NCBI RefSeq assembly: GCF_021043605.1
Contig: NZ_JAJNFB010000004.1
Coordinates: 1 to 64,000 of the forward strand
Direction: 5' to 3'
DNA from: Borreliella americana
GTDB taxonomy: Bacteria > Spirochaetota > Spirochaetia > Borreliales > Borreliaceae
DNA: 64,000 bases
In this document: in pieces, positions 1-64,000 of the stretch
How positions within the stretch are numbered: position 1 is the stretch's first letter
How the letters are laid out: every line of letters begins with the position of its first letter
Made by a program: the position numbers and the translations under genes
The notes under the pieces: model-generated
The model's database searches: none
Told to the model about the DNA's origin: nothing
What the model saw: the letters and a program-made list of their open reading frames with translations, nothing else

Positions 1-104
1 CAAATTCTTACTATAATTATTTAATAAATAATTTGCGTAAAGTTGGATATAAAAATATTCCAATTTTAGTAGAATTAAAGGAAAAAATAAGAGATTTAAA
101 GTGA
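1..104 (+). CDS. C-terminal end of a Der/EngA-like GTPase (partial)
   Basis: An open frame enters from the left edge (first full codon at base 3) and ends at the TGA at 102-104. Its last 33 or so residues include SYYNYLINNLRKVGYKNIPI and end in KEKIRDLK. The pattern of a Tyr-containing helix, Asn-Leu-Arg, then a P-I strand is that of the C-terminal KH-like domain of the ribosome-assembly GTPase Der (EngA), which ends in a similar Y..YL.N.LR....GTPI sequence. The TGA overlaps the GTG start of the next gene, so the two are probably translationally coupled. The GTPase domains lie outside the window, so the name rests only on this tail. Confidence 0.55.
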   Translation, partial: NSYYNYLINNLRKVGYKNIPILVELKEKIRDLK

Positions 105-1360
105 GATATATATTTTTATTCTTAATATTTAAGAGTCTAAATCTTTTTGCTCTTGAAAGTTTTTTTTATGATTTTGATGTAAGGACTAAATATTCAAAAT
201 ATTTTAATTCAAGTTATTTGCAAAAAAAAATAAATCCAATAAAACATTTTATTACAGAAGATTATTATATTGAAGTTTCAAGTGAAGTTTCTTCTGAGTA
301 TGTTTATTATTCTTTTTTTAATAAAAAAAAGAATGTAGGCTATATTTTTCCAGGATCTTATGTGATTAAAGTGGGTAAAGAGGGTATTGAGCAAATAAAA
401 ATATTTTTTATAAACAGAGGGGATACGTTTATTAGAATAAAGTCTGCAAAATTTTCTTCTAGTGCTGATTTTTATTTAATAAATACTTTAATTTATAAAG
501 ATATTAAATTGCCGTTTAAGATTGAAGAAATTGCAGCAATTTCTCTTGCCAATATAATAAATTATATTGGCAAGGTTATTGATTTTAGATATTTTATTCC
601 CGAATATTTTGATATTTATAAAAATATTTCTAATATGGTAATTAGTTTAAGAAAATTTCTTACATCTTTTCCCATTGTCGAAGTTGTTGATGGTGCAATG
701 GATGAGTATGGCAAAATGGTGCATATAGAAACTGGGTTGTTGCAAAAAGATCCTGTGGGTTTTAATTGTTCAGGATTTGTTAAATGGGTGGCCGATTCGA
801 TTTATAAATCAATTACAGGACGACTTTTAAAAATTGATGATCTTAAGCTTAGACATATTGGTGTTAGAGGTAGTGGTTTTACTAGAAGTCAAGAATTTAA
901 TAAGGATCCTTTTTTTGGTCTTGATTGGATTCGTAATATTGCTTATAGAATAAATAATATTAATTTAGATTTAAATTTATCTAAAATCAAGGAAAATGAT
1001 GTCAATAATATTAAGTTTTTTGATTATATTGACAATCGTGGTTATAAAATTGAAAATTTAGAGTTTTTATTATATAGTTTGGCTTTAGATGAGCCTGGAT
1101 ATATTTATTTAGGATCTATTAGCACGGGTGTTAACAATTTATCAAGCATGGTGCTTCATAAGCATGTTGTTTTGTTTCTCCCATTTCTTGATGAAAATAG
1201 GATTTTTAGGGTTTCTGTTAATGAGGTTAATTCTGAAACTTCAATCAAGTCTCTCCAGAAAAGATATCCAAAATCTTATATTCATTTGGTTAGAGTTAAG
1301 GTTCCTGGAAATTTACCAATAGTGCCTATACCCATAAAGGCAAATAATCAATCATCATGA
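101..1360 (+). CDS. Secreted NlpC/P60-like putative cysteine peptidase
   Basis: A 419-residue protein with a GTG start overlapping the previous stop. Residues 1-18 form a hydrophobic signal peptide, so the product is probably periplasmic or surface-exposed. Around residue 223 the sequence FNCSGFVKWVAD strongly resembles the nucleophile motif of NlpC/P60 cell-wall peptidases (D/N-C-S-G-F-V). About 130 residues later HKHVVLFLPF (His353/His355) could supply the catalytic histidine on the next strand, as in that family. The roughly 200 residues before the Cys are not recognisable and may be a binding domain. The stop overlaps the next start by 4 bases. A peptidoglycan-directed hydrolase is inferred from the Cys and His motifs only; full catalysis is unproven. 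Confidence 0.6.
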   Translation: MRYIFLFLIFKSLNLFALESFFYDFDVRTKYSKYFNSSYLQKKINPIKHFITEDYYIEVSSEVSSEYVYYSFFNKKKNVGYIFPGSYVIKVGKEGIEQIKIFFINRGDTFIRIKSAKFSSSADFYLINTLIYKDIKLPFKIEEIAAISLANIINYIGKVIDFRYFIPEYFDIYKNISNMVISLRKFLTSFPIVEVVDGAMDEYGKMVHIETGLLQKDPVGFNCSGFVKWVADSIYKSITGRLLKIDDLKLRHIGVRGSGFTRSQEFNKDPFFGLDWIRNIAYRINNINLDLNLSKIKENDVNNIKFFDYIDNRGYKIENLEFLLYSLALDEPGYIYLGSISTGVNNLSSMVLHKHVVLFLPFLDENRIFRVSVNEVNSETSIKSLQKRYPKSYIHLVRVKVPGNLPIVPIPIKANNQSS

Positions 1361-2049
1361 TTAAAGCTGTAGTATTTGATTTAGATGGTACTTTGTATCC
1401 TGAGGCAGATAGAAATAAATTAATGTTTTTTGAATTTTTAACCAATGTTAAGTTTTTTTTAGCTTTTAAACAGATTAGGAAAAAAATACGAATTTTACAA
1501 AGCAATCAATTTTTACCCTCAAATAGGGATGAACTCTTTTCTCTCCAGGTTAAAATGCTTTCTGAGCATTTAAATCTTGATGAGAATCGGTGTGCTTTTT
1601 TATTAAATAAAATATATTATAGTCAGAGTTTTAGTGATAAGTTTAAAAAACTTAAGCCATATCTTGGAGTTCAAGATTTAATCTATTGGCTTAAATTTAA
1701 GGGAATAAAATTGGGTGTAATGTCAGATTTTCCTATTTTAGGTCGTGTCAAAAATCTATTAGGCATTAATGACAGTTTTTGGGATATTCTTTATTCCTCA
1801 GAAGATACTGGATATTTAAAGCCCCATAAAGCACCTTTTTTAAAGGTTATTGAGGATTTGAATTTAAGTAGCAATAATATTTTGTATGTAGGGAATTCTT
1901 ATGAATATGACATTTTAGGTGCTAGAAATGTTTCAATGAAAGCGGCTTTTTTTTCAAAAAAGAATATAAATATAAATTACAAGGGGACGATTGATTTTAT
2001 TTTTCATGATTATAAAGACTTAAGAGAATATATACGTTTGAATATATAG
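1357..2049 (+). CDS. HAD-superfamily hydrolase (phosphatase-like)
   Basis: A 230-residue cytoplasmic protein with the haloacid-dehalogenase motifs in order. Motif I is VFDLDGTLYP (residues 7-16) with both aspartates. Motif II sits in GVMSDFP. The motif III lysine is in YLKPHKAPF, and motif IV is YVGNSYEYDILGA. Between motifs I and II is a helical cap typical of subfamily I enzymes such as phosphoglycolate phosphatase and pyrimidine nucleotidases. Motif IV reads GN where GD is usual, but the second aspartate is present, so activity is plausible. It overlaps the upstream peptidase-like gene by 4 bases. The substrate cannot be predicted. Confidence 0.8.
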   Translation: MIKAVVFDLDGTLYPEADRNKLMFFEFLTNVKFFLAFKQIRKKIRILQSNQFLPSNRDELFSLQVKMLSEHLNLDENRCAFLLNKIYYSQSFSDKFKKLKPYLGVQDLIYWLKFKGIKLGVMSDFPILGRVKNLLGINDSFWDILYSSEDTGYLKPHKAPFLKVIEDLNLSSNNILYVGNSYEYDILGARNVSMKAAFFSKKNININYKGTIDFIFHDYKDLREYIRLNI

Positions 2050-2068
2050 AATATGGGTAAAATATTTT

Positions 2069-5000
2069 ATGATAGATTTTGCGACTATTTTAGTTAATCT
2101 TTTTTTGGTTTCAATAGTTTTATTTGTTTATAGACAATATGATAAGCGTTCTAGAGCATTAGATAAAATTAAAAAGTTCGTTGATCTTACAAAGGTTAAT
2201 CTTGAAGATTTTATTGAAGATAAGACAAAAGAGATTAATGATCTTGCTGTTGATATGGAGGCTTATCAAAGATCTAGTATAGAAATAATAAAAAAGATTG
2301 AAGAAGTTCAGCAAAAGATTAAAAATAAAAGCAATGATTTTGCAGAGGTTGAAAAAAAGATAGCCTATCATGATTCTATGCTTAAGGATCTTGATGAAAT
2401 GACTTTTAAAGTTCAAGAGAATATACAAAGATTGCAAGTTGATGGGAAAATAGTAGATAAACTTTCAAAAACTTTAAAAGGATTTAATACTCAAATTGAT
2501 TCGGTTGAATCAAATTTGAATTCAGTGTTAGAAAAATTTGACAAGACTAATAAAGAAAATCTCGAGTCTATTAAAATTGCTAGTTGGGAAAAGTTTGATA
2601 CTAATATTAAGGAACTTGTTTTTAAAATGGATAATTTGAATAAAGAGATTAGTCTTTATGAAAAAGATTTAGCAAACATTGAAGAGAGAAAAAATGACAT
2701 TTTAGTTAAGGGTAATGAGAAATTAGATTTAGAATTCAACGATTTTCTTGAAAAGGTCGAATTTAATATTGGCAAATATAGCAAAGAAATTGAAAGTTCT
2801 TTTAATTTTTATGAAAACAAATATAAGTTAATAGAAAATTCTATAGAACTTATTATGGAGAGTGTAAAGAATAAAATTAATGAAAAAGAAGATTTTATTT
2901 TAAATAGGCTAAATGAAGAATTACAAAATAAATTTAAGGATATCTTTGCATATGTTGATGATCGTTCTAAGGAAATTAAAGATAAGCTTGAGAATAAATT
3001 GGTTTTGGTGGACAATGAAATTTCTTCTATGAGTTCTTCTTTCAAAGATGATGTTTATTCAAGAATTAATTCGCTTGAGGAGGCAATGCGAATAGAGATG
3101 GGAAAGTATGAGGAGCAAGTTGATGATGTTTTTGATAAATTTAGATCTCAAGTGGAGTTGAATCTTAAAAATATTTATGAGGATTATGAAGATAAAATAA
3201 GTCAAGTTGATAATAACATTAGGGAAAGGGTAGAGCTTAGTTTGTTAGATTTGAATTCTAAAATGGAAAGTGTTCGGGTAGGTGTTATTGATTTAATAAA
3301 GAGGCTTGAAGATGATTCTAATGGAATATATCTTGAATTTAAAGGCAAATTTGGGGCAGATATTGAAGTATTTAGTGAAAGTTTTAAGGGCGATATTAAT
3401 CAGCTTAAAATGCAGTTAGAATCTCAACTCTTAGATGTTGATTCAAATATTCAAGACAAGCTTATTAAGCTTAATGATAATTTGATTTCTAATTTTGAAG
3501 AAATTAATGGTAGGTTTAATAATAATTATTCAAGTTTAATTGATAGTATAAATGCTAAGTATACAACTCTTTTTGAATCTTTGGATTCTAGTAGCTCTAA
3601 ATTTGAAGATAAAATGGAATCTAAATACAAGAGCGTTACAGATAAATTAACGGCAGAAATGAATGAGTTTTCTTTAATTTATGGCGAGAAATTTAAGACA
3701 CTCTCTCAAGAGGCGATCAACAGTTATCAAGAATTTCAAGATTTAAACAAAAAATTAGAAAATGAAATTGAATCTTTTAATAATATGTTTGAAAAAACCC
3801 AGGAGACTTTAAAGGAAGATTTTAATGCCAGTTTAATTAATATTAAAGATGAAATTAGCAAAAATATAGTGGAGTTTAAGGATCGTTATTACAATGAGGT
3901 CAATGTTTTTGTTACTCAACTAGAAGAAAGTAAGCTTCAATATTCAAAGTGGCAAGGTGAAATGGATTCTAATTTAAAAAATATTGAATCTCAAATAAAT
4001 AAAACAAATGAAGAATTTTTAAGTTTGATTCAGATTCAAAAAGAAAAAGGAATAGAGCTTAGTGAGAGCGTTTTTAATGATCTTTCAGATCATATTCAAA
4101 AAAAAGCTATTGATATGCATGGCAGTTGGAAAGATGAACTTATTTCTTTAAATAAATCTTTGCTTGATATTAAGATTTCTAGTGAAGAGCTACTTTCATC
4201 TGCTACTTTAAAAATAGAAAATTTAGAAAAAGATGTTAATGACAGAATGGAATATGTTTTATTAAAAACAGGCGATATTGAGAGTTTAGTGATAGAAAAA
4301 TACAAAGAATTAAAAGATATGTCATATTCACAAAGTGATGAGGCTATATTAGGAATTAAAGAGTTTATTAATAGGCAAACAGAAATAATTAAAGATAAAA
4401 GCGTATTTATGCTTGAAGATTTGAATAAAAAATTTGATGATAAAAATAATCTTGTCATAAGCAAGATTGAAGAATGTGATTATAAATTAAAAGATTTCAA
4501 GATTGAATCAGAAGATATTTTAAATAATTTTAAGTCTGATCTTAATGAATTTATTGAATCAAAACTACAAATTGTCTCTAATATAAAATCGGACAATCAA
4601 AAGCAAATTGATGATTTTTTAGATAGAATTTCTAAAGATATTTTAAACAGGAAGGATTCAATTAACAATGAAGTAGATAGTAAGCTTAGTGATTGGCAAA
4701 GTAAATTAAATGAAATAACCGTTAAAATTGAAAATTTATTGTCTTCAGGTAAAGTTGATCTGGATTTAATAGATTCTGAGGTTACTACAAAAATTAAAGA
4801 GCTTAAGTTTTCTATAGAAAGTCTTGAGAGTTATTACCTTGAGAAAATAGATGAGTTTAGAAATCAAGGCGCTATATATTCTGATGAGCTTTTGCAAGAC
4901 ATAATGAACCATTTTAATAAAGAGACTAGAGAACTTGAAGAAAATTTATCAAAGAAATTTGTTTCAGTTTTAAATAATTCAGAGGAATTTGTTAAAGAGG

Positions 5001-8000
5001 TTGATAGTTTGTTGCAAGATAAAAGAACCGACATTGCTTCTTTTCAAGCCAATATAGATATTACCCTTGATTCTCTTAGTGTAAAGTTTAACGATATAAA
5101 CAAAGAAATTAATGGAAAATACAATGAAGTGATATCTAATTATAGGGGGTATTCAGAGAATATTTCTAGTAAACTTGAAAACGAAATAATGCATGAGATT
5201 GAAAATCTAAGTAGAAGATTGACAGATAGAATAGACAGTCTTAGTAAAGGTATGGATGAAAATCTTCAAAAACTTAAGGAATCTTTTGATGTGTCAAAAT
5301 ATCAAGTTGAAAAATTTGAATTGAAAGTTAAAGATTTAACAGATGATGGAGAAGCAAAAATTAACGAGCTTATTAAAGAGATCGAACAGTATTATAAATC
5401 TAGATTAGAAGAAGCAATTGATTATAGAAGAATGATTGATAGTGATATTATGCAAGCAAAAGAGAGATTTGGGGAGATAACAAATGAGCTTAAAAATAAT
5501 ATTGAAAATAAGTCTGAGTTTTTGAACGATCTTTATAAGGAGAGATTTAAACTTATTGAGAGTAATTTTGAAGAGAGATATTCTACATTTTTAATTGAAA
5601 GTGAGGGAGCTATTTCAAAAATTAGAGATGAAATCTATAAAACACTTACAAGCAATGATGAAAATTTGCAAATTAAGATTTCTGAAATGGATCATAATTT
5701 TGAGATAATAGAGCAAAGATCAAAAGATATTTTAGAATTTGAAAAAGAATTGCAAGATAAAATTAAAAATTGTTACGGCGTTATAAATTCTCAATTTGGA
5801 GAGATTAAAGCAAATGTTGAAGAGAATATAAAAAATCATTTTGAGGCTTGTATAAAAAAGGCAAACACCTTGATTGATGATGACATTTTAAAGTATGAAA
5901 ATGAAATTCAAAAGAGAATTGATTCTTTAAAATCGATTGAGAGTGCTTTTGATAGCATAGAAAAAAATTTGAATGATAAAGTGAGTGGGTGTGTTGATAA
6001 AATAACCAATGATTTTAATCTTAAGTACATTGAACTTGAAGAGAGGTGTAATGAAGGTCAATTAAATTTAGAGAATAAAATTGACAACAAAATTAAAGCC
6101 ATTGATAATTTAGCTTTAAGTCAATATGATGGGCTTGAGAAAAAGTATACCGATATGTACGATGAGTTTTCAGAGAGATTAGATTCTTATATTGCAACTT
6201 TAAGTGAAGAGTTTAAGAGTTCTAATAAAGAGATGATTTTTGAACTTGAATCTCAACTGAAAAATCTTAAAAATCTTGAATCTGATTTAAATAATATTGA
6301 AAAGGATGTTATTAGATTAAAAGAAGAGTCTTATCATAATGTTTCATCACATCTTAAACTATTAGAAGAAGACTTTTTTAAAGATTTAAAAATTAGAGGT
6401 GAAGAGCTTAAATATTCTTTGGAAAACTTTATTGCCTCATATAATGATAAAATTCAAAATTTAGAATATGATTTGTCTAAAAATTTGGAAGACAAATCAG
6501 AACTTATTCAAAGTTTTCGATTAGATATTGAACAGAAAATGAAAGATGATAAAGAGAATTTTTATTTGGATTTTACTAAAGAATTTTCTTCTAAAAAAAA
6601 AGATATGCAGAGTGAGATAGCTTTAATGGAAACCAATATTACAGGGAAAGTAGATGAGTTTGTTGATTTTGTAAATAATAAGCAAAGTATTATTGATTCT
6701 TGGTTTTTGAATATTAAAGATGATGTAAAAAATTGGCAAGAAAAATCTTATAGCACAATAGAGAAGAGAATAAATCTTGCTGAGCTTGGAATTAAATCAT
6801 TTGAGGATGATATTTTTAATGTTAAGATTGGTTTAGAATCTTTTAAAGATGGTTTTGAGATTAAGGCTGAAGAGATTTTTAGCAATTTGCAAAACGAGGC
6901 TAAAAAAATTGAACAATCGGTTCATCTTGATTTTAAAAATATTGGTGAGTCATTAAATCTTAAGGTTTTAGATCTTGAAAAATTTGTTGATTTTAAAGTA
7001 GAAAAGATAGATGAAAAGGTTAATAAGAAAACCGAGGACATTTTAATTCAAGCAGAAGTTAAATTTTTAACTCAGCAAAAGGATCTTGAAGATAAGATTT
7101 TTGAGCTTAATCAGAAATTAGAGCATGAATTTACAACTTTGTCTTCTAATCTTGATAAAGTAAGGCGAGAAATAGTTGATGTAATTTCTAGTGATAAAGA
7201 AAGTTTTGAAGGGCAAATTGAATTAATGAATAAAAATATTTCAGAATTTTCTGAAAGAATTAATTTATACAGAAATAATATTGAGACATCAATTGAGAAT
7301 GAATATAATTCGTTTTCTAAGTCTATAAAATCGGATTTTGATTTACTTGAGGATGAGCTTAAAAAAAGTTTAAAACATTCAACATCAGAGATTGAAACCA
7401 TAAAGAGTGGCTTGCAAGAACAAATTGATAAATTTGAGGTTGAATTTAAGAAAAATCATAAAGAATTATTAAAAGAAGTTGATACCAATATTTTAGAACT
7501 TGAATCTAAAATATTAAATTGTGATATTCAATTTAATAAATTTATTAGTGAGATTAAAGAGAATTTAATTGAATATAAATCTGATTTGAGAGCAGAATTT
7601 GAATCCAGTTATGATAGAATAAATTTCCAAATTGAGAATCAAATTGAAAATTTTAAAAAATTGGATGCTGAGCTTGAAAAAAATAATTCAATATTTCTGG
7701 AGGCTTATTCTCTTAAGGACAAGTTGGAAAAATTATGGAAAACTTTAAAAAATGAAATAGATCTTGCTCAGGAATATAAAAATAATTTTGAAAACGTTAA
7801 CGAAGAATTCTATAATATTCAAAAAGAAACAGTAGGCATTATTGAAACTTTTAATGAGTTAAAGTTAGAACAAGAATCAATTAAATCTATTAAGAATGAT
7901 TTTAATAGATTTTTTGAATTTTACTCTTCATTTGATAGTAGATATAAGAGTTTAATTGAATCTTATGATGAAATGCAAATTTATAAAGCTAAAATAAAAG

Positions 8001-8569
8001 AGATAGCTGGCGAGCAGAGAACTATTCTTGATAATTATGAAAGAATTAGCAATAAAGAGAGTATATTAAAGAGTACTATAGAGTCTATTGATAAAAATTT
8101 TGATTTAATAAATGAAGTGGAGAAAAGATTTAATAATTTAAGCAAAGAGAGCGCTAAGTTTCAAGACAATCTCAAGGATATGGAAAATGTTGTTTCAAGC
8201 CTCTTATTAAACAAAGGGCTATCAGAAGAAGTGTTGATTAATGCTCAGAATTTAAAGGAAATGCTATTAGATATTGAAAATAAGTTGAAAAATACTTTGA
8301 TTATGAGAGAGAAGGTGGTGAAATCTGAGACAAGGTTGGAGAATTTAAATATTGCAGCAGAAGAGAGAATAAAAACTCTTGGCATTCTTGTTAAAACTGA
8401 TTCTAAATATCAAGATAATGTTGGTCTTAATAATGAAACTGTTAGGAATTCTGTAATAAAATTAATGAGGCAGGGATGGAGTGCTGAAGAAATTTCTAGA
8501 GCTACCAAATTGTCTATTGGGGAAGTTGAGCTTATTTTAGAGCTTGGTATAAGCAATAAGGATGATTAA
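2069..8569 (+). CDS. Giant membrane-anchored coiled-coil protein (SpiroCoCo-like) with C-terminal HTH
   Basis: A 2166-residue protein, the longest gene in the window. Residues 5-23 form one transmembrane helix followed by basic residues, suggesting an N-terminal inner-membrane anchor with the rest in the cytoplasm. Almost everything from about 30 to 2100 is charged, heptad-patterned and rich in Glu, Lys, Ile, Leu and Asn, hence a very long coiled coil. The last 50 or so residues change character: VRNSVIKLMRQGWSAEEISR and the following TKLSIGEVELILELG resemble a small helix-turn-helix. The layout fits the spirochaete-specific SpiroCoCo coiled-coil family. A cytoskeletal or cell-shape role is an inference. 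It ends 11 bases before pheS, so it shares that transcription unit. Confidence 0.75.
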   Translation: MIDFATILVNLFLVSIVLFVYRQYDKRSRALDKIKKFVDLTKVNLEDFIEDKTKEINDLAVDMEAYQRSSIEIIKKIEEVQQKIKNKSNDFAEVEKKIAYHDSMLKDLDEMTFKVQENIQRLQVDGKIVDKLSKTLKGFNTQIDSVESNLNSVLEKFDKTNKENLESIKIASWEKFDTNIKELVFKMDNLNKEISLYEKDLANIEERKNDILVKGNEKLDLEFNDFLEKVEFNIGKYSKEIESSFNFYENKYKLIENSIELIMESVKNKINEKEDFILNRLNEELQNKFKDIFAYVDDRSKEIKDKLENKLVLVDNEISSMSSSFKDDVYSRINSLEEAMRIEMGKYEEQVDDVFDKFRSQVELNLKNIYEDYEDKISQVDNNIRERVELSLLDLNSKMESVRVGVIDLIKRLEDDSNGIYLEFKGKFGADIEVFSESFKGDINQLKMQLESQLLDVDSNIQDKLIKLNDNLISNFEEINGRFNNNYSSLIDSINAKYTTLFESLDSSSSKFEDKMESKYKSVTDKLTAEMNEFSLIYGEKFKTLSQEAINSYQEFQDLNKKLENEIESFNNMFEKTQETLKEDFNASLINIKDEISKNIVEFKDRYYNEVNVFVTQLEESKLQYSKWQGEMDSNLKNIESQINKTNEEFLSLIQIQKEKGIELSESVFNDLSDHIQKKAIDMHGSWKDELISLNKSLLDIKISSEELLSSATLKIENLEKDVNDRMEYVLLKTGDIESLVIEKYKELKDMSYSQSDEAILGIKEFINRQTEIIKDKSVFMLEDLNKKFDDKNNLVISKIEECDYKLKDFKIESEDILNNFKSDLNEFIESKLQIVSNIKSDNQKQIDDFLDRISKDILNRKDSINNEVDSKLSDWQSKLNEITVKIENLLSSGKVDLDLIDSEVTTKIKELKFSIESLESYYLEKIDEFRNQGAIYSDELLQDIMNHFNKETRELEENLSKKFVSVLNNSEEFVKEVDSLLQDKRTDIASFQANIDITLDSLSVKFNDINKEINGKYNEVISNYRGYSENISSKLENEIMHEIENLSRRLTDRIDSLSKGMDENLQKLKESFDVSKYQVEKFELKVKDLTDDGEAKINELIKEIEQYYKSRLEEAIDYRRMIDSDIMQAKERFGEITNELKNNIENKSEFLNDLYKERFKLIESNFEERYSTFLIESEGAISKIRDEIYKTLTSNDENLQIKISEMDHNFEIIEQRSKDILEFEKELQDKIKNCYGVINSQFGEIKANVEENIKNHFEACIKKANTLIDDDILKYENEIQKRIDSLKSIESAFDSIEKNLNDKVSGCVDKITNDFNLKYIELEERCNEGQLNLENKIDNKIKAIDNLALSQYDGLEKKYTDMYDEFSERLDSYIATLSEEFKSSNKEMIFELESQLKNLKNLESDLNNIEKDVIRLKEESYHNVSSHLKLLEEDFFKDLKIRGEELKYSLENFIASYNDKIQNLEYDLSKNLEDKSELIQSFRLDIEQKMKDDKENFYLDFTKEFSSKKKDMQSEIALMETNITGKVDEFVDFVNNKQSIIDSWFLNIKDDVKNWQEKSYSTIEKRINLAELGIKSFEDDIFNVKIGLESFKDGFEIKAEEIFSNLQNEAKKIEQSVHLDFKNIGESLNLKVLDLEKFVDFKVEKIDEKVNKKTEDILIQAEVKFLTQQKDLEDKIFELNQKLEHEFTTLSSNLDKVRREIVDVISSDKESFEGQIELMNKNISEFSERINLYRNNIETSIENEYNSFSKSIKSDFDLLEDELKKSLKHSTSEIETIKSGLQEQIDKFEVEFKKNHKELLKEVDTNILELESKILNCDIQFNKFISEIKENLIEYKSDLRAEFESSYDRINFQIENQIENFKKLDAELEKNNSIFLEAYSLKDKLEKLWKTLKNEIDLAQEYKNNFENVNEEFYNIQKETVGIIETFNELKLEQESIKSIKNDFNRFFEFYSSFDSRYKSLIESYDEMQIYKAKIKEIAGEQRTILDNYERISNKESILKSTIESIDKNFDLINEVEKRFNNLSKESAKFQDNLKDMENVVSSLLLNKGLSEEVLINAQNLKEMLLDIENKLKNTLIMREKVVKSETRLENLNIAAEERIKTLGILVKTDSKYQDNVGLNNETVRNSVIKLMRQGWSAEEISRATKLSIGEVELILELGISNKDD

Positions 8570-8580
8570 AGGTTATATTT

Positions 8581-10152
8581 ATGAAGTTAGATTTAAATTT
8601 AATAAAAACATTGCATCCTCTTGAGATTAAAGTAATTGTAAACAATAAAGAAGAGGATGATATTTCTGCTTCAATTATTATTGAAAAATTGGGGTTTAAT
8701 GAGGGTCAAGCAAATAAAACAATTGAATGGTTAAATTCTAAAGGGATTATTGAAGAGATTTATAGAAAATTAAATGTATTTTATAAAGCAACAGAAAGGG
8801 GTCTTGGTGCTTTAAGAGATGGATTTATTGAAGAAAAAATAATAAATCTAGTATCTCAAAAGGCAGTGCTTGCTTCAAATTTAGCCTTAGAGCTTGGTAT
8901 TGATGTTAAGGAAGTGAGAAAAGCCTTTGGTAATTTATTAAAAGAGGGCATTCTTTCTCTTGATTTAAATAAACAGATTATTGTAAATTGTTTAGACGGC
9001 ATAGAGGCTAATTATAATAAAATACGTGTTTTGTTAAAAAGAGCAAAAAGTAGCGATCTTCTTAGAGAAAGTTTGACAACCGAAGAGCTTTTATTAATAT
9101 CAAATTTTGCTAAGAAAAAAGGATCAGATTCTGTATTTTTTAAAATAATAGAAAAACTTAATTTAAAGTTTAGATTATCTAGTTTTGGATTAGAAGTTAA
9201 AGATTTTTTAATGAAAAGCAAATTAACTGGAGATGAGCTTACTAAGCTTACTTCCGAAATTTTAAAAAATAAAACATATGAGAATAAAAAATTTAGAGCT
9301 TACAATATTCATATTCCACCAGCTAGAACTTTTATTGGGCGTACCAATTCTTATTTAGATTATATTTTAAAAATCAAAGACAAATTAGTAGGTCTTGGTT
9401 TTCAAGAGTTTGATGGTCCTTTGGTAGAAACAGAATTTTTTAACAACGATGCTCTTTTTATGCCCCAATTTCATCCTTCTCGTGATATTAAGGATGTTTA
9501 TTACATTTCAGATCCCAGTATGCAAGAATCTTTACCCGAACCTTATTTTTCTAATGTAAAATTAGCCCACGAAACAGGATATTCAACAGGTTCAAGGGGC
9601 TGGAGATATAGTTTTAGCGAAGATCTTTCTAAGAGATTGGTTTTAATAACCCATGGTACCGTTCTTTCTGCAAAACAATTAATTAATGCCAAGAGCCCCG
9701 GCAGATATTTTGGAGTTATTAGATGTTTTAGATATGATCAGGTAGATGCAACTCACGGAGTGGATTTTTATCAAACTGAAGGGATTGTTATTGAGGATAA
9801 TGCTAGCATTAAAACTTTACTGGGCCTTCTTGAAATTTTTGCCAAAGAACTTGCGGGTGCTACAGAAGTTAAATATGTCCCTGCATATTTCCCCTTTACT
9901 GAACCTTCGATTGAAATACATGTAAAACATCCTGTTCTTGGCTGGTTTGAACTTGGAGGAAGTGGAATTTTTAGGCCGGAAGTTACAAAGCCTTTGGGTA
10001 TTGATCTGCCCGTTATTGCTTGGGGGATTGGAATAGATAGAATGGCTTTAATGCACTTAGGTCTAAATGATTTGAGAGATCTATTTACTTATGATATTGG
10101 TGATGTTGTTTTAAGACGAGGAAAGATAGATGCCAAAGGTAGAAATTTATAA
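8581..10152 (+). CDS. pheS: Phenylalanyl-tRNA synthetase alpha subunit, archaeal/eukaryal type
   Basis: A 523-residue class II aminoacyl-tRNA synthetase subunit charging tRNA-Phe together with PheT. Residues 1-220 contain winged-helix-like tRNA-binding modules. The catalytic core follows from about 245, with motif 2 around CFRYDQVDATHGVDFYQTEG and motif 3 around GIGIDRMALMHLG near the C terminus. The length and the N-terminal winged helices mark the archaeal/eukaryal form; the usual bacterial PheS is about 330-350 residues. Other spirochaetes and Borrelia are known to carry this type, presumably by ancient transfer. It overlaps pheT by 23 bases, consistent with coupled synthesis of the heterotetramer. 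Confidence 0.95.
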   Translation: MKLDLNLIKTLHPLEIKVIVNNKEEDDISASIIIEKLGFNEGQANKTIEWLNSKGIIEEIYRKLNVFYKATERGLGALRDGFIEEKIINLVSQKAVLASNLALELGIDVKEVRKAFGNLLKEGILSLDLNKQIIVNCLDGIEANYNKIRVLLKRAKSSDLLRESLTTEELLLISNFAKKKGSDSVFFKIIEKLNLKFRLSSFGLEVKDFLMKSKLTGDELTKLTSEILKNKTYENKKFRAYNIHIPPARTFIGRTNSYLDYILKIKDKLVGLGFQEFDGPLVETEFFNNDALFMPQFHPSRDIKDVYYISDPSMQESLPEPYFSNVKLAHETGYSTGSRGWRYSFSEDLSKRLVLITHGTVLSAKQLINAKSPGRYFGVIRCFRYDQVDATHGVDFYQTEGIVIEDNASIKTLLGLLEIFAKELAGATEVKYVPAYFPFTEPSIEIHVKHPVLGWFELGGSGIFRPEVTKPLGIDLPVIAWGIGIDRMALMHLGLNDLRDLFTYDIGDVVLRRGKIDAKGRNL

Positions 10153-11830
10153 AAATCTTTTTTTAGATAAAATAGGAAAAAATTTTACAAATTTAGAGAT
10201 TTCAGAATTACTTGAACCATTTAAGGCAGAATTTGATGGGTTTGATGAAAATTCAGGAAAAATTAAAATAGAATTTAATGATACAAATAGGCCAGATTTG
10301 TGGTCTTATTTAGGACTTGCTCGTCAGATAAAAACGTATTTTTTTGGAGAAATGCCTTATTATGATTTTTTTTCAAAAAAGGGAGATTTTAAAAGGTTTT
10401 ACGGTGAAATTTTAGTGGATGGCAAAATGTCTCAAATCAGACCGTTTATTTTTGGATTTTTAGCAAAAGGATTAATTATTGATGATAGAATGCTTGAAAC
10501 ATTAATTCAATTTCAAGAAAAACTTTGTCAAAATTATGGACAAAAGAGAAGAAGAATTGCAATGGGGATGTATAATTCCAATTTTATTAAATTTCCAATA
10601 AGTTATGTTGCTGCATCTCCTAATCATAAGTTTGTTCCTTTGGGAATGGATTGTGAGCTTTCTCTTTTGGAAATAAATGAAAAACATCCCAAAGGATTGG
10701 AATATTCACATATTATTAAAAATTTTGATAAGTATCCGTTATTATTAGATGATAATGATAACGTAGTCTCTTATCCTCCAATAATTAATTCTAACAATAT
10801 TGGATCTTTAAAAGTTGGCGATACTGATTTGTTTGTTGAGGTTACAGGTATTGATTTTGAAGCAACTTTGTTGGCGTTATCTATAGCAGCCTGTGATTTT
10901 TATGATATGGGTTTTGAAATTTTGCCCGTAAAAACTGTGTTTAGAGAGCCTTTTGGTTTAGATTTTAAAGAATTAGTATGTCCTTATTATTTTCAAGAAG
11001 AAGTGGAGTTTAATGTTAAAAATATTAATAGACTGTTGGGAAGCAATTTAACATTAGAGCGTATTTGCCTTAATTTAAAAAAAATGGGAGTAAATGTTTA
11101 TTCTAGAGATTTAAAAAACTATATTATTCCACCTTTCTATAGAAACGACTTTCTTCATGAGGTTGATGTAATTGAAGATGTAATGATAGGTGAAGGTCTT
11201 TCAAGTTTTAATCCAGAACTTCCCAAGGCTTTTGCAGTGGGAAGGCTTAGTCCTTTAGAAGAGTTTTTAAGAAATGTTAGAAATTTAATGGTGGGTATGG
11301 GATTTCAAGAGATGATTTATAATTATATGGGCTCTAAGAAAGATTTTATTGACAGAATGAATATTGATGATCAAAATTTTTTAAAAGTATCTAATCCAAT
11401 GACAGAGAATTATGAATATATTAGGGCGTCAATAATTCCTAATTTATTAAAATCAGAAAGCGTTAGTTCTAATTTTCCTTATCCACATAAAATTTTTGAA
11501 GTTGGCAAGGTGGCTTTAAAGAATCCAAACATTATTGAAGGAACAAGTACTTTTACTAATTTAGCTTTTTTAATGTCTGGCAAAGAAATTTCTTTTAATG
11601 AAATTAATTCAATTGTTGCAACGCTTTTTTATTATTTAAATATTGAGATTGATTTAATAGAATCAAAAACCACTTTTTATATTAATGGTAGGGGAGCGGA
11701 TATTTTAATTGAGGGCTTTAATATAGGGAGTTTTGGCGAAATTTCACCATATGTTTTAAATAATTTTGGTATTTTTATTCCGTGCTCTGTTTTTGAGATT
11801 AATATAACCAAACTTATGAGTCGATCTTAA
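10130..11830 (+). CDS. pheT: Phenylalanyl-tRNA synthetase beta subunit, archaeal/eukaryal type
   Basis: A 566-residue partner of PheS. At the N terminus is PKVEIYKNLFLDKIG, the usual opening of archaeal-type PheT, and the early IKIEFNDTNRPDLWSYLGLA is the characteristic N-D-x-N-R-P-D-L motif. B3/B4-like editing and B5-like domains follow, then the catalytic-like domain from about residue 385 (RNLMVGMGFQEMIYNYM). Bacterial PheT is about 800 residues and has an N-terminal tRNA-binding domain and a C-terminal anticodon domain, both absent here. The start lies inside the 3' end of pheS. No inactivating change is evident. Confidence 0.95.
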   Translation: MPKVEIYKNLFLDKIGKNFTNLEISELLEPFKAEFDGFDENSGKIKIEFNDTNRPDLWSYLGLARQIKTYFFGEMPYYDFFSKKGDFKRFYGEILVDGKMSQIRPFIFGFLAKGLIIDDRMLETLIQFQEKLCQNYGQKRRRIAMGMYNSNFIKFPISYVAASPNHKFVPLGMDCELSLLEINEKHPKGLEYSHIIKNFDKYPLLLDDNDNVVSYPPIINSNNIGSLKVGDTDLFVEVTGIDFEATLLALSIAACDFYDMGFEILPVKTVFREPFGLDFKELVCPYYFQEEVEFNVKNINRLLGSNLTLERICLNLKKMGVNVYSRDLKNYIIPPFYRNDFLHEVDVIEDVMIGEGLSSFNPELPKAFAVGRLSPLEEFLRNVRNLMVGMGFQEMIYNYMGSKKDFIDRMNIDDQNFLKVSNPMTENYEYIRASIIPNLLKSESVSSNFPYPHKIFEVGKVALKNPNIIEGTSTFTNLAFLMSGKEISFNEINSIVATLFYYLNIEIDLIESKTTFYINGRGADILIEGFNIGSFGEISPYVLNNFGIFIPCSVFEINITKLMSRS

Positions 11831-11900
11831 GCATTGAATATTAATTTTAGCAACGTTAAGATTAATATTCAAATTTTTAAGAGAGGCTTGAAGTTTAGAT

Positions 11901-12881
11901 ATGTTAGAATTTGAAACTATTGATATAAATCTAATCAAAAAGGAAAATCTATCTCAAAAAGAGGTAGATTTTATTGAAGATGTAATAATTGTAGGATCTG
12001 GCCCGGCTGGACTAACAGCTGGGATTTATTCTGTTATGAGTAATTATAAGGCTACTATTTTGGAAGGCCCTGAACCTGGGGGGCAACTTACTACAACCAC
12101 AGAAGTTTACAATTATCCTGGCTTTAAAAATGGAATAAGCGGTAGAGATTTGATGTTAAATATGAGGGAACAAGTAGTAAATCTTGGGGCTAAAACTTTT
12201 CCCGAAACCGTTTTTTCTATAAAAAGAAAGGGTAGTATTTTTTACCTTTATACAGAAAATTATATTTATAAAAGTAAAGCTGTTATTATCGCTGTGGGAT
12301 CAAAACCCAAAAAACTTGAAACTCTTAAAAATTCGGGTTTATTTTGGAATAAAGGTATTTCGGTTTGTGCTATTTGTGATGGACATCTTTTTAAAGGGAA
12401 AAGGGTTGCAGTAATTGGTGGAGGCAACACCGCCCTTTCAGAATCAATTTATTTAAGTAAATTAGCAGACAAGGTTTATCTTATCGTAAGAAAAGATAAT
12501 CTTAGAGCTATTGCTATGTTAAGAGATAGTGTTGCAAAGTTACCTAATATTGAAATTTTATACAATTCAGAAGCTATAGAAGTAGATGGTAAATCTTTTG
12601 TTTCTTCGGTTAAGATTTTAAATAAAAAAAATAATGTTGTTTATAAATTAGAAGTGAGTGCTGTATTTATGGCTGTTGGCTATAAGCCTAATACAGAATT
12701 TTTAAAGGGATTTTTGGATTTAGATGAAGAAGGATTTATCGTTACTAAAGATGTTGTTAAAACAAGTGTTGATGGTGTTTTTTCGTGTGGAGATGTTAGC
12801 AATAAGCTTTATGCTCAAGCCATTACCGCTGCTGCTGAGGGATTTATTGCATCTGTTGAGTTGGGAAATTTTTTAAAATAG
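11901..12881 (+). CDS. trxB: Thioredoxin reductase (NADPH)
   Basis: A 326-residue flavoprotein reducing thioredoxin with NADPH. The FAD Rossmann motif is VIIVGSGPAGLTAGIYS (about residues 28-44). The redox-active pair is in VCAICDGHLFKG (CAIC). The NADPH motif is VAVIGGGNTALSES, and the FAD C-terminal motif is GVFSCGDVSNKLYAQAITAA. These are in the usual order and spacing. The ATG at 11901 leaves an N-terminal extension of about 25 residues before the FAD strand, longer than in E. coli TrxB. A purine-rich stretch (gagagg) lies upstream. It is convergent with the methyltransferase gene, with 55 bases between and no clear hairpin terminator. Confidence 0.95.
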   Translation: MLEFETIDINLIKKENLSQKEVDFIEDVIIVGSGPAGLTAGIYSVMSNYKATILEGPEPGGQLTTTTEVYNYPGFKNGISGRDLMLNMREQVVNLGAKTFPETVFSIKRKGSIFYLYTENYIYKSKAVIIAVGSKPKKLETLKNSGLFWNKGISVCAICDGHLFKGKRVAVIGGGNTALSESIYLSKLADKVYLIVRKDNLRAIAMLRDSVAKLPNIEILYNSEAIEVDGKSFVSSVKILNKKNNVVYKLEVSAVFMAVGYKPNTEFLKGFLDLDEEGFIVTKDVVKTSVDGVFSCGDVSNKLYAQAITAAAEGFIASVELGNFLK

Positions 12882-12936
12882 TTTTTATTAAGATGTTTTT
12901 TGATTTTTAAATGAAGTTTTTATTTAATTTAATGCT

Positions 12937-13677
12937 TTAGAGTAGATTTAATTGCCTTTTGATTTCAAAGATTAAAATGCCTGTAGATACAGAAACATTA
13001 AGTGAGTCTATTTTTCCGCTAGTTGGTATCCTTATTAAAAAATCAGAATTTTCTTTTATTAGCTTATGTACACCTTTTCCTTCATTTCCTAAAATAAGTG
13101 CAATTTTTTTGTCGCTTATTTTGATTTTATTTATATCTTCTCCTTTAATATCGCTAGTGTATATCCAAAAGCCATAGTTTTTTAAAATATTTATTGTGTT
13201 GTTTATGTTTGTCACTTTTATTTTTTTTACATATTGGCTTGCACCAGAGCTAGTGCGCAAAACCGTTGAATTGTCTTTTGCGCTACGTTTTTGAGTAGTA
13301 ATTACAAGATCTATACTAAATTGTTCTGCTGTTCTAAGGATTGCTCCAAAGTTTTGGGGATCTTCTATTTCATCTAGAAGTAAAATGAAAGCATTTTCTT
13401 TTTTTTTAAATGTTTCTAGCAAGTTTTCAAAATCTTTAGTTTGAGTTTTTACATTTTTATTTTTTTCAAGTTTTAATTTTAATGCAAATCCTCTGTGGTC
13501 TTTGCTTTTAAGAATTTTGTCAAGTTCATTTGTACTTATTCTTGTTGTTTTTATATTTTGTATTTTAGCCAATTTTTCAATTTCTTTAGTTTTTGAACTT
13601 TTTTTTGATATATAAAGTTCAAATCCTTTATTATTTTTTATGCTTTCAATTATTGAATTGGCATGAGTTATGTACAT
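12937..13677 (-). CDS. TrmH/SpoU-family RNA 2'-O-methyltransferase (RlmB-like)
   Basis: A 246-residue SPOUT methyltransferase. The three family motifs are present: NFGAILRTAEQF with the catalytic Asn and Arg, then LILGNEGKGVHKL, then IPTSGKIDSLNVSVSTGI, which completes the trefoil-knot SAM site. An N-terminal substrate-binding region of about 80 residues precedes the catalytic domain, as in RlmB (methylation of a guanosine of 23S rRNA). The start codon follows the dnaJ stop by one base, so it is the last gene of the grpE-dnaK-dnaJ operon. The exact target nucleotide is not determined by the sequence. Confidence 0.85.
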   Translation of the reverse strand: MYITHANSIIESIKNNKGFELYISKKSSKTKEIEKLAKIQNIKTTRISTNELDKILKSKDHRGFALKLKLEKNKNVKTQTKDFENLLETFKKKENAFILLLDEIEDPQNFGAILRTAEQFSIDLVITTQKRSAKDNSTVLRTSSGASQYVKKIKVTNINNTINILKNYGFWIYTSDIKGEDINKIKISDKKIALILGNEGKGVHKLIKENSDFLIRIPTSGKIDSLNVSVSTGILIFEIKRQLNLL

Positions 13678-13678
13678 G

Positions 13679-14773
13679 TTATACTTTGAGTAAATCTATT
13701 TCATTATCATCTTTCAATTCTTTGCCCAAGTCTTCAAAAAGTTTAATAGCATTAGAATTTAAATTTTTAGGCGTTTTTATTTTGGTGATTAATATTAAAT
13801 TCCCAAACTTTTCGGTTTGAAGAATTGGCATTCCTGCGTTTTTAATTAGAATTTGTTCTTCATTGTTTATTCCTTTTGGAATTTGTATTTTAATCTCTTT
13901 TGAAGCGATTGTTTTTATTTTTACTTCTTTTCCAAGCGCTGCTTGAGTAAAGCTTATTGGAAGCATTGCATAGAGATCTTTACTGTTTCTTTTAAATATT
14001 TTATGAGATCTTATCAATATTTTTACATAAAGATCGCCATATTCTTGATTATCTGGATTAACATTTCCCTTGCCTTTCATTTTTATTTGTTGGTTATTAT
14101 CAATACCTGGGGGAATGTTTAATTGAATAGTTTCTTGCTTTGCAAGGCTTCCTTTTCCTTTGCAGGATTTGCAAGGGCTTGGTATTATTTTGCCCTCGCC
14201 GTAACATTTAGAACATGTTGTTGTAACTCTGAAAAATCCTCCGCCTTGTACCACTCTTCCGCTGCCGTTACACATGTTACATATCGAAGGGCTTGTGCCT
14301 TTTTCAGATTTTTTCCCGAGACAAGAATCACAAAGCATTTGTCTTGTTATGTTTATATTATTTTTGTAACCAAAGTATGCATTTTCAAGAGATATTTCTA
14401 TGTTATATCCTAAGTCTTCACCTTTTGCATGTTTTCTATTTTTTTCTTGTCCTTTGTTTCCAGTGAAAAATGAATCAAAAATATCGCCAAAATCTTCAAA
14501 GATGTCTGAAAATCCACTAAATCCACCTGAAAATCCTTCAAATCCCCCTCCTTCAAAAGCGGAATGTCCAAATCTGTCGTATTTAGCTTTTTTATTATCA
14601 TCTATTAAAATTTCGTAAGCTTGAGTAGCTTCTTTAAAGATAGTGGCAGCCTCTTCATTTCCTTGATTTCTGTCTGGGTGATATTTAATTGCTATTTTTC
14701 TATAAGCTTTTTTTATCTCATCTTTTGAGGCTCCTTTTGAGAGCCCCAAAATTTCATAATAATCTTTTTTCAC
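13679..14773 (-). CDS. dnaJ: Chaperone DnaJ (Hsp40)
   Basis: A 364-residue co-chaperone that stimulates DnaK ATPase. The J domain occupies residues 1-70 with the HPD tripeptide in [10 protein letters not shown] Gly/Phe-rich linker follows ([13 protein letters not shown]). The zinc-binding domain comes next with four CxxC repeats (CDSC, CNMC, CSKC, CKSC); the first repeat is followed by LGKK rather than the usual xGxG. C-terminal peptide-binding and dimerisation domains follow. Translation starts with GTG, whose G is the last base of the dnaK TAG, giving the tightest possible coupling. Confidence 0.96.
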
Positions 14774-16680
14774 TATTTTTTATCCTCGTCAACAACCTCA
14801 TAATCAGCCTCTTTACCCTCTCCGCTTGTATTGCTTTGTGGGCCATTTTCTTGTGGGCTGCTTGCATTTTGCTGTGAAGAATCTTTATACATCATCTCAG
14901 CTATTTTGTAAGAAGCTTTTTGAAGTTCTTCTGTTCTAGATTTTATAAGTGAAATGTCTTCTTTTTCAAGACTTTCTTTTAATTCTTTTATTTTACTTTC
15001 AATAGCTTCTTTGTCTTCGCTTGGAATTTTTTCAGAATATTCTTTTAATGATTTTTCTGTTTGATAAATTAAAGAATTAGCTGTATTTTTTGCCTCAATA
15101 TTTTCTTTTAATTTTTTATCTTCTTCCGCATGAGCTTCTGCATCTTTTATCATTCGATCTATTTCTGATTCAGAGAGCCCTGATGATGATTCAATTCTAA
15201 TTTTTTGTTCTTTGCCTGTTCCCATATCTTTTGCAGACACGTGAACTATTCCATTAGCATCAATATCAAAGCTAACTTCAATTTGAGGGACTCCTCTTGG
15301 TGCTGCTGGTATTCCATCAAGTATAAAATTACCAAGTATTCTATTTTGTGCTGCCATTTCACGTTCACCTTGAAGGACTTTAATATCAACAGAGGTTTGA
15401 TTGTCAGCGGCTGTTGAGAATACTTGACTTTTTTTTGTAGGAATTGTGGTGTTTCGTTCAATAAGTTTGGTCATAACACCCCCCAGCGTTTCTATTCCTA
15501 GTGAGAGTGGAGTAACGTCAAGGAGTACCATGTCTTTAGTTTCTCCTGTTAAAATGCCACCTTGAATAGCAGCTCCAATTGCTACAGCTTCATCTGGATT
15601 TACTCCTTTGTTAGGATCTTGTCCAAATATATCTTTTACAATTTTTTGAATAGCAGGAATTCTTGTTGATCCACCTACAAGTATTACTTCATTGATATCA
15701 GAAGCTTTAAGTCCTGCATCTTTAATAGCTTTAAGGCAGGGTTCTTTTGTTTTTTGAACCAAATGGTCTACCATTTGTTCGAATTTTGCTCTTGTTAGAG
15801 TATATTGTAAGTGTTTTGGACCATTTGCATCTGCTGTAATAAATGGAAGATTTATTGAAGCTTCTTGAGCGCCGGAAAGTTCTATTTTAGCTTTTTCAGC
15901 AGCCTCTTTGAGTCTTTGAAGAGCCATTTTGTCGTTTGACAAATCAATAGCGCTTTCTTTTTTGAATTCTGAAATTAAATGCTTTATTATCTCGTCGTCA
16001 AAATTGTCACCACCAAGATGTGTGTCTCCGTTGGTTGACTTTACTTCAAAAACACCATCTCCAAGTTCCAATATTGAAATATCAAATGTTCCTCCACCAA
16101 GATCGTAAACAGCAACGATCTCTTCATGTTTTTTTTCAATTCCATAAGCAAGAGCAGCAGCAGTTGGCTCGTTAACAATCCTTTTTACTTCAAGACCCGC
16201 TATTTTTCCAGCATCTTTTGTGGCTTGTCTTTGAGCATCATTAAAGTAAGCAGGAACTGTGATAACAGCCTCTGTAACTTTTTCACCTAAATAAGCTTCT
16301 GCTGTTTCTTTCATTTTTGTAAGAGTTGCTGCTGAGATCTCAGGCGGTGACATTTGCTTTTTTATATTAGAAATGTTTACTCGCGCATCACCATTTAGTC
16401 CTTTTTCTATTTTATAAGGAACCATTTTTATTTCGCTTGCAACCTCTTCAAACCTTCTTCCCATAAATCTTTTAATAGAATAAATTGTGTTTTCAGGGTT
16501 TGTAACCATTTGGTTTTTTGCAACTTGCCCCACAAGTCTTTCGCCTTTATTTGTGTAAGCAACAATAGATGGAGTAGTTCTTCCCCCTTCTGAATTTTGT
16601 ATTACAACTGGTTTTCCATGCTCCATTATAGCTACGCATGAGTTTGTTGTTCCTAGGTCAATACCTATTATTTTGCCCAT
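14773..16680 (-). CDS. dnaK: Chaperone DnaK (Hsp70)
   Basis: A 635-residue Hsp70. The N-terminal ATPase domain starts with [20 protein letters not shown] and contains the phosphate-2 loop [16 protein letters not shown]. The substrate-binding domain begins near residue 390 ([19 protein letters not shown]), and the helical lid ends in the charged tail EVVDEDKK. All hallmark motifs are intact and the length is normal. A strong Shine-Dalgarno (aaaggagg) precedes the ATG. It lies between grpE (22 bases upstream) and dnaJ (1-base overlap) in a classical heat-shock operon. Confidence 0.98.
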
Positions 16681-16702
16681 ATTATAAACCTCCTTTTTCT
16701 AA

Positions 16703-17266
16703 TTAATTTTTGCTTTGAGCAACTTTAACTTTTGCTGTTCTTAATATTCTGGCGTTGTAGCAATATCCTTTTTGGTATACTTCTACTATTTCTGGATTTT
16801 TAAGACCTTCTTTTTCTTCAATGCTTATTGCTTCATGACGACTTGGATCAAAGTTTTCGCCATTTTCTCCAAATTTTTTTAAATTATATTTTTTATCAAA
16901 GATTGATAGTATTTCATTTTCAATCATACTGATTCCTGTTAATAAGTTATCAAAATCTTTAGATTTTTTTGAAGAGTTAATAGCTCGTTCTAAGTTATCA
17001 AGAAAATTAACGACATCTTTCATTATGGTTTCATTTGCAAATTTAACAAAATTGTCTTTTTCTTTTTCTAATCTTTTTCTGAAGTTTTCAAATTCTGCTT
17101 GTTTTCTTAAATACAAATCTTTAAGATTGGAGATTTCATTTTCAAGCTCAGTAATTTTTTTATCAGAATTTACTAAATTTAAGTTTTCTTTTTTTTGAGA
17201 TTTTGTATTTTTATTATCTTGTTTGTTGTTTTTCTCAGATTCGCTTTTAGTTTCTTTTTTTTCCAT
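16703..17266 (-). CDS. grpE: Nucleotide exchange factor GrpE
   Basis: A 187-residue DnaK nucleotide-exchange factor. A Lys/Glu-rich disordered N terminus (about 1-35) leads into a long helix ([20 protein letters not shown]), then the family signature with NFRKRLEKE. The C-terminal beta domain carries [13 protein letters not shown] and ends in [12 protein letters not shown], the expected GrpE finish. It is the first gene of the operon with dnaK, dnaJ and the rRNA methyltransferase. A good Shine-Dalgarno (aaaggagg) lies just upstream of the ATG, and a sigma-70-like promoter lies further upstream. Confidence 0.95.
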
Positions 17267-17286
17267 TTTTCCTCCTTTGATAAAGC

Positions 17287-17315
17287 ATTTTATCTTTAAA
17301 AAAAATATTTTACAA
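17287..17315 (-). promoter_or_regulatory. Candidate sigma-70 promoter of grpE-dnaK-dnaJ
   Basis: On the minus strand TTGTAA (17310-17315) and TAAAAT (17287-17292) are separated by exactly 17 bases. This predicts a start of transcription about 7 bases further on, followed by an aaaggagga ribosome site before the grpE ATG. No CIRCE inverted repeat (TTAGCACTC-N9-GAGTGCTAA), the HrcA operator common upstream of such operons, is visible. Confidence 0.6.
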
Positions 17316-17601
17316 ATTTTTTTCTTTATTAAAATTTAATAAAATTGATTCATTTTGATCATTTGCAAGATGTATATTTTTCTCAAGCTTTTATTAATAG
17401 TGTTGTATTGATACATATTGTTATTTGATAAAATGTTCGTGTGTATTTTTTTGTCAAAATAAAAAATTTTATTTTTTTATTAATAAGAATATTTTTTGTA
17501 TCAGTTTTTGTTTGTTTTTAGTGTGTTTATAGACACTCTTAATATTGGAGTATTGTTAAAATGTGGGCGAGTATTGGTTTTGCTAAGCTATTAATTTTTT
17601 G
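17316..17601. other. AT-rich intergenic spacer between divergent grpE and nadE
   Basis: About 290 bases between the two divergent promoters. It is strongly T-rich, with only short frames in all directions and no family match. A weak imperfect hairpin (AGTGT...ACACT, 17519-17536) and a TAAAAT near 17439 with no good -35 partner were seen. Nothing here can be called a gene with confidence. Confidence 0.4.
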
Positions 17602-17630
17602 TTGTAATTTAATCTATTATTGCTTATTAT
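17602..17630 (+). promoter_or_regulatory. nadE promoter predicting a leaderless mRNA
   Basis: TTGTAA (17602-17607), a 17-base spacer and TATTAT (17625-17630) are followed by only 6 bases before the nadE ATG at 17637. The expected initiation point is therefore the A of the ATG. There is no purine-rich Shine-Dalgarno in the preceding 20 bases (taatctattattgcttatta is pyrimidine/AT only), which fits a leaderless message. Confidence 0.5.
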
Positions 17631-17636
17631 TTATCT

Positions 17637-19175
17637 ATGAAAATAAGCATTGCTCAAACGAAATACAGAGCTTTAGATTTTGATAAATGTATTACTGATT
17701 TTAAAATTAATTATGATGAAGCTTTGCTAAGGGGATCAGACGTTTTAGTTTTTCCTTCTACGTTTTTAGGTAATACTAAGTATGGCAAGTTTTTTGAGCT
17801 TTTTCAATATTCTAAAAATATATGTAAGTTTATTGAATTTATGAAAGAACAAGTTGATGATAGCACTTTAATTGTTTTTGGTCATAGTGTTTATAAGGTT
17901 GACAAATTTGTAGATGTTATTTCTGTTATCAGTAATCATAAAGTTGTTCTAACTGTATCACAATACAATTTGCCTGGATTTTTTAGTTATAAGGACAATT
18001 TATTTGCTGTATTAAATTTTGAGGATGATTTGTTATTTAAAGAGCTAATTCCTAAATTTGGCGAGCATTTAAAGAAAGCTCAGTACTTAATAGTACCGTC
18101 TAAGTCTTATTTTACTAAGGAAAAGAATAATCTTAGGTTAAAATTCTTTGAAAGAGTTGCTATTGAGAATAACCTGAATGTTGTTTATTCGAATTTTTAT
18201 GGAGCTGAAGATTCTGCAGTTTATGATGGGTGCAGCTTTTTTATTAATAGTTTTGGCAAGATAAAACAAGCCAAAGGATTTGAATTTGATTTTGTATCTA
18301 ATGATACATTTCAAGATTTAAAATTTGATACATGTAATGAGCTTTTTGAAAAAATTATTTTAGCAATATCTCTTGTTTTAAGAGAATATGTTTCTTTTTC
18401 GAGATTTTCTAAAGTTCATTTGGGTATATCTGGGGGTATTGATTCTGCTCTTGTTGCGTGTCTTGCATGTTTTGCTTTGGGCGCTGAGAATGTTGTTGGG
18501 ATTTCTATGCCTAGTAAATTTTCATCAGCAGATTCTATTTCTGATGCTAAAGAACTTTCTAGCAAATTAGGTTTTAAATTGATTGAAATGCCAATAAAAG
18601 ATTTATTTGAGGTAAGCAGAAAATTTTTTGAAGGATATTTTGATGTTAAAGGTGTCACTGGTGAGAATTTACAAGCTCGGTTAAGGGGGCTTTTATTAAT
18701 GTCTTATAGTAATTCTCAAAATTCTTTGCTTTTAAATACTGGCAACAAAAGCGAGATTGCAGTTGGTTATTGTACCCTTTATGGGGATACTTGTGGAGGA
18801 CTTGCTTTGATCGGAGATCTTTTTAAGACAGAGGTTTATGATCTTGTAAAGTATATTAATGCAAAATTTGACCAATGTATTATTCCTGTTAATATTATTT
18901 TAAAGGAGCCCTCAGCTGAGTTAAGGTTTGATCAAAAAGATAGTGACTATCTTCCAAAATATGAAGTTCTTGATGTTATTTTAAATAAATATTTGATTGA
19001 CAATGAATCTGTAGATTCAATTTATCTTAATTTTGAAAAAAGTATAGTTGATAAAGTTTTAAATCTTTATTTTAAAAATGAATATAAAAGAAGGCAAGGG
19101 GCTCCCATAGTTAAAGTTTCTAGAAAAACCTTTGGTTTTGAGCTTTCAACTTCTATTTTAAATAATAGAATTTAA
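17637..19175 (+). CDS. nadE: NAD+ synthetase with degenerate nitrilase (glutaminase) domain
   Basis: A 512-residue protein of the glutamine-dependent NadE type: an N-terminal nitrilase-like domain (1-215) fused to the NAD synthetase domain (about 235-500). The synthetase P-loop is intact (HLGISGGIDSALVA, about 261-274), as are NTGNKSEIAVGYCTLYGD and the LKEPSAELRFDQKDSD region near 423-437, so amidation of nicotinate adenine dinucleotide should work. In the N-terminal domain the catalytic Glu-Lys-Cys triad appears lost: VFPE reads VFPS (Ser41), the Lys before LPN is Gln109, and the ICED motif reads NFED (Phe128). The enzyme is inferred to use free ammonia only. It stands alone with its own promoter. 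Confidence 0.92.
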   Translation: MKISIAQTKYRALDFDKCITDFKINYDEALLRGSDVLVFPSTFLGNTKYGKFFELFQYSKNICKFIEFMKEQVDDSTLIVFGHSVYKVDKFVDVISVISNHKVVLTVSQYNLPGFFSYKDNLFAVLNFEDDLLFKELIPKFGEHLKKAQYLIVPSKSYFTKEKNNLRLKFFERVAIENNLNVVYSNFYGAEDSAVYDGCSFFINSFGKIKQAKGFEFDFVSNDTFQDLKFDTCNELFEKIILAISLVLREYVSFSRFSKVHLGISGGIDSALVACLACFALGAENVVGISMPSKFSSADSISDAKELSSKLGFKLIEMPIKDLFEVSRKFFEGYFDVKGVTGENLQARLRGLLLMSYSNSQNSLLLNTGNKSEIAVGYCTLYGDTCGGLALIGDLFKTEVYDLVKYINAKFDQCIIPVNIILKEPSAELRFDQKDSDYLPKYEVLDVILNKYLIDNESVDSIYLNFEKSIVDKVLNLYFKNEYKRRQGAPIVKVSRKTFGFELSTSILNNRI

Positions 19176-19480
19176 AATTATGACTAAAGCCTAGGTTTTT
19201 AAATTCTTTTCTTTTTTTAAATTTTTATTAATAATGTTTTTTACTAGAAAAATTGGAAAATAGCTTTTTAAGTTCAAATTAAATTTTTATACTTTTAAAT
19301 TTATTTAATAAACATATATGACCATAGTATATTAATATATTATTAATTTTTATGTTGTGATAGCTTAAATAACTCAAGTCTTTTTTAAGCATTAAATTAT
19401 GTTAATAATTATTTATTGAATTTAGAATCGATGTGTGTATTACATTGTGGTATGGAATTTTAAATGTAAAAATTATAAAA
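19176..19480. other. Non-coding spacer after nadE
   Basis: About 300 bases of very AT-rich sequence with stops in every frame and no recognisable motif. It may be the outer part of the decayed region that continues to 20640. No strong hairpin terminator for nadE was found. Confidence 0.4.
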
Positions 19481-19613
19481 ATGAGATTTGTCCTAATGCT
19501 TTTACTTTCAGTTATTATTTTTTAATTTTAATGGGATTTTGGAACTTGAATCAAAGGACATTGTTTTAAATTGGGAACTGTGTTCCCTATCAGGAAAAGG
19601 AGTTTGTGTTTGA
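19481..19613 (+). pseudogene. Possible remnant of a small secreted protein gene
   Basis: An ATG at 19481 opens a signal-peptide-like stretch MRFVLMLLLSVIIF and then hits TAA. In a neighbouring frame the sequence continues as FNFNGILELESKDIVLNWEL and beyond, then ends in TGATAA. The two pieces read as one short secreted protein broken by a frameshift. Family unknown. It sits directly upstream of the inositol-monophosphatase pseudogene, so the whole stretch appears to be decaying. Confidence 0.3.
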
Positions 19614-19781
19614 TAAATTTTCTTACCTTTTTGCTATTTAATAGAATCTGTGAGATTGAAAATAAAAAAATAGAATCAATCTAAAAAAAGCAAAAAAATA
19701 TTTAATTTATCAAAGTAAAATGCTTTTGGAGATGATTTTTAAATTTTAGAATTTATTATTAATAAGAGAATCAAGATAAAA

Positions 19782-20631
19782 ATGGATTGGAGGTTTTGAA
19801 AAATTATATTTTTATTAAATGAATCGACTAGGCTTGCATTAAGTGGTTGTGATAAATTAATTTTAGATTTACAATCTGATGGGTCTATTGTAACTCGGGT
19901 TGATAAGCAAATTTAGCAATTCTTATTCAACGAAATCAAAAAGCTTGGTAATTTTGTTCTTAAAGAAGAGACAATATCTCCTTATGAAGAAGAGTATATC
20001 AAAGATGTTTTAATATCAGAGAGTACTTTTATTATTGACCCTATTTATGGAGCTTCTTCTTTTGCGACAGGTCATCCTTCATATGGAATATCGCTAGCGT
20101 ATGCTAGTGGCGGCAAAATTATTGAAGAGCTATTTCTTTTCCTTTAAGCGGAGAGTTTTTTATTACTTCTAAAGATAGTGTATCTTATGCTAAAAAACAT
20201 TGGTAGCTATCCTTTAAAAAAAGATTTTACTCAATTTATTTTTGATACTTCTGAATGTCGTAATATTAATAGTTTGTTTGCAGTTTCAAGGTCTATTATA
20301 AGGGCATTTAATTTTGATATTTCTTCTCATATTCATATTAATGGTTCTTGTGTATATTTTTTTGCCAAACTTTTATAGGTCCTTATAAGGCCTATTTTTC
20401 TTTTGTAGGGCTTTGAGATATTGCAGCGTGTTTTTAGCTATTGGTAATAAGTTGGGCGTGATTGGTGAATTTTATTGTGTCAATAAAATGACACTAGATA
20501 TAGATTCAATGTATATTTTAAAACCCAACAATTATAAAAGATGGTTCTTGAAAGATTTTTTATCCTGATGATAAATCGACAATAGACACTGTAAGAAAAG
20601 ATGCAAATAAAAAATTAATAAGCAAGATATA
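19782..20631 (+). pseudogene. Decayed inositol-monophosphatase-family gene
   Basis: Pieces of an IMPase-like protein can be followed through several frames. The first frame (from ATG 19782, with stops at 19797 and 19914) contains GSIVTRVDKQ and then FIIDPIYGASSFATGHPSYG with ISLAYASGGKIIEE after it, matching the family's metal-binding (L/I)DPIDGT..F..G.P....S motif with the second Asp as Tyr. That frame stops at 20145. Frame +2 continues with PLSGEFFITSKDSVSYAK, the first frame resumes with SRSIIRAFNF near 20286, and later fragments DIAACF and LAIGNKLGVIGEF match the C-terminal WDIAA...GG signature. At least two nonsense codons and several frameshifts rule out a working enzyme. B. burgdorferi has an annotated inositol monophosphatase at this position (BB_0524). 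Confidence 0.8.
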
Positions 20632-20649
20632 AAAAGAATTTGAAAATTA

Positions 20650-21072
20650 TTATTTATGTTTTGCAGGTTTGTTGTTATTAGATTCAATGTCGAGTGTTTT
20701 GATTAGTTTGTTTAAGGTCCAGCTTGAAAATTTTATGTAAAGCATTTTAATTGGATTTTTTGTATTTTTTTTTAGCACTTTTAACGATTCTATATTCATT
20801 AAAGCTATTATTTCCTTTAGTGTTTTTGGCAAATTATTGAAAATTTTGGAGCCTACTTTATGTCCTTCTAGAATAAAATTTTGAAGAGTTATTTGATCTT
20901 TTTTTTGTAGGCGCCGCATATATAGTTTCAAAATACGCTCTTGAGATTTCATAATTTCTGAATTAATTTGTTCTTGTTTTTTAGTAATTTTTTTCTTGTT
21001 TTCAATAATAGGTTTTTTAGGCAGAGACTTGTAAGGGTTTGTTCCTGGAATATAATTTTTAGGAATTTTCAT
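20650..21072 (-). CDS. Small basic protein of unknown function
   Basis: A 140-residue, strongly basic (Lys-rich) protein with no signal peptide or membrane segment. The N-terminal third is Pro/Lys-rich (NYIPGTNPYKSLPKKP). A helical, charged middle (KKQEQINSEIMKSQERILKL) and a C-terminal part with KMLYIKFSSWTLNKLIKTL follow. A Shine-Dalgarno (taggag) lies 8-9 bases before the ATG. No family recognised. It is divergent from the 607-residue gene and faces the pseudogene. Nucleic-acid or ribosome binding would fit the charge but is only a guess. Confidence 0.7.
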   Translation of the reverse strand: MKIPKNYIPGTNPYKSLPKKPIIENKKKITKKQEQINSEIMKSQERILKLYMRRLQKKDQITLQNFILEGHKVGSKIFNNLPKTLKEIIALMNIESLKVLKKNTKNPIKMLYIKFSSWTLNKLIKTLDIESNNNKPAKHK

Positions 21073-21140
21073 ATATTTTACTCCTATTTAACTAGCTAAC
21101 CTATGATTGTATTATTTTTTTTGTTTTTATGCAATCAATA

Positions 21141-21169
21141 TTGATATTTTGATTTTTTATGATTAGAAT
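21141..21169 (+). promoter_or_regulatory. Promoter predicting a leaderless mRNA for the 607-residue gene
   Basis: TTGATA (21141-21146), a 17-base spacer and TAGAAT (21164-21169) end 6 bases before the ATG at 21176. This is the same geometry as at nadE. No Shine-Dalgarno lies upstream; an AAGGAG occurs only just inside the coding region, right after the ATG. Confidence 0.45.
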
Positions 21170-21175
21170 CATCAT

Positions 21176-22999
21176 ATGAAGGAGTTTTTAAGGGCAAGGG
21201 CTTTTAATTTATTGCTTGGTTCTTTAATGTTGTTTGTTGTTATTTTTTTACAATTTAGGAATTTAAACCTAAATATATTTTTTTTAAAAGATATAAAATT
21301 GGAAGTAAATAATAAGGTTGAAAATAGTGAATATATTTTAAATGATATTGTTGTTAATGTTAGGGGACTTAGGATATTTTTATCAAAACTTAATCCACTT
21401 GTTGTTTTAGAAACTGGTTTAAATCTTTTCCCCATCTCTTATAAAGTGCAAAACATAGGTATTTATGTTTATTTTGAGAATAATATTTTTCTTGGGTTTT
21501 TACTCGATTCAGAAAATAATTTTAGCATTGAATCAAATCTCTCTAAGAGCTTTTTGTTAAGTTATGAAGTTGAAGATCATTATGAAGTTTTATTAGATGA
21601 GCCTACTGTTTCAATAAGACAAGGGAAGAATTTGGAATATAAAATTTTTTTAGGAGAAAATGTAAAGATAAGAGAAAAAGATATTTTAATTTCTCCTCAA
21701 GCAGCATTTAGAATTGGCAATGCTATTTATATTGATTCACCAAAGAAAAATATTTCAAATTCGATTATAGAGGGCAATCAAAGTAATAAAAGTGATGTAT
21801 TGGATTATTCCACTATACGTTCAAAAGTTAAAGAGGTGGATAATAAAATTTTTAATGATACTTTAAACAATTTTAGACAAAATGCTTATGATTCTTGGAA
21901 CAATTCTGTTAATTTTAATGTTTCAAAGGGGGGTTGGCTTAAATATGGTGCATATAGCTTTGATGAAAATTTAATGGTTTGTTTTTTAGCAGAATCTTTA
22001 ATCAGAGGGGATTACGAGTCAATAATTTTAAAATTAGATTCTTTATTAGTTAAAAATGAACATAAGTTGACTTATTTAAGTTTATGTTATTATGCTAATT
22101 CAGATCAATTCAATAAATTTTTTTCTTATTTATCAAGGAATAAAACTTTTATTGATTCTCTTGAAGAAGACAGACTTATGGTTTATTTAAAGGAGGATCC
22201 TCGTCTTTTGGAAAAAATTTTTTTATCAGAAAACGGCTCTAAATTAAATAGTGCTTTAAATCTTCTTAAAGATCCTAAAAAAACATTAAGTTCTAATTTT
22301 GGTTTAAGCCAAGCCTACAACATTTTATCTAATTATCTTACTTTTCTTAAGATTAGAGCTGAAGATTCTTTTTATTTAAGTTTTAAAAAGGAGCTTTATA
22401 AATTTATATTTACTTTATTTGGTGTTACAGATGAAGGAAAAGTATATATTTTAAATAATGACATTAATTCATCTGATGTTGTTGAGTATGCATTAAAGAT
22501 TTCTGGGGTTCTTAAAAGAATAGCATCTTATTTGAAAGATAATTTAATATTAAAGCTTTCATTTAATGCAATTTATTATTCTTTGATGAGTGATTATGCC
22601 AAAGAAATTCCTTATGAAAGCTATTATTCTGATATTATTGATAATCAATATGTGCCCCAATTTATTTTTATTTCTAGCTATGGATCTATCAGGTGGATAT
22701 ATACTGCTTCTAGGATTTTAAATCGCGAAATTACTGATGCTAAAGTTGCAATTGATTTTGATCAAGAGATTAATTATTCAAGCTATATATTTTTTGGAAA
22801 TATTTTAAATCCAACTTTAGTTAGATTTAGAGAAATTGATTGGTTTACAGATTATAAGTTTTATGTATATTCTGATGGTTGGAAGTATTATCCTTTGAGT
22901 AAAATTTTGGTTATTAAAGCAACACCCAAGAAAAAAAGGTCTTTTAATCTTTTATTGAGATTTGACAAAATTGCCAAAAAAATAAATATTTATGAATAA
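21176..22999 (+). CDS. Membrane-anchored protein of unknown function (607 aa)
   Basis: Residues 10-27 form one hydrophobic segment (FNLLLGSLMLFVVIFLQF), suggesting an uncleaved anchor or signal sequence with the bulk in the periplasm. The rest alternates beta-like stretches (to about 190) with helical segments (about 210-480) and has no catalytic motif I recognise. The ATG chosen is the first in frame and sits 6 bases after a -10 element. A downstream TTG (codon 13) would be the alternative. The 3' end overlaps coaX by 8 bases, so the two are co-transcribed. Confidence 0.75.
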   Translation: MKEFLRARAFNLLLGSLMLFVVIFLQFRNLNLNIFFLKDIKLEVNNKVENSEYILNDIVVNVRGLRIFLSKLNPLVVLETGLNLFPISYKVQNIGIYVYFENNIFLGFLLDSENNFSIESNLSKSFLLSYEVEDHYEVLLDEPTVSIRQGKNLEYKIFLGENVKIREKDILISPQAAFRIGNAIYIDSPKKNISNSIIEGNQSNKSDVLDYSTIRSKVKEVDNKIFNDTLNNFRQNAYDSWNNSVNFNVSKGGWLKYGAYSFDENLMVCFLAESLIRGDYESIILKLDSLLVKNEHKLTYLSLCYYANSDQFNKFFSYLSRNKTFIDSLEEDRLMVYLKEDPRLLEKIFLSENGSKLNSALNLLKDPKKTLSSNFGLSQAYNILSNYLTFLKIRAEDSFYLSFKKELYKFIFTLFGVTDEGKVYILNNDINSSDVVEYALKISGVLKRIASYLKDNLILKLSFNAIYYSLMSDYAKEIPYESYYSDIIDNQYVPQFIFISSYGSIRWIYTASRILNREITDAKVAIDFDQEINYSSYIFFGNILNPTLVRFREIDWFTDYKFYVYSDGWKYYPLSKILVIKATPKKKRSFNLLLRFDKIAKKINIYE

Positions 23000-23762
23000 A
23001 CTCTTATTATCAGAATTGATAATTGACATTGGAAATACTAGCATTGCTTTTGCTTTATTTAAAGATAATCAAGTTAATTTGTTTATTAAAATGAAAACAA
23101 ATCTTATGTTAAGGTATGATGAAGCTTATAGCTTTCTTGAAGAAAATTTTGATTTTAACGTAAATCAAGTTTTTATAAGCAGCGTTGTTCCTATTCTTAA
23201 TGAAATATTTGAAAATGTCATTTTTTCTTTTTTTAAAATAAAGCCCTTGTTTATTGGTTTTGATTTAAATTATGATTTGACATTTAATCCTTACAAAAGC
23301 GATAAATTTTTGCTAGGTTCAGATGTTTTTTCTAATCTTGTTGCAGCCATTGAAAATTATTCATTTGAAAATGTTTTAGTAGTAGATCTTGGAACAGCTT
23401 GTACCATTTTTGCTGTTAGTAGGCAAGATGGAATACTTGGTGGTCTTATAAATTCTGGTCCTTTGATAAATTTTAATTCTTTATTAGATAATGCCTATCT
23501 TCTCAAGAAATTTCCTATTAGCACTCCAAATAATCTTTTAGAGAGAACTACATTCGGGAGTGTAAACAGCGGTTTGTTTTATCAATATAAGTATTTAATA
23601 GAAGGTGTTTATCGAGATATTAAAAAGATGTATAAAAAAGAATTTAATTTAATAATTACTGGGGGCAATGCTGACTTAATTTTGCCGTTAATTGAGATAG
23701 AGTTTATTTTTAATATTCATTTAACTGTAGAGGGCGTTAGAATCTTAGGAAATTCTATTTAA
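22992..23762 (+). CDS. coaX: Type III pantothenate kinase
   Basis: A 256-residue ASKHA-fold kinase phosphorylating pantothenate, the first step of coenzyme A synthesis. The phosphate loop LIIDIGNTSIAFALF is at the N terminus, VLVVDLGTACTIFAV provides the second nucleotide motif, and GGLINSGPLINFNSLL followed by TTFGSVNSGLFYQY matches the CoaX signature. It overlaps the upstream gene by 8 bases. Its partner in the pathway, coaE, is also in this window (42.7 kb). It converges with the aldo/keto reductase gene, overlapping it by 4 bases. Confidence 0.9.
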   Translation: MNKLLLSELIIDIGNTSIAFALFKDNQVNLFIKMKTNLMLRYDEAYSFLEENFDFNVNQVFISSVVPILNEIFENVIFSFFKIKPLFIGFDLNYDLTFNPYKSDKFLLGSDVFSNLVAAIENYSFENVLVVDLGTACTIFAVSRQDGILGGLINSGPLINFNSLLDNAYLLKKFPISTPNNLLERTTFGSVNSGLFYQYKYLIEGVYRDIKKMYKKEFNLIITGGNADLILPLIEIEFIFNIHLTVEGVRILGNSI

Positions 23763-24673
23763 GTTTGTTGATTGAAATTATCTAAAATTGATGTTATCTC
23801 TTCATATACTTTATCATTAATTTCTGCTTTAAATGAATTCAAGTTTGATTCTACATAATTTTCTTTGCTGAAGCCCACTATAAATCCACTTAATTTTGTT
23901 TTTTTAAACCATGAATATGTTAATTCTAAAATTGTTAAGTTATTTGTCTTTGCTATCTCTTCAAGTTTATTTATGGTTTTCAAAGTATAAGGCCAAATTT
24001 CTTTTTTGAAAAGTATCAATTTTTCTGTTCTAATATCATTAAATTTGTTTTTATCTTTTATATTAGCTTTGGATAAAAGTCCTTGAGCAATTGTTGAATA
24101 TGATGTGGTGGCAATATTGTTATCTTCACAGTAGGGAATTACATCTTTTTCCTTATTTCTAAATAAGGGGTTGTATCCTATTTGGTTTACGTCAATTTTG
24201 CAAACTTTTTTTATGCTTTCCATGTGTGATATTTCAAAATTGCTTACACCTACATATTTTATTTTTTCTTTTGCTCTCATTTCTTCAAGAAATGATGCAA
24301 TTGGTCTTATGTCAGAATCGTTTTTAGGCCAGTGTATATAGTAAATATCTATATAATCAGTTTTTAAATTTTTAAGACTTTCATTAAAGTTCTTTGTATA
24401 TTCTGAAATTTCCATTGGGTAGCATTTACTCGCGATTAAAATATTTTCTCTTATTGTTGGATCTTCTTCTATTATTTCACCAATTATTTTTTCTGAAATT
24501 CCATTTCCATAAGCTCTTGCAGTATCAATATTTCTGATCCCATGATTGTATGCTTTTTTTAATATTTTTTTAGCGGTTTCTTTTTCGACCTGTTTAAAGT
24601 ATCCTCCTCCAAATTGCCAAGACCCCAAAATTAATTTGCTATAAGTATTTATCTTTTCTTTAAGATTGTTCAT
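23759..24673 (-). CDS. Aldo/keto reductase
   Basis: A 304-residue NAD(P)H-dependent (beta/alpha)8 oxidoreductase. The catalytic tetrad is visible: Asp in RNIDTARAYG, Tyr in the same motif, Lys in LIASKCYP, and His in IYYIHWP. The middle signature KIKYVGVSNFEISHM and a C-terminal GFSKENYVESNL cofactor region are present. A Shine-Dalgarno (aaggag) precedes the ATG. The substrate is unknown. It is transcribed leftward, 88 bases after the DUF2400 gene start-to-stop spacing, and converges on coaX. Confidence 0.9.
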   Translation of the reverse strand: MNNLKEKINTYSKLILGSWQFGGGYFKQVEKETAKKILKKAYNHGIRNIDTARAYGNGISEKIIGEIIEEDPTIRENILIASKCYPMEISEYTKNFNESLKNLKTDYIDIYYIHWPKNDSDIRPIASFLEEMRAKEKIKYVGVSNFEISHMESIKKVCKIDVNQIGYNPLFRNKEKDVIPYCEDNNIATTSYSTIAQGLLSKANIKDKNKFNDIRTEKLILFKKEIWPYTLKTINKLEEIAKTNNLTILELTYSWFKKTKLSGFIVGFSKENYVESNLNSFKAEINDKVYEEITSILDNFNQQT

Positions 24674-24761
24674 ATATTCTCCTTTTTATTTTATGATAAA
24701 TTGGTATTTTTGTTTTAATGATTTAAGTATGTCTTATTTTAAATGTTTTATAAATAAAATT

Positions 24762-25571
24762 TTATAGTTTTTTAATGGTTTTTAACAATTTTTCTTTATT
24801 AAAATCTCTATTTATTCCAAATCTGGTTAAAGAGAAATCGTATTTTACAGGATCTTTATTATTTTCTTTTGAAAAATAGCTTGTAATTTTTATTGCTTTT
24901 TTAAGATTTACGTTTTTTAGTTCTTTGATTTTAAATAGTTTTGAAGCAATGTTTGTCATATGAGTATCCATTGGCACTATAAGCTGATTGGGATTGAATT
25001 TATTCCAAATGCCCAAATCGACGTCATCTTTGCGTATCATCCATCTTAAGAATAAAAAAAGTCTTTTACAAGAACTTCCCTTTGAAGGCTTTGGAAGCAG
25101 CATTCCGAATTCTCTTCCATTTATTTTTTCCATATGTTTAATTAATTCATCTATGCTGAGTATAAAATTTTGGTTTTTATAATAAATACTGTAAAGAAGA
25201 TTTTCAAGTGTATGGTGATATTCTTTTATTACTTTAAGGGTGCACAGTAGCCTTACAATATCTTTCCCTTTGAAAAATCTATAAACAAATCCTTTAAATA
25301 TTTCTTTTAAATCTTTTTCATTTACCAGTTTAAGGTTCTCAGAAGGGGATTTGCCAAGTGGTTTAAGTATTGTCTCGATTGCTTCTAAAATTTTTTCTAC
25401 TCTTCCAAGTGCTAATGAAGAACTAATTAGGCCTACAAGTTCAATGTCTTCTTTTTCTTTATACCTGTATAGAAATTCTAAAGGATCTGGATGTATAAAT
25501 TTTTTTTTATTGTATTTTGAATATATTTTTTCTAGAAAATCATATAGCGAGCTTTTAGCTTTTATTTGCAT
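24762..25571 (-). CDS. DUF2400 / TIGR02757-family protein
   Basis: A 269-residue soluble protein of the uncharacterised TIGR02757 (DUF2400) family. The family features visible are YIHPDPLEFLYR-like FIHPDPLEFLYRY near residue 40, the helix LVGLISSSLALGRVEKILEA, and the conserved core GSSCKRLFLFLRWMIRKDDV with VDLGIW and VPMDTHMTNIA following. This resembles the helix-hairpin region of DNA glycosylases, but no catalytic assignment is established. The ATG lies within the 3' end of the glucosaminidase gene (17-base overlap). Confidence 0.85.
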   Translation of the reverse strand: MQIKAKSSLYDFLEKIYSKYNKKKFIHPDPLEFLYRYKEKEDIELVGLISSSLALGRVEKILEAIETILKPLGKSPSENLKLVNEKDLKEIFKGFVYRFFKGKDIVRLLCTLKVIKEYHHTLENLLYSIYYKNQNFILSIDELIKHMEKINGREFGMLLPKPSKGSSCKRLFLFLRWMIRKDDVDLGIWNKFNPNQLIVPMDTHMTNIASKLFKIKELKNVNLKKAIKITSYFSKENNKDPVKYDFSLTRFGINRDFNKEKLLKTIKKL

Positions 25572-26169
25572 TATTATATTCTAATAGTTCTAATAATATT
25601 TTTTTAAGTTTTTTATCGTAAAGTTTGTCTTTTGCCCATTTTCCAGTCAAATCATATATTGTTGGAGCAGATCCTCTTTTAACAAGGTAAAATCTAGGAT
25701 CAACCATATTTGATTTGATATTTTGTTTTGAAGCATAAGCTTTTAAATGTTGAATATGAGCCTTAATTCCTTCTTTAATATTGGAAAAAGAATTTCCTTT
25801 TGTAAGATTATTAGTAGCGCCTATTCCTGAAAAATTGTGTTGCTCTTTTGAAACTATTCCATTAAATTTTAGAGCTCCTGTTTCTAGTAGCATTTGAGCA
25901 TAGGCGATGTCGTAATTAACCCCTTCAATCAAAGATTCGTCTATATAGGTTTTAGCCACAGTGCTTACATAATTTTTGTCAAGGTCTGGATTTATTTCTA
26001 AAGTATATTTTACAAGGTCTTCCAGTTGAGTTTTTCCTCTACTTATTAAAAAGGGAATATATTTTTCTTTTTGTATTTCAGTACTTATTTCGATTATCTC
26101 TACATTACTATGAGCTTCATTTGTTAGAAAGATATTGATCATTGCAAATAGCAAGAATTTTTTTATCAT
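25555..26169 (-). CDS. Secreted N-acetylglucosaminidase-domain protein (peptidoglycan hydrolase)
   Basis: A 204-residue protein with a signal peptide (about 1-21) and a glucosaminidase (GH73, FlgJ-like) domain. AYAQMLLETGALKFNG carries the presumed catalytic Glu, and QHNFSGIGATNN is the typical second motif. GIKAHIQHLKAYA and the C-terminal DPRFYLVKRGSAPTIYDLTG match the family's end, where the protein closes over glycan. It should cleave peptidoglycan in the periplasm. The ATG is 2 bases after the stop of the upstream membrane protein gene. Confidence 0.88.
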   Translation of the reverse strand: MIKKFLLFAMINIFLTNEAHSNVEIIEISTEIQKEKYIPFLISRGKTQLEDLVKYTLEINPDLDKNYVSTVAKTYIDESLIEGVNYDIAYAQMLLETGALKFNGIVSKEQHNFSGIGATNNLTKGNSFSNIKEGIKAHIQHLKAYASKQNIKSNMVDPRFYLVKRGSAPTIYDLTGKWAKDKLYDKKLKKILLELLEYNNANKS

Positions 26170-26171
26170 TA

Positions 26172-27467
26172 TTATTTTTCCTCTTCAATAAATTTATTAA
26201 TTTCATTAACTATAGAATTAAATTTTGATAACATTGATTTTTTGTTTTTTAAAAAATTAAAACTTTTTAAATAGTTTCTGCTAAAAATAAGATCAGAAAT
26301 TTCTGCAATATTGCTTATATCTGTTAGCTTTATAGAGTTTATATTAACAACTTTTGTGTGGAGGTTCTTTTCATTTTCTTTTAGAATTAGTTGTAAGTTT
26401 TTTAAATTTCTTATTGTTTGTAGTTTTCCTCCTATATTGATATATTTTGTTATGTTTATGTTTTTTTCAAGGATAAAATTAGCAATATTTGCTTGATTTC
26501 CTAGTGTAATTAACGTTAGTTTATTAAGGTTCATTTTTGAATTTAAAAACTTTAAATTTTGACTTGATTTTGCTAGTTCAATAATGCTTTGAATATCATT
26601 TTCAGTAGATGCAATATCAGCTTTTTCATTAAGAATATTGGCAGGCTCAATTAAATAGCTAATACTTTTATTGATTACATAGCTGAATATACTTTTATGG
26701 CTATTTTTAATAAAATCGTAGCTTTTCATATGTTTATATTTTGGTGAATATAAATAAACAATTTTTCCTTTCTTAACAAGCCTGCTAATTAAAGATTTAA
26801 ACATTGAATCGTGAGAATAATAAGGAAGTATAAGCAAAACAGAATCGTATAGTTTTTGGTTATTGCTAATAAGGGCTTGTTTATATATGTTATTTTCTTT
26901 TGGTAAATAATTCATTTCGTTTATGAAAAAAGGATTAAATTCGTATAAAAGAAATGGATTTTGTTTTTTAAGGCCCAATGTTGAGCTTACAGGGTACCAA
27001 ATCGATAAGTTTAAATCATTTTTGTGATCTTTAATTCTTGCAAATCCAATCTGATAGCTGCTATTGTTTTCGTCTTTAGGATAATTTATAAAAAGTGCTA
27101 AGTATGAAAAAATGGTTGCAATAATAACGGTTAAAATAGCAGGCATTACAAGTACTGTTTTTAGCAAAATTGAAAGAAATATTCTTTTTGATTGTTTTGT
27201 AGACCTGTTGCTTATTCTTCTTCTTCTATTTACTATTGTTTTTATGTTTTTAAAAAAGATGATTATCATAAAGATTAAGAATATACTACCAATATATAAC
27301 ATTAGTGGTCTGATTTCTGTAAAGTATAAGGTTATTACAAAAAACGTACCTGGAAATATTATGAAGTAGTCTTCATAAGTAAATTCTTTTTTAAAATTAA
27401 ATAAATTTACTATTAAAAATATGCTAAAACTGGTTAAGAAAATGAGTTCATAAATTTGCGTATCCAT
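26172..27467 (-). CDS. Membrane protein with degenerate PAF-acetylhydrolase-like domain
   Basis: A 431-residue protein. Three or four transmembrane helices lie in residues 7-125 with a basic loop (RRRRISNRSTKQSKR). The remainder looks like an alpha/beta hydrolase of the platelet-activating-factor acetylhydrolase type: DLNLSIWYPV near 151-160, then ENDIQSIIELA near 289, then MNLNKLTLITLGNQANIANF near 312. In the family this last stretch reads LDL.RIG..GHSFGGA; here GHSxG is GNQAN (323-327), so the catalytic Ser and the flanking glycine are missing. It is probably not an esterase. It heads the leftward block and is divergent from the PhnP-like gene. Confidence 0.65.
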   Translation of the reverse strand: MDTQIYELIFLTSFSIFLIVNLFNFKKEFTYEDYFIIFPGTFFVITLYFTEIRPLMLYIGSIFLIFMIIIFFKNIKTIVNRRRRISNRSTKQSKRIFLSILLKTVLVMPAILTVIIATIFSYLALFINYPKDENNSSYQIGFARIKDHKNDLNLSIWYPVSSTLGLKKQNPFLLYEFNPFFINEMNYLPKENNIYKQALISNNQKLYDSVLLILPYYSHDSMFKSLISRLVKKGKIVYLYSPKYKHMKSYDFIKNSHKSIFSYVINKSISYLIEPANILNEKADIASTENDIQSIIELAKSSQNLKFLNSKMNLNKLTLITLGNQANIANFILEKNINITKYINIGGKLQTIRNLKNLQLILKENEKNLHTKVVNINSIKLTDISNIAEISDLIFSRNYLKSFNFLKNKKSMLSKFNSIVNEINKFIEEEK

Positions 27468-27599
27468 AAAAATAATTTTTCCTTAAATAATTATAAGCAT
27501 AAAAGCAATTTTTCCAAAATAGTTTACAGAATTGATTATTAAATAGTGTTAATCTAATTTTAGATTTAAGAGGAGTTGTTTAATTAAGAGAGTTTATTT

Positions 27600-27628
27600 T
27601 TGTTTAATATAAAATGTTGTGTTAAAAT
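27600..27628 (+). promoter_or_regulatory. Candidate promoter of the PhnP-like/exonuclease III block
   Basis: TTGTTT (27600-27605), a 17-base spacer and TAAAAT (27623-27628) lie 33 bases upstream of the ATG at 27662, with a ribosome site (gaaagg) in between. It would drive the rightward genes up to the M16 peptidase. Confidence 0.5.
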
Positions 27629-27661
27629 AGATTATGCTTTACAGGCGAAAGGTAGCAACAT

Positions 27662-28423
27662 ATGGTCGGAACCTTTTTGGGAACTGGTGCCTCAAGTGGT
27701 GTTCCTATGTTAAATTGTAGCTGTAGAGTCTGTACTTCAAGTTCTAGTAAAAATAAAAGATTGAGAAGTTCTTTTTTTCTTGAGGCATCTTCTGGGGTTA
27801 AATTGTTGATTGATACAGGTCCTGATATTAGACAACAACTTTTAAGAGAAAATATAGACAAACTTGATTTAGTACTTTATACCCATGAACATTATGATCA
27901 TATTATGGGTTTTGATGATATTAAGTTTTATACACGAGCTGCTCCTTTAAACATTTATGCTAGAGATACTGCCATAGTTCATATAATGAATGCTTTTTCG
28001 CATAATTTTTCATCCAAACCTTCTTTAAGTGGAAAGGCAGACATTATTCCTAATGTGGCTAAAGATTTTAAGCCTATTTTTTTTAAAGGTCTAAAAATAG
28101 TGCCAATTCCTTTGATTCATGGAGATATAGTTAGTTTGGGTTATAGGGTAAACAATCTAGCGTATCTTACTGATGTTAAATTTATTCCTGAATCGTCTTA
28201 TGATTATTTAAAAAATTTAGATTTACTTATAATAGATGCCATGAGGATTAAGCCTCATCCGACTCATCTAAATTTTTCAGAGGCTATTCGCGAGATTAAA
28301 AAAATCAATCCCAAAATTTCTTACTTTACACATATTGCACACGATATAATGCATGAAGAATTTGATTATTTAGAAAAAGACAATATCTATTTAGCTTATG
28401 ATGGATTAAAGATTTATATTTGA
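27662..28423 (+). CDS. Metallo-beta-lactamase-fold hydrolase (PhnP-like)
   Basis: A 253-residue MBL-fold phosphodiesterase. GTGASSGVPMLNCSC opens the domain as in PhnP and RNase Z relatives. The first metal motif is YTHEHYDHIMGF (HxHxDH), then PLIHGD, YLTDVKF and a final THIAHD. All expected metal ligands are present, so it is likely an active cyclic-phosphate or nucleic-acid phosphodiesterase. The usual PhnP partners for phosphonate degradation are not adjacent, so the phn role is doubtful. The next gene, exonuclease III, starts 20 bases later. Confidence 0.85.
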   Translation: MVGTFLGTGASSGVPMLNCSCRVCTSSSSKNKRLRSSFFLEASSGVKLLIDTGPDIRQQLLRENIDKLDLVLYTHEHYDHIMGFDDIKFYTRAAPLNIYARDTAIVHIMNAFSHNFSSKPSLSGKADIIPNVAKDFKPIFFKGLKIVPIPLIHGDIVSLGYRVNNLAYLTDVKFIPESSYDYLKNLDLLIIDAMRIKPHPTHLNFSEAIREIKKINPKISYFTHIAHDIMHEEFDYLEKDNIYLAYDGLKIYI

Positions 28424-28443
28424 TTTAAATTTAAAGAGGATTT

Positions 28444-29211
28444 ATGAAATTAATTTCATGGAATGTAAATGGAATTAGAGCTGTTTTAAAAAAGGGTTTT
28501 CTTGAGTTTGTAAAAGAATATACTCCAGATATTTTGTGTGTTCAGGAAACTAAAGCCTTAAGAGAACAGTTGCCAAAGGAATTGATTCTTGAGGATTATT
28601 ATTCTTATTTTTCAAAGTCAAAGATTAAAGGCTATAGTGGTGTTTGTATTTACTCTAAAGTTAGGCCTATTTCTGTAAATTTACTTGGAAAAGAAATTTT
28701 TGACAATGAAGGGAGGGGGCTTGTAGCATACTATGATAATTTTGTATTAATTAATGGTTATTTTCCCAATTCTCAAGCTTTAAGAAGAAGACTCAGTTAT
28801 AAACTTGATTTTTTATCTTATGTTGAAAATCTTATAGATTCACTTGTGAGGGGTGGTAAAAATGTAGTAATTTGTGGTGATTTTAATATTGCTCACACTG
28901 AGATTGACCTTGTAAATCCTGATTCTAATAGAGACTTGCCCGGATATTATGTTGAAGAAACGGATTGGCTAGATAGCTTTTTAAACAAAGGATATGTGGA
29001 TACATTTAGGATATTTAATAAGGAGCCTGGTTGTTATACTTGGTGGAGCTATATAGCAAGAGCTAGGGAGAGAAATATGGGTTGGAGAATTGATTATTTT
29101 GTTGTTAATGAATTTTTTAAGAGAAATGTTAAAAAATCTCTAATTTTAGACAAAGTAATGGGAAGTGATCATTGTCCTGTTTTTTTAGAGTTGGCTGATG
29201 TAGTTAGCTAA
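28444..29211 (+). CDS. xth: Exodeoxyribonuclease III / AP endonuclease
   Basis: A 255-residue EEP-superfamily nuclease for base-excision repair. Active-site motifs appear in order: LISWNVNGIRA, CVQETKA (metal Glu), YSGVCIYSK, INGYFPNSQ, ICGDFNIAHTEIDL (Asp/Asn pair), WWSYIARARERNMGWRIDYF and GSDHCPVFL (catalytic His). The length is that of the ExoA/Xth type. A Shine-Dalgarno (aaagagga) precedes the ATG. It lies between the PhnP-like gene and a secreted unknown with 15-20 base gaps, so it is in an operon. Confidence 0.96.
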   Translation: MKLISWNVNGIRAVLKKGFLEFVKEYTPDILCVQETKALREQLPKELILEDYYSYFSKSKIKGYSGVCIYSKVRPISVNLLGKEIFDNEGRGLVAYYDNFVLINGYFPNSQALRRRLSYKLDFLSYVENLIDSLVRGGKNVVICGDFNIAHTEIDLVNPDSNRDLPGYYVEETDWLDSFLNKGYVDTFRIFNKEPGCYTWWSYIARARERNMGWRIDYFVVNEFFKRNVKKSLILDKVMGSDHCPVFLELADVVS

Positions 29212-29226
29212 AGGGAGGAGGCTAGA

Positions 29227-30012
29227 TTGAAAAAAAACATTGTAATTTTTTATTTAATATTTATTGTTAATTTTAGTTTTGGCATTGATTTAAATGATCT
29301 AGATTTTTATCGTAATCTTGAAAAGGAAGAATTGATATTTTTTATTAATTTATTAAAGAGGGAGCAACTTGTTTTGGGAAATAGCTGTGCTTTAGAGTAT
29401 ATTGAATTGGCTTATAGGGCATTAAAAGAAAAAAACATAAATTTATTATTAAAAAATGACAAAGAATTATTAGTAGATAATAATACCGAGCACTTAGAGC
29501 GATCTAAGGCATATAACAATGCAAGGCTTATCTTTAAGGCTACAAAGGATTTAAATGCTTTGGTTCATATTAGCAGGGATGGACTTTTAAAGACTTTAGA
29601 TGGTAGAAAGGTAGGGGTTAAGGATAACAAATTTATTATTTTAGATTCTTTTTTGAATAACGATTTTTATGATGATGTTCCAAGCGAATATACTACTATT
29701 GAAATTTATAATAAAAGCATTTTAACGCCCAATTTAAATAAGTTTCTTCTAGATAAGCATTCAAATCCTTTTATTTATCTTGAAGATTTTAATAAAAAAG
29801 TTTACTTAAATGATATTCCAAAATTAAGCAAAGAAGAGTTGTTATTTTTATTTTATGAGCTATTTCCAGTTTCTAAGCTAAAGAGTTTGAAAGATTGGAA
29901 TGATTTTGGATTTTCATCTATTTCAAAAGCATTGAATAAAATTTATTCTAAAAAAATAAATTCAATAAGAGGGAATGCAAATGAATTATCAAAGAATAAA
30001 AAATTATTGTAA
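29227..30012 (+). CDS. Secreted protein of unknown function (261 aa)
   Basis: The TTG start is chosen because a strong Shine-Dalgarno (gggagg) lies 6-8 bases upstream. Residues 1-19 form a signal peptide (KKNIVIFYLIFIVNFSFG). The mature part is helical and charged, with a central beta-rich segment containing DGLLKTLDGRKVGVKDNKFI. No family recognised. The last 32 bases overlap the start of the M16 peptidase gene, which suggests the two products are made together. Confidence 0.75.
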   Translation: MKKNIVIFYLIFIVNFSFGIDLNDLDFYRNLEKEELIFFINLLKREQLVLGNSCALEYIELAYRALKEKNINLLLKNDKELLVDNNTEHLERSKAYNNARLIFKATKDLNALVHISRDGLLKTLDGRKVGVKDNKFIILDSFLNNDFYDDVPSEYTTIEIYNKSILTPNLNKFLLDKHSNPFIYLEDFNKKVYLNDIPKLSKEELLFLFYELFPVSKLKSLKDWNDFGFSSISKALNKIYSKKINSIRGNANELSKNKKLL

Positions 30013-32782
30013 ATTTACAAGCGTTTTTCTATTTTTTTTGTTTTCCTGTGTTTCTAATGAGTTAAAGTTAGATCAAAGTTTAGTAAAAGGAAAACTTGTT
30101 AATGGGCTAAGGTATTATATTTATAAAAATCAAACCCCAAAGAATGCCGTTAATATGGGAATTGTTTTTAATGTAGGTTCTCTTAATGAAGAAGATAATG
30201 AGAGGGGAATAGCGCATTATCTTGAACATATGGCTTTTAATGGTACAAAAGATTACCCAGGGAATTCTATAGTTGATGTTCTTAAAAAATTTGGAATGCA
30301 ATTTGGTGCGGACATTAATGCTGCTACTAGTTTTGATTTCACTTATTATAGACTTGATTTGTCAGATGGTAAGAATAAAGGTGAAATTGATGAATCTATG
30401 AATATTTTGAGAAACTGGGCTTCTCAAATTAGCTTCATGAAAGAAGAAGTAGATCTAGAGCGAAATATTATTATTGAGGAAAAAAAGCTTGGTGAGACTT
30501 ATCCTAGAAGAATTTATAAAAAAATGTATAAGTTTTTGACAAGTGGAAGTCTTTATGAATTTAGAAATCCTATTGGCCTTGAAGAGCAGATTTTATCTTT
30601 TCAACCAGAGGATTTTAAAAAATTTTATGGAAAGTGGTATAGGCCAGAACTTGCAAGTGTTATTGTGGTGGGAGATATTGATCCTATAGAAATTGAAGAG
30701 AAAATAAAGAAGCAATTTATTTCTTGGAAAAATCCAACCGATAAAATTAAAGAAGTAAAAGTAAGTTTAGACGTAGAGCTTAAAGATAAGTTTTTACTTT
30801 TAGAAGATTTGGAAGTTGGAGAACCCAGTTTAATGTTCTTTAAAAAGGAAATTATTAACTTTATAAATACCAAAGATGATGTTTTAAATGATATTAAAAG
30901 GTCTTTATTGGCTGCTCTTTTTGAAAATAGATTTTCTGAATTAAAGACCACCGGGGTAAAGCATTTTAAAAATGTTTCAAATAAAGATTTTTTTTCATTT
31001 AAATCAGATAACAATACTATTGTTGCAAGATCTATTTCTTTAAACTTTAATCCAGATCATTTGAATGAAGGAATTCAAGATTTTTTTTATGAGCTTGAGA
31101 GGATAAGAAAATTTGGATTTACTCAAGGTGAGTTTGAAAAAGTTAGATCTCAATTTTTTAAATCTTTAGAATCAAGGAAAAGGAATATAAATAAAACAAA
31201 TTCATGGTCTATTTTTGAAGATTTAATAGAAATTGCTATTTATGGTTCTAATAAATTTGATATGAATGAATATTATGACCTTTCTTTTCAATATTTGGGA
31301 AAGATTGATTTAAAAACAATAAACAATCTTGTAGGAAGAGAGTTTGATGTAAAAAATTGCGCAATTTTTTATTCTTACCATGGAGGAGCACATCCTGTTT
31401 TATCTTTTGAAGATATTGGGAATCTTCAAAAAATAGCTTTAAAAAAAGAGTTAAAGTCTTATGAGAATTTTTCAATTAAGAATAAATTTTTTAATAATTC
31501 TTTAGATGATAAAGATATTATTAGAGAAAATGAGTTTGAAAATGGAATTTCATCATTTGTTCTTGAAAACGGGGTTGAAGTTTATTTTAAATATAATGAT
31601 CAAAAAAAGGGTTTAATTGATTTTAGTGCAACTTCTTGGGGAGGTTTGCTCAATGAGGATTTAAAACTTATTCCTGTTTTATCTTTTGCGCCCGGAGTAG
31701 TATCTGGTTCAGGTTACGGTGATTATTCTGCATTGCAGACTGAAAAATATTTATCAGACAAAGCTGTTTCTTTAAGTGTTTCTGTTGGGTCTCAAGAATC
31801 GTATATTAATGGAAGTTCAGATAAAAAAGATCTTGAAACTCTTTTTCAGCTTATATATTTTACTTTTAAGGAACCCAAAATTGATGATGTTTCTTTGCAA
31901 AATGCTATTAATAATATAAAAGCATTAATAAAGAGCAATGAAAATAGTTCTGATTATCATTTTCATAAAGCCATTAGTAAATTTTTAAATAATAATGATC
32001 CTAGATTTGAAGATATAAAAGATAGTGATTTGCAATATTTTACAAAAGAAAATATTTTGTCTTTTTATAAGAAAAGGTTTACTTATGTAAATAATTTTAA
32101 GTTTGTCTTTGCTGGAGACTCAGATATTCAGACAATAAAGGCTTATTCAAAGAAATATTTAGGCAATCTTAACTTTAAAGAAATAAATGAGTATAAAGAT
32201 TTAGATTACTCTTACAGTAAAGATTTTAATAAAATAGTTGTAAGGAAAGGAAAAAATTCAACTAGTTTTGCTTATGTAATTTATCCTTTTAAATTTAATT
32301 ATTTAGAAAAAATTTCGTTAAATTTAAATGCTTTAGCAGATCTATTAACGGATGGGCTTATAAAAAATATTAGAGAAAAAATGTCTAGTGTTTATTCAAT
32401 TCAAGCCTTTTTTGACTCCAATGTAAGGAAAAATGTAGATTCCGATGGTATTTTGTCTATTTTTTTTACTACCGAGCCTAAAGAGCTTGATAATGTTTTA
32501 AATTCTATTAATCGCTATATGATCGAAAGGCAAAAAATAGATTTTAATGATAAAGATTTTTCTTATATTAAGAAGAATTATATTAAAAATACAAAAATAA
32601 ATTCAGAGAAGAATGATTATTGGATTTCAAATATATTGGCAGCAGTATCCTGGTATGGAGTATTTAAAAATAATTTTGGTGTTAAGTTTATAGAGACAAG
32701 CTTAAATAAAGATTTAATAAATGAATTTTTTAAAAAAATTAATCTTGACGAAAGAGCAGAGATATTGTTAATACCCGAATAA
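29981..32782 (+). CDS. M16-family zinc metallopeptidase, probable lipoprotein
   Basis: A 933-residue pitrilysin-like protease. The second in-frame ATG (29981) is preferred over the one at 29975 because the ribosome site aagaggga ends 6 bases before it. A signal sequence ends in a lipobox, FFLFSC, with Cys near residue 23. The inverted zinc motif HYLEHMAFNGT (HxxEH) is followed about 75 residues later by the Glu-rich RNIIIEEKK, which supplies the third ligand. Four M16 repeats can be traced, the second and third being inactive copies (M16_C-type VVVGDI and VFAGDS). It would act in the periplasm or at the cell surface. A strong terminator follows. Confidence 0.92.
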   Translation: MNYQRIKNYCKFTSVFLFFLFSCVSNELKLDQSLVKGKLVNGLRYYIYKNQTPKNAVNMGIVFNVGSLNEEDNERGIAHYLEHMAFNGTKDYPGNSIVDVLKKFGMQFGADINAATSFDFTYYRLDLSDGKNKGEIDESMNILRNWASQISFMKEEVDLERNIIIEEKKLGETYPRRIYKKMYKFLTSGSLYEFRNPIGLEEQILSFQPEDFKKFYGKWYRPELASVIVVGDIDPIEIEEKIKKQFISWKNPTDKIKEVKVSLDVELKDKFLLLEDLEVGEPSLMFFKKEIINFINTKDDVLNDIKRSLLAALFENRFSELKTTGVKHFKNVSNKDFFSFKSDNNTIVARSISLNFNPDHLNEGIQDFFYELERIRKFGFTQGEFEKVRSQFFKSLESRKRNINKTNSWSIFEDLIEIAIYGSNKFDMNEYYDLSFQYLGKIDLKTINNLVGREFDVKNCAIFYSYHGGAHPVLSFEDIGNLQKIALKKELKSYENFSIKNKFFNNSLDDKDIIRENEFENGISSFVLENGVEVYFKYNDQKKGLIDFSATSWGGLLNEDLKLIPVLSFAPGVVSGSGYGDYSALQTEKYLSDKAVSLSVSVGSQESYINGSSDKKDLETLFQLIYFTFKEPKIDDVSLQNAINNIKALIKSNENSSDYHFHKAISKFLNNNDPRFEDIKDSDLQYFTKENILSFYKKRFTYVNNFKFVFAGDSDIQTIKAYSKKYLGNLNFKEINEYKDLDYSYSKDFNKIVVRKGKNSTSFAYVIYPFKFNYLEKISLNLNALADLLTDGLIKNIREKMSSVYSIQAFFDSNVRKNVDSDGILSIFFTTEPKELDNVLNSINRYMIERQKIDFNDKDFSYIKKNYIKNTKINSEKNDYWISNILAAVSWYGVFKNNFGVKFIETSLNKDLINEFFKKINLDERAEILLIPE

Positions 32783-32797
32783 TATGTGTTTACTTAA

Positions 32798-32842
32798 AAA
32801 CCATTCTTGTTTTCTGGGTTTACTAGAAAGCAAGAATGGTTT
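32798..32842 (+). terminator. Rho-independent terminator after the M16 peptidase gene
   Basis: A perfect 12-bp stem (AAACCATTCTTG at 32798-32809 with CAAGAATGGTTT at 32831-32842), extended inward by further pairs, with a small loop and a T-rich tail (ttatttaattt). It lies 16 bases after the stop codon and ends the rightward block before the leftward tRNAs. Confidence 0.85.
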
Positions 32843-32864
32843 ATTTAATTTCTTCTTAGCAAGA

Positions 32865-32936
32865 CATCCTCTAGGGGAATCGAACCCCTCTTGCCAGGAT
32901 GAAAACCTGGAGTCCTAACCGATAGACGAAGAGGAC
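32865..32936 (-). tRNA. tRNA-Glu (UUC)
   Basis: The minus strand folds as a 72-base cloverleaf. The acceptor GTCCTCT pairs with AGAGGAT, the anticodon loop TTTTCAT carries UUC, and the T arm has GGTTCGATTCC. CCA is not encoded. It is the last of three tRNA genes read leftward. Confidence 0.95.
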
Positions 32937-32941
32937 AAAAG

Positions 32942-33014
32942 TGAGCTCAGTAGGACTCGAACCTACGACAAACGCCTTAAAAGGGCGCTGCTCTACCACC
33001 TGAGCTATGAGCCC
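32942..33014 (-). tRNA. tRNA-Lys (UUU)
   Basis: A 73-base cloverleaf on the minus strand. The acceptor GGGCTCA pairs with TGAGCTC, the anticodon loop CTTTTAA carries UUU, and the T loop is GGTTCGAGTCC. CCA is not encoded. It lies 5 bases from tRNA-Glu, so they are processed from one transcript. Confidence 0.95.
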
Positions 33015-33122
33015 AAAAGTCATTTTATGACCATTAGAAATAATAATATATTTATTTTCCAATAATGTCAAGCTAAATTGGTATAAAATTAATAATTTAT
33101 ACCCAAAATGTATTTAACAATT

Positions 33123-33195
33123 TGAGCTGCACAGGACTTGAACCTGTAACCAGCGGATTAAGAGTCCGATGCTCTACCACTTGAGCTAGCAGCCC
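33123..33195 (-). tRNA. tRNA-Lys (CUU)
   Basis: A 73-base cloverleaf on the minus strand. The acceptor GGGCTGC pairs with GCAGCTC, the anticodon loop CTCTTAA carries CUU, and the T loop is GGTTCAAGTCC. It lies 108 bases upstream of tRNA-Lys(UUU) and is 48 bases from the TPR gene end. Confidence 0.95.
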
Positions 33196-33243
33196 AGTTT
33201 ATTAATTTGCTAACAATAAGAATAAGTTTTTATAAATTTAATG

Positions 33244-33888
33244 TCAAGGTTTGCTGTTGCTTTTTTTTAATTCTTCTAGTAAATTTTTTGCTTCTATATT
33301 ATTAGGAGAGATTGTAAGAAGTTTAATTAGTGCTTCTTCTGCCAATATTTTATTTTTTGCATTTATTCTTGATCTTGCTAATTTTATTAATAGATTTTGG
33401 TTATTAGGAGAAAATCGTAATGCATGTTCGTATGCAAAATCTGCTTCATTGTATCTTTTTAGCTCATAGAAAGAATCTGCAATCAAATTATAAACTTTTA
33501 TTATTCTTGCTCCTTTAGAATCAAGGCTAATGTATTCTTGAAAATATTTTAATGCATTTTCATAATTTTTTTGAAAAAAATAAGCTTCTCCTAGTGCTTG
33601 AATAATTCTTATGTCATATTTTTTAATACCAAGCCCTATAATCGCCTCTTTTTCAGCTCTCTTGTATTCTCCTATGGCTATTAGGCTCCATATCAATATT
33701 ATCCTAGCATCTAAGTTGTTAGGATTTAGTCGAATTTCTTCTAAAGTGTTTAAAATAGCTTCTTTAAATCTTCCTTCTTTATACATAAGAAGAGAGTCTT
33801 CTTTTTCTTTAGGTGGTGATTGTCCAAATAATAAGCTTGAATTGGATAGCATAATTAAAGTTATTTGTAATAGAAAAAAAAATTTCAT
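33244..33888 (-). CDS. Secreted tetratricopeptide-repeat protein
   Basis: A 214-residue protein with a signal peptide (about 1-22, ending in SLLFGQS) and five or so TPR motifs. Examples are FKEAILNTLEEIRLNPNNLD, then AYFFQKNYENALKYFQEYIS, then SFYELKRYNEADFAYEHALR with NAKNKILAEEALIKLLTISP following. TPRs mediate protein-protein contacts, so a periplasmic scaffold is likely. The ATG overlaps the bactofilin stop by 4 bases, which suggests a joint role. No enzymatic part. Confidence 0.85.
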   Translation of the reverse strand: MKFFFLLQITLIMLSNSSLLFGQSPPKEKEDSLLMYKEGRFKEAILNTLEEIRLNPNNLDARIILIWSLIAIGEYKRAEKEAIIGLGIKKYDIRIIQALGEAYFFQKNYENALKYFQEYISLDSKGARIIKVYNLIADSFYELKRYNEADFAYEHALRFSPNNQNLLIKLARSRINAKNKILAEEALIKLLTISPNNIEAKNLLEELKKSNSKP

Positions 33889-34241
33889 TCTTCTAAATCC
33901 TCCATTTCACAATTTCCTTTAAATATTGCTCCAGAATCAATAAAAAGCTCTTTGGTTTTAATGTTTCCTATTAATTTGCCAGTTTTGTAGATTTTAATTG
34001 TTTTTAAAGCCTCAATATTTCCTTTTATTTTGCCATGATTTAGCAAATGTTGGCATTTTATTTCAGCTTTAACATCAGCTTTTTCCCTTAGATAGATTGA
34101 GTTTGATGAGTTTATTAAACCTTTAAGCTTTCCCTCTATTATTATTGGCTTATTGCTTTCAATATATCCTTCAAACTCAAAATTTTTTTTTATTATATTT
34201 TGAGTGCTACTTTCTTCGAATTCTAAGCTATCTATACTCAT
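33885..34241 (-). CDS. Bactofilin-family cytoskeletal protein
   Basis: A 118-residue protein. The core (about 20-110) is the regular beta-helix repeat of bactofilins: FEGYIESNKPIIIEGKLKG, then NSSNSIYLREKADVKAEIKC, then HGKIKGNIEALKTIKIYKTG with ELFIDSGAIFKGNCEM at the end. The ends are short and unordered. Bactofilins polymerise into filaments that organise cell shape and peptidoglycan enzymes. The coding context (TPR secreted protein downstream, BI-1 upstream) fits an envelope or shape function. A ribosome site (agagg) precedes the ATG. Confidence 0.9.
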   Translation of the reverse strand: MSIDSLEFEESSTQNIIKKNFEFEGYIESNKPIIIEGKLKGLINSSNSIYLREKADVKAEIKCQHLLNHGKIKGNIEALKTIKIYKTGKLIGNIKTKELFIDSGAIFKGNCEMEDLEE

Positions 34242-34254
34242 AAGAGACCTCTAA

Positions 34255-34286
34255 AAATGAATGCTTTAAATTTAAAGCATTCATTT
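34255..34286 (-). terminator. Palindromic hairpin between the BI-1 and bactofilin genes
   Basis: A perfect 32-base palindrome (16-bp arms, AAATGAATGCTTTAAA and its complement) lies 33 bases past the BI-1 stop on the minus strand. It is followed in that direction by ATTTTTAG. It probably terminates or attenuates the fusA-BI-1 transcript before bactofilin. It could instead be an operator for bactofilin, whose ATG is only 14 bases further on. Confidence 0.6.
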
Positions 34287-34319
34287 GTGATTGAATTTTT
34301 ATGATTTTTTATTATTTTA

Positions 34320-35018
34320 TTAGTCGTTTCTTCTTTGGCCCAAAAATCTTAGAAGATATAAGAATAAATTTATAAAATCTAAATAAAGTTTAAGTGAGGC
34401 CACAACCGCCATTCTGTTTTTTATTTCAGTGTCGTCTTGTAGCATTTTATCCATTTTAGAAATATTTTGAACGTCATAAGCTGTTAGGCCTGTAAATATG
34501 ACTACGCCCAAAATAGATATAAGGAAATTAAGACCCGAGCTTCTAAAAAACATATTAACAAGAGATGCAATAATGATTCCCCATAATCCCATTATTAGAT
34601 AGCTTCCCATTTTTGTTAGATCTGTTGTTGTAGTGTATCCATAAACAGACATTCCAAGAAATGTTCCGGCAGTAATTCCAAATGTAAATACTATTGATCC
34701 TTGTGTATAAATCATAAATATAGAAGATAATGTTACGCCTGTTAGTGCTGAGTAGAGCAAGAAAAGAGCTGTTGCAGTATTGCTTGATATTTTATTAAGA
34801 GCACCACTTATTGCATATACAAGCCCAAATTGTATAAGTATTATAGCCATAAATGACATTGAATTTGAGAATATTATTGCTTTGATTGTTTGATTTTCTG
34901 AGGTTGCATATGCAAACATTGCCGAGATTAAAAGTCCAATTGACATAAGTCCAAAAACTTTGGCTAAAAACTTGTTTTTTATTAGTATTTCTTGTTTTTC
35001 TTGTGTTAAATCGATCAT
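34320..35018 (-). CDS. Bax-inhibitor-1 (BI-1/YccA) family membrane protein
   Basis: A 232-residue integral membrane protein with seven hydrophobic helices, typical of the BI-1/TMBIM family. Markers are KVFGLMSIGLLISAMFAYAT near the N terminus, TGVTLSSIFMIYTQGSIVFT in the middle, and GLTAYDVQNISKMDKM with SLKLYLDFINLFLYLLRFLG near the C terminus. Family members act as pH-sensitive calcium leak channels or bind membrane proteases (YccA with FtsH). It lies 23 bases downstream of fusA and probably shares its promoter. Confidence 0.9.
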   Translation of the reverse strand: MIDLTQEKQEILIKNKFLAKVFGLMSIGLLISAMFAYATSENQTIKAIIFSNSMSFMAIILIQFGLVYAISGALNKISSNTATALFLLYSALTGVTLSSIFMIYTQGSIVFTFGITAGTFLGMSVYGYTTTTDLTKMGSYLIMGLWGIIIASLVNMFFRSSGLNFLISILGVVIFTGLTAYDVQNISKMDKMLQDDTEIKNRMAVVASLKLYLDFINLFLYLLRFLGQRRND

Positions 35019-35041
35019 AATAAAGCCTCCTTATTATTTTA

Positions 35042-37123
35042 TTAAGATTTGTTTTGATCGTTAAATTTTTTGCGAAGTTCATCAAATATAGCGCTTGGAA
35101 CTTTTCCGTATTTTAAGAATTCCATTGAGAATTCTGCTTTTCCTTGGGTAGAGGATCTAAGGACTGTTGAAAATCCAAACATTTCGCTTAAAGGTACCTC
35201 AGCCTCAACTTTTGAAAAACTTCCATCTTCTATCGAACCTGTTATTATTCCTCTTCTTTGGTTTAAAAGTCCAAACATATTTCCTTGGAATTCAGTAGGT
35301 CCTTCAAGGGTAACTTTCATTATTGGCTCAAGGATTGTAGGCTTTGCTTTTTCATAAGCTTCTCTAAAAGCACCAATTGCTGCCAATTGGAATGCAATAT
35401 CAGATGAGTCAACAATGTGATATTGGCCATCATTGATTGTAATTTTTATGTCAACTATTGGAAAGCCAATTAATGTTCCCCTTTCCATTGCTTTTTGGAA
35501 TCCTTTATCACATGATGGGATATATTCTGTTGGGATTACTCCCCCCTTTATTAGGTTAACAAATTCGTATGTTTCTCCTTCTTTATGAAGAGGTTCCATA
35601 AACCCTGCAACTCGTCCAAACTGACCAGCTCCTCCAGATTGCTTTTTGTGAGTATAGTTAAATTCAGCTTTTCTTGTAATCGTTTCTCTATAGGCCACTT
35701 GTGGCATTCCAGTTTCAACTTCTGCCTTGAATTCTCTTTTCATTCTTTCAATGTAAACTTCTAAGTGTAGTTCTCCCATGCCTTGAATTATTGTTTCGTT
35801 TGATTCAATGTCAACATAAGTTTTAAATGTTGGATCTTCTTTTGTAAATCTTCCAAGGGCTTTGGCCATATTGTCAGCAGATTTTTTGTCTTTTGGCTTT
35901 ACAGAAAGAGAAATTACTGGATCTGGAATAAACATTGATGTCATTGAATAGTTGATCGATGGATCACAAAACGTATCTCCTGATGCGCATTCTATTCCAA
36001 ATAAAGCAACAATGTCACCACTTCCTCCAAATTCAATGTCTTCTGTATTATTAGCGTGCATTCTGATAAGTCTTCCGACTTTGAATTTTTTAGAAGTTCT
36101 TGAGTTAATAAGTTCTTGTCCTTTTTTTAAAATTCCTTGATAGATTCTGACGTAAGTTAACTGTCCGTATTGTCCGTCTTCAAGTTTAAATGCAAGAGCG
36201 ACAGTTGGGAGTTCGTTGTCAATTTTAAGATCGATTTCTTTCTCATTATTATTAAGGTCAAGGGCGGTGTTTTTTATATCATGAGGGGATGGTAAAAATC
36301 TGGTTACAGCATCTAAGAGTAATTGCACTCCTTTATTTTTATAAGCAGATCCCATAAATACAGGACATAATTTTAAAGCTAATGTTCCTGTTCTAGTTGC
36401 ATTGTATATTATTTCAGTAGGAACATCTTTTCCTTCCATGTGCAATTCCATAAGTTCGTCATTAAAGTCGGCAAGGGCATCAAGCATTATTTCTCGTTTG
36501 CTTTTTGCTTCTTCTAAAAGATCTGAGGGTATTTCTTTTTCAATTATTTCTGTTCCATCTTTTCCTTCAAAATAGTAGGCTTTCATTAATACAAGGTCTA
36601 TCACTCCAGTATGCTTGTCTTCTAATCCAATGGGAATTTGCATTAAAACAGAGTTTAAGTCAAGTTTTGATCTTAGTTGATCTTTTACATTGTAGGGATT
36701 TGCTCCGGTTTTATCGCACTTGTTTACAAATGCAAGTCGCGGCACACTATATCTTTTAAGTTGTCGATCAACAGTTATTGATTGGGATTGAACTCCTGCA
36801 ACAGAATCAAGAACCAATATTGCTCCGTCAAGCACTCTAAGAGATCTTTCAACTTCAATTGTAAAATCTACGTGTCCAGGTGTATCAATAATATTTATTG
36901 GAAAATCTTTCCATTCAACGTGAGTTGCAGCTGATGCTATTGTGATTCCTCTTTCTCTTTCAAGTTCCATTGAGTCCATTGTTGCACCAACTCCATCTTT
37001 ACCCTTTACTTCGTGAATTGCATGAATTTTATTACAATAAAAAAGAATGCGTTCTGTAAGAGTAGTTTTTCCTGAGTCGATGTGCGCGCTAATACCTATG
37101 TTTCGTAATTTATTGTAGTCCAT
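35042..37123 (-). CDS. fusA: Translation elongation factor G
   Basis: A 693-residue translational GTPase. G motifs: [16 protein letters not shown] (P-loop), [14 protein letters not shown] (switch I), [18 protein letters not shown] (switch II) and [11 protein letters not shown] (NKxD). Domains II-V follow in the normal order, ending in [17 protein letters not shown]. burgdorferi has two EF-G homologues. The one at this locus (BB_0540) is reported to serve translocation, whereas the other, elsewhere on the chromosome, serves ribosome recycling. A Shine-Dalgarno (ggaggg) precedes the ATG. Confidence 0.95.
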
Positions 37124-37428
37124 TAGACTTTGTCCCTCCTGATGATATGTGACTAGAAGATTAACTATCTTAGTAATTTTACAAAATTTTTTTTTAAAAA
37201 TCTATCTTATATCGGTTTATAATATTAAATATTCGGAAGTTTAAATCATTTTATATGATATTTGACAGATTGCTTGATTAAATTTGTATTAATGTATATC
37301 CTTATCTTAGGGAATATATCATTTAGTAGATTTTGATTTTATTGATTAAAACTTTTTATTTTTTATTTAGTGAATTAACTCTTACTTTATTATTATACTC
37401 CTAAGATAATTATTTGGAGGAATTTGAG
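37124..37428. other. Divergent intergenic region between fusA and the KTSC gene
   Basis: About 305 bases without a coding frame. Next to fusA is its ribosome site (caggaggg on the minus strand). Toward the KTSC gene lie TATACT near 37395 and the ribosome site GGAGG at 37416-37420. Promoters must exist in both directions, but no -35/-10 pair is clear enough to assign. No riboswitch-like fold was seen. Confidence 0.5.
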
Positions 37429-37656
37429 TTGGAAACTTTAACAATATCTAATGAATTGAGCAAAATATCACAGGTAGGTTACGATTCTTCTGTTTCTGAG
37501 CTTTCTGTGTTTTTTAAGGATGGAAGAGCTTATAAGTATTTTAAGATTGAACCAAGACACTTTAGTGCAATATCTAAACTTGTTGAGGATAGAAGATCAG
37601 TTGGTAAATATTTAACAGAAAATGTATTTAACAAATATGACCAAGAAAAGCTTTAA
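37429..37656 (+). CDS. KTSC-domain small protein
   Basis: The TTG at 37429 is taken as start because GGAGG lies 8 bases upstream; the frame itself is open from 37414. The 75-residue product is essentially one KTSC domain (named for C-terminal regions of some lysyl-tRNA synthetases). Markers are VGYDSSVSELSVFFKDGRAY, then YFKIEPRHF, and RSVGKYLTENVFNKYD at the end. The function of free-standing KTSC proteins is unknown, with RNA binding often suggested. It is a single-gene unit closed by a terminator 23 bases after its stop. Confidence 0.82.
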   Translation: METLTISNELSKISQVGYDSSVSELSVFFKDGRAYKYFKIEPRHFSAISKLVEDRRSVGKYLTENVFNKYDQEKL

Positions 37657-37678
37657 TTTGTTTTTTAGATAGTATTAA

Positions 37679-37710
37679 AAGCCCTTTTGTTTTTAAAGCA
37701 GGAAGGGCTT
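37679..37710 (+). terminator. Terminator of the KTSC gene
   Basis: Inverted repeat AAGCCCTT (37679-37686) and AAGGGCTT (37703-37710), a perfect 8-bp stem with a 16-base loop and a T-rich tail (atttatattt), 23 bases after the stop codon. Confidence 0.7.
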
Positions 37711-37894
37711 ATTTATATTTATGATTAGCTTTTAGAGTAGTAAATTTTGTTTTATAGTCGTCAAGATGGTTTATTGAATTTTAAAATTCAACAGCAATGA
37801 AGTTTTGTATTTTTATTATTAGTTTTAGTATTATTTTGTTGCTTTGAATAATTTAAATGGTATAAGTAGTATTAAGGAATCAAGTAAATTTTTT

Positions 37895-38422
37895 ATGTAT
37901 AAATTGTTATTTATTATTGTTTTTGTTTTGTCTTGCAGCTCCATTTTTAAGGAATATCAAAACATATCAGGTGAATATTATAAGCTTGCTAAATTAAATG
38001 AAGAGCTTGGTAATGATGAGACTTCTGTTTTGCTTTATGAAAAATCTATTAAATTCAATATTAATGCTGATGATGATTCAAGTTACAATTTTATTTTAGC
38101 TTGCATTAATTTGAAAAAATATGCAGAGGCTGAGTTGAAACTCAATTCTATTATAAAAGAAGATCCAGAAAATATTTTGTTAATTAATCTTAAGGGATAT
38201 TTGCTATTTAAGAAAAATGATTTGGACAATGCTTTGATTTATTATTTAAAAACTCTAGAATTTGCGCCTGCAAATAAAGAGGCTCTATTTAATATTTTTT
38301 ACATTTATCATTTAAAGAGCGACAAAAAAAATGCAAAAGAATATATCTCAAAATATAAAGAGTTAAATCATCCTATACCAAGTGGTGTGGAAGAAATAGT
38401 TTCTTCTGTTCTTAAGAATTAA
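37895..38422 (+). CDS. Tetratricopeptide-repeat lipoprotein
   Basis: The frame is open from a TTG at 37844, but the ATG at 37895 is preferred. It places the hydrophobic signal MYKLLFIIVFVLSC at the very start, ending in a lipobox (VLSC) with the acylated Cys at residue 14. Neither start has a convincing ribosome site (a weak aagga lies 16 bases before the ATG). The mature protein holds three or more TPR units: YYKLAKLNEELGNDETSVLL, then FILACINLKKYAEAELKLNS, then YLLFKKNDLDNALIYYLKTL. It is probably membrane-attached in the periplasm. No operon partners are obvious. Confidence 0.8.
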   Translation: MYKLLFIIVFVLSCSSIFKEYQNISGEYYKLAKLNEELGNDETSVLLYEKSIKFNINADDDSSYNFILACINLKKYAEAELKLNSIIKEDPENILLINLKGYLLFKKNDLDNALIYYLKTLEFAPANKEALFNIFYIYHLKSDKKNAKEYISKYKELNHPIPSGVEEIVSSVLKN

Positions 38423-38448
38423 GTTTTTAGTTTTTTGTTTGCCTTTTA

Positions 38449-38472
38449 CTTTGTGGTAATCTTTGTGGTAAT
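38449..38472 (+). repeat. Two tandem 12-base repeats upstream of the barrel-like gene
   Basis: CTTTGTGGTAAT occurs twice head to tail (38449-38460 and 38461-38472) directly upstream of a TATAAT. The placement across the -35 region suggests a protein-binding site for the following gene, though a chance duplication is possible. Confidence 0.6.
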
Positions 38473-38477
38473 TATTA

Positions 38478-38483
38478 TATAAT
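38478..38483 (+). promoter_or_regulatory. Perfect -10 element (TATAAT) of the barrel-like gene
   Basis: TATAAT lies 56 bases upstream of the ATG at 38540. No good -35 lies at 17 bases, where the 12-base repeats occupy the site. This fits a promoter needing an activator or tolerating a poor -35. Confidence 0.45.
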
Positions 38484-38539
38484 AAGGTATGCAATATAAA
38501 CCCTGTTTTATTTTTCATAAATTTTTGTAGGAGAGTTTT

Positions 38540-39190
38540 ATGATGAGGCTGAAAGTTTTAATTTTGTATTTGTTTGGGATTATTGTGACCAATGGTTTTA
38601 CAGATACTAATTTTGAATTCAATTTTGGTGGTGGGGTTGCTTTTCCTGTTAGTCCCTTTTCAAGCTTTTACAATGAAGCTTTAGAGATTAATGCAAAGCT
38701 TAAGCAAAATTTGCCTTCAGATTTATCCCCAATAGGAAAAGAAGAGATAGTTCAAAATTTTTCCGATTTAGCTAATATTGCTAAAGCTGGAATAAGATAT
38801 GGAACTTATGCTCAATTTGGTGCCAAATTTGACGATTTTATTTCTATTGGATTTGAGCTTTTATTTGACATGAATCTTCTTAAAGTAATAAAGCGTTCAG
38901 ATGGAACTGCAAATGAAAATTTCTCATTTATTATGGCAATAACACCGAGATTTTATACAAAATTAGATTTTTTTGTGTTAGCTTTAGCGTTTTTCACAGG
39001 GCCTAAGATCAATATAGCGACTTCTTCTGCAGATTCTGTTTTGGCAGAGCTTGGAACAATGGGTTGGGATATTGGTGCTAGACTTTCATTCTCTTTTTTA
39101 ATTCTTGAAGGTTACTATGTTTGGAATATTAAAAATCCTAAATTTTCTGATTTCAAGTTTGGAATAGGTTTTGAATTTGGAATTGTGTAG
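38540..39190 (+). CDS. Exported beta-barrel-like protein (putative outer membrane)
   Basis: A 216-residue protein with a signal peptide (about 1-21: RLKVLILYLFGIIVTNGFT). The mature part has alternating hydrophobic/Gly strands such as FEFNFGGGVAFPV, GTYAQFGAKFDDFISIGFEL and FSFIMAITPRFY, then WDIGARLSFSFLILEGYYVW, and ends with FKFGIGFEFGIV, a terminal aromatic strand. A helical insertion lies near 48-80. This is the layout of small outer-membrane barrels; no porin family is assigned. A Shine-Dalgarno (aggagag) precedes the ATG. It is transcribed alone. Confidence 0.7.
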   Translation: MMRLKVLILYLFGIIVTNGFTDTNFEFNFGGGVAFPVSPFSSFYNEALEINAKLKQNLPSDLSPIGKEEIVQNFSDLANIAKAGIRYGTYAQFGAKFDDFISIGFELLFDMNLLKVIKRSDGTANENFSFIMAITPRFYTKLDFFVLALAFFTGPKINIATSSADSVLAELGTMGWDIGARLSFSFLILEGYYVWNIKNPKFSDFKFGIGFEFGIV

Positions 39191-39389
39191 TTTATTTAAT
39201 TTTGTTTTTAGGATTATGTATAATATTTGTTATTATTAATAAAATTTTTCAATTTTTATTTTTATTATTAAAGCTAAAATATTTTAATGGCCTTGCTTTA
39301 AAAAATTTTAGTTATTTTCGTGTGTATAAGTTTTATTAATTATTAAATTAAGATTGTTAAGATTCTTAAAAAAAAGAACGAGGAATTGG

Positions 39390-40610
39390 GTGAATTTACT
39401 TAAAAAAAAATCAATAGGAATTATTGCTTGTCCTGGGGGCAAGGTTTTTGCTAGTAAAATAATAGAAGAGCTTGACAGAATATTTATAAATATTGAAAAT
39501 GAAATTGTAGATAGTATATGCCAAGATTCTAAGGCCTTAAAGGAAGAAATTTTTAAGATTGAAAAAGTTTTATCTCCTTTTCTAGAAGGACTTAGTTTAT
39601 CTACTCTTAAAAGCAAAGAGCCTTTAGAAATTCCTGTAAAATTTGTTAAGTTTGCCAATGGTGAATTTAAAACAGAAATTTTAAAAACAATCAGGAATAA
39701 GGATATTTTTATTGTTCAAGATGTTGCTAATGCTTATGAAGTTGAAATAAACAGTAGTGAAAAAATAATTATGACAGTTAATGATCATATAATGAATTTA
39801 ATGACAACAATAGATGCTTGTATGCAGGCCAAAGCCAATTCCGTTAGTGTTATTATTCCTTCTTATCCTTATTCAAGGCAAGATAAAAAGCATTCAAGAG
39901 AATGTTTAACAGCAAGTCTTATTGGAAGATTTTTAGAAGAGTTGGGCATTAGGCATATTTTAACCCTGGATATGCATTCAAAGGCTATTGAAAATGTATT
40001 TAGGAAAGTTTATTTTGAAAATTTAAATGTTTCTTATGAAATCTTTAATTCTCTTAAAGATTTAATCGATATTAGGGATTCTAATTTAGTTATTGTTTCC
40101 CCCGATACAGGTGCTGTAAGTAGAAATAAATTTTTTGCATCAAGTCTTAAGAGTCCTCTGGCTTTGCTTTACAAGGAAAGAGATTATTCAAGAGTTTCAA
40201 ATGATGTTGCTGATTCAAATATTTCTGTAACCAAGCTTTTAGGAGATGTTGAAGGTAAGAATGTTTTTATGAGTGACGACATGTTAGCTACTGGAGGAAC
40301 TCTAATTAAGGCAATGAAATTGCTTAAAAGCATGGGTGCTAAAAAGATTATATGTGGAATTAGTTTGCCGTTTTTTAATGGAGATGCTATTAAATATTTT
40401 GATAAAGCTTATGAGGAGGGATATTTTTATAAAATAATTGGAACAAATGCTGTTTGTCATAATGATGAATTAATAAATAAACCTTGGTATCATGAGGCTA
40501 ATGTTGCGCCTCTTTTTGCGGAGGCAATATTTGCAATTTATAATAAAGTTGGTTTACAAAAAATTCTTGATAGAAAGGACGATATTCAAAAATTGATTAC
40601 CAAGGGTTAA
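39390..40610 (+). CDS. prs: Ribose-phosphate pyrophosphokinase (long form)
   Basis: Makes PRPP from ribose 5-phosphate and ATP. The frame is open from 39354, but the GTG at 39390 is chosen because cgagga lies 5-6 bases before it, giving 406 residues. Conserved motifs: PVKFVKFANGEFKTEI, IPSYPYSRQDKKHSRE, LTLDMHSKAIENVF and the PRPP loop FMSDDMLATGGTLIKA. Standard Prs is about 310-320 residues. Here about 50 extra residues lie between the first strand (IACPGGKVF) and the FANGE motif, and another insertion lies around EVEINSSEKIIMTVND. Such long forms are known in spirochaetes. The next gene starts 3 bases after the stop. Confidence 0.9.
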   Translation: MNLLKKKSIGIIACPGGKVFASKIIEELDRIFINIENEIVDSICQDSKALKEEIFKIEKVLSPFLEGLSLSTLKSKEPLEIPVKFVKFANGEFKTEILKTIRNKDIFIVQDVANAYEVEINSSEKIIMTVNDHIMNLMTTIDACMQAKANSVSVIIPSYPYSRQDKKHSRECLTASLIGRFLEELGIRHILTLDMHSKAIENVFRKVYFENLNVSYEIFNSLKDLIDIRDSNLVIVSPDTGAVSRNKFFASSLKSPLALLYKERDYSRVSNDVADSNISVTKLLGDVEGKNVFMSDDMLATGGTLIKAMKLLKSMGAKKIICGISLPFFNGDAIKYFDKAYEEGYFYKIIGTNAVCHNDELINKPWYHEANVAPLFAEAIFAIYNKVGLQKILDRKDDIQKLITKG

Positions 40611-40613
40611 TTT

Positions 40614-41978
40614 ATGAATACTCTTAGCATTGATATTGGGACCAGTGTTTTAAAGGCAGCATTAGTTAGTTCTAAAAATGGAGTTTTAAGTTATATTGAT
40701 ATTAGTTACTCAGATTATTTTGATGTTGATTTCGAAAATTTTGACTTTAATATATGGCTTTTTTCTTTTAAGAAAGCTATATCCAATTTTCAGCCTAGCA
40801 AAATAGATTGCATTTCTATTAGTGGTATTTCACCATGTTTGATTGCTTTAAATTCAAATTTAATTCCTTTGGAAGTGTTACATTGGAATTCCCTTAAAAT
40901 TAAGCCTTGTTTTAGGGGTAGGTCTGTATTTTTACCATATGTACTTAGTACAGTTGAAAGAGGAACATATTCTAAAATAAGCTATTTTGTTTCTTGTTTT
41001 GAGTATTTTATTTATTTGCTTACAGGAAAGCTTTTTACAAGCTTTCCAAGCATGGAGTATATCCCTTTTATTTGGGATGATATAGAGATAAAAAAATATG
41101 GACTTAACAAGAATAAATTTCCTCCGTTCATAAAAATGGGAGAAAATATTGGTGTTGTAACTTATAAAGCAGGAATTGAATTTGGGCTAAATAGCGGAAT
41201 TAGTGTAATTAATGCAGGATCAGATTATTTAAATGCTTTGGTTGGAAGCGGTGCTTTTCAAGAAGGAATTGTGTCAAATAGAATGGGTACAAGTGAAGGG
41301 TTTAATTTTGTTTCAAGTACATATTTGCCAGGATTTTCTTTAGAATATCCTTATTTTTTAGAAGGATATTTTATTATTGGGAGAATTGTTCCTTTTGGAT
41401 ATTTGATTCAATTATTAAAAGACAGTTTTTATAAAAAAAGTTTAACTTTTGAGTTACTCTTAAAAAAGATTGTTAAAAGTGCCACATTAAATAATGTATA
41501 CTTTTATCCAAGCAAAATTAAACTTTTTAATGATTTATTTATTTTAGATCCTTGTCTTTGCAAAGATTTAAGTAAAGGAATTTTTGGTAGTATTAGAAAT
41601 CCATTAGAGATTGGTTTATCAATGCTTGAGTTTGTATGTTTTGCTTTTTACAACAGATTGGTAGAGCTAAAAGCCTATAAAAAAGAAATTTTAAGTATTT
41701 TTGTTAGTGGATCTAATTCTGATAATTTGCTCTTAAATCAAATAAAAGCAAATATTCTTGGCAAAGATTTAAAGATTTTTGATTTTAAGCATTCAGAGAT
41801 TATTGGAGGAGCAATTCAAGCATTCTATTCTTTAAGAGAATTTGGCAGCTTAAATGATTCTTTTTTAAAGCTTACAAAGATTAAGCATGTTGTTTCGCCT
41901 ATTATTGAGGTTCATGAGGAATATTTAGAAAAGTATCAAAAATATATTAATAATTATAGTCTATTTGTTAACGGGTAG
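40614..41978 (+). CDS. FGGY-family carbohydrate kinase (xylulokinase-like)
   Basis: A 454-residue ASKHA sugar kinase. SIDIGTSVLKAALVSS is the N-terminal phosphate loop, INAGSDYLNALVGSG with RMGTSEGFNF matches the family GSD/GTS motifs, and FVSGSNSDNLLLNQIKANIL is the C-terminal ATP motif. The catalytic Asp should be that in AGSDY. It is annotated as xylulokinase in related genomes, but sugar specificity cannot be read from sequence. It follows prs with a 3-base gap, linking pentose phosphorylation with PRPP synthesis. It converges on the SPOR gene with an 18-base overlap. Confidence 0.82.
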   Translation: MNTLSIDIGTSVLKAALVSSKNGVLSYIDISYSDYFDVDFENFDFNIWLFSFKKAISNFQPSKIDCISISGISPCLIALNSNLIPLEVLHWNSLKIKPCFRGRSVFLPYVLSTVERGTYSKISYFVSCFEYFIYLLTGKLFTSFPSMEYIPFIWDDIEIKKYGLNKNKFPPFIKMGENIGVVTYKAGIEFGLNSGISVINAGSDYLNALVGSGAFQEGIVSNRMGTSEGFNFVSSTYLPGFSLEYPYFLEGYFIIGRIVPFGYLIQLLKDSFYKKSLTFELLLKKIVKSATLNNVYFYPSKIKLFNDLFILDPCLCKDLSKGIFGSIRNPLEIGLSMLEFVCFAFYNRLVELKAYKKEILSIFVSGSNSDNLLLNQIKANILGKDLKIFDFKHSEIIGGAIQAFYSLREFGSLNDSFLKLTKIKHVVSPIIEVHEEYLEKYQKYINNYSLFVNG

Positions 41979-42704
41979 TATGTAAGTTTCTTTAAATTCG
42001 CCTATCCCTGCTATTTTTTTAAAGTCAGCTTTTGCTTCTGATTTTGTTTTATAAGGACCAGATCTTACCCTGTAAATATCTTTATTATCTACTGTTGCAG
42101 AATATATTTTAGCAACTATATTATATTTGAGTAATTTTTGAATATAGTTGTCTGCATTGATTGGATCTGAGAGTGATACAAATTGTATGTAATATTCTGT
42201 ATTAGGATCATAAATGTTATCAGTATTTAAAGTTTTTTGGGTTGTGGGTTGAGATTTTTCAATAATTTTTGATTTCTGAGAAGTATTAGGTATTTTTTGG
42301 GTTGTGGGTTGAGATTTTTCAATAATTTTTGATTTCTGAGAAGTATTAGGTATTTTTTGGGTTGTGGGTTGAGATTTTTCAATGGTTTTTGATTTCTTAT
42401 AAGTACTAGAGGTTTTGTTTGTAGGGTTTTTTTCTTTATTTAAATCCTGTGTTAAATCTATAATTATTTCATTTTGAGTTTCAGATACCTTTAAAGATTT
42501 TTCATTTTGATCAACGTTTTCTAAGGTGTTTTGATCTTTATCTTCTTCTAAAACAATATTTTTTTCTGCAATGTCTGAGGCCAAATTTTTGTTTGGAAAA
42601 AAAATAATTGTTCCAAGAAATATTATGATACAAACTGTTGCAATCGAGGTTAATGCTACAAAAAATCCTTTGTTATTGTCATTGTTTTCATTCAAATCTT
42701 TCAT
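41961..42704 (-). CDS. SPOR-domain membrane protein with 20-residue repeats
   Basis: A 247-residue protein. One transmembrane helix (about 15-37: FFVALTSIATVCIIIFLGTI) anchors it with the rest in the periplasm. A low-complexity linker follows. The centre contains two identical 20-residue units SKIIEKSQPTTQKIPNTSQK plus diverged copies. The C terminus (about 172-247) is a SPOR domain (YYIQFVSLSDPINADNYIQK to YRVRSGPYKTKSEAKADFKK), which binds denuded glycan at division sites. A septal or cell-wall role is inferred. It overlaps coaE by 17 bases at the end of the cheY-polA operon. Confidence 0.88.
   Translation of the reverse strand: MKDLNENNDNNKGFFVALTSIATVCIIIFLGTIIFFPNKNLASDIAEKNIVLEEDKDQNTLENVDQNEKSLKVSETQNEIIIDLTQDLNKEKNPTNKTSSTYKKSKTIEKSQPTTQKIPNTSQKSKIIEKSQPTTQKIPNTSQKSKIIEKSQPTTQKTLNTDNIYDPNTEYYIQFVSLSDPINADNYIQKLLKYNIVAKIYSATVDNKDIYRVRSGPYKTKSEAKADFKKIAGIGEFKETYILPVNK
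42233..42412 (-). repeat. 60-base in-frame tandem repeats inside the SPOR gene
   Basis: The 60 bases at 42241-42300 are repeated exactly at 42301-42360. The identity extends 8 bases further left, and a third copy (from 42361) is about two-thirds identical. The unit is 20 codons, so gain or loss keeps the frame. The perfect identity of two copies against a diverged third suggests recent duplication and likely length variation between strains. Confidence 0.95.
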
Positions 42705-43305
42705 AGTTAATTATCTCCTGCATTTTTTTTTCAATTTCTTTTTCTAGATATGCATAATTCTTGTTATTAATTATATTGACTATTTTTAAGTTTATAATAT
42801 TTTTTTTAAAAAAAATATCTTTTTGGATTGTAAGTATTTTATTGATTATATTTGAGTCAATGTTTGGCATAGAATATAATAATCTGTTTTTTATTATAGA
42901 ATTCTTTGCTTTAAGCACAATTATATAGTCGCAAAGTTTTTCTAAATTCATTTTAAAAAGCAAAGCAGCATTAATTATTATTTTTGTAGATTGGCTTTGG
43001 ATTAGGATTTTTTTTATTTTACTGAGTATGATTGGGTGCGATATGCCTTCAAGTTTTTTTAATTCTTTATTGTCATTAAATACAAGATTTCTTAGCAAAA
43101 TTTTGTCTATTCCATTTTTAGTATTTAATATTTTTTGACCAAATATTTTAACTATTTCTTCTTTTTTTTCATGTAATACTGAATGTCCAAGCTTGTCTGC
43201 ATTTATTTCTAAAAATCCATATTTATTGCTAATTATTTTTGAAGCAGTATCTTTGCCAGATGCAATTTTTCCTGCTACTCCAATGATTAATGGATTTCTC
43301 CCCAC
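42688..43305 (-). CDS. coaE: Dephospho-CoA kinase
   Basis: A 205-residue P-loop kinase for the last step of coenzyme A synthesis. IIGVAGKIASGKDTASKII contains the Walker A motif (GKIASGKDT). NADKLGHSVL carries the conserved Asp for the substrate, and the lid and KAKNSIIKNRL arm follow. The N terminus is normal and the C terminus is rather basic. It overlaps polA by 19 bases and the SPOR gene by 17, so translation is tightly coupled. Several spirochaete and other genomes also place coaE next to polA. Confidence 0.88.
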   Translation of the reverse strand: MGRNPLIIGVAGKIASGKDTASKIISNKYGFLEINADKLGHSVLHEKKEEIVKIFGQKILNTKNGIDKILLRNLVFNDNKELKKLEGISHPIILSKIKKILIQSQSTKIIINAALLFKMNLEKLCDYIIVLKAKNSIIKNRLLYSMPNIDSNIINKILTIQKDIFFKKNIINLKIVNIINNKNYAYLEKEIEKKMQEIINYERFE

Positions 43306-46013
43306 GATTTACCCGTCTCAATATTTGCTCTTAAAGGCAGATTTAATGTGTAAGCGGTTTCCATCATAATTTTTAATATTTTTTTCACTTCATTTTCTTC
43401 TTCAATAGGAGATTCAATGAGCATTTCATCATGTACCTGTAGCAATATTTTTGATTTCATTTTTTTATTTTTAAATTCATTAAATACTTTGACCATTGCA
43501 ATTTTCATGATGTCGGCGGCACTTCCCTGAATTGTACTATTTATTGCTATTCTTTCAGCAGCAGATCTTTCTAGATAATTATTGCTATTAATTTCTTTTA
43601 TATATCTTCTTCTTTTTAAGATGGTTTCGCTATATCCAGCATTTCTTACGAAGTTTATTTGATTTATTATAAATTCTTTGATTTTGGGATAAGAGTCAAA
43701 GTAAGAGTTTATAAATCCTTTTGCCTCTTCTTTTGTGATGCCCAGTTCTTTTGCAAGTCTAAAATCTGACATTCTATAAATTATTCCAAAATTAATAGAT
43801 TTTGCTATTCTTCTTAAGTTAGGAGTAATTTCTTTTTCCTCTATTTTGAAGAGCTTAGAAGCAGTTTCTGTATGAATATCTTTATTGTTTTCAAATGCTT
43901 TAATAAGGACCTTATCTTGTGATAAATGAGCAAGTATAGCAAGCTCAATTTGAGAATAATCAGCCGAAATAAAAATATTTCCATTTTCTGGTTTAAATGC
44001 TTTTCTTATTTTTCGCCCTTTTTCATCTTTTATTGGTATGTTTTGCAAATTGGGGTTTATGCTAGTGATTCTACCAGTTGCTGTTTTTGTTTGTATGAAG
44101 CTTGTGTGCAGTCTGTTTGTTTTATAGTTTATTAGTTCTATTAAATTATCTGTGTAAGTGCTCTTCAATTTTGCAATTTGTCTGTATTTTATTAGATTTT
44201 CAATTGATTCATGCTGTTCTCTTAGAGATTCAAGCACCTTTATATCAGTTGAATCTTTTTTCATTTTTTCCGATAACTTTAGATTTAATTTTTCAAATAA
44301 AATTTCATGCATTTGTTTTGGAGAATTTAGATTAAAATCAATTCCTATGCTTTTTATTATTTCGTTTTCGATTACTTCTAATTCTTTTCCAAGTTCTTTC
44401 CCATATTCTTTTAAATATTCTTTATCAAGGTAAATGCCATTTTCTTCCATTTCTATAATTACCTTGTTAAAAGGCATTTCTATTTCGTGCATTAACTTGT
44501 CGAGTTTATCTTCTTTTAATTTTTTGGTAAATATATTAAATAATCTAAATGTAATATCAGCATCTTCAGATGAATAGCTTGTTGCCATTTCTAAAGATAT
44601 ATTTGCAAAGTTATCATTTTTTTGTATCACATCTTCATATTTAATATTTTTATGCATTAAATATTTTTCTGCAAGAAAATCAAGCGATACTTTTGAGTTT
44701 GTATCAATAAGGTATGCGGCAATCATTGTGTCAAAATAAGGTGGTATAGGGCTAAATCCATTATTTTTAAGTATTTTATAGTCAAATTTATAGTTTTGAC
44801 CAATTATTTTTGGATTTGATTCAAAAAGATTGTTAAATTTTTGTATTATATAATTTTTTTCTATGTAAATTTTTCCTTTGGCTTCGATTGGAATATAGTA
44901 ACCTTCAAATTCTTTAAATGAAATTGAAATCCCAATTAATTTTGCCGTGTAAGTGTCAAGCGAAGATGTTTCTGTGTCTATTGATATGTATTTAGCCTTT
45001 TTAAGGCTTTCTATTAAATCGTCTAGCTCTATTTTTGTTGTTATTGAGTGGTATTTAACATTTTCTGTGTCAATTGTATTTATGTTATCTGGGCTGTTAG
45101 TAATAGGTTCTTGTTTGAATAGGCTTTTTTGGTCTGCATTTTCTTTTTCTTGTTTTAAGATATCTTTTTTATAAGTTTTTATCAGGGAAATTGCTGAGTG
45201 TTTTTCAAACAAAGATATTATCTCTTCGCTAAAATTTTTTAAGGCGAAGTTTTCAATTTCTGGAATTTTTAAATTTTCTTCAAGACTTATAAGTTCGTAG
45301 CTTAAAAAAGCATTTTCTTTTTCTTTGATTAAAAGTTCTTGGTGTTTTTTATTTATTAGTTTTAAATTTGAATATATCCCTTTTAGGGTTTTAAATTCTC
45401 TTAATAAATTTGCTGCTCCTTTTGGGCCAATGCCTTTTATTCCAGGTATATTATCAGACCTGTCTCCAACAATAGCTAAATAATCTTTTATTTGAAAGCT
45501 ATTTACTCCAAATTTTTTTATTACGTACTCATTATCCATTTCAATAAAGCTGTTGTTTTCAATTTTAAGTATTTTTATGTACTCTGACATTGTTTGCAGT
45601 AAGTCTTTGTCAGGAGAAATAATGTAAGTTAAATAGTTATTCTTTGCAGCCTTTTTAGCAAAACTAGCTAAAAGATCATCAGCTTCGTAGCCTTCAAGCT
45701 CAAAGATTGGTATTTTTGCCTTTAAAAGGCCTTCTTTTATCCATCCAATTTGAGGTATTAAATCGTCCGGAGGTAAGTCCCTTGTTGCTTTGTAGCTTGG
45801 ATATTTTTGTTTTCTGAAAGTTGGTACCTCTGAGTCAAAGGTAATAATCAAATGTTTGGGATTTTTTTCTTTTATTATGAAAAATAATGTTTTGAAAAAG
45901 CCAATAAATGCGTTTACATTTTCTCCTTGTGTGTTTAAAAGTGGATAATTTTTCATTACGTGATAATTTCTAAATATTATGTTTAGTGCATCAATTAGAT
46001 AAAGTTCTTTCAT
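43287..46013 (-). CDS. polA: DNA polymerase I
   Basis: A 908-residue family A polymerase. The 5'-3' exonuclease domain is residues 1-290 (YLIDALNIIFRNYHVM, GYEADDLLASFA, DYLAIVGDRSDNIPGI). The 3'-5' exonuclease domain follows with Asp/Glu in YISIDTETSSLDTY, then NYKFDYKIL and YSSEDADITFRLF, so proofreading residues look intact. In the polymerase domain, motif A is FISADYSQIELAILAHLSQD, motif B is RRIAKSINFGIIYRM, and motif C is LQVHDEMLIE. Length and domains are complete. The ATG overlaps the stop of the FlgN-like gene (ATGA). Confidence 0.98.
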   Translation of the reverse strand: MKELYLIDALNIIFRNYHVMKNYPLLNTQGENVNAFIGFFKTLFFIIKEKNPKHLIITFDSEVPTFRKQKYPSYKATRDLPPDDLIPQIGWIKEGLLKAKIPIFELEGYEADDLLASFAKKAAKNNYLTYIISPDKDLLQTMSEYIKILKIENNSFIEMDNEYVIKKFGVNSFQIKDYLAIVGDRSDNIPGIKGIGPKGAANLLREFKTLKGIYSNLKLINKKHQELLIKEKENAFLSYELISLEENLKIPEIENFALKNFSEEIISLFEKHSAISLIKTYKKDILKQEKENADQKSLFKQEPITNSPDNINTIDTENVKYHSITTKIELDDLIESLKKAKYISIDTETSSLDTYTAKLIGISISFKEFEGYYIPIEAKGKIYIEKNYIIQKFNNLFESNPKIIGQNYKFDYKILKNNGFSPIPPYFDTMIAAYLIDTNSKVSLDFLAEKYLMHKNIKYEDVIQKNDNFANISLEMATSYSSEDADITFRLFNIFTKKLKEDKLDKLMHEIEMPFNKVIIEMEENGIYLDKEYLKEYGKELGKELEVIENEIIKSIGIDFNLNSPKQMHEILFEKLNLKLSEKMKKDSTDIKVLESLREQHESIENLIKYRQIAKLKSTYTDNLIELINYKTNRLHTSFIQTKTATGRITSINPNLQNIPIKDEKGRKIRKAFKPENGNIFISADYSQIELAILAHLSQDKVLIKAFENNKDIHTETASKLFKIEEKEITPNLRRIAKSINFGIIYRMSDFRLAKELGITKEEAKGFINSYFDSYPKIKEFIINQINFVRNAGYSETILKRRRYIKEINSNNYLERSAAERIAINSTIQGSAADIMKIAMVKVFNEFKNKKMKSKILLQVHDEMLIESPIEEENEVKKILKIMMETAYTLNLPLRANIETGKSWGEIH

Positions 46014-46408
46014 ATTTTAATATCTAACATTATAGGTGAATTATTTACTGCAAGGTTTTGGTGTTTTTTAATTTTTGGAATTTTTCTTTTTGCATTTGCA
46101 ATTTTCTGTAAGATTTCACAACAAATTTGATATTTAATGTATATTTCTTCTTTTAGTAGATTAATTTCTTTAATTAAGTAATCGAAATTATCCAATTTTT
46201 GATTTTTAGATTTCAACCATGCATTTATTGTTTTATAATAGTTTTTGATTGATTCTAATATTAAATCTTTCTTAGGATTGGTTATATTTAATATTCTTAT
46301 TTCTTCTTTTTGTAATTCATCACTTTCTATTGTTAATATTAATTTCAATTCTTTTAATTCCAATAATAAATTTCTAAAATGTTTTTTTAAAATTTCATTA
46401 GCCGACAA
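46010..46408 (-). CDS. FlgN-like putative flagellar export chaperone
   Basis: A 132-residue all-helical protein. The first two-thirds (LLLELKELKLILTIESDELQ, then ITNPKKDLILESIKNYYKTI) have the charged-helix profile of FlgN/FliT-type chaperones, which protect hook-associated proteins before export, including the K-x2-L-l-x2-I pattern of FlgN. The C-terminal tail is basic and ends in NSPIMLDIKI, similar to the tails of FlgN proteins. It sits directly downstream of fliS (11-base overlap), the flagellin chaperone, and upstream of polA (4-base overlap). The identity is inferred from profile and context and is not certain. Confidence 0.55.
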   Translation of the reverse strand: MSANEILKKHFRNLLLELKELKLILTIESDELQKEEIRILNITNPKKDLILESIKNYYKTINAWLKSKNQKLDNFDYLIKEINLLKEEIYIKYQICCEILQKIANAKRKIPKIKKHQNLAVNNSPIMLDIKI

Positions 46409-46817
46409 TATTGATTCCTAATTTACTTTGAGTAATATTATTTTCTTTTTTGCTTAATTTTTTCCAAGCAAAGCTTAATATTTGCAGTTGTTTTATGACA
46501 TTGTCAATTTTGTGTATTTCTTTTTTCAAAAGAACATTTTCTAGCTCTTTATTTAGAAACAAGTATATCGAGAGTAAGTTTGTAGAAATGCTTCCGCCTT
46601 GCTCAAAATTTAAGGTTGACATTAATTCAGTAATGATTTCTTGTGCGTGAAAGATTTTTTCATTAGCTTTAACTGCATTTTGCCAATTTTCATCTTTTAT
46701 AAGCTCTTTTGCAACTTTTAAATCCTGTATTGCTTTCTCATAAAGCATTATCAATATTGATAGGGGATTTGATGTGTTTATTTGTGTTTGTTTGTATATT
46801 TTTTCTTTTTCTATCAA
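46398..46817 (-). CDS. fliS: Flagellin export chaperone FliS
   Basis: A 139-residue helical protein. The family pattern is seen: YKQTQINTSNPLSILIMLYE at the N terminus, AIQDLKVAKELI, NEKIFHAQEIITELMSTLNF followed by EQGGSISTNLLSIYLFLNKE, all hallmarks of FliS. It starts with TTG, with agagga 5-6 bases upstream. FliS binds flagellin C termini and prevents early polymerisation. It lies 8 bases after the cheY stop and overlaps the FlgN-like gene. The C terminus is a little longer than in enteric FliS. Confidence 0.9.
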   Translation of the reverse strand: MIEKEKIYKQTQINTSNPLSILIMLYEKAIQDLKVAKELIKDENWQNAVKANEKIFHAQEIITELMSTLNFEQGGSISTNLLSIYLFLNKELENVLLKKEIHKIDNVIKQLQILSFAWKKLSKKENNITQSKLGINIVG

Positions 46818-46825
46818 AATTTCCT

Positions 46826-47206
46826 CTAATCCAAAAGTTTAATTTGCTCTATTATTTGTTCTTTTTTAAAAGGTTTTGTAATATATCCTCTAGCTCCAAG
46901 AGATAAAGCTTTTTGTATTAATTCTTGTTTTCCAATAGCTGTAACCATTAATATATTAACTTTTTTAAGCAATTTTTTATTAATTTCATGCATTCTCTCA
47001 AGAGCTGTGATTCCATCCATTCCCATCATTGTTATATCGAGTGTTATTAAATCAATATTATTTTGTTTTTCAAATTCTTTAACAGCCTGAATGCCATCTT
47101 CTGCTTCTAAAAATTCTTTAAATCCCAATTGACTTAAGATTTTTATTAGGTTTTTTCTCATAAAAAGTGAGTCATCAGCTATTAAAGCTTTTTTGCTTTC
47201 TTCCAA
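46826..47206 (-). CDS. cheY: Chemotaxis response regulator CheY
   Basis: A single-domain receiver. The TTG at 47206 is taken as start because AAAAGGAG lies 7-8 bases upstream, giving 126 residues; the ATG at 47227 would add 7 but has no ribosome site. Phosphoacceptor Asp57 is in LITLDITMMGMDG, the acidic pair Asp11/Asp12 in LIADDSLFMR, the switch Thr in ILMVTAIGK, and the Lys in YITKPFKKEQI. It belongs to the CheY group that phospho-relays from CheA to the flagellar switch. Borrelia has three CheYs; this locus corresponds to cheY1 (BB_0551). It is the first gene of the leftward operon. Confidence 0.93.
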   Translation of the reverse strand: MEESKKALIADDSLFMRKNLIKILSQLGFKEFLEAEDGIQAVKEFEKQNNIDLITLDITMMGMDGITALERMHEINKKLLKKVNILMVTAIGKQELIQKALSLGARGYITKPFKKEQIIEQIKLLD

Positions 47207-47409
47207 ACTAGCGCTCCTTTTATCCATTTTAACATATTAAAATATCTTTAACGACAATTAAAATATAATTCACATTTTTATAATATTGTCTTTTTGATTG
47301 ATATTTTTCTTTAAAGATTATTTTAATTTGAACATAAATAAAATAACATGCATTTTTTGTGATACTTTATAGTTTGTATAGTAAGTCGGTTTTTGCTTGC
47401 TAGAATTGT

Positions 47410-47438
47410 TTGATAAAATAATAACTAATATGTTAAAT
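47410..47438 (+). promoter_or_regulatory. ligA promoter predicting a leaderless or very short leader
   Basis: TTGATA (47410-47415), 17 bases, and TTAAAT (47433-47438) end 8 bases before the ligA ATG at 47447. There is no Shine-Dalgarno (tttaccct precedes the ATG). An alternative -10, TAAAAT at 47414-47419, exists further upstream. Confidence 0.4.
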
Positions 47439-47446
47439 TTTACCCT

Positions 47447-49429
47447 ATGAACAGCAAAGTACAGCAAGAAATTGCAGATTTAAAGAAGTTGATTAGAAAG
47501 TGGGATAAAGAGTATTATGTTGATTCTTTGCCCAGTGTTGAAGATTTTGTATATGATCAGCATGTTTTAAGGCTTCAAGAGCTAGAAAGTAAGTATCCCG
47601 AATATAAAACCTTAGATTCTCCTACTCTTAGATTTGGTAGTGATCTTTTAAACGACTTTAAAGAGGTCAAACATTCTGCTCCTATATTAAGTCTTGATAA
47701 GGTTTATGATCTTAATTTGCTAAAATCATGGATATATAAGATTGATTTTAATAATTCTTTTAATATTTCTGTTGAGCCAAAGATTGATGGATGTTCTATT
47801 GTTCTTTATTATAAAGATGGCGTCCTTGAAAAAGCTCTTACTAGGGGTAATGGAAAATTTGGCAATGACGTTACTAAAAACATTAGAACTATTAGATATA
47901 TTCCTTTACTTCTTGATGAAAAAGTTGATTTAGTATTAAGGGGCGAAGTTTATATTACTAAAGAAAATTTTTTAAAAATAAATAAGTTTTTGGGAAAGCC
48001 TTATACCAATTCTAGAAATTTGGCTTCGGGAATACTTAGAAGGGTTGATAGTAGAGAGGTTGCTAATTTTCCTTTAAATATTTTCATTTATGATTTTTTG
48101 AATGCTGGATTGGAGTTTAAAACAAATGATTTGGCTATTGCAAGACTTAAGAAATTGGGTTTTAAAGTCAATCCTTTGATTAGGTTTTTTGATCAAAAAA
48201 GTTCGCTTGGAGAAGTTTTAAGCTATATAGCAGATATAACAAAAAAAAGAGATTCTTTTGAATATGAAATAGATGGTGTTGTTCTTAAGGTTAGTGATTT
48301 TGCCTTAAGAGAAAGGTTAGGGTATACTGTGCATCATCCTAAATGGGCAATGGCTTACAAATTTGAAGCACTTTCGGGTTTTAGTAGAGTAAATAGCATT
48401 GTTTTACAGGTGGGACGTAGTGGTAAAATTACTCCGGTTGCTAATATTGATAAAGTTTTTGTTTCAGGAGCTTTTATTACTAGCGCAACATTACACAATC
48501 AAGATTATATAACTTCTATTGGTTTGAATGTTGGTGATGTTGTTAAAGTTTCAAGAAGAGGAGATGTAATTCCTGCTGTTGAAATGGTGATAAATAAATT
48601 TTCAACAGGATTTTTTAAAGTTCCTAATAATTGTCCAGCTTGCGAAACGGCTGTAGTAAAAGAGGGGGCACATTTTTTTTGTCCAAATAATAATTGTCCT
48701 TCAGTAGCAGTTGAGAGAATAAAATATTTTTGTAGTAAAAATTGTATGGATATTGAAGGATTTTCCGACAAGATAATTTCTTTTCTTTTTGAAAAAAAAT
48801 TTATTTCTTCAGAAATTGATCTTTATACATTTGATTTTTATAAACTTCTTGAATTTAAAGGGTTTAAAGATAGAAAGATAAATAATTTGATAAATTCAAT
48901 TGAAGCTAGCAAAAAAAAGCCATTTAGTAAATTGCTTCTTAGCATGGGAATTAAAGATTTAGGGGAAAACACAATAAGGTTGTTATTTCTTAATAATTTA
49001 AATTCATTTTCAAAGCTTTTTAAGCTTTGTCAAGACAGAGATTTTGCATTTTCAACATTGCTTAAAATTAAAGGCATAGGAGAAAAAATTGCTCTAAATA
49101 TTATTGGAGCTTTTAATGATTCAATAATGATTAATAAGTTTAAATTTTTTGAAAATTTGAAATTTAAAATGGAAGAGTTTATTGCGATTGATGATGAAAA
49201 TAAGTTATTGGTCGGCAAAAAGTTTTGCATTACTGGAGCTTTTAATGGTTATTCCAGGGCTATTGTTATTGACAAGCTAAAAAATAAAGGAGCAATTTTT
49301 AACACTTGTGTGACCAGGAGTTTGGATTTTCTTGTTGTAGGAGAAAAAGCTGGATCAAAGCTTAAGAAAGCTTTGAGTTTAAATATAAAAATTATGTCTT
49401 TTGAAGACATAAAAAGTTGCTTGGATTAG
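47447..49429 (+). CDS. ligA: NAD-dependent DNA ligase LigA
   Basis: A 660-residue NAD+-dependent ligase. The adenylation Lys is in VEPKIDGCSIVLYYKDG (KxDG) and an RGE motif follows in VLRGEVYITKENF. The OB fold includes VVKVSRRGDVIPAV. The zinc finger is NCPACETAVVKEGAHFFC with a second NNCPS, then HhH repeats (SKPFSKLLLSMGIKDLGENT-like FSKLLLSMGIKDLGENT). A C-terminal BRCT domain starts at about 580 (LLVGKKFCITGAFNGYSRAI). Complete and ordinary except for the missing ribosome site. It is transcribed alone and divergent from the cheY operon. Confidence 0.97.
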   Translation: MNSKVQQEIADLKKLIRKWDKEYYVDSLPSVEDFVYDQHVLRLQELESKYPEYKTLDSPTLRFGSDLLNDFKEVKHSAPILSLDKVYDLNLLKSWIYKIDFNNSFNISVEPKIDGCSIVLYYKDGVLEKALTRGNGKFGNDVTKNIRTIRYIPLLLDEKVDLVLRGEVYITKENFLKINKFLGKPYTNSRNLASGILRRVDSREVANFPLNIFIYDFLNAGLEFKTNDLAIARLKKLGFKVNPLIRFFDQKSSLGEVLSYIADITKKRDSFEYEIDGVVLKVSDFALRERLGYTVHHPKWAMAYKFEALSGFSRVNSIVLQVGRSGKITPVANIDKVFVSGAFITSATLHNQDYITSIGLNVGDVVKVSRRGDVIPAVEMVINKFSTGFFKVPNNCPACETAVVKEGAHFFCPNNNCPSVAVERIKYFCSKNCMDIEGFSDKIISFLFEKKFISSEIDLYTFDFYKLLEFKGFKDRKINNLINSIEASKKKPFSKLLLSMGIKDLGENTIRLLFLNNLNSFSKLFKLCQDRDFAFSTLLKIKGIGEKIALNIIGAFNDSIMINKFKFFENLKFKMEEFIAIDDENKLLVGKKFCITGAFNGYSRAIVIDKLKNKGAIFNTCVTRSLDFLVVGEKAGSKLKKALSLNIKIMSFEDIKSCLD

Positions 49430-49448
49430 TTGTAAAAAGTGCTTATTT

Positions 49449-50942
49449 TTATTTAATTATTTTTATTTGCTTAAATGCAGGCTTTAGGTTTTTATACATA
49501 ATTCCTAGTTCGTGGATATTTTTGACTTCTATTAAGTTTCTAAAAAATTCTTCTTTATTTTTTAGAGTAGGGTTAATAAAATATTTTTCAAATTTATATT
49601 TTGAAATTATTTCATGATTTTTTAAAGCTTCATTCAAATTGTTAGTTGGATCTATTTCAATATAGTATGTATTTTCTTTTTTAAATGCAAATTGATTTCC
49701 CCTTTCTTTAAATTTATAGTTATTAAGATATATATCGGGATAAATTTGAAAATCGGCTGTTTTGATCATAGTTGTTTTTGGGATGCTTTTAGTATTTTCT
49801 TCTAGATTTTGGCTTTCATTTTTTTCTATGGGCTTTAAATATTCTTTTTCTAATTTTTTATTTTCTCCTAAGTCGTCATTTTTATTTGTAATACTTGGAA
49901 TGAAAGTTTCTTCGTTTAAGGGTTTTTGATAAATTTCTTTTTTTTTAAAATTTTTTAATTCTTTTTGAAGTTTTAAAATAGTCTCTTCATTCTCCTTTAT
50001 TTTGTCTTCTAATTCTTTGAATTTGTGTTTATCGGTTCTTATTTTTCTTTGATTTTCTTTGTTTATTGCTTCATTTGCGCTGATTTTTCTTTTTAGATCA
50101 TTGATTATTCTTCCTATTGAAGATAAGTTTTCCTCAATTTCTTCTAAGTTTTTATCTGAGTTATCTTTTTTTTTTAAATTTCTTAATTCTCTTTGCAAGT
50201 CTAAAATAGTGTTTTCATTTTCGTTGATTCTGTCTTCAAGGTCATCGATGTTTTTTTCGTTAATAGCATAATATTTTTCGTTTTCATGAAGATTTTCTTT
50301 TAGATTTTTTATTATTCCTTCATTAGAAGGATAATTGTCCTCATTTGCTTCTTCAGTTCCATCATTATATTCATAATTGTCTTCAAAATCATCATCATCA
50401 TCCTCTTCTTCAATGCTTTCAATATCTATTTTTTCGTAATTTTCATCTTCTTTGGGCTTGTTTTTTTTATTAAGGAGCTTTTTTATTTCTACTATTTCAT
50501 TTTTTAATTTATTGGTTAAAATTTCATATTTTTTTGCTTTTTTTTCGATTGATTCTATTTTTTTATTTTCATTTTCCAATGTTTTTTGATTTTTGGTTTT
50601 TAAAAGCTTTTCTATATTTTTAATTTTATTTTCATAATTTTCAATTACAGATTTTAGATCATTTTCGTCCATTCTTTTTTTAGGCAGGTTTTTGTCTCTT
50701 ATATTTTCTGGCAATTTTAGATCTTTGCCCTTTTTAAGGTCTTCATAAGAAACTGTGTTTTTGTTTAAATGTTTTAAGGTATTTATTTGATCGCTTTTAT
50801 TCCCAGAATTTTTAAATTCTTCACTTAAGTCTTCTAGAGGAATTTCAATGCTAGAGTAACTTATTGTATTATTAGCCCCAAATAATGATATACATAAAAG
50901 TATTATAAAATACTTAAAGCTTCGATTTTTTGTTTTATTCAT
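49449..50942 (-). CDS. Secreted coiled-coil protein of unknown function
   Basis: A 497-residue protein with a signal peptide (about 1-24: FKYFIILLCISLFGANN). A Glu/Lys-rich coiled coil follows, interrupted near residues 180-195 by a very acidic patch (SIEEEDDDDDFEDNYEYN), with repeated units such as ENENTILDLQRELRNLKKKD and ENEETILKLQKELKNFKKKE. The last 110 or so residues (from TADFQIYPDIYLNNYKFKER) look like a folded domain of unknown type. No catalytic motif. It is probably periplasmic or surface-exposed. It converges on ligA with 19 bases between. Confidence 0.75.
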   Translation of the reverse strand: MNKTKNRSFKYFIILLCISLFGANNTISYSSIEIPLEDLSEEFKNSGNKSDQINTLKHLNKNTVSYEDLKKGKDLKLPENIRDKNLPKKRMDENDLKSVIENYENKIKNIEKLLKTKNQKTLENENKKIESIEKKAKKYEILTNKLKNEIVEIKKLLNKKNKPKEDENYEKIDIESIEEEDDDDDFEDNYEYNDGTEEANEDNYPSNEGIIKNLKENLHENEKYYAINEKNIDDLEDRINENENTILDLQRELRNLKKKDNSDKNLEEIEENLSSIGRIINDLKRKISANEAINKENQRKIRTDKHKFKELEDKIKENEETILKLQKELKNFKKKEIYQKPLNEETFIPSITNKNDDLGENKKLEKEYLKPIEKNESQNLEENTKSIPKTTMIKTADFQIYPDIYLNNYKFKERGNQFAFKKENTYYIEIDPTNNLNEALKNHEIISKYKFEKYFINPTLKNKEEFFRNLIEVKNIHELGIMYKNLKPAFKQIKIIK

Positions 50943-51210
50943 AAGGTCCTTGTTTTTATTTAGAAAACATCTATAATTTATAATGTTAGCATAATTTGTC
51001 CATTTATCAAAAGGGATAGAAAATCACGGGGGTAGGGCTATTTTTATTGACAAATAGTGTTGATTTCGAATTAGTTTTAAGTGAATTTTTATTAAGTTGT
51101 TTTAAGATTATTGCATATGTTTGTAAGGTTAGATGTTTTTGAGATTTTAGTTTTTTAGTCCTTTTTATTTATGCAACATTGGGTTCTTGCTAATTTAATT
51201 TTTTTGTTTA

Positions 51211-53088
51211 GTGGGGTTTGTGAGTTTGACAAATGTGGATGCGCATGAATTTTGGGCTTTGCCAGTTTGCTGCAATGTTAAAGATTCTTTTATTGAAGAT
51301 TTTAGTTTTGTAGATGAACATGTAAATTCAATTTTTAGCATCAGCTATAAAGATAATATAACTTTAAAGTTTAGAGATTTTGTTGATTCTAATGAATTTA
51401 ATTTAAAGCTTTTTGATAATAAAATAAGCTTTAAAGGTCAAGTTCCTTTGGTTTTGTATTCAGATAATTTGGATTATTTGCTAAAAGCAGAAAAAAGTGT
51501 TCTTTTTAATCTAAGAGTTGGCGATGTGAGTAATAGTTATTCTTCTGGATTTACAAAGAAAGAATCTGAAACTTGCAATGTTTTGAATGCTTGTTATGAA
51601 TTTAGTGATTACAATAGTTTTTCAAACGACTTTATTTTAGTTAAAACATTTTTTGATTCTGAAAATTTAATTATTGATGCCAATGTAGACAATATTTCTT
51701 TTTTAAAATTTTTTATTAGTGAAAATTTTGGTATAAGTAAAGATAAAATAAAAATCAATTCTCTTGATAATTACTGGTCTAGCTCTATTTTTCCTATTTC
51801 TTTTAATGCAATTTTACAAGGCATTGCAATTTCAAAAAAGATTAATAAAAAGGTTAATGTTGTTTACTACAAAAGACATTTTGGAATTTTAGATAATTTA
51901 AGTTTAACTTTTTCAGTTTCTAATTGTTTATTGGCAGATAATAAGCTTTCAAAGATTATTTTAGAAGTTATAATAAATAGACCTTTAAATTTTTTATATA
52001 AGTTTTATTTTAAATTTATTAATAATATTTTTAAAAATTTGTTTTTTGATGGGTTTTTAGAAATTTTTTTTGTTGAGAATAAAAGTGATTTTGTCTTTTT
52101 TTATGACAATCTTTTGGCATTTGAGACTTCTGTTTATAATTTTATTTATTCCAATTTTTATAATATTGCTTTATCGATGTCTTGTGAGCCAATAGGTTAT
52201 TTACTTACGCAGATTAAAGGCGATTATACTAGTTTTTTGAAAATTTTTAAAAAACTAGATTTAAAAAATTCTTTAATAAAGAAATCTTCTGTTTTAAGTG
52301 TTAATAAGGATTATGATATTTTTGATACTAGTCGAAGGGGAGTCGGTTTTGCTTATGCAAGTTCAAACACCTATTTTTTAAGTGAAGAGCAATATGTTGT
52401 TGCTTTCTTGTATAAGGATGAATTAAATGTATTTTTGCCCTACAGTATTATTGACAACAATTTAAGCAACTATTTGAAAAATAGCTTAGCCAAAACACTG
52501 GACTTGACCTATAGCAGTGTAAATTTTTTGATAGACGAGAGCGTATTAGATTTTGATAATTTTTATAATCTTCTTTTTAAAGATCCTTATTTAATTGAAA
52601 AAGCAATTTTAAGCATTAAGGACAATTTTTCTTCTTTGATAGATGCAGATTTTATAAATGAATATCCTATAGTTTTTAAGGAAAAAATATCTATTGGTGG
52701 TGTTAATGATTGTGTGCTTGGGTGTTCTGTTGAACTTAAATTTGAATTTTATTCTCTTAGTACTGTTTTTAGCAATGTAAGCTTTTTTGTAGAGCAAGGC
52801 AAATTTACCAAGCTTAAGTTAAATAACAAGAGAATTCGTACAATATTTGGATTGGCAGTTGATTATGTATTTTGCCGTGCTAATGTAAGTTGTGATATTA
52901 AAGATTGTTTAAGTCTAGAGTTTATTGAAGATGGCGAGTTTATTTTTTCTTTTAGAAGTGTTTTTGTTGTTTCTGTTTCTGCAATTCGAACTGCTTTGAT
53001 TCAGGTATTTAATTTCAATGTAAGCAGCACCCCTCTTGATTTTGAAGAAATTTTAAATAGTTGGAGTATAAAAATTGACGCTAATTAA
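51211..53088 (+). CDS. Degenerate molybdopterin (large) subunit of xanthine-dehydrogenase family
   Basis: A 625-residue protein, annotated start uncertain (GTG at 51211; GTG 51220 or TTG 51226 also possible). By eye it follows the large-subunit architecture. KISFKGQVPLVLYSDNLDYL resembles the GV.AV.T..D hammerhead. LIIDANVDNISFLKFFISEN and then FGISKDKIKINSLDNYWSS track the tQ.P...r..vA..Lglp..kVrV....GGgFG stretch with the glycines lost. RRGVGFAYASSNTYF matches the rGvGia strand, and VSVSAIRTALIQVFNFNVSS ending in TPLDFEEIL aligns with ..p..AiaNAv.dA.G......lPltpe.vL. The active-site KGVGE reads RSVFV. It is probably not a Mo enzyme. Confidence 0.6.
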   Translation: MGFVSLTNVDAHEFWALPVCCNVKDSFIEDFSFVDEHVNSIFSISYKDNITLKFRDFVDSNEFNLKLFDNKISFKGQVPLVLYSDNLDYLLKAEKSVLFNLRVGDVSNSYSSGFTKKESETCNVLNACYEFSDYNSFSNDFILVKTFFDSENLIIDANVDNISFLKFFISENFGISKDKIKINSLDNYWSSSIFPISFNAILQGIAISKKINKKVNVVYYKRHFGILDNLSLTFSVSNCLLADNKLSKIILEVIINRPLNFLYKFYFKFINNIFKNLFFDGFLEIFFVENKSDFVFFYDNLLAFETSVYNFIYSNFYNIALSMSCEPIGYLLTQIKGDYTSFLKIFKKLDLKNSLIKKSSVLSVNKDYDIFDTSRRGVGFAYASSNTYFLSEEQYVVAFLYKDELNVFLPYSIIDNNLSNYLKNSLAKTLDLTYSSVNFLIDESVLDFDNFYNLLFKDPYLIEKAILSIKDNFSSLIDADFINEYPIVFKEKISIGGVNDCVLGCSVELKFEFYSLSTVFSNVSFFVEQGKFTKLKLNNKRIRTIFGLAVDYVFCRANVSCDIKDCLSLEFIEDGEFIFSFRSVFVVSVSAIRTALIQVFNFNVSSTPLDFEEILNSWSIKIDAN

Positions 53089-53542
53089 TTTTAATTTAAA
53101 TGGAGAGAGTATTTCAAAAAAGATTAGTCTTTCTTTGGGGACCAGGAATCTTTTGGATTCTGTTTTTTTTGCTAATAGCAATAGTTTGGAGTATATTGTT
53201 AACAACAGATTTTTTTTAATTTTATTGGATTTCAAACTTGTTTATTCTGATTTAATTCCTGCTTTTATTTTAAATGGTCGGAGTGTAGTTACCTTTGAAG
53301 GACTTAAGAAAAAAAGGTTTTATAAGCACGTGCAAAAGATTTTATTAGAAGACGATTTTAATTTTTGTAGCAATTGTTTTGAATCCAATGTTTTGTTGTT
53401 TTATTACTTTTTGGAAAACGAGATTGTAAGCAAATCAGATATTTTAGGCTATAGAAAGTCATTAAAATGCAATTGTATGGATGTTGATACTTTTTTATCT
53501 CTCTATTTGAAAGCTGAAGAATTGTATAGAAAAAATGGCTAA
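53075..53542 (+). CDS. Degenerate 2Fe-2S subunit of xanthine-dehydrogenase family
   Basis: A 155-residue protein. NFNLNGESISKKISLSLGTR followed by NLLDSVF mirrors the NGe.v......p...LLdvLR start of CoxS/XdhC-type subunits. The first-cluster region ECGACTVLLDGKPVNSCL reads NNRFFLILLDFKLVYSDL, so those cysteines are gone while LLD is kept. SVVTFEGLKKK matches the TiEGL linker. The second-cluster cysteines persist as C98-x2-C101 (NFCSNC) and C132-x-C134 (KCNC), 30 residues apart; the family value is about 31. The gene overlaps the large-subunit-like gene by 14 bases and the FAD-subunit-like gene by 8, in the usual L-S-M trio. Confidence 0.65.
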   Translation: MTLINFNLNGESISKKISLSLGTRNLLDSVFFANSNSLEYIVNNRFFLILLDFKLVYSDLIPAFILNGRSVVTFEGLKKKRFYKHVQKILLEDDFNFCSNCFESNVLLFYYFLENEIVSKSDILGYRKSLKCNCMDVDTFLSLYLKAEELYRKNG

Positions 53543-54404
53543 TGTTAAGGTTTATTACCCCGAAAGTTTTAATATACTATCTAATTTATTTAACAAAAAT
53601 TTAAATAATTATATCATTTATAATGAGCTAGATTTTAAAAAAAATCCCAATTTGTTTAATAGAGAAACACCTATTGATAATTTTTTTGTTGTTGGTAATT
53701 TTGAAAAATTCAATAAGGTATCTTTAAGGGGTAATTTTCTTGAGATGGGACCTTGTGTTACTTACAACGAGATACTTCAGATTGGTAAGAAAAATATTCC
53801 AAGTTTGTTTTATGAATTTATTTCAAAATTTAATGATAAAATATATTTAAATAGTATTAACCTTGCAAATGGGTTTTATTATAAAAACACTGTTTTTGAT
53901 ATTTATCCCTTGTTGCTAAGTCTTGATGCTCAAATTGAGTTTAAAAATGTTTTAACCAAAAAAACATATGTTTTTAGTGCTTATAATTTAAATAGAACTG
54001 AGTATATTGCAAATCGAAACACTGTTCTTGTTACTAAATTTAAATTTCCAATGATGAATTTATGGAACAGAAGCTTTTATCATAAAATATTTTTCAATAC
54101 CTTGTCTTTTGACATTTTAGAAGAAGCAGACATTATTTTTATATGTATTCTTTTAAACATAAAAAGAGTCATTATAAATGATTTTTTGTTAAAGATATTT
54201 TATGATGACAAAGTGATAGTCATAAAGGATTTCCAGATTTTGCTTTTAAACAAATCTTTGCCGCTTTCATTTTCTGAGATAGAAAATTCTCTTAAAATGT
54301 TAGATAGAAATATAAGAGATTCTAAAAATTTCAATATAGGAGAGAGAAATTTAAAGCTAATAAAGAATTTTTATTTAGACATATTAATGGGTTGTAATTT
54401 TTAA
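53535..54404 (+). CDS. Degenerate FAD subunit of xanthine-dehydrogenase family
   Basis: A 289-residue protein of CoxM-like length. VKVYYPESFNILSNLF fits the opening y..P.sl.eAl.lL. LEMGPCVTYNEIL corresponds to l.IGA..T..eil. The segment NSINLANGFYYKNTVFDIYP then LLLSLDAQIEFK tracks TiGGNi.nasP..D..P.LLaldA.vel, with Gly-Gly lost. NRTEYIANRNTVLVTKFKFP fits the gyrkt.l...Eli..i..P end of the FAD domain. The FAD-binding AGGTD loop has no counterpart (IIYNELDF). Family membership is convincing from order; cofactor binding is doubtful. It stops 136 bases before ptsH. Confidence 0.6.
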   Translation: MANVKVYYPESFNILSNLFNKNLNNYIIYNELDFKKNPNLFNRETPIDNFFVVGNFEKFNKVSLRGNFLEMGPCVTYNEILQIGKKNIPSLFYEFISKFNDKIYLNSINLANGFYYKNTVFDIYPLLLSLDAQIEFKNVLTKKTYVFSAYNLNRTEYIANRNTVLVTKFKFPMMNLWNRSFYHKIFFNTLSFDILEEADIIFICILLNIKRVIINDFLLKIFYDDKVIVIKDFQILLLNKSLPLSFSEIENSLKMLDRNIRDSKNFNIGERNLKLIKNFYLDILMGCNF

Positions 54405-54484
54405 TTGTTCGAATAAGTTTAATTACTATCTTTAGTATGTTATATTTCTTATATAAAGGGAATATATAATTTATTTTTATGTAT

Positions 54485-54490
54485 TATAAT
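54485..54490 (+). promoter_or_regulatory. -10 element (TATAAT) upstream of ptsH-ptsI-crr
   Basis: A perfect TATAAT lies 50 bases upstream of the ptsH ATG. No matching -35 TTGaca was found at 16-18 bases. A ribosome site (atgagggg) lies near 54522-54529. Confidence 0.45.
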
Positions 54491-54540
54491 GTAAAAAGTT
54501 AATCAAAAAATAATATTCATAATGAGGGGTTTCTGTACTT

Positions 54541-54801
54541 ATGGTAAAAAAAGAAGCAATTATTAAGGCTGTAAACGGTTTGCATGTTAGGCCTGCATCA
54601 ACTTTTGTAAAAAAAGCTAAAGAGTATTCTAGCGAGATAACAATAGAATCCGATGGAAAGTCTGTTAGCGGGAAAAGTTTGTTCAGGCTTCAAACTTTGG
54701 AATTATCATCAGGTAAAAAGCTTTTGATATGTGCTGATGGTGAGGATGAGGAGATTGCTGCTTCAGAGCTTGCAGAGCTTATCGAATCTTTTAAGGAATG
54801 A
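54541..54801 (+). CDS. ptsH: Phosphocarrier protein HPr
   Basis: An 86-residue PTS phosphocarrier. The active-site histidine is His15 in VNGLHVRPASTFV, and the regulatory-serine position is Ser46 in SVSGKSLFRLQTLELSSGKK. It receives phosphate from enzyme I and passes it to EIIA domains. It is the first gene of ptsH-ptsI-crr, 20 bases ahead of ptsI. Normal in length and motifs. Confidence 0.97.
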   Translation: MVKKEAIIKAVNGLHVRPASTFVKKAKEYSSEITIESDGKSVSGKSLFRLQTLELSSGKKLLICADGEDEEIAASELAELIESFKE

Positions 54802-54821
54802 ATTTTAGAAGGATTTAAGTT

Positions 54822-56543
54822 ATGACTTTATCGGGCAAAAGAATATCCAAAGGTATAGGCATTGGAGAAGTTCTTTGTATTAGTAAAAATTTTGATAAAA
54901 TTATAAGTAGAGAAAAAATAGATTTTTCTCAGATTGATAGTGAAATATCAAAATTCAATAAAGCCAAGTCAAAAGCAATTCAAGCTCTTAAGGATCTTGA
55001 AAAAAAAGCCGTGCTTCAATTTGGAGATGATAAAAAAGGCATTTTTGAAGGGCAAGTGTTGATTGTTGAAGACGATGAACTTTCTGAGTTTGTTATTGAG
55101 CTTATTACAAAGGAAAATTATAGCGCCGCTTATTCTATTTATTTAGCGTTTGAAAATTTGGTTAAAAGTGTAGAAGATTATAAAGATCCTTATTTAAAAG
55201 AAAGAGCGTCTGATTATAAGGACATTATAAATAGATTAATTTCTATCATTTTAGGCCAAGTATCCGATTTTTCTGAGATTAATAAAGATATTATTCTTGT
55301 TACCGAAGAATTAACCCCATCTGATACCATGCAATTTGACTTAAATTATGTTAAAGGGTTTTTAACTGCTGTTGGAGGAGAAACTTCTCATGCTGCTATT
55401 TTAGCAAGAACAATGGGGCTTCCAGCGCTTGTTATGACTTTGTCAGATATTGATGCGTTAAAGGATGGTGATAAAATAGTAATTGATGCAATATCTTCTA
55501 TTGTTATTAAAAATCCTTCTTCTGATGAGATTGATCTTTATGAAGGTAAGATTTTGCGTCAAGTGGAAATGGAAAAAGAGCTTTTTTCTTTAAAAGATAA
55601 AGATGCTGAAACAAAAGATGGTATAAAGGTGTTTTTAAAGGCAAATATTGGAACACCTGTTGATATTACCTATGTTAATAAATATGGTGTTGAGGGAATA
55701 GGTCTTTTTAGAACAGAGTTCTTATATATGAGATCTTTACAACCTCCAACAGAAGATGAGCAGTTTGAAACTTATAAGAGAGTTATAGAAACAATGGAAA
55801 AGAAAGGGGTTGTTACTATTCGTACTCTTGATGTTGGCGGGGATAAAGAAATTCCTTATCTTAATTTTAAGAAAGAGGAAAATCCCTTTTTGGGCTTTCG
55901 AGCGCTTAGGATGTATAAGGAATATGAGGAATTAATCCAAGCACAGTTTAATGCTATTTTTAGAGCCAGTCATTATGGGAAGATAAGGGTAATGGTTCCT
56001 ATGCTTACCAGATATGAAGAGATTGAAACAATAGAATATTTTGTGAATAATGCAAAAATCAACTTAAAGTCTAGAGGATTGCCTTTTGATGAAAATTTGG
56101 AAGTGGGTTGCATGATAGAAGTTCCTTCTGCGGCTTTAATTCCCTCTAAACTTGCCAATAAATTGAAATTTTTTAGCATAGGAACTAACGATTTAACCCA
56201 ATATGTTTTAGCTGTTGATCGTGGTAATCAAAAAATATCAAATTTATATGACAAGTATAATCCTGCTGTGTTGAAATTAATCAAAAAGGTTTTTGATGAT
56301 GGGGTTAGTTCTGGAATTGATGTGTCTGTTTGTGGTGAGCTTGGAGGAGATGATGCTGGAGCGTTGCTTCTTGTAGGCCTTGGGTTTAGGTCTTTGAGTA
56401 TGATTCCTAGTGCTACACTTAGAATTAAATATTTGCTCAAAAAGTATACAATAATGGAATTGGAAGAATTGGCAAATAAGGTTTTAAATAGTGATTCCGA
56501 GCAAAAAACTTTAAGTTATTTTGATAAATTTATAGGAGATTAA
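54822..56543 (+). CDS. ptsI: PTS enzyme I (phosphoenolpyruvate-protein phosphotransferase)
   Basis: A 573-residue PTS entry enzyme. The phospho-His is in AVGGETSHAAILARTMGLPA. The PEP-binding barrel carries EGIGLFRTEFLYM, RTLDVGGDKEIPYL, NPFLGFRALRMY and ISIGTNDLTQYVLAVDRGN-like FSIGTNDLTQYVLAVDRGNQ, with the acid-base Cys in DVSVCGELGGDD. Complete. It transfers phosphate from PEP to HPr, and is coded 2 bases ahead of crr. Confidence 0.98.
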   Translation: MTLSGKRISKGIGIGEVLCISKNFDKIISREKIDFSQIDSEISKFNKAKSKAIQALKDLEKKAVLQFGDDKKGIFEGQVLIVEDDELSEFVIELITKENYSAAYSIYLAFENLVKSVEDYKDPYLKERASDYKDIINRLISIILGQVSDFSEINKDIILVTEELTPSDTMQFDLNYVKGFLTAVGGETSHAAILARTMGLPALVMTLSDIDALKDGDKIVIDAISSIVIKNPSSDEIDLYEGKILRQVEMEKELFSLKDKDAETKDGIKVFLKANIGTPVDITYVNKYGVEGIGLFRTEFLYMRSLQPPTEDEQFETYKRVIETMEKKGVVTIRTLDVGGDKEIPYLNFKKEENPFLGFRALRMYKEYEELIQAQFNAIFRASHYGKIRVMVPMLTRYEEIETIEYFVNNAKINLKSRGLPFDENLEVGCMIEVPSAALIPSKLANKLKFFSIGTNDLTQYVLAVDRGNQKISNLYDKYNPAVLKLIKKVFDDGVSSGIDVSVCGELGGDDAGALLLVGLGFRSLSMIPSATLRIKYLLKKYTIMELEELANKVLNSDSEQKTLSYFDKFIGD

Positions 56544-56545
56544 TT

Positions 56546-57115
56546 ATGGGTTTTTTAGATTTTTTTAAAAAAACCGCTACATTGGATTTGATTGCTCCGA
56601 TTAGTGGAAAAGTTATGTCAATTGATAAGGTTCCCGATGAAGCTTTTGCTGAAAAAATAGTTGGCGATGGAATTGCAATTCTTCCAACAAGTAATGAGTT
56701 GCTAGCGCCTTGTGATGGGAAAATAGGTAAAATTTTTAAAACCAATCATGCCTTTAGTCTTGAAACTAAAGAAGGCGTTGAAATTTTTGTCCATTTTGGA
56801 ATTAATACTCTTAATTTAAATGGCAAGGGTTTTACAAGAGTTGCTGAAGAGGGCATTAATGTTAAGCAAGGCGAAGTTATTATTAGACTTGATCTTGAAT
56901 ATTTAAAAGAGCATTCAGAATCTGTTATTACTCCGGTTGTTATTGCAAATTCTGATGAAGTTTCAAGCATAGAATATTCTTTTGGAAGGCTTGAAAATGA
57001 TTCTGAATATATTTTGTTATCCTCGACTGTTTTAACAGAAGAAATTAGGCATAAAATATCTCAAACAAAGCCTGTTACAGCAGGCAAAGATTTGGTATTG
57101 CGAGTTAAAAAGTAA
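56546..57115 (+). CDS. crr: PTS glucose-type EIIA (Crr)
   Basis: A 189-residue EIIA of the glucose family. The phospho-acceptor is His83 in GVEIFVHFGINTLNLNGKGF, with the assisting His68 in KTNHAFSLETKEG. The N terminus DLIAPISGKVMSIDKVPDE and the VKQGEVIIRLDLEYL region match Crr. It is a free-standing EIIA serving one or more separately encoded EIIBC permeases. The stop codon lies inside the left arm of the hairpin terminator shared with htpG. Confidence 0.95.
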   Translation: MGFLDFFKKTATLDLIAPISGKVMSIDKVPDEAFAEKIVGDGIAILPTSNELLAPCDGKIGKIFKTNHAFSLETKEGVEIFVHFGINTLNLNGKGFTRVAEEGINVKQGEVIIRLDLEYLKEHSESVITPVVIANSDEVSSIEYSFGRLENDSEYILLSSTVLTEEIRHKISQTKPVTAGKDLVLRVKK

Positions 57116-57150
57116 AAAGAGAGAGCTTAAAACTCTCTCTTTTTACTTTT
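57108..57150. terminator. Bidirectional terminator between crr and htpG
   Basis: A perfect 18-bp stem (57108-57125 with 57133-57150) around a 7-base loop. It is A-rich on the left and T-rich on the right, so each strand has a U-run. It includes the crr TAA and ends 3 bases before the htpG stop, ending both converging genes. Confidence 0.9.
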
Positions 57151-57152
57151 AA

Positions 57153-59003
57153 TTATAGGAAGTCTTTTTCTATAAATTCGTTTATTATATTTATGAATTT
57201 TCCTGGATTTTTGCTGGGCATTCCTGAAGTTAACATAGCTTCTTCAAAAAGGAGAATGCTTATTTTTTCTAATTTTTCAGGCTCTAGATTTTTTAAATTT
57301 TGGACTATTTTATTATTAGGATTTAATTCAAGTATTGGTTTAATTTCTTTTACTTCTTGTCCCATTGACAGCATAATTTTTTGCATTTGGTAAGTTGGAT
57401 CATTGCTATCAATTATTATTGCTGAGGGCTCTTTTATCAATGTTGCTGATAGATTGACTTCTTTTATATGATCCTTAAGGATTTCTTTTACTTTGATAAG
57501 GATGTCTTTGAATTCTTCTTCAATTTTTTTGAAATTTTCATCTTTTAATTCATTACTAGTTTCGTTTTTATTTATTGCTTTTAGTTTTAATCCTTCGTAT
57601 TCTGGAATTAGATTTAATATAGCCTCATCAAGTTCATCGTCCATGATTAGGATTTCAAATCCTTTTTCTTTATAAGCAGCTACTATTGGGTTTTCTTTTA
57701 ATATATTTTCTTTACCACCTGTTATATAGTAAATGCTTTTTTGGCCTTCATTCATTCTTTCCTTATACTCTTTAAAAGATACAAACCCATCCGCGCTTGA
57801 GGATTTAAATCTTATTAATGAGATAAGCTTCTCTCTGTTTTCAAAGTCAGAATAAACACCTTCTTTAATACATCTTCCAAATTCTTTAGAAAACTCTGAA
57901 AATTTTTCATGATTTTTTTCACTTAGCTTTTCAAGCTCGCTTAGTATTTTTTTTGCAGAAGATGACTTTATTTTGGACAAAATTTTATTTTGCTGTAAAA
58001 TTTCTCTACTTACATTGAGCGGTAAATCTTGGCAGTCTATAATTCCTTTTATAAATCTTAGATAGTTTGGAAGCAAGCTGCCTTCAGAATCTGTAATAAA
58101 TATTCTATTTATAAATAGCTTTACCCCAGGTTTAGTGTTTGGGTAATATAGATCATAGGGAGCTTTACTTGGGACGTAAAATAAATTTGTATATTCTAAA
58201 TTTCCTTCCGCTTTTGTATGAATATGCATTAATGGATTTTCATAATCAAAGGTTGTATTTTTATAAAATTCATTGTATTCTTCTTCTTTAATTTCGCTTT
58301 TATTTTTTGTCCAAAGAGCAGTAGTTTCATTTAATTTTTCTTCTTTTTCTTCTATTCCCTCTTGTTTTCCATCCTTCATTATATGTTCGCTATATTTAAT
58401 ATAAATGGGATAATTTATGTGATTTGAATATTTTTTGATAATTTCTTGAATTTTCCATTTATTGGCATATTCAAGGCCTTCTTTATTAAGATATAGCTTT
58501 ATTTCTGTGCCTGTATCTTCTTTTTTTGCTTTTTCTATTTCATATCCTGTTTTACCGTCGCTAGACCAAATATAAGCATCACTTTCTAGTGCTTTTTTTG
58601 ATGTAACTTCTACTTTTTCTGATACTATGAATGCACTGTAGAATCCAACCCCAAACTGGCCAATTAGGCTTGCAGATTTTTTTTCATCTTGTTTTAAATT
58701 GTTAATAAATTCTTTAGTTCCTGATTTTGCAATTACGCCAAGATGATTAGTTAAATCTTGTTCATCCATTCCGATTCCATTATCTTTAATTAGGATGCTT
58801 TTATCATCAAATGATATTTCTATTTTTGGTTCTAGAGCAATGTTTTTGAATTTTTCATTTGTCAAGCTTAAAAACTTGAGTTTATCAATGGCGTCAGACG
58901 CATTTGATATCAATTCTCTTAAAAATATTTCTTTGTGGGAGTAAAGAGAGTGTATGATTAAATAAAGCAAATCATTTACTTCTGTATCAAATTGTTTTTT
59001 CAT
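57153..59003 (-). CDS. htpG: Chaperone HtpG (Hsp90)
   Basis: A 616-residue Hsp90. The frame is open further upstream to 59105, but the ATG at 59003 is preferred: it has aagga 6-9 bases ahead and begins with MKKQFDTEVNDLLYLIIHSL, the usual start. The GHKL ATPase motifs are LISNASDAIDKL, IKDNGIGM, GVIAKSGTKEF and LIGQFGVGFYSAFIVS. The middle domain has the catalytic-loop sequence CQDLPLNVSREILQQNK. The extra 34 codons upstream are hydrophobic and probably untranslated. Monocistronic, facing crr and divergent from gnd. Confidence 0.95.
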   Translation of the reverse strand: MKKQFDTEVNDLLYLIIHSLYSHKEIFLRELISNASDAIDKLKFLSLTNEKFKNIALEPKIEISFDDKSILIKDNGIGMDEQDLTNHLGVIAKSGTKEFINNLKQDEKKSASLIGQFGVGFYSAFIVSEKVEVTSKKALESDAYIWSSDGKTGYEIEKAKKEDTGTEIKLYLNKEGLEYANKWKIQEIIKKYSNHINYPIYIKYSEHIMKDGKQEGIEEKEEKLNETTALWTKNKSEIKEEEYNEFYKNTTFDYENPLMHIHTKAEGNLEYTNLFYVPSKAPYDLYYPNTKPGVKLFINRIFITDSEGSLLPNYLRFIKGIIDCQDLPLNVSREILQQNKILSKIKSSSAKKILSELEKLSEKNHEKFSEFSKEFGRCIKEGVYSDFENREKLISLIRFKSSSADGFVSFKEYKERMNEGQKSIYYITGGKENILKENPIVAAYKEKGFEILIMDDELDEAILNLIPEYEGLKLKAINKNETSNELKDENFKKIEEEFKDILIKVKEILKDHIKEVNLSATLIKEPSAIIIDSNDPTYQMQKIMLSMGQEVKEIKPILELNPNNKIVQNLKNLEPEKLEKISILLFEEAMLTSGMPSKNPGKFINIINEFIEKDFL

Positions 59004-59115
59004 GTAACTTTTCCTTTTTAATTTAATCTTTACTTTTTTTATAATATAACATAATCTAAAAATAATAAATAAAGCAATTTGTTTAAAATAGAAAATTAGA
59101 ATCAAGGAGAATGCA

Positions 59116-60510
59116 ATGGATGTAGGAATTTATGGACTTGGTGTTATGGGTAGTAATTTAGCTCTAAATATTGCTGATAACGGTTTTAATGTTTCTGTTT
59201 ACAATAGAGATAATGAAAAAACTGAAATTTTTGTTAAACAAAATTCTCATAAAAAGATAAATGGTTTTAAAGATGTTGAATCTTTTGTTAAAAGCTTGAA
59301 AGCTCCAAAAAAAGTCATCTTAATGGTGACAAGTTCCGCTATAGAAAAGGTTATTGAGCAAATTTTACCCTTTATGAATAAATCAGACATAATTATTGAT
59401 GGTGGAAATTCTCATTATAAGAACACAATGAGATTGGAAAAAGAATTGTTTGCTAAGGACATTTATTTTGTAGGACTTGGAATTTCCGGGGGGGAGAGAG
59501 GAGCAAGATTTGGTCCTGCGCTAATGTATGGAGGAAGCAAATCAGCTTATGAAATTCTTGAGCCCATGTTAAATAAAATTGCAGCTAAAACTAAAAACAA
59601 TGATATTTGTTCGGCTTATATTGGAGAGAACGGCTCTGGGCACTATGTTAAAATGATACATAATGGGGTGGAATACGCTGATATGCAGCTTATCAGCGAG
59701 GTTTATTTTTTCATGAAAAAATCTTTCAATTTAGATAATTTGAAAATTTCTGAAGTTTTTGAAAAATGGAATGAAGGCGATCTTTCAGGGTATTTACTAG
59801 AAATAACTTCTAAGATTCTTAGATACAAGGAAAATAATGAATATTTAGTTGATAAGATTTTAGATATTGCAAATCAAAAAGGTACTGGTGTTTGGACATC
59901 TATTGATGCTCTTGAATTTGGTATGCCTGTAAATTTAATTGTTGAATCCGTTTTTTCAAGATTTATGTCGGGGTTAAAACACGAAAGAATTATTGCTAGC
60001 GATTTGCTTAAGATGGACACTTCTTCTTTTGAGTTTGAGCTTAGTGATTGGATTTTAGATCTTTATTATGCTCTTTTAGTTTCAAAAATAGTAGCTTATG
60101 CTCAAGGTTTTATGATGCTTAAGACTGCGTCTGTGAATTATGGTTGGGATTTAAATTTAGGTAAAATTTCTTTGGTTTGGAGAGAAGGCTGTATTATTCG
60201 TAGCAGTTTTTTAGATAAAATTAAATTGGCTTATGATAAGAATCCTCATCTTATTAATTTGCTTTTTGATGATTATTTTTTAGATTTGCTAAAAAATAAT
60301 CACAAATCTTTAAGAAGAATAATTTCAAAGGCTAGTGAAATTGGGATTCCTTTGCCTGCATTTTATGCTAGTCTTTCGTTTTTAGATTCTTATTCTACTA
60401 ATTATTTACCTTCTAATCTAATTCAAGCACAAAGAGATTTTTTTGGTGCTCATTCTTTTGAAAGATTAGACTCAAAACGAGGTGAATTTTTTCATAGTGC
60501 TTGGCAATAA
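59116..60510 (+). CDS. gnd: 6-phosphogluconate dehydrogenase (decarboxylating)
   Basis: A 464-residue NADP-dependent enzyme of the oxidative pentose phosphate pathway. MDVGIYGLGVMGSNLALNIA is the Rossmann motif with VYNRDNEK. IIDGGNSHYKNT, then GISGGERGARFGPALMYGGS, and the catalytic GHYVKMIHNGVEYADMQLI follow. The C-terminal end of the family (SSNYLPSNLIQAQRDFFGAH-like TNYLPSNLIQAQRDFFGAHS) is present. Intact. A strong Shine-Dalgarno (aaggag) lies 8 bases before the ATG. It converges on the first barrel-like gene with 26 bases between. Confidence 0.97.
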   Translation: MDVGIYGLGVMGSNLALNIADNGFNVSVYNRDNEKTEIFVKQNSHKKINGFKDVESFVKSLKAPKKVILMVTSSAIEKVIEQILPFMNKSDIIIDGGNSHYKNTMRLEKELFAKDIYFVGLGISGGERGARFGPALMYGGSKSAYEILEPMLNKIAAKTKNNDICSAYIGENGSGHYVKMIHNGVEYADMQLISEVYFFMKKSFNLDNLKISEVFEKWNEGDLSGYLLEITSKILRYKENNEYLVDKILDIANQKGTGVWTSIDALEFGMPVNLIVESVFSRFMSGLKHERIIASDLLKMDTSSFEFELSDWILDLYYALLVSKIVAYAQGFMMLKTASVNYGWDLNLGKISLVWREGCIIRSSFLDKIKLAYDKNPHLINLLFDDYFLDLLKNNHKSLRRIISKASEIGIPLPAFYASLSFLDSYSTNYLPSNLIQAQRDFFGAHSFERLDSKRGEFFHSAWQ

Positions 60511-60536
60511 ATTTAATAAGTTAGAATGAATTAGCA

Positions 60537-61079
60537 CTAAAAGATATAGTACTTAGCAAATATTCCTCCAGCAAAGTTTGATTTTATGCCTGAATAGGTT
60601 CTGTGTTGTGCAAGAGATCTTGTATTTGAGATGAATTCTATTGAAGGTGCTATTTTCATGCCTATTTCTAAATTTTCTGTAATGTCATAAAAAATAACCA
60701 ATGGAATTCTTATTCCAAATCCTAATTCTACATTTATTAATTTAGATGTGTGAGATGATATGCTTATATTTCCTCCTATTCCAATTCCTAAATTTAAATT
60801 TTTTATCAAAGATATTGTAAAAATGAAATCAAGTGCTGCTATTGCTAATAAATTAAAATCATAAAATTTTGATTCAAGTTTGGGGCCTGATAAATTTATT
60901 CCATTACTACCACCATAGCCTATTTCAAAATCAATAAAAGGAAGTGACATTATTAAGTTAATAATTGGATTTCCAATACTTGCTCCAAAGCCAATTCCTC
61001 TATTTAAATACGAATCTTTTGCAAAACCATTTGTAGATATGTTTGCAATCATGATAAATAACATAAAAATTTTTTTCAC
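60537..61079 (-). CDS. Small exported barrel-like protein, paralogue A of three
   Basis: A 180-residue protein with a signal peptide (about 1-20: KKIFMLFIMIANISTNGFAK). The mature part is made of Gly-rich amphipathic strands, e.g. IGFGASIGNPIINLIMSLPF, FDFEIGYGG-like IDFEIGYGG, LNLGIGIGGNISI and VELGFGIRIPLVIFYDITEN, with IAPSIEFI after them. The pattern (G.GI..P, NFD..G-like strand, DYIF-like stretch, G.R.PL, APS) is shared with the next two genes. A probable outer-membrane or periplasmic barrel. In B. burgdorferi this locus is BB_0562. Its function is unknown here. Confidence 0.7.
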   Translation of the reverse strand: MKKIFMLFIMIANISTNGFAKDSYLNRGIGFGASIGNPIINLIMSLPFIDFEIGYGGSNGINLSGPKLESKFYDFNLLAIAALDFIFTISLIKNLNLGIGIGGNISISSHTSKLINVELGFGIRIPLVIFYDITENLEIGMKIAPSIEFISNTRSLAQHRTYSGIKSNFAGGIFAKYYIF

Positions 61080-61234
61080 CGTTGTCTCCCAAATTTTGTT
61101 TTATTATTTTATTTTTGAATTTTAAAAAAATAAAAACAAGACCTTACCTCTTAAATCTTATGTTTAAGTTTTGGGGACTAGGTTTGATTTTCAACAATTG
61201 TTCTTTTTTAAAAAAAATTAAAAAAATTTTATTT

Positions 61235-61753
61235 TTAAGTAAACCAGAATCTCATTCCTAATCCTGCGAATACTTCCCACCTAAATCCAATTCCATTACT
61301 CCAAATGTTCATTCCAAGTCCCGGAGCTATTCGTAAAAATATGTCGAATTTCTTTCTAAATACTTCAATATTTAAAGCTAAAGGCAATCTTGCTCCGATG
61401 CTCATTGGCCCTGAGCCTGACTTGTTGCCTTCAAATCTTGAAAACCATATTGTCCCATATCCCCCTGCGCCAACTGAAAAATCCAAAATATTAGCAGCTC
61501 CTGGGAATGTATATATATAGAAAATATAGTCCAATGCTATAAACAATGTTTTCCAGTCTGAAAATAAATTATTTACTCCGCTGTAAAGACCAATGTCAAG
61601 ATCAAAGTTTCCTATATTAATCTGTAGAGCAATTGGTAATGGAAGTATAATTCCTACTCCAAATTTACCTCTTGCAGATTCATTTGAATTTGAAAATCCT
61701 GAGATTGGGGCCAATAAAATAATGATTGACATAATAATTATTTTTGTTCTCAT
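61235..61753 (-). CDS. Small exported barrel-like protein, paralogue B of three
   Basis: The frame is open from 61780, but the ATG at 61753 is chosen since it starts a clean signal peptide (MRTKIIIMSIIILLAPISGF) with ttaggag upstream. The 172-residue product has mature strands FGVGIILPLPIALQINIGNF and DLDIGLYSGVNN, then ALDYIFYIYTF, VGAGGYGTIWF, IGARLPLALNIEVF, LRIAPGLGMNIW and a C-terminal aromatic strand FAGLGMRFWFT. That end is typical for insertion into the outer membrane. It shares the paralogue pattern described for its neighbours. Confidence 0.7.
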   Translation of the reverse strand: MRTKIIIMSIIILLAPISGFSNSNESARGKFGVGIILPLPIALQINIGNFDLDIGLYSGVNNLFSDWKTLFIALDYIFYIYTFPGAANILDFSVGAGGYGTIWFSRFEGNKSGSGPMSIGARLPLALNIEVFRKKFDIFLRIAPGLGMNIWSNGIGFRWEVFAGLGMRFWFT

Positions 61754-61835
61754 CGCTTTATTATCTCCTAAACATAACATTCTAGTCTTTAGAAAAATTT
61801 TAGTTCAATAATTTTTTTTATCTAAAAAGTGAAAA

Positions 61836-62444
61836 CTATATCTTAAGAGAGCCTTTTATTCCAATAGAAAAGTTACCTTTTATTGGAAATATTAAATTTC
61901 CGTTAGGCATTTGGCCAATAAAAATTGATGGTGTTGTTTTTATTATTATTTCAATAATGTCATAATAAGCTTCATATATTATTCCCAAGGGCAGACCTAC
62001 TCCGATTTTATAGGTAATCCCAGAAGAAACATTTATTGAATTTGATGGGCTTGTAATTTTGCCTATTTCAAAAAATAGGCCAGATCCCAAGAAAAAGAAG
62101 AAATTTGAATTTTTAATTCTTGAATTTAAAAATATATAATCACAATATGTTTTAAATAGCAATGTTATTGGTGATTTTGGAAAAAATTCTGAGGCACTCA
62201 ATATTGTTACTCCTACCCCAATGTCAAAGTTATTGATGCTGAATTCTATTGCAGTAGGGTAAGGCATAATAAAACCAAATTTTATTTCAGTTTTTGTTTT
62301 TAAGCTTTCTATTTTTGGAGCAGGCATACTGTTTTGAGTAGCTATATTGTTTTTAGATTTTTCGTTTGTGAAAATATTCTCAACATTGAAAAATAATGTA
62401 ATAATAATTATTAATAATCTGATTAGTTTGTTTTTACTTTGCAT
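61836..62444 (-). CDS. Small exported barrel-like protein, paralogue C of three
   Basis: A 202-residue protein with a signal peptide (about 1-26: NKLIRLLIIIITLFFNVENI). A short Lys/Asn-rich linker follows, then EIKFGFIMPYPTAIEFSINN with FDIGVGVTILS, KTYCDYIFLNS, FFFFLGSGLFFEIG, YKIGVGLPLGIIYEAYYDII and IIIKTTPSIFIG, and an ending KGNFSIGIKGSLKI. Order and spacing of the G..P.P, FD.G.G, DYIF, G..LPL and PS segments match the two downstream paralogues. It is divergent from the cheW2 operon across 212 bases. Confidence 0.68.
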   Translation of the reverse strand: MQSKNKLIRLLIIIITLFFNVENIFTNEKSKNNIATQNSMPAPKIESLKTKTEIKFGFIMPYPTAIEFSINNFDIGVGVTILSASEFFPKSPITLLFKTYCDYIFLNSRIKNSNFFFFLGSGLFFEIGKITSPSNSINVSSGITYKIGVGLPLGIIYEAYYDIIEIIIKTTPSIFIGQMPNGNLIFPIKGNFSIGIKGSLKI

Positions 62445-62656
62445 TGTTAACTTTTTTTGTATGAAATTTAATTTAAATATACCACAACTTTCTACCTTAA
62501 ATTATAAGATGGAATTCTTCTAAAATTATATTTTTTATTGTTTTTGGGAAATTAAATTTTATTAACTTCTAATTTGTATTTATGAATATATGAGGTAATA
62601 TTAATCTTGATATTAGCATTCTATTTGTGATTTAAATTACATTTAAAGGGGCGTTT

Positions 62657-63199
62657 ATGGGCATAGATGCAGATTTGCAAGATTCTTTAAGCCAATATCT
62701 TTTATTTAGTTTGGACGAACTTTATGCTATTGAGATTAAATATGTTGTTGAGGTTTTAGAATATACTAAGATATCAAAAATCCCAAGAACTCCCAATTAC
62801 ATGGCAGGAATAATAAATAATAGGGGTAAAATCGTTCCAATAATTGATATTCGAAAACAATTTGGAATGAGCGATCGTGCTGTTGATGAGGATGAGAAAA
62901 AGAGAAATAAGGGAGTTAACATTTCAAATATTATTATATTAAATTTAGCTTACGAGGGGGATGAATTTAATCTTGGAATTTTAGTAGATTATGTCAATGA
63001 AGTTCTTGAATTAGATCCATTTAGTATTGATGATGCTCCCAAGATTGGATCAGGGTTTAATTCAAAATTTATTTCAGGAATTGGCAAAAGTAATGATAAG
63101 TTTATTATTATTTTAAATGTAGAAAATTTATTTGACGTTAGAGAGCTTTCTAAATTTAGAAATACAACAATATATGATCCTGAGTATCAGCAGCAATAG
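62657..63199 (+). CDS. cheW: Chemotaxis coupling protein CheW (CheW2)
   Basis: A 180-residue SH3-like adaptor linking CheA to chemoreceptors. FSLDELYAIEIKYVVEVLEY, then KIPRTPNYMAGIINNRGKIV, then PIIDIRKQFGM are the classical CheW motif string. The second half (FNLGILVDYVNEVLELDPFS, then ISGIGKSNDKFIIILNVENL) completes the two-lobed domain. It is about 20 residues longer than E. coli CheW, due to an insert (DEDEKKRNKGVNIS). It is the first gene of a chemotaxis operon with a STAS protein and cheA1; Borrelia has other cheW copies (this is cheW2, BB_0565). Confidence 0.92.
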   Translation: MGIDADLQDSLSQYLLFSLDELYAIEIKYVVEVLEYTKISKIPRTPNYMAGIINNRGKIVPIIDIRKQFGMSDRAVDEDEKKRNKGVNISNIIILNLAYEGDEFNLGILVDYVNEVLELDPFSIDDAPKIGSGFNSKFISGIGKSNDKFIIILNVENLFDVRELSKFRNTTIYDPEYQQQ

Positions 63200-63210
63200 G
63201 AGTTTTAGTC

Positions 63211-63522
63211 ATGATTTATAGGCCGGAAGGAGAGCTTGTAATAAATAGTATTTTTAAGGTAAAAGAAGATTTGTTGCATATTTTTAAAAAAATGAAAGAA
63301 GGGGATACTCTTACCATTGACCTTTCAAATGTTGAAAAAATAGATATTACCTTTATACAAATTTTGTATGCATCTAATAAATATGCTAAGAATAGAAATT
63401 TGTTTGTAAAAATTGAGTATCCATCCGACGAGGTTTTAAGTTCATTAATATATGGTGGGTTTTTAGTCGATATTGAGGATGTTGATAGCTTTGATTTGGG
63501 ACTTAATTTAGTTGGATTTTAG
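63211..63522 (+). CDS. STAS-domain protein (anti-sigma-factor-antagonist fold)
   Basis: A 103-residue protein consisting of a STAS domain. GDTLTIDLSNVEKIDITFIQ contains the conserved loop; where SpoIIAA-type proteins have D-S-S-G-L, here it is D-I-T-F-I with a possible phosphorylatable Thr47. The fold continues with NLFVKIEYPSDEVLSSLIYG. It is 11 bases after cheW2 and 15 bases before cheA1, so it is co-transcribed. Partner and role are unknown; in a chemotaxis operon it could modulate CheA or a receptor. Confidence 0.82.
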   Translation: MIYRPEGELVINSIFKVKEDLLHIFKKMKEGDTLTIDLSNVEKIDITFIQILYASNKYAKNRNLFVKIEYPSDEVLSSLIYGGFLVDIEDVDSFDLGLNLVGF

Positions 63523-63537
63523 ATTTAAGGAAAGCTT

Positions 63538-64000
63538 ATGGATAGTAGTGATGTTATTGACAAATTTAAGAATTCCTTTAAGGAAGAATCGATAGAAAAT
63601 ATTTCAGATATTGAGCAAGCACTTCTTAATCTTGAGGTAAGTTCAGATCAAGATATTATTAATTCTATTTTTAGAAATTTACATACCATAAAGGGAAGTT
63701 CTGGTATGTTCGGCTTTAATTTTACAGCATCGCTTGTCCACGAAATAGAAACAGTTCTTGATGTTGTAAAAAATGGTAAAGCCACTTTTAATCAGGCTGC
63801 TATTGATGCTACCTTAATGTCTGTTGATTTTATTAGAGAGCTTATTGAAGGTGATGAAGTAATTTCTGAGATTGACTTTGATAAGCGCAAACAATTTTTG
63901 GTAAATGAAATTAAAAAGGCTTTTGAAAGTTCTAATGATGTTAAGAGCACTTTTCAAGAAGTTTTAGAAAATGATTTTTCAAAGTCTGATAACAGTTCGG
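63538..64000 (+). CDS. cheA: Chemotaxis histidine kinase CheA (CheA1), N-terminal part
   Basis: The window ends inside this gene after 154 codons. The ATG at 63538 has a good Shine-Dalgarno (taaggaaag) 5-9 bases upstream. Residues 1-105 form the P1 (HPt) domain: FRNLHTIKGSSGMFGF contains the phospho-acceptor His49, followed by SLVHEIETVLDVVKNGKATF. A linker toward P2 follows. The dimerisation, kinase and regulatory domains are beyond the edge. Corresponds to cheA1 (BB_0567) by position after cheW2. Confidence 0.93.
   Translation, partial: MDSSDVIDKFKNSFKEESIENISDIEQALLNLEVSSDQDIINSIFRNLHTIKGSSGMFGFNFTASLVHEIETVLDVVKNGKATFNQAAIDATLMSVDFIRELIEGDEVISEIDFDKRKQFLVNEIKKAFESSNDVKSTFQEVLENDFSKSDNSS

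Follow-up and report, generated by a model that had tools for sequence, protein, structure and literature searches.

The nadE gene at 17637..19175 (+) of the window (the whole 64,000-nucleotide stretch of Borreliella DNA analysed here) raises the question of whether a NAD synthetase built like the glutamine-dependent enzymes can still use glutamine and, if it cannot, where its nitrogen comes from and why the N-terminal half is kept. The open reading frame begins with ATG, is free of frameshifts and codes for a two-domain NAD synthetase of 512 aa, whose relatives at 85-91% identity belong to named Borreliella species. A Pfam search assigned residues 243-487 to PF02540 (NAD_synthase, E 1e-66), and among the NCBIfam models TIGR00552 (nadE) scored 197.7 bits, above its cut-off of 63.65. 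The model of the long NAD+ synthase, NF010588 (PRK13981), aligned over residues 1-505 with 384.5 bits, which is below its cut-off of 479. The N-terminal domain (residues 1-225, 17637..18311, +) gave no match to PF00795 (CN_hydrolase) at E<=1 and did not reach the gathering score of 23.2 bits; two relatives from Borrelia scored 13.2 and 14.0, and the intact controls 38.8 to 91.6. The nitrilase domain claimed by the earlier note is nevertheless present, as indicated by the span of the NF010588 alignment and by a comparison of the profile of the Borreliaceae domain with that of the intact set, in which hhalign recognised the glutaminase domain of long NadE with a probability of 99.8 and an E of 8.5e-30.

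The predicted structure points in the same direction. The nearest solved structures are long, glutamine-dependent NAD synthetases. The AlphaFold2 model (pLDDT 89, pTM 0.90) matched 3n05 across 480 residues with a VIA Z of 35.2, while residues 1-225 were superposed on nitrilase-superfamily amidases with Z of about 24 and rmsd of about 2.4 over 209-216 aligned residues. These residues are thus predicted to adopt a nitrilase fold, so that the protein has the layout of type F, a nitrilase-like domain fused in front of the synthetase, and is not of type N, which has no G domain at all. The C-terminal synthetase domain (residues 233-505, 18333..19151, +) is intact, in agreement with the earlier note; it retained 60 of the 68 near-invariant columns, and its ATP pyrophosphatase P-loop SGGIDS (residues 265-270, 18429..18446, +) is near-invariant in intact and triad-less NadE alike.

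What distinguishes this NadE from type F enzymes is the loss of the catalytic Glu-Lys-Cys triad. In M. tuberculosis NadE the triad consists of Glu52, Lys121 and Cys176 (PMC6946656); the catalytic Glu had earlier been given as Glu46, which is wrong. The corresponding positions are Ser41 (TCT, 17757..17759, +), Gln109 (CAA, 17961..17963, +) and Phe128 (TTT, 18018..18020, +), and MAFFT, hhalign and HMMER against PDB 5kha all placed these residues in the catalytic columns, which upholds the claim that all three glutaminase residues are gone. In the MAFFT alignment the same columns held E, K and C in every one of the 35 intact long NadE of our reference set (34 from spirochaetes and one from Bacteroidota).

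The alignments support a loss of glutaminase features that extends well beyond the three triad residues and is fixed across Borreliaceae. The main bottleneck of the tunnel in M. tuberculosis NadE is formed by the YRE loop (Tyr127-Glu132), which also touches glutamine and contains a second Glu that is essential, Glu132 (PMC6946656). A gap of about 17 residues, overlooked in the earlier note, removed this loop together with the second Glu in 35/35 Borreliaceae, and the same gap was found by HMMER against 5kha; its junction lies at about codons 115/116 (17979..17984, +). The loop columns Y, F and E were invariant in the 35 intact NadE, and in Borreliaceae the Y was replaced by F, L or V and the remainder was deleted. 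Tyr58 corresponds to T, A, I, V or other residues and Pro204 to Tyr or Cys, so that the equivalents of Y58, K121, Y127, F130, E132, C176 and P204, whose roles in M. tuberculosis are taken from PMC6946656, were all substituted or deleted. The N-terminal domain kept only 15 of its 36 near-invariant columns, against the 60 of 68 in the synthetase domain (Fisher p 1.3e-6). Two further changes were found in the C-terminal half: codon 254 (18396..18398, +) is Phe where 35/35 intact long NadE have Lys, and codons 503-504 (19143..19148, +) are Leu-Ser where all aligned intact sequences have Arg-Arg. Because the C-terminal loop is an element of the S/G interface and contacts the glutaminase domain (PMC3376133), the missing Lys254 and Arg503-Arg504 may represent interdomain contacts that were released.

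The substitutions are not peculiar to one genome. nadE was found in all 36 Borreliaceae genomes searched, with an intact frame in 34 of the 35 others, and the E-K-C set was absent from 35/35 of the intact-frame proteins, in which position 41 is S or F, position 109 is Q, E or S with two K, and position 128 is F or L. The two Lys at position 109, in one Borreliella (L020) and one Borrelia (L039), never occurred with Glu or Cys and are likely the result of chance drift from CAA or GAA to AAA. The triad positions drift across the family with no new fixed site. The dead domain as a whole is under weaker but clear constraint: its median dN/dS was 0.28 in Borreliella and 0.30 in Borrelia, compared to 0.17 and 0.21 for the synthetase domain, which is purifying selection. 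A decaying pseudogene domain was ruled out by the dN/dS of about 0.3 and by the frame kept in 34/35 of the other genomes. Residues 1-225 are a retained pseudo-glutaminase and not a decaying remnant, and the earlier proposal that the domain remains for structure fits both the purifying selection and the confident predicted fold. The one split nadE, in the Borreliella genome G021 (L087, about 570-2110), has a one-base deletion near codon 147, which may be a sequencing error instead of a real frameshift.

We suggest, with a probability of roughly 87% for the explanation as a whole, that the NadE of Borreliaceae is an ammonia-dependent NAD synthetase that carries a structural dead domain and draws on a mixed ammonia pool. 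Its ancestor would have been a glutamine-dependent two-domain enzyme, the glutaminase half of which had probably turned into a pseudo-enzyme by the time Borreliella and Borrelia diverged. The present enzyme would adenylate NaAD and complete NAD with free ammonia that enters the synthetase site. Support of folding or oligomer assembly may be the reason why the dead domain was retained. Ammonia is probably supplied by PncA, ArcA, NagB and host fluids together. We infer the use of ammonia because the synthetase domain is intact and because single-domain NadE have been shown to use ammonia (PMC3376133); it appears to be the only chemistry left to such a domain. The earlier note is thus upheld in its observation and, to the extent that sequence can tell, in its interpretation as well.

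The enzyme so described stands between known kinds of NAD synthetase. It resembles the fused type F proteins (NF010588/PRK13981; 3n05, 5kha, 4f4h) in domain order, full-length fold and synthetase motifs, and differs from them in that the triad is missing, the YRE loop is deleted, the N-terminal domain has fallen below Pfam detection and the NF010588 score lies under the cut-off. Like the NH3-dependent single-domain NadE of the Helicobacter and E. coli type (1xng, 2e18), it is expected to perform ammonia-only chemistry and shares the synthetase fold (Z of about 30), but those enzymes have no N-terminal domain, whereas Borreliella NadE retains 225 residues of dead nitrilase domain. A parallel for a long NadE without the catalytic Cys is offered by the C176A mutants of the M. 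tuberculosis enzyme (3sdb, 3sez, 3szg, 3seq), which fold and bind synthetase ligands. However, these mutants carry a single engineered change, while the Borreliaceae are naturally without the whole active site, family-wide.

Loss of the NadE glutaminase seems to have been repeated several times among spirochaetes. On the tree of the synthetase domain the Borreliaceae fell among intact Spirochaetia, and the triad was lost in three other lineages, with 4 changes in total. When the survey was extended to additional genomes of the phylum, with both branches of long NadE represented, a broken E-K-C triad was found in 24 of 107 proteins (almost all from the phylum), a count that is not a rate, for the sampling followed genome availability and low-scoring members of f3 were added on purpose. 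The tree of the 107 sequences needed 11 triad changes, at least 5 of them forced by well-supported branches, and this count is approximate in a quick tree with long branches. Most of the changes would be losses, because regain of a triad is unlikely. Every sampled member was triad-less in f3/g4 (5), f3/g5 (3, one of 1.1 Mb), f3/g8 (2), f9/g16 (2) and f44 (3). The Cys alone was lost in L071, L156 and L157, and some others have lost everything. Judging from genome sizes and groups, many of the triad-less genomes may be those of host-associated treponemes. The other spirochaete NadE in which the triad is broken, from both long-NadE branches, were L108, L112-L114, L148-L158, L070, L072-L074, L076, L071, L190 and L195; when the presence of PncA was compared, the assemblies of several triad-less genomes were apparently without plasmids. 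One could go further and propose a recurrent inactivation in spirochaetes in which the dead domain was kept for a non-catalytic job, either newly gained or retained, as an allosteric ligand site or an assembly scaffold, and NAD was tied to free ammonia derived partly from nicotinamide and not to glutamine. We hold this wider proposal to be doubtful.

A related possibility is that the domain was repurposed, such that what was once the glutamine pocket now accommodates a different ligand or a protein and regulates NAD synthesis. Purifying selection at a dN/dS of about 0.3 would agree with such a role, as would the strong conservation of residues 150-218 in Borreliaceae, including K156, S157, K163, N164, L166 and R167. 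However, part of this block is conserved in intact enzymes too and may simply reflect the fold and the interface, and the catalytic positions drift without settling on a new pattern. Regulation by a repurposed pocket is thus unlikely in our opinion, and a structural role for the dead domain is preferred.

It is still less probable, indeed very improbable, that NadE still uses glutamine with the help of a separate glutaminase docked to either of its two domains, as in the two-subunit enzymes of type C/R. A two-subunit NADS is known in Thermus thermophilus (PMC3376133), and the dead domain has been retained under selection. But the search for CN_hydrolase in the genome returned Lnt and nothing else, and PF04960 glutaminase gave no match, in an assembly of 65 contigs that is about 95% complete and in which a distant partner of this kind may have escaped notice. 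Moreover, a second nitrilase subunit would presumably be kept out by a dead domain that sits in the docking place. A non-nitrilase amidase such as GatA may be a partner of NadE in trans. The protein search recognised one NAD synthetase in the genome and a second, weaker PF02540 match; weak PF02540 matches elsewhere resemble general PP-loop enzymes.

Use of free ammonia by NadE would require a supply. The genome encodes PncA, ArcA (arginine deiminase), NagB and PncB, the first three of which release ammonia, and no match to glutamine synthetase (GlnA) or the ammonium transporter AmtB was found in it. PncA releases one ammonia for each nicotinamide that it hydrolyses, a stoichiometry of one to one. 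This would suit a scheme in which PncA is the specific and obligatory source of the ammonia, so that the amide nitrogen of nicotinamide is recycled into NAD, and PncA is present here and has been found essential in mice and ticks (PMC13398362). However, ArcA and NagB yield ammonia too, and the culture and transformation of strains that lack lp25 (and pncA) is routine (PMC11411949). Since such strains grow in culture, PncA is ruled out as the sole ammonia donor, and the obligatory scheme has very little chance of being correct. The nicotinamidase that the earlier note suggested as a source is present, and PncA would be one source among several in the mixed pool.

An alignment error, with an intact triad sitting elsewhere in the N-terminal domain, is the outcome that the earlier note named as refuting its claim, and it has a practically negligible chance: the domain is just about 23% identical to intact domains, but the three alignment methods concur, and across the 35 Borreliaceae residues 1-230 contain no Cys conserved at 80% and E216, close to the domain end, as the sole Glu conserved at that level, so that a relocated triad is excluded and the loss of the glutaminase stands.

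Among the freely accessible papers searched, we found no report of glutaminase loss in the NadE of Borreliaceae. According to PMC3376133, every fused NadE characterised earlier used glutamine, and the family would be an exception to this pattern as a whole. Judged by domain order alone, these proteins would be labelled as glutamine-hydrolysing, and the nitrogen donor given by metabolic models for the last step of NAD synthesis in the Lyme and relapsing-fever spirochaetes would be the wrong one. The spirochaete proteins may also form a natural series, from loss of the Cys only to complete loss with deletion of the loop, in which the return of an amidotransferase to ammonia could be studied. In these host-dependent bacteria, for which the search returned no glutamine synthetase, NAD synthesis would be linked to reactions that release ammonia.

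The region downstream of nadE differs between the two genera. Between nadE and the next gene of the window, 19600-20600 (+) contains no intact open reading frame but short fragments such as DPIYGASSFATGHPSYGISLAYASGG, which by eye resemble a decayed gene of the inositol-monophosphatase family. At the equivalent place in four other Borreliella, no open reading frame of at least 80 aa was found on the + strand. In four Borrelia of the relapsing-fever group (L031, L035, L037 and L039), nadE is followed by a long open reading frame from about 3035 (+), with about 490 aa contained in the stretch. This reading frame, missing at that place in Borreliella, resembles by eye a response-regulator/phosphatase protein.
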